A DNA stretch of 5,287 nucleotides, taken from positions 1 through 5,287 of the forward strand of contig CAKSXP010000138.1 in assembly GCA_934515035.1 (NCBI GenBank). Reading direction: 5' to 3'. Of the stretch, positions 1-5,287 are shown in pieces. The position numbers and the translations under genes are program-made. Within the stretch, counting starts at the first letter, position 1. Each line of letters begins with the position of its first letter. The notes under the pieces were generated by a model. The model ran no database searches and was not told the DNA's origin. It saw nothing but the letters and a program-made list of their open reading frames with translations. The stretch is from an uncultured Oscillospiraceae bacterium. GTDB lineage: Bacteria; Bacillota; Clostridia; Oscillospirales; Oscillospiraceae.

Positions 1-775
1 ACAGGCTTTGAGCTTCCTCCGGCGTGAGGCCCTTTTTGATCTCCTCCCAGCAGAGCTTTGCCGCGGCAAGGCTGTGATTCCCGTCCCCGACGGCGAAAAC
101 CGCCGGCGCTTTGCCGGACGGACCGTACTTTTTTTCAAGCACGGCCGGGTCTCCCAGCGCGCCGACAAGTTCTTCTATCCTTTCGGCCTCTCGGCCGCTT
201 ATCCTGCGCCCTTTAAGACGGCCTCCGCCCTGCATGAGGTCGAAGTCATAGAGCTCCTCCCGCGCCGCCGTTTCCGCCGCGCGCATGACGCCGTCCTCCG
301 GATCGTCGATGAACACGATGGTATGCGGCATCTCCAGCGGTGCCTGCATACGCACCTTCACCCTCGCGGGAAGCCGTTCGGCCACAGTCCCCTCCGTGGC
401 GCGGACAGGCGATGACGAGCCGGGCGCATAGTCATAGGCCTCGATATCCAGCAGGCCGACGAGCCCGCGGCGCACGCCCCCTCCGGAAAGGGTCCGCTCG
501 ACATAGACAAGGGAATCCTCCAGCGTTCTGAACACGCCGTTTTCCAGATACCTACGCATATCGCCCGTTATATCCGCCGCCGCGCCGCGCTCCGTGCGCA
601 GCCACGCCTCCGGCAGCATCATGCGCAGGGACGACGGGGCTTCGCCCACGGTCTCTTCCACCTGCCGCCAATACTGCGGTTCGGAGGAGAACTGGTCGCA
701 CGCAACGACGCTCCAGGTCTCAAAATTTTCCCTCGGAATAAGTATATCCCCTTTTATGAATATCCTATCGGACAT
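1..775 (-). CDS. DUF1015 family protein, N-terminal 258 residues (3' end beyond window)
   Basis: An uninterrupted minus-strand frame runs from the ATG at 775-773 to the window edge and translates to 258 residues starting MSDRIFIKGDILIPRE. Hallmarks of the DUF1015 family are visible. The N-terminus has WSVVACDQFSSEPQYW (residues 21-36). A conserved block of the form YDYxxGSxSPVRATEGT lies near 114-130, followed by ERLPARVKVR, and GDGNHSLAAAK lies at 230-240. Family members are usually over 400 residues, so roughly a third or more is missing off the left edge. A Shine-Dalgarno AGGGAG (minus strand, 790-785) sits 9 nt before the ATG, which supports this start. The biochemical role of DUF1015 is not established; from memory it often neighbours serine-biosynthesis genes in clostridia, but that cannot be seen here. 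A strong terminator separates it from the NUDIX gene upstream, so it should have its own promoter in 776-887; I found no convincing one. It is probably unrelated to the catabolic operon. Confidence 0.9.
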   Translation of the reverse strand, partial: MSDRIFIKGDILIPRENFETWSVVACDQFSSEPQYWRQVEETVGEAPSSLRMMLPEAWLRTERGAAADITGDMRRYLENGVFRTLEDSLVYVERTLSGGGVRRGLVGLLDIEAYDYAPGSSSPVRATEGTVAERLPARVKVRMQAPLEMPHTIVFIDDPEDGVMRAAETAAREELYDFDLMQGGGRLKGRRISGREAERIEELVGALGDPAVLEKKYGPSGKAPAVFAVGDGNHSLAAAKLCWEEIKKGLTPEEAQSL

Positions 776-887
776 GGCAGCAGGCTCCCTGAAATAAAGT
801 TTTTCGTAATATGATATACTAGCACAACCGCTTAAAGCACGCAATGCCGGATTTTATTTTTGGAGCTTTTGCAGGCTTTCAGGGCAG

Positions 888-923
888 AAAAAGCGTCCCG
901 CCGGGACATATCCCGGCGGGACG
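888..923 (-). terminator. Strong Rho-independent terminator after the NUDIX gene
   Basis: A perfect 13-bp, almost all-GC stem pairs 894-906 with 911-923 around a 4-nt loop (907-910). On the minus strand it is followed by one C and then five T (892-888). It begins 5 nt after the NUDIX stop codon (929-931), so it ends the hxlR-NUDIX transcript. The opposite side lacks a comparable T-run, so it looks unidirectional. Confidence 0.93.
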
Positions 924-928
924 GCATA

Positions 929-1504
929 TCATTCGACCGTTGCAAGCACAGGCACGATGATCTGTGACCAGGTCTCCATTTTCGGCGACAGATCCCAGAG
1001 CTCCGAACGCCTGAGCCACAACCCTGCGAGCTTTTCCGTCTCCTTTACGCGCACCTCTCCGGACGTCGTCAGCGTATAGAAAAAGCCCAGATGCACGCTG
1101 CCGACTTCATTTGAATCATCGTTTATGACTCCACGCAGAGTAAGGTCGCCGAAGTCGGTCATATATACCTCCTCGCCGATCTCCCGGCGCAGGCCGTTCA
1201 TAAGCGAATCATCGTCGCCCGGATTGATATGCCCGCCGACGCCCAGCGAGATCATCCCGTGCAGGCGCGTCTCGCCGCCTCTGTTCAGCCGCGTTGTCGA
1301 AAACACCTGTGAGCCGCGGCAGATGGCCACATACGGTATGATCTGTTTATATTCGGGATGCTCCTCGGCAAAGGGCCGGGGCAGATACTCGTGCCGGCTC
1401 TCAACGACTCCGGCGATCTCCTTCTCACAGCCGGTTATAAGGCCGTTTTTTCCCTTTATATACGGAGCGAGAAGCTCCGTCTTTACGACAAGGACGTTTT
1501 CCAT
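929..1504 (-). CDS. NUDIX-fold hydrolase with a degenerate Nudix box
   Basis: This 191-residue protein carries a recognisable Nudix region at about residues 86-115: LGVGGHINPGDDDS, then REIGEE (107-112), which gives the R-E-U-x-E-E core with metal-binding E111 and E112. The box is not canonical. The first conserved Glu position is D99, the Gly expected 5 residues before it is Ile, and the Gly after EE is replaced (EEVYM). The N-terminal ~85 residues (GKNGLI, then KQIIPYVAICRG, then GGETRLHG) look like a distinctive bacterial NUDIX subfamily often loosely annotated as phosphoesterase. Substrate is unknown. The ATG is preceded by GGGGA 10 nt upstream, and this site lies inside the last codons of the HxlR gene, which ends only 6 nt before. 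The two are therefore co-transcribed and probably translationally coupled. No signal peptide is seen; cytoplasmic. The fold call is confident; the activity is not. Confidence 0.9.
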   Translation of the reverse strand: MENVLVVKTELLAPYIKGKNGLITGCEKEIAGVVESRHEYLPRPFAEEHPEYKQIIPYVAICRGSQVFSTTRLNRGGETRLHGMISLGVGGHINPGDDDSLMNGLRREIGEEVYMTDFGDLTLRGVINDDSNEVGSVHLGFFYTLTTSGEVRVKETEKLAGLWLRRSELWDLSPKMETWSQIIVPVLATVE

Positions 1505-1510
1505 ATACGC

Positions 1511-1927
1511 TTATTCCCCACTTTCGTAGTCGTATCCGAGAGCCGTCATGATATCGCCGAGCTCTTCGGTGTATTTTTCGCTTCTGTGGACGTCAAAGGC
1601 GTCGCGGTCGATCTCGATGCCCAGCTCGTACATACGCCGTATGCTCCATATGTACAGTGCGTCCAGCGCGGGTATGAGCTCTTCTCCGAGCGGCGTCAGC
1701 ACATACTCTACCTTCAGCGGTATGGTGTTGTACTGTATCCGCTCGACAAGTCCGTCGTCAGCCAGTTCCCTGAGCTGTTCGGCGAGCACCTTTTCGCTTA
1801 TCGGCAGGATCTTTCGCGTCTCGTTGAAGCGTATACAGCCATAGTTGTGGATATGGTGAAGTATCGTCATCTTCCATTTTCCGAAAAGGCATTTACGCAC
1901 ATAATGATATGGGTTCACACCCGGCAT
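1511..1927 (-). CDS. HxlR/DUF24-family winged-helix transcriptional regulator
   Basis: This 138-residue protein has the HxlR architecture. FGKWKMTILHHI (15-26) opens the winged-helix domain. RFNETRKILPISEKVLAEQL (33-52) spans the recognition region. LADDGLVER (55-63) leads into the wing, and KVEYVLTPLGEELIPALDAL (72-91) is the family's characteristic strand and C-terminal dimerisation helix. Family members bind palindromic operators as dimers, and several sense quinones, aldehydes or aromatics. The usual N-terminal 'CP' redox cysteine position is occupied by N5-P6 here; cysteines occur instead at 13 and 31. The start is well supported by AGGAGGTG ending 5 nt before the ATG. The gene is transcribed divergently from the SDR-dehydrogenase-cyclase-BKACE operon across a 206-bp spacer with two dyads. 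It is thus the likely autoregulated local repressor or activator of that operon, which is inference. The NUDIX gene follows 6 nt downstream. Confidence 0.95.
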   Translation of the reverse strand: MPGVNPYHYVRKCLFGKWKMTILHHIHNYGCIRFNETRKILPISEKVLAEQLRELADDGLVERIQYNTIPLKVEYVLTPLGEELIPALDALYIWSIRRMYELGIEIDRDAFDVHRSEKYTEELGDIMTALGYDYESGE

Positions 1928-1971
1928 ACCGGCACCTCCTCAGGCAGCTTTTGCGCTTGTCCGCACTGCCG

Positions 1972-1980
1972 ATTATAGCA
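1972..1980 (-). promoter_or_regulatory. Extended -10 promoter of the hxlR-NUDIX unit
   Basis: On the minus strand this reads TGCTATAAT, a perfect -10 hexamer preceded by the extended TGn element. At a 17-bp spacing the -35 position (2000-1995) reads TTTTCT, which is weak; extended -10 promoters tolerate that. Transcription would start near 1965, leaving a short leader before the hxlR ATG at 1927. Confidence 0.7.
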
Positions 1981-2025
1981 TATCGCGGGCGCGAAGAAAA
2001 GAGCCAGGTTACAAAAAAGTTAGTC

Positions 2026-2043
2026 ACTTACAATATTGTGTGT
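2026..2043. promoter_or_regulatory. Imperfect 18-bp palindrome, candidate HxlR operator
   Basis: ACTTACAAT is followed directly by ATTGTGTGT. The arms match as inverted repeats at 7 of 9 positions, with a perfect 10-bp core ACAATATTGT (2030-2039). From memory, HxlR/DUF24 regulators such as CatR and YodB use TTAC...GTAA-type half sites, which the left arm resembles. It lies about 60-80 bp upstream of the predicted hxlR start and about 90 bp before the SDR start codon. A second TTACAA copy lies at 2009-2014. Confidence 0.5.
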
Positions 2044-2044
2044 A

Positions 2045-2073
2045 TTGCATAAACAGCCGAAGTGGACTATGCT
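2045..2073 (+). promoter_or_regulatory. Possible promoter of the catabolic operon (weak match)
   Basis: TTGCAT (2045-2050) and TATGCT (2068-2073) are separated by 17 bp. Each hexamer matches consensus only moderately, and the -10 overlaps the left arm of the inverted repeat at 2063-2085. An alternative -10, TACAAT (2091-2096), is a better hexamer but has no -35, which would suit an activator-dependent promoter. The sequence does not decide between them. Confidence 0.3.
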
Positions 2074-2085
2074 GAATATAGTCCA
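2063..2085. promoter_or_regulatory. Perfect 8+8 bp inverted repeat, candidate operator of the catabolic operon
   Basis: TGGACTAT (2063-2070), a 7-nt spacer, then ATAGTCCA (2078-2085). The arms are exact reverse complements. No T-run follows it, and it lies 48 bp before the SDR start codon in an AT-rich promoter zone, so it looks like a protein-binding site rather than a terminator. Its inner ACTAT/ATAGT halves resemble the YodB-box style known for HxlR/DUF24 repressors (recalled, not checked). It overlaps the candidate promoter. Confidence 0.65.
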
Positions 2086-2120
2086 AATAATACAATATAG
2101 TATAGCTAATATTTGTTACA

Positions 2121-2125
2121 GGAGG
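2121..2125 (+). promoter_or_regulatory. Ribosome binding site that fixes the SDR start
   Basis: GGAGG lies 8 nt before the ATG at 2134. It lies downstream of an in-frame TTG at 2113, so that longer start would put the ribosome site inside the coding region. ATG 2134 is the start. Confidence 0.9.
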
Positions 2126-2133
2126 AAAAATCA

Positions 2134-2928
2134 ATGGTTCCCGTACAGAAAGATTTTGTAAACAACATGTTCTCCGTTGAGGGCAAGGTCGCTCTCGTCA
2201 CCGGCGCCACCGGCGCGCTGGGCTGCGTCCTCGCAAAGGGCTACGGCTACGCCGGTGCCAAGGTCTTTATGACCGGCCGCAACGAAGCCAAGCTCAAGGC
2301 TCTCGAGGAGGAGTTCAAGGCCGAGGGTATCGACTGCGCATACTATGTCGCCGACCCCGCCGTTGAGGAAGATGTCAAGGCCTGCATCGCCGCCTGCGTC
2401 GAGAAATACGGCGAGGTCAACATCCTTGCTATCTGCCACGGCTACAACAAGGTCCAGAACATTCTTGACCAGTCCGTCGAGGATTGGCAGAAGGTCATGG
2501 ACGCCGACTGCAAGAGCGTTTACATCGTCCTCAAGTATGTCGCCGAGCAGATGGTCAAGCAGGGCAAGGGCGGCAAGATGGTCGTCGTCACCTCCCAGCG
2601 CTCCAAGCGCGGCATGGCCGGCTACACCGGATACTGCACTTCCAAGGGCGGCGCGGACCTCATGGTCTCCAGCCTCGCCTGCGAGCTCTCCGCTCAGCAC
2701 CACATCAACGTCAACTCCCTCTGCCCGACTGTTTTCCGCAGCGAGCTGACCGAGTGGATGTTCGACCCCGAATCCGCCGTCTACCAGAACTTCCTCAAGC
2801 GCGAGCCCATCGGACGCCTGGCCGAGCCCTCCGATTTCGTCGGCTATGCTCTGTTCCTGTCCTCCGCCGCTTCCGACTTCATAACCGGCGCCAACTGCGA
2901 CTGCTCCGGTGGCTACCTCACCTGCTGA
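2134..2928 (+). CDS. SDR-family reductase, probable phloroglucinol reductase (PGR)
   Basis: A 264-residue classical short-chain dehydrogenase/reductase of normal family length. The Rossmann cofactor motif TGATGALG is at 23-30. TGRN (47-50) ends beta-2 with Arg49, which suggests NADP(H). The catalytic Ser is S154 and YCTSK (167-171) supplies Tyr167 and Lys171. INVNSLCPT (191-199) and [11 protein letters not shown] near the C-terminus complete the fold. Unusual substitutions are CHG (101-103) where NAG is typical, D125 at the catalytic-tetrad Asn position, and PT instead of PG at 198-199. Proposed reaction: NADPH-dependent reduction of phloroglucinol to dihydrophloroglucinol in the cytoplasm, the dearomatising first step. 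That assignment rests mainly on the cyclase, dehydrogenase and BKACE genes downstream; the SDR fold alone would not give it. It is the first gene of the operon, 25 nt before the next gene. Alternatives are another ketone or polyol dehydrogenase of the SDR family. Confidence 0.95.
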
Positions 2929-2936
2929 TCTTGTAA

Positions 2937-2956
2937 AGGAGATGATGGCTGCTATG
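2937..2956 (+). promoter_or_regulatory. Crowded translation start of the dehydrogenase
   Basis: AGGAG (2937-2941) is followed at once by in-frame ATGs at 2942, 2945 and 2954. The first two are too close to the Shine-Dalgarno (0 and 3 nt); the third is 12 nt away, somewhat far. Family alignment places the dinucleotide-fold strand directly after MPIKN, favouring 2954, with 2945 as the fallback. Confidence 0.6.
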
Positions 2957-3880
2957 CCGATCAAAAACATCCTCATCGCCGGCGGCGGAATGATGGGCAA
3001 AAACATTGCCTTCGTTTTCACGTCCAATCCTGAGTTTCAGGTCGCCGTTTACGACCTCTACCAGACCGACGTTTACGCCGGGATACGCACAAACTGCGCG
3101 CAGCTTCTTGAAAAGGGCGTCATAACCGAAGCCGAGCTCGAGGAACGCCTGTCCCGCATCAGCTTCACGACCGATCTTGAAAGCGATCTCATAAAGAACG
3201 CCGACCTCGTTGTCGAGGCCGTTTTCGAGGATATGGCGATCAAGCAGGAGACCTTCGCAAAGCTGGAGGCGCGCTGCCGCAGGGATACCATCTTCTGCAC
3301 GAACTCTTCCGTCATGAGTCCGTCCCAGATCTCCGCAAAGCTCGAGCACCGCGAGCGCTTTGTCGGAACTCATTTCTGGAACCCCGGCCACCTCATCCCG
3401 CTGGTCGAGGTCATCAAGTCCGACGCCACCAGCGACGAGACCGCAAACACCGTCATGGAGGTCCTCGCCTCCGTCGGCAAGAAGCCCGTCCTCTGCAAAA
3501 AGGACGTTCCCGGCTTCATCGCGAACCGTATGCAGCACGCGCTCTGGCGCGAGGCTATTTCCATCGTCGAGCACGGCATCGCAGATGCAAAGACCGTTGA
3601 CGACGCCGTCAAATACAGCTTCGGCCTGCGCCTGCCCCAGCTCGGCCCGCTCGAAAACGCGGACATGGTCGGAACCGACCTGACCTACAACATCCACGAC
3701 TACATTCTCCGTGACCTTGAGGACAGCCACAGTCCCTCCCCCCTGCTCAAGCAGCTGCGCGACGAGGGCAAGATCGGCTTCAAGACCGGAGAGGGCTTCC
3801 AGAAGTGGACCGAGGAAGAGATCAGCCAGTCCAACGCCGACCTCAACGAATACCTTATCCGCATGCTCTACGGCAAATAA
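2954..3880 (+). CDS. 3-hydroxyacyl-CoA-dehydrogenase-family enzyme, probable 3-hydroxy-5-oxohexanoate dehydrogenase (HOHDH)
   Basis: 308 residues, the usual length of a single-function HAD-family enzyme. The N-terminal NAD domain has AGGGMMG (9-15) and Asp34 at the end of beta-2 (VAVYDLY), indicating NAD. Further marks are VVEAVFEDMAIK (86-97) and TNSSVMSPSQI (116-126). The catalytic His is H140 in GTHFWNPGHLIPLVEV, with its partner Glu at E152. VPGFIANR (185-192) and GPLENADMVGTD (231-242) mark the C-terminal domain. HFWNPGHLIPLVEV differs from the HFFNP-type motif of acyl-CoA enzymes and is closer to members acting on free hydroxy acids, such as carnitine or gulonate dehydrogenases. In this operon the likely reaction is NAD-dependent oxidation of (S)-3-hydroxy-5-oxohexanoate to triacetate, which the BKACE encoded downstream would cleave. 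The family call is secure; the substrate is inferred. Carnitine dehydrogenase is the main alternative. Confidence 0.95.
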   Translation: MPIKNILIAGGGMMGKNIAFVFTSNPEFQVAVYDLYQTDVYAGIRTNCAQLLEKGVITEAELEERLSRISFTTDLESDLIKNADLVVEAVFEDMAIKQETFAKLEARCRRDTIFCTNSSVMSPSQISAKLEHRERFVGTHFWNPGHLIPLVEVIKSDATSDETANTVMEVLASVGKKPVLCKKDVPGFIANRMQHALWREAISIVEHGIADAKTVDDAVKYSFGLRLPQLGPLENADMVGTDLTYNIHDYILRDLEDSHSPSPLLKQLRDEGKIGFKTGEGFQKWTEEEISQSNADLNEYLIRMLYGK

Positions 3881-3940
3881 GCCGTTTTCCTTAAGCAGAG
3901 AAATCACACAAGAAACATTTAATTTTGGAGGTAATCATTC

Positions 3941-4954
3941 ATGGGCAAGAAAGTTTTTGTTGACCTGACCCACCCCTTCGGAGCCGAAATCCCCCGCTGG
4001 CCCTATTTTGACAAGCCCGTCATCGACAACACCCACACGATGGCAAAGGGCGGCGTTCTGACCCAGAGCATCAAGTGCACCATGCACACCGGCACCCACT
4101 GCGACGCTCCCCGTCACGTCATGGAGTATGAATTCGACGGCCGCCGCGCCCGTTACACCCATGAGATGCCCGTTGACGCCTACACCGGCGAAGCCGTCGT
4201 TCTGAAGATCGACATCGAGCCCTGGGGCCTCATCACCGACAAGCATCTCGACGCTGCCTGCGAGAAGTACGGCATCAACCAGGCCGACCTTGAGGGCAAG
4301 ATCATCTGCCTGAACACCGGTATGCACCGCCTGTTCGACGACAGCAAGGCTTATTATCACTATGCCGCCGGCACCGGCGTTGAGGCTGGTAAGTGGTTCG
4401 TCAAGAACAAGGTAAAGTGCGTCGCCATGGACTCCCAGGCTCTTGACCACCCCCTGCACACCGCCATGGGCAACAATGGCATGACCCGCATGAACCTGCT
4501 GGGCGCCACCGGCAAGCCCATCACCGAGGAGTACAAGGAGCTGTTCGGCGAGGAAGCCTATGCCAAGTTCGACAAGTTCGAGTACATCCGCATCTTCGGT
4601 CAGGAAGCCTATGACGAGCTCTACGGCGATCTGGAGAACATCGGCGTCTGGGGCACTTGGGAACCCTGCCACAAGGAAATGCTCGGCCACGGCATCGTCG
4701 GCGTCGAGAACCTCGGCGGCGATCTGGACATGATCCCGGCCGGCACCTGGTTCCGCTTCAACTGCTTCCCCCTCCGCTGGTACATGGGCGACGGTTCCAT
4801 GGCCCGCTGCGTTGCCGAGATCGACGAGGACCTGCTCGTGAAGGGCGTTCCCGAGCGCACCTATGCCTACGGCGGCACCGGCTACGGCTTCTCCGAGGGC
4901 AACGGAGACAGCGGTCTTGAGTACATGCAGAAGCTCTTCAGCCGCAACAAATAA
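3941..4954 (+). CDS. Metal-dependent cyclase-family hydrolase, probable dihydrophloroglucinol cyclohydrolase (DPGC)
   Basis: 337 residues with the signature of the cyclase family (PF04199; kynurenine formamidase and isatin hydrolase relatives). HTGTHCDAPRH is at 49-59, with metal ligands H49, H53, D55 and H59. The C-terminal block GVENLGGDLDMIP (254-266) is followed by PLRWYMGDGSMARCVAEID (277-295). It is much longer than the roughly 210-260 residues usual for the family. The extra length lies mainly in a charged segment at about 190-245 and in a Gly/Tyr-rich tail after 305. Proposed role: hydrolytic C-C ring opening of dihydrophloroglucinol to 3-hydroxy-5-oxohexanoate, cytoplasmic and divalent-metal dependent. 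GGAGG lies 9 nt before the ATG, and the gap to the dehydrogenase is 60 nt with no terminator visible. All 16 Ile codons are ATC, suggesting strong expression. The nearest alternatives are kynurenine formamidase or another amide or lactone hydrolase, but no tryptophan-degradation genes are present. Confidence 0.94.
   Translation: MGKKVFVDLTHPFGAEIPRWPYFDKPVIDNTHTMAKGGVLTQSIKCTMHTGTHCDAPRHVMEYEFDGRRARYTHEMPVDAYTGEAVVLKIDIEPWGLITDKHLDAACEKYGINQADLEGKIICLNTGMHRLFDDSKAYYHYAAGTGVEAGKWFVKNKVKCVAMDSQALDHPLHTAMGNNGMTRMNLLGATGKPITEEYKELFGEEAYAKFDKFEYIRIFGQEAYDELYGDLENIGVWGTWEPCHKEMLGHGIVGVENLGGDLDMIPAGTWFRFNCFPLRWYMGDGSMARCVAEIDEDLLVKGVPERTYAYGGTGYGFSEGNGDSGLEYMQKLFSRNK
4544..4613 (+). repeat. Short imperfect direct repeat inside the cyclase gene
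   Basis: Two 19-bp copies (4544-4562 and 4595-4613) match at 17 positions and lie exactly 17 codons apart. Each encodes an FG-[EQ]-EAY motif, at residues 202-207 and 219-224. The repeat lies in the segment that makes this protein longer than typical family members, so it may record a small internal duplication or a repeated helix. Confidence 0.6.
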
Positions 4955-4977
4955 TTTTTATCGAAGCACACATTTTT

Positions 4978-5006
4978 GGGGGCGTTTGACATAAGCGCCC
5001 CCTTTT
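4978..5006 (+). terminator. Intra-operon intrinsic terminator or attenuator between cyclase and BKACE
   Basis: GGGGGCGTTT (4978-4987) pairs with AAGCGCCCCC (4993-5002), a 10-bp stem with one G-U pair and a 5-nt loop, followed by TTTT and CC. It begins 23 nt after the cyclase stop and ends 30 nt before the BKACE start. No promoter is visible between it and the BKACE gene. It probably causes partial termination, or protects the 3' end of the upstream mRNA, and so sets a lower level for the downstream gene. Confidence 0.8.
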
Positions 5007-5036
5007 CCAAAGCTATTCAAGAAAGGCGTGTCAAAA

Positions 5037-5287
5037 ATGGCAGATCTCAAGAACAAGAGAATAATCACCGTTGCGACCACCGGCGCATGGCCCACCAAGG
5101 AAAACACCCCCAATGTTCCCATCGAGCCCGCCGAGATCGCCGAAGAAATCTATAACTGCTGGAAAGAAGGCGCCGCCGTCGCACACATCCACTGCCGCGA
5201 CGACGAGGGCAAGGCAGCTATGAAGTTCGAGAAGTTTGAGGAAGTCGTGACCCTCATGCGCACCAAGTATTCCGACTGCGACATCAT
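5037..5287 (+). CDS. Beta-keto acid cleavage enzyme (BKACE/DUF849), N-terminal 83 residues; probable triacetate acetoacetate-lyase (TAL)
   Basis: The frame starts MADLKNKRIITVATTGAWP and stays open to the right edge. It has the BKACE N-terminus: a first beta-strand IITVATTGA, then IEPAEIAEEIYNCWKEGAA (29-47), then AHIHCRD (49-55). H50 and H52 match the H-x-H zinc ligands of family members such as Kce. Full-length members are about 270-310 residues, so most of the protein, including the third metal ligand, lies beyond the window. BKACE enzymes condense a beta-keto acid with acetyl-CoA and split it into acetoacetate and a new acyl-CoA. With triacetate as substrate the products would be acetoacetate and acetoacetyl-CoA, completing phloroglucinol breakdown into central metabolism. 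The Shine-Dalgarno AAAGG (5022-5026) sits 10 nt before the ATG. The substrate is inferred from the neighbours; other beta-keto acids (3-keto-5-aminohexanoate, dehydrocarnitine) are used by relatives. Confidence 0.93.
   Translation, partial: MADLKNKRIITVATTGAWPTKENTPNVPIEPAEIAEEIYNCWKEGAAVAHIHCRDDEGKAAMKFEKFEEVVTLMRTKYSDCDI

Follow-up and report, generated by a model that had tools for sequence, protein, structure and literature searches.

A predicted phloroglucinol degradation cluster and its candidate control elements in an uncultured Oscillospiraceae bacterium

In the present study, an uncultured Oscillospiraceae bacterium was found to encode homologues of the four enzymes that make up the clostridial route for phloroglucinol degradation, and it is very probable that this host opens the phloroglucinol ring and likely ferments the products. 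Phloroglucinol is a ring remaining from plant polyphenols. Judging by the nearest relatives, the host is likely a gut bacterium. The whole stretch of DNA analysed, hereafter the window, comprises 5,287 nucleotides (contig CAKSXP010000138.1, assembly GCA_934515035.1), in which open reading frames and Pfam matches revealed seven readable genes, three on the minus strand and four on the plus strand:

2-844, minus strand: DUF1015 gene, cut
929-1504, minus strand: NUDIX gene
1511..1927, minus strand: HxlR-family regulator (PF01638, 4.8e-24), divergent from PGR
2134..2928, plus strand: PGR, predicted NADPH-dependent phloroglucinol reductase, short-chain dehydrogenase/reductase (SDR), 264 aa
2954..3880, plus strand: TfD, predicted (S)-3-hydroxy-5-oxohexanoate dehydrogenase, 3HCDH fold, 308 aa
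3941..4954, plus strand: DPGC, predicted metal-dependent dihydrophloroglucinol cyclohydrolase, cyclase family, 337 aa
5037..5287, plus strand: TAL, predicted triacetate acetoacetate-lyase, BKACE family, first 83 aa, cut by the window end

The preliminary description had read the last four genes as a consecutive set on one strand, and this was borne out by the open reading frames, all on the plus strand, and by the Pfam families, namely adh_short_C2 for the SDR (8.7e-41), 3HCDH_N for the HAD protein (2.3e-53), PF04199 (Cyclase) for the cyclase (1.4e-30) and PF05853 for the BKACE protein (3.1e-24). The intergenic gaps are 25, 60 and 82 nt, an AGGAGG lies at 2120-2125, 5' of the SDR start, and the TfD start was taken as the ATG at 2954, with alternative in-frame ATGs at 2942 and 2945. 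The catalytic residues named in that description are present (Y167/K171 in the SDR, H140/E152 in the HAD protein, H49/H53/D55/H59 in the cyclase and H50/H52 in the BKACE protein), and the equation of the four families with the clostridial phloroglucinol enzymes agrees with the four-enzyme pathway reconstituted for C. scatologenes in 2023 (PMC10470551). Its statement that the gene order (steps 1, 3, 2 and 4) differs from the pathway order was correct as well. Scanning a genome collection with the cyclase alignment gave 241 encoding stretches, and hexamer-scored gene calls were made in the best 80 loci (L numbers below). PGR, TfD, DPGC and TAL are contiguous in the window order in 41 of these 80 loci, and the arrangement is therefore not a product of chance. 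All four genes are present in 54 of the 80, and in six further loci PGR-TfD-DPGC occurs without a called TAL adjoining. The relatives belong to the Oscillospiraceae, Lachnospiraceae, Eubacteriaceae and Anaerovoracaceae, and many of the genomes come from gut or rumen. When 398 genomes were drawn evenly from the phylum to which E. ramulus belongs, a single cyclase match at E<=1e-60 was obtained, which was E. ramulus itself.

A close likeness to a protein of known structure was observed for PGR, which is identical to PDB chain 5g4k at 221 of 264 positions (83.7%) over its full length, with 43 substitutions. This entry and 5g4l, which we take to be the PGR of Clostridium sp. ATCC BAA-442, stand apart in the PDB search, 5g4k scoring 498 bits and the next sequence outside the two entries 117 bits. 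The PGR of Clostridium sp. ATCC BAA-442 has been crystallised, and the assayed CsPGR is 59.54% identical to it (PMC10470551); if 5g4k is that entry, the window PGR is closer to the crystallised enzyme than CsPGR is. The Tyr/Lys pair is the same as in 5g4k, and TGRN at 47-50 is identical to the 5g4k chain and, by our own mapping, would correspond to the NADPH-binding motif given as TR(S/N) in PMC10470551. In an SDR tree of 76 rows, the window PGR, 5g4k and both E. ramulus PGRs fall in one clade of 57 rows (SH-aLRT 100), set against a thin outgroup of two true SDRs at about 28% identity, two other rows labelled as outgroup being PGR fragments. Thus, the SDR lies inside the characterised PGR clade, a placement on which the preliminary description had let its reading depend.

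The remaining three assignments are consistent with residues that set these enzymes apart from their parent families. DPGC is told from isatin hydrolase by Trp20/Tyr22 replacing Ile32/Leu34 (PMC10470551), and the window protein carries W20/Y22, with agreement in 80 of 81 rows and one gap in each column; the metal site is kept in all 81 rows, the window copy included. Together with 78.6% identity to the protein of the E. ramulus cluster, the Trp/Tyr pair leads to the prediction that the cyclase is DPGC. Homologues at E<=1e-30 numbered 502, the closest among the best 120 of these being 92% identical, and the PDB yielded weak relatives only (best E 1.9e-4). A viral scan with the cyclase alignment gave six pattern matches and no relatives. 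In a sheep metagenome-assembled genome, RGIG5636, two contigs each carry a DPGC gene (L003 and L046), sharing 92% and 86% identity, respectively, with that of the window. The second (L046) adjoins a gene for a flavoprotein that resembles vinyl-phenol reductase in its best NCBIfam match, which is below cut-off.

Compared with HBD, TfD has been described as keeping Ser, His and Asn and losing the CoA-binding Lys56 and Asn221 (PMC10470551). Aligned to the 4kug chain, the window TfD keeps S119, H140, E152 and N191 and carries V56 in place of Lys56 and G224 in place of Asn221; among the 64 relatives aligned, the Asn221 column holds 62 Gly and two Ala, and Lys occurs twice in the Lys56 column. TAL, in turn, is told from Kce by a Trp replacing the amine-binding Glu14 (PMC10470551). 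The visible TAL is the N-terminal third of the protein (83 of about 282 aa), and its TGAW motif places Trp18 at the Glu14 position, as in 63 of the 63 relatives called. Among the NCBIfam models listed, every score against the four proteins stays below the cut-off (25 of the 218 SDR matches being listed). The window TAL fragment scores 47.8 of the 430 bits demanded by NF053538 (3,5-dioxohexanoate:acetyl-CoA acetone transferase); the full-length TALs of four relatives are matched best by the lysine-fermentation KCE model (283-304 bits against a cut-off of 382), ahead of the 3,5-dioxohexanoate model (206-231 bits against 430). As neither model reaches its cut-off, the assignment as TAL depends on Trp18 and on the gene context.

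Herein, we propose the following route. By homology to C. scatologenes, PGR would reduce phloroglucinol to dihydrophloroglucinol with NADPH, and DPGC would cut this compound to (S)-3-hydroxy-5-oxohexanoate in a metal-dependent retro-Claisen reaction. The latter would be oxidised by TfD to triacetate, and TAL would convert triacetate and acetyl-CoA into acetoacetate and acetoacetyl-CoA, both of which might then enter acetate/butyrate fermentation. From the sequences we infer all four enzyme activities, the completeness of the pathway, including the remainder of TAL beyond the 83 aa, and an energy gain from phloroglucinol. Because close relatives of four degradation enzymes are encoded, the host can likely live on phloroglucinol.

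The cluster resembles known systems to different degrees. In C. scatologenes, to which the comparison was made through residues and identities quoted from PMC10470551, the same four families (CsPGR, CsDPGC, CsTfD and CsTAL) are found, and DPGC, TfD and TAL agree with those of the window in the diagnostic residues. The PGR and DPGC of C. scatologenes have consecutive accessions (AKA68207 and AKA68208), with TAL and TfD further on (AKA68213 and AKA68216), unlike the PGR-TfD-DPGC-TAL order of the window. Clusters have also been reported in E. ramulus, E. oxidoreducens, F. plautii and many other bacteria, 12,225 being found by cblaster (PMC10470551). The E. ramulus locus L075 (NZ_JRFU01000081.1), which its accession assigns to the E. 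ramulus record NZ_JRFU00000000.1 cited in that paper, carries contiguous PGR-TfD-DPGC-TAL genes in the window order, with identities of 82.6% for PGR, 63.3% for TfD, the DPGC value given above, and 62.5% for TAL over the 83-aa fragment. It differs in the genes read as GntR, PTB and butyrate kinase after TAL, and in a divergent cupin gene, the HxlR gene being located elsewhere.

The TfD slot is diverse among the relatives, the identity of the best match ranging from 34 to 88% between loci. In ten of the 80 loci neither TfD nor TAL was called; a genome-wide TfD search covered eight of these (L050 and L056 being the other two) within a set of ten genomes, nine in which no close TfD adjoins PGR-DPGC, with E. 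ramulus as comparison. A TfD 77-86% identical was found outside the PGR-DPGC locus in eight of the nine (L005, L010, L013, L014, L044, L047, L060 and L062, whose loci yielded neither a TfD nor a TAL call), and in Emergencia (L054) the best TfD genome-wide was only 47% identical. The pathway thus appears divisible within a genome into a PGR-DPGC pair and a TfD elsewhere, and since this was seen in eight of the ten genomes searched, the operon is not always kept intact. The same slot is also occupied by two to three types of TfD, whose identity to the window TfD is about 53%, about 62% and at least 80% (L007, L011, L016, L017, L030, L031, L033 and others against L001, L009 and L051). These differing types adjoin DPGC genes that are 83-92% identical to that of the window, which suggests that TfD might have been exchanged between clusters.

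Several accessory genes were observed near the cluster in some relatives, one representative being scanned for most gene clusters. They include CoA-transferase A/B and acetoacetate-CoA ligase, above NCBIfam cut-offs, as well as MFS transporters and PhlG (DAPG hydrolase) domains, and, together with the genes read as PTB and butyrate kinase, they fit the needs of a route from flavonoid through phloroglucinol to butyrate. The PhlG-type domains lie near the cluster in L025, L028, L040, L043, L069 and L080, and in L067 through clustering with L080. In four relatives, a flavoprotein (FAD_binding_2 with a fumarate-reductase flavoprotein C-terminus) is fused to a C-terminal PhlG/DAPG-hydrolase domain of the phloretin-hydrolase type (L025:13885-16332 and 16819-19281; L028:4182-6635; L043:13836-16286; L040:3962-6193, cut). 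In L069 the two parts are encoded by separate adjacent genes, an arrangement that clustering also indicates for L067 and L080. A small ferredoxin-like gene, its 4Fe-4S domains scanned on the L038 member, lies directly upstream of the fusion, which could be a one-protein reductase-hydrolase freeing phloroglucinol from a flavonoid. In addition, a cupin gene of about 116 aa (PF07883, scanned on L001:7838-8185) accompanies the PGR genes in 51 of the 80 relatives and is absent from the window; it lies directly downstream of a divergent HxlR gene in 35 of these 51 loci. The full-length cupin gene matched Pfam and a 71-aa piece gave no match, and the word cupin is absent from the main text of PMC10470551.

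Candidate control elements were found in two intergenic regions of the window:

2027..2052, plus strand: conserved footprint CTTAC-N4-TTGTGTGTATTGCATAA, candidate operator/promoter element, 15 of 17 positions
2063..2085, plus strand: perfect 8-bp inverted repeat TGGACTAT-N7-ATAGTCCA before PGR
4978..5002, plus strand: hairpin of 11 pairs with a four-T tail between DPGC and TAL, from folding

An HxlR gene lies divergent and directly upstream of PGR or the cupin gene in 44 of the 80 relatives, and the HxlR protein is predicted to control the operon. Across 45 HxlR intergenics including the window (the last 320 bases of each), ACTTAC occurs in 29 and TGCACA in 32, against 5.5 and 6.2 expected from Markov shuffles. 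The composite footprint, a pattern drawn from these same intergenics, scores at least 15 in ten of the 44 others and reaches 14 in none of 900 first-order Markov shuffles; in the remaining intergenics, about 31, its score lies inside the range of the shuffles or close to it. Most of the highest scores come from Flavonifractor genomes that are related to one another, and shared descent therefore accounts for part of the signal. The inverted repeat was set aside as an operator, no counterpart being found among the repeats listed for the relatives (at most three per intergenic); it overlaps a sigma-70-like match at 2063-2091 that is itself at chance level. In the window, the sigma-70 and terminator scans performed about as chance predicts (2 found against 1.3 expected, and 5 against 3.4), and the Rfam and tRNA scans gave no match.

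The 82-nt gap between DPGC and TAL folds with a minimum free energy of -22.1 (z -2.09), and nine of 200 shuffles fold as well. The hairpin is possibly a partial terminator or an RNA-protecting structure, and it may reduce or end transcription before TAL. Among the 53 relatives in which TAL directly follows DPGC, gaps of at least 60 nt (36 relatives) fold at or below -21.5 kcal/mol and gaps of at most 43 nt (17 relatives) at or above -4.8 kcal/mol, these being raw energies taken without a shuffle control, and longer gaps fold lower anyway. The long gaps of the relatives fold strongly with differing sequences.

Two other explanations need to be weighed against the degradation of phloroglucinol to fermentable products. 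If transcription largely ended at the hairpin, or if TAL were incomplete, phloroglucinol might only be detoxified, and the hydroxy-oxohexanoate or triacetate would be excreted. The position of the hairpin and its T tail, the cut of TAL at the window end, and the location of TfD apart from PGR-DPGC in most of the genomes searched would be in line with such an early stop. However, TAL has its own start 82 nt after DPGC, the four-gene layout is common among the relatives, the TALs of the seven relatives listed are full length (282-284 aa), and the T tail amounts to four T only; we consider an early stop improbable. The cluster might instead serve another cyclic 1,3-diketone or a keto acid, for example of the resorcinol or lysine-fermentation type, and merely resemble the phloroglucinol set, a family resemblance that the NCBIfam scores of the TALs might seem to recall. 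Against this stand the identity of PGR to the 5g4k reductase, the Trp in TAL where an amine-binding Glu would be expected, the Trp20/Tyr22 pair in DPGC, and the PhlG-type domains near the cluster in the relatives listed above, and another substrate appears highly improbable.

Thus, phloroglucinol degradation remains the preferred reading of the four genes. Since the pathway, the four enzymes and their spread are already in print (PMC10470551), the window represents a new sequence of a known cluster. The cluster itself adds little new, and the loose ends are the regulator footprint and the accessory genes of the relatives. Concerning regulation, the cluster paper mentions a transcriptional regulator beside the genes (PMC10470551). 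We tentatively hypothesize, as a possibility that we hold to be somewhat doubtful, that the HxlR protein is a dedicated phloroglucinol-responsive regulator binding CTTAC-N4-TTGTGYGTATTGCAYAA before PGR, and that the hairpin lowers TAL below the ring-opening enzymes. If this is true, the HxlR protein, the footprint and the hairpin would form a control layer of gut phloroglucinol catabolism.
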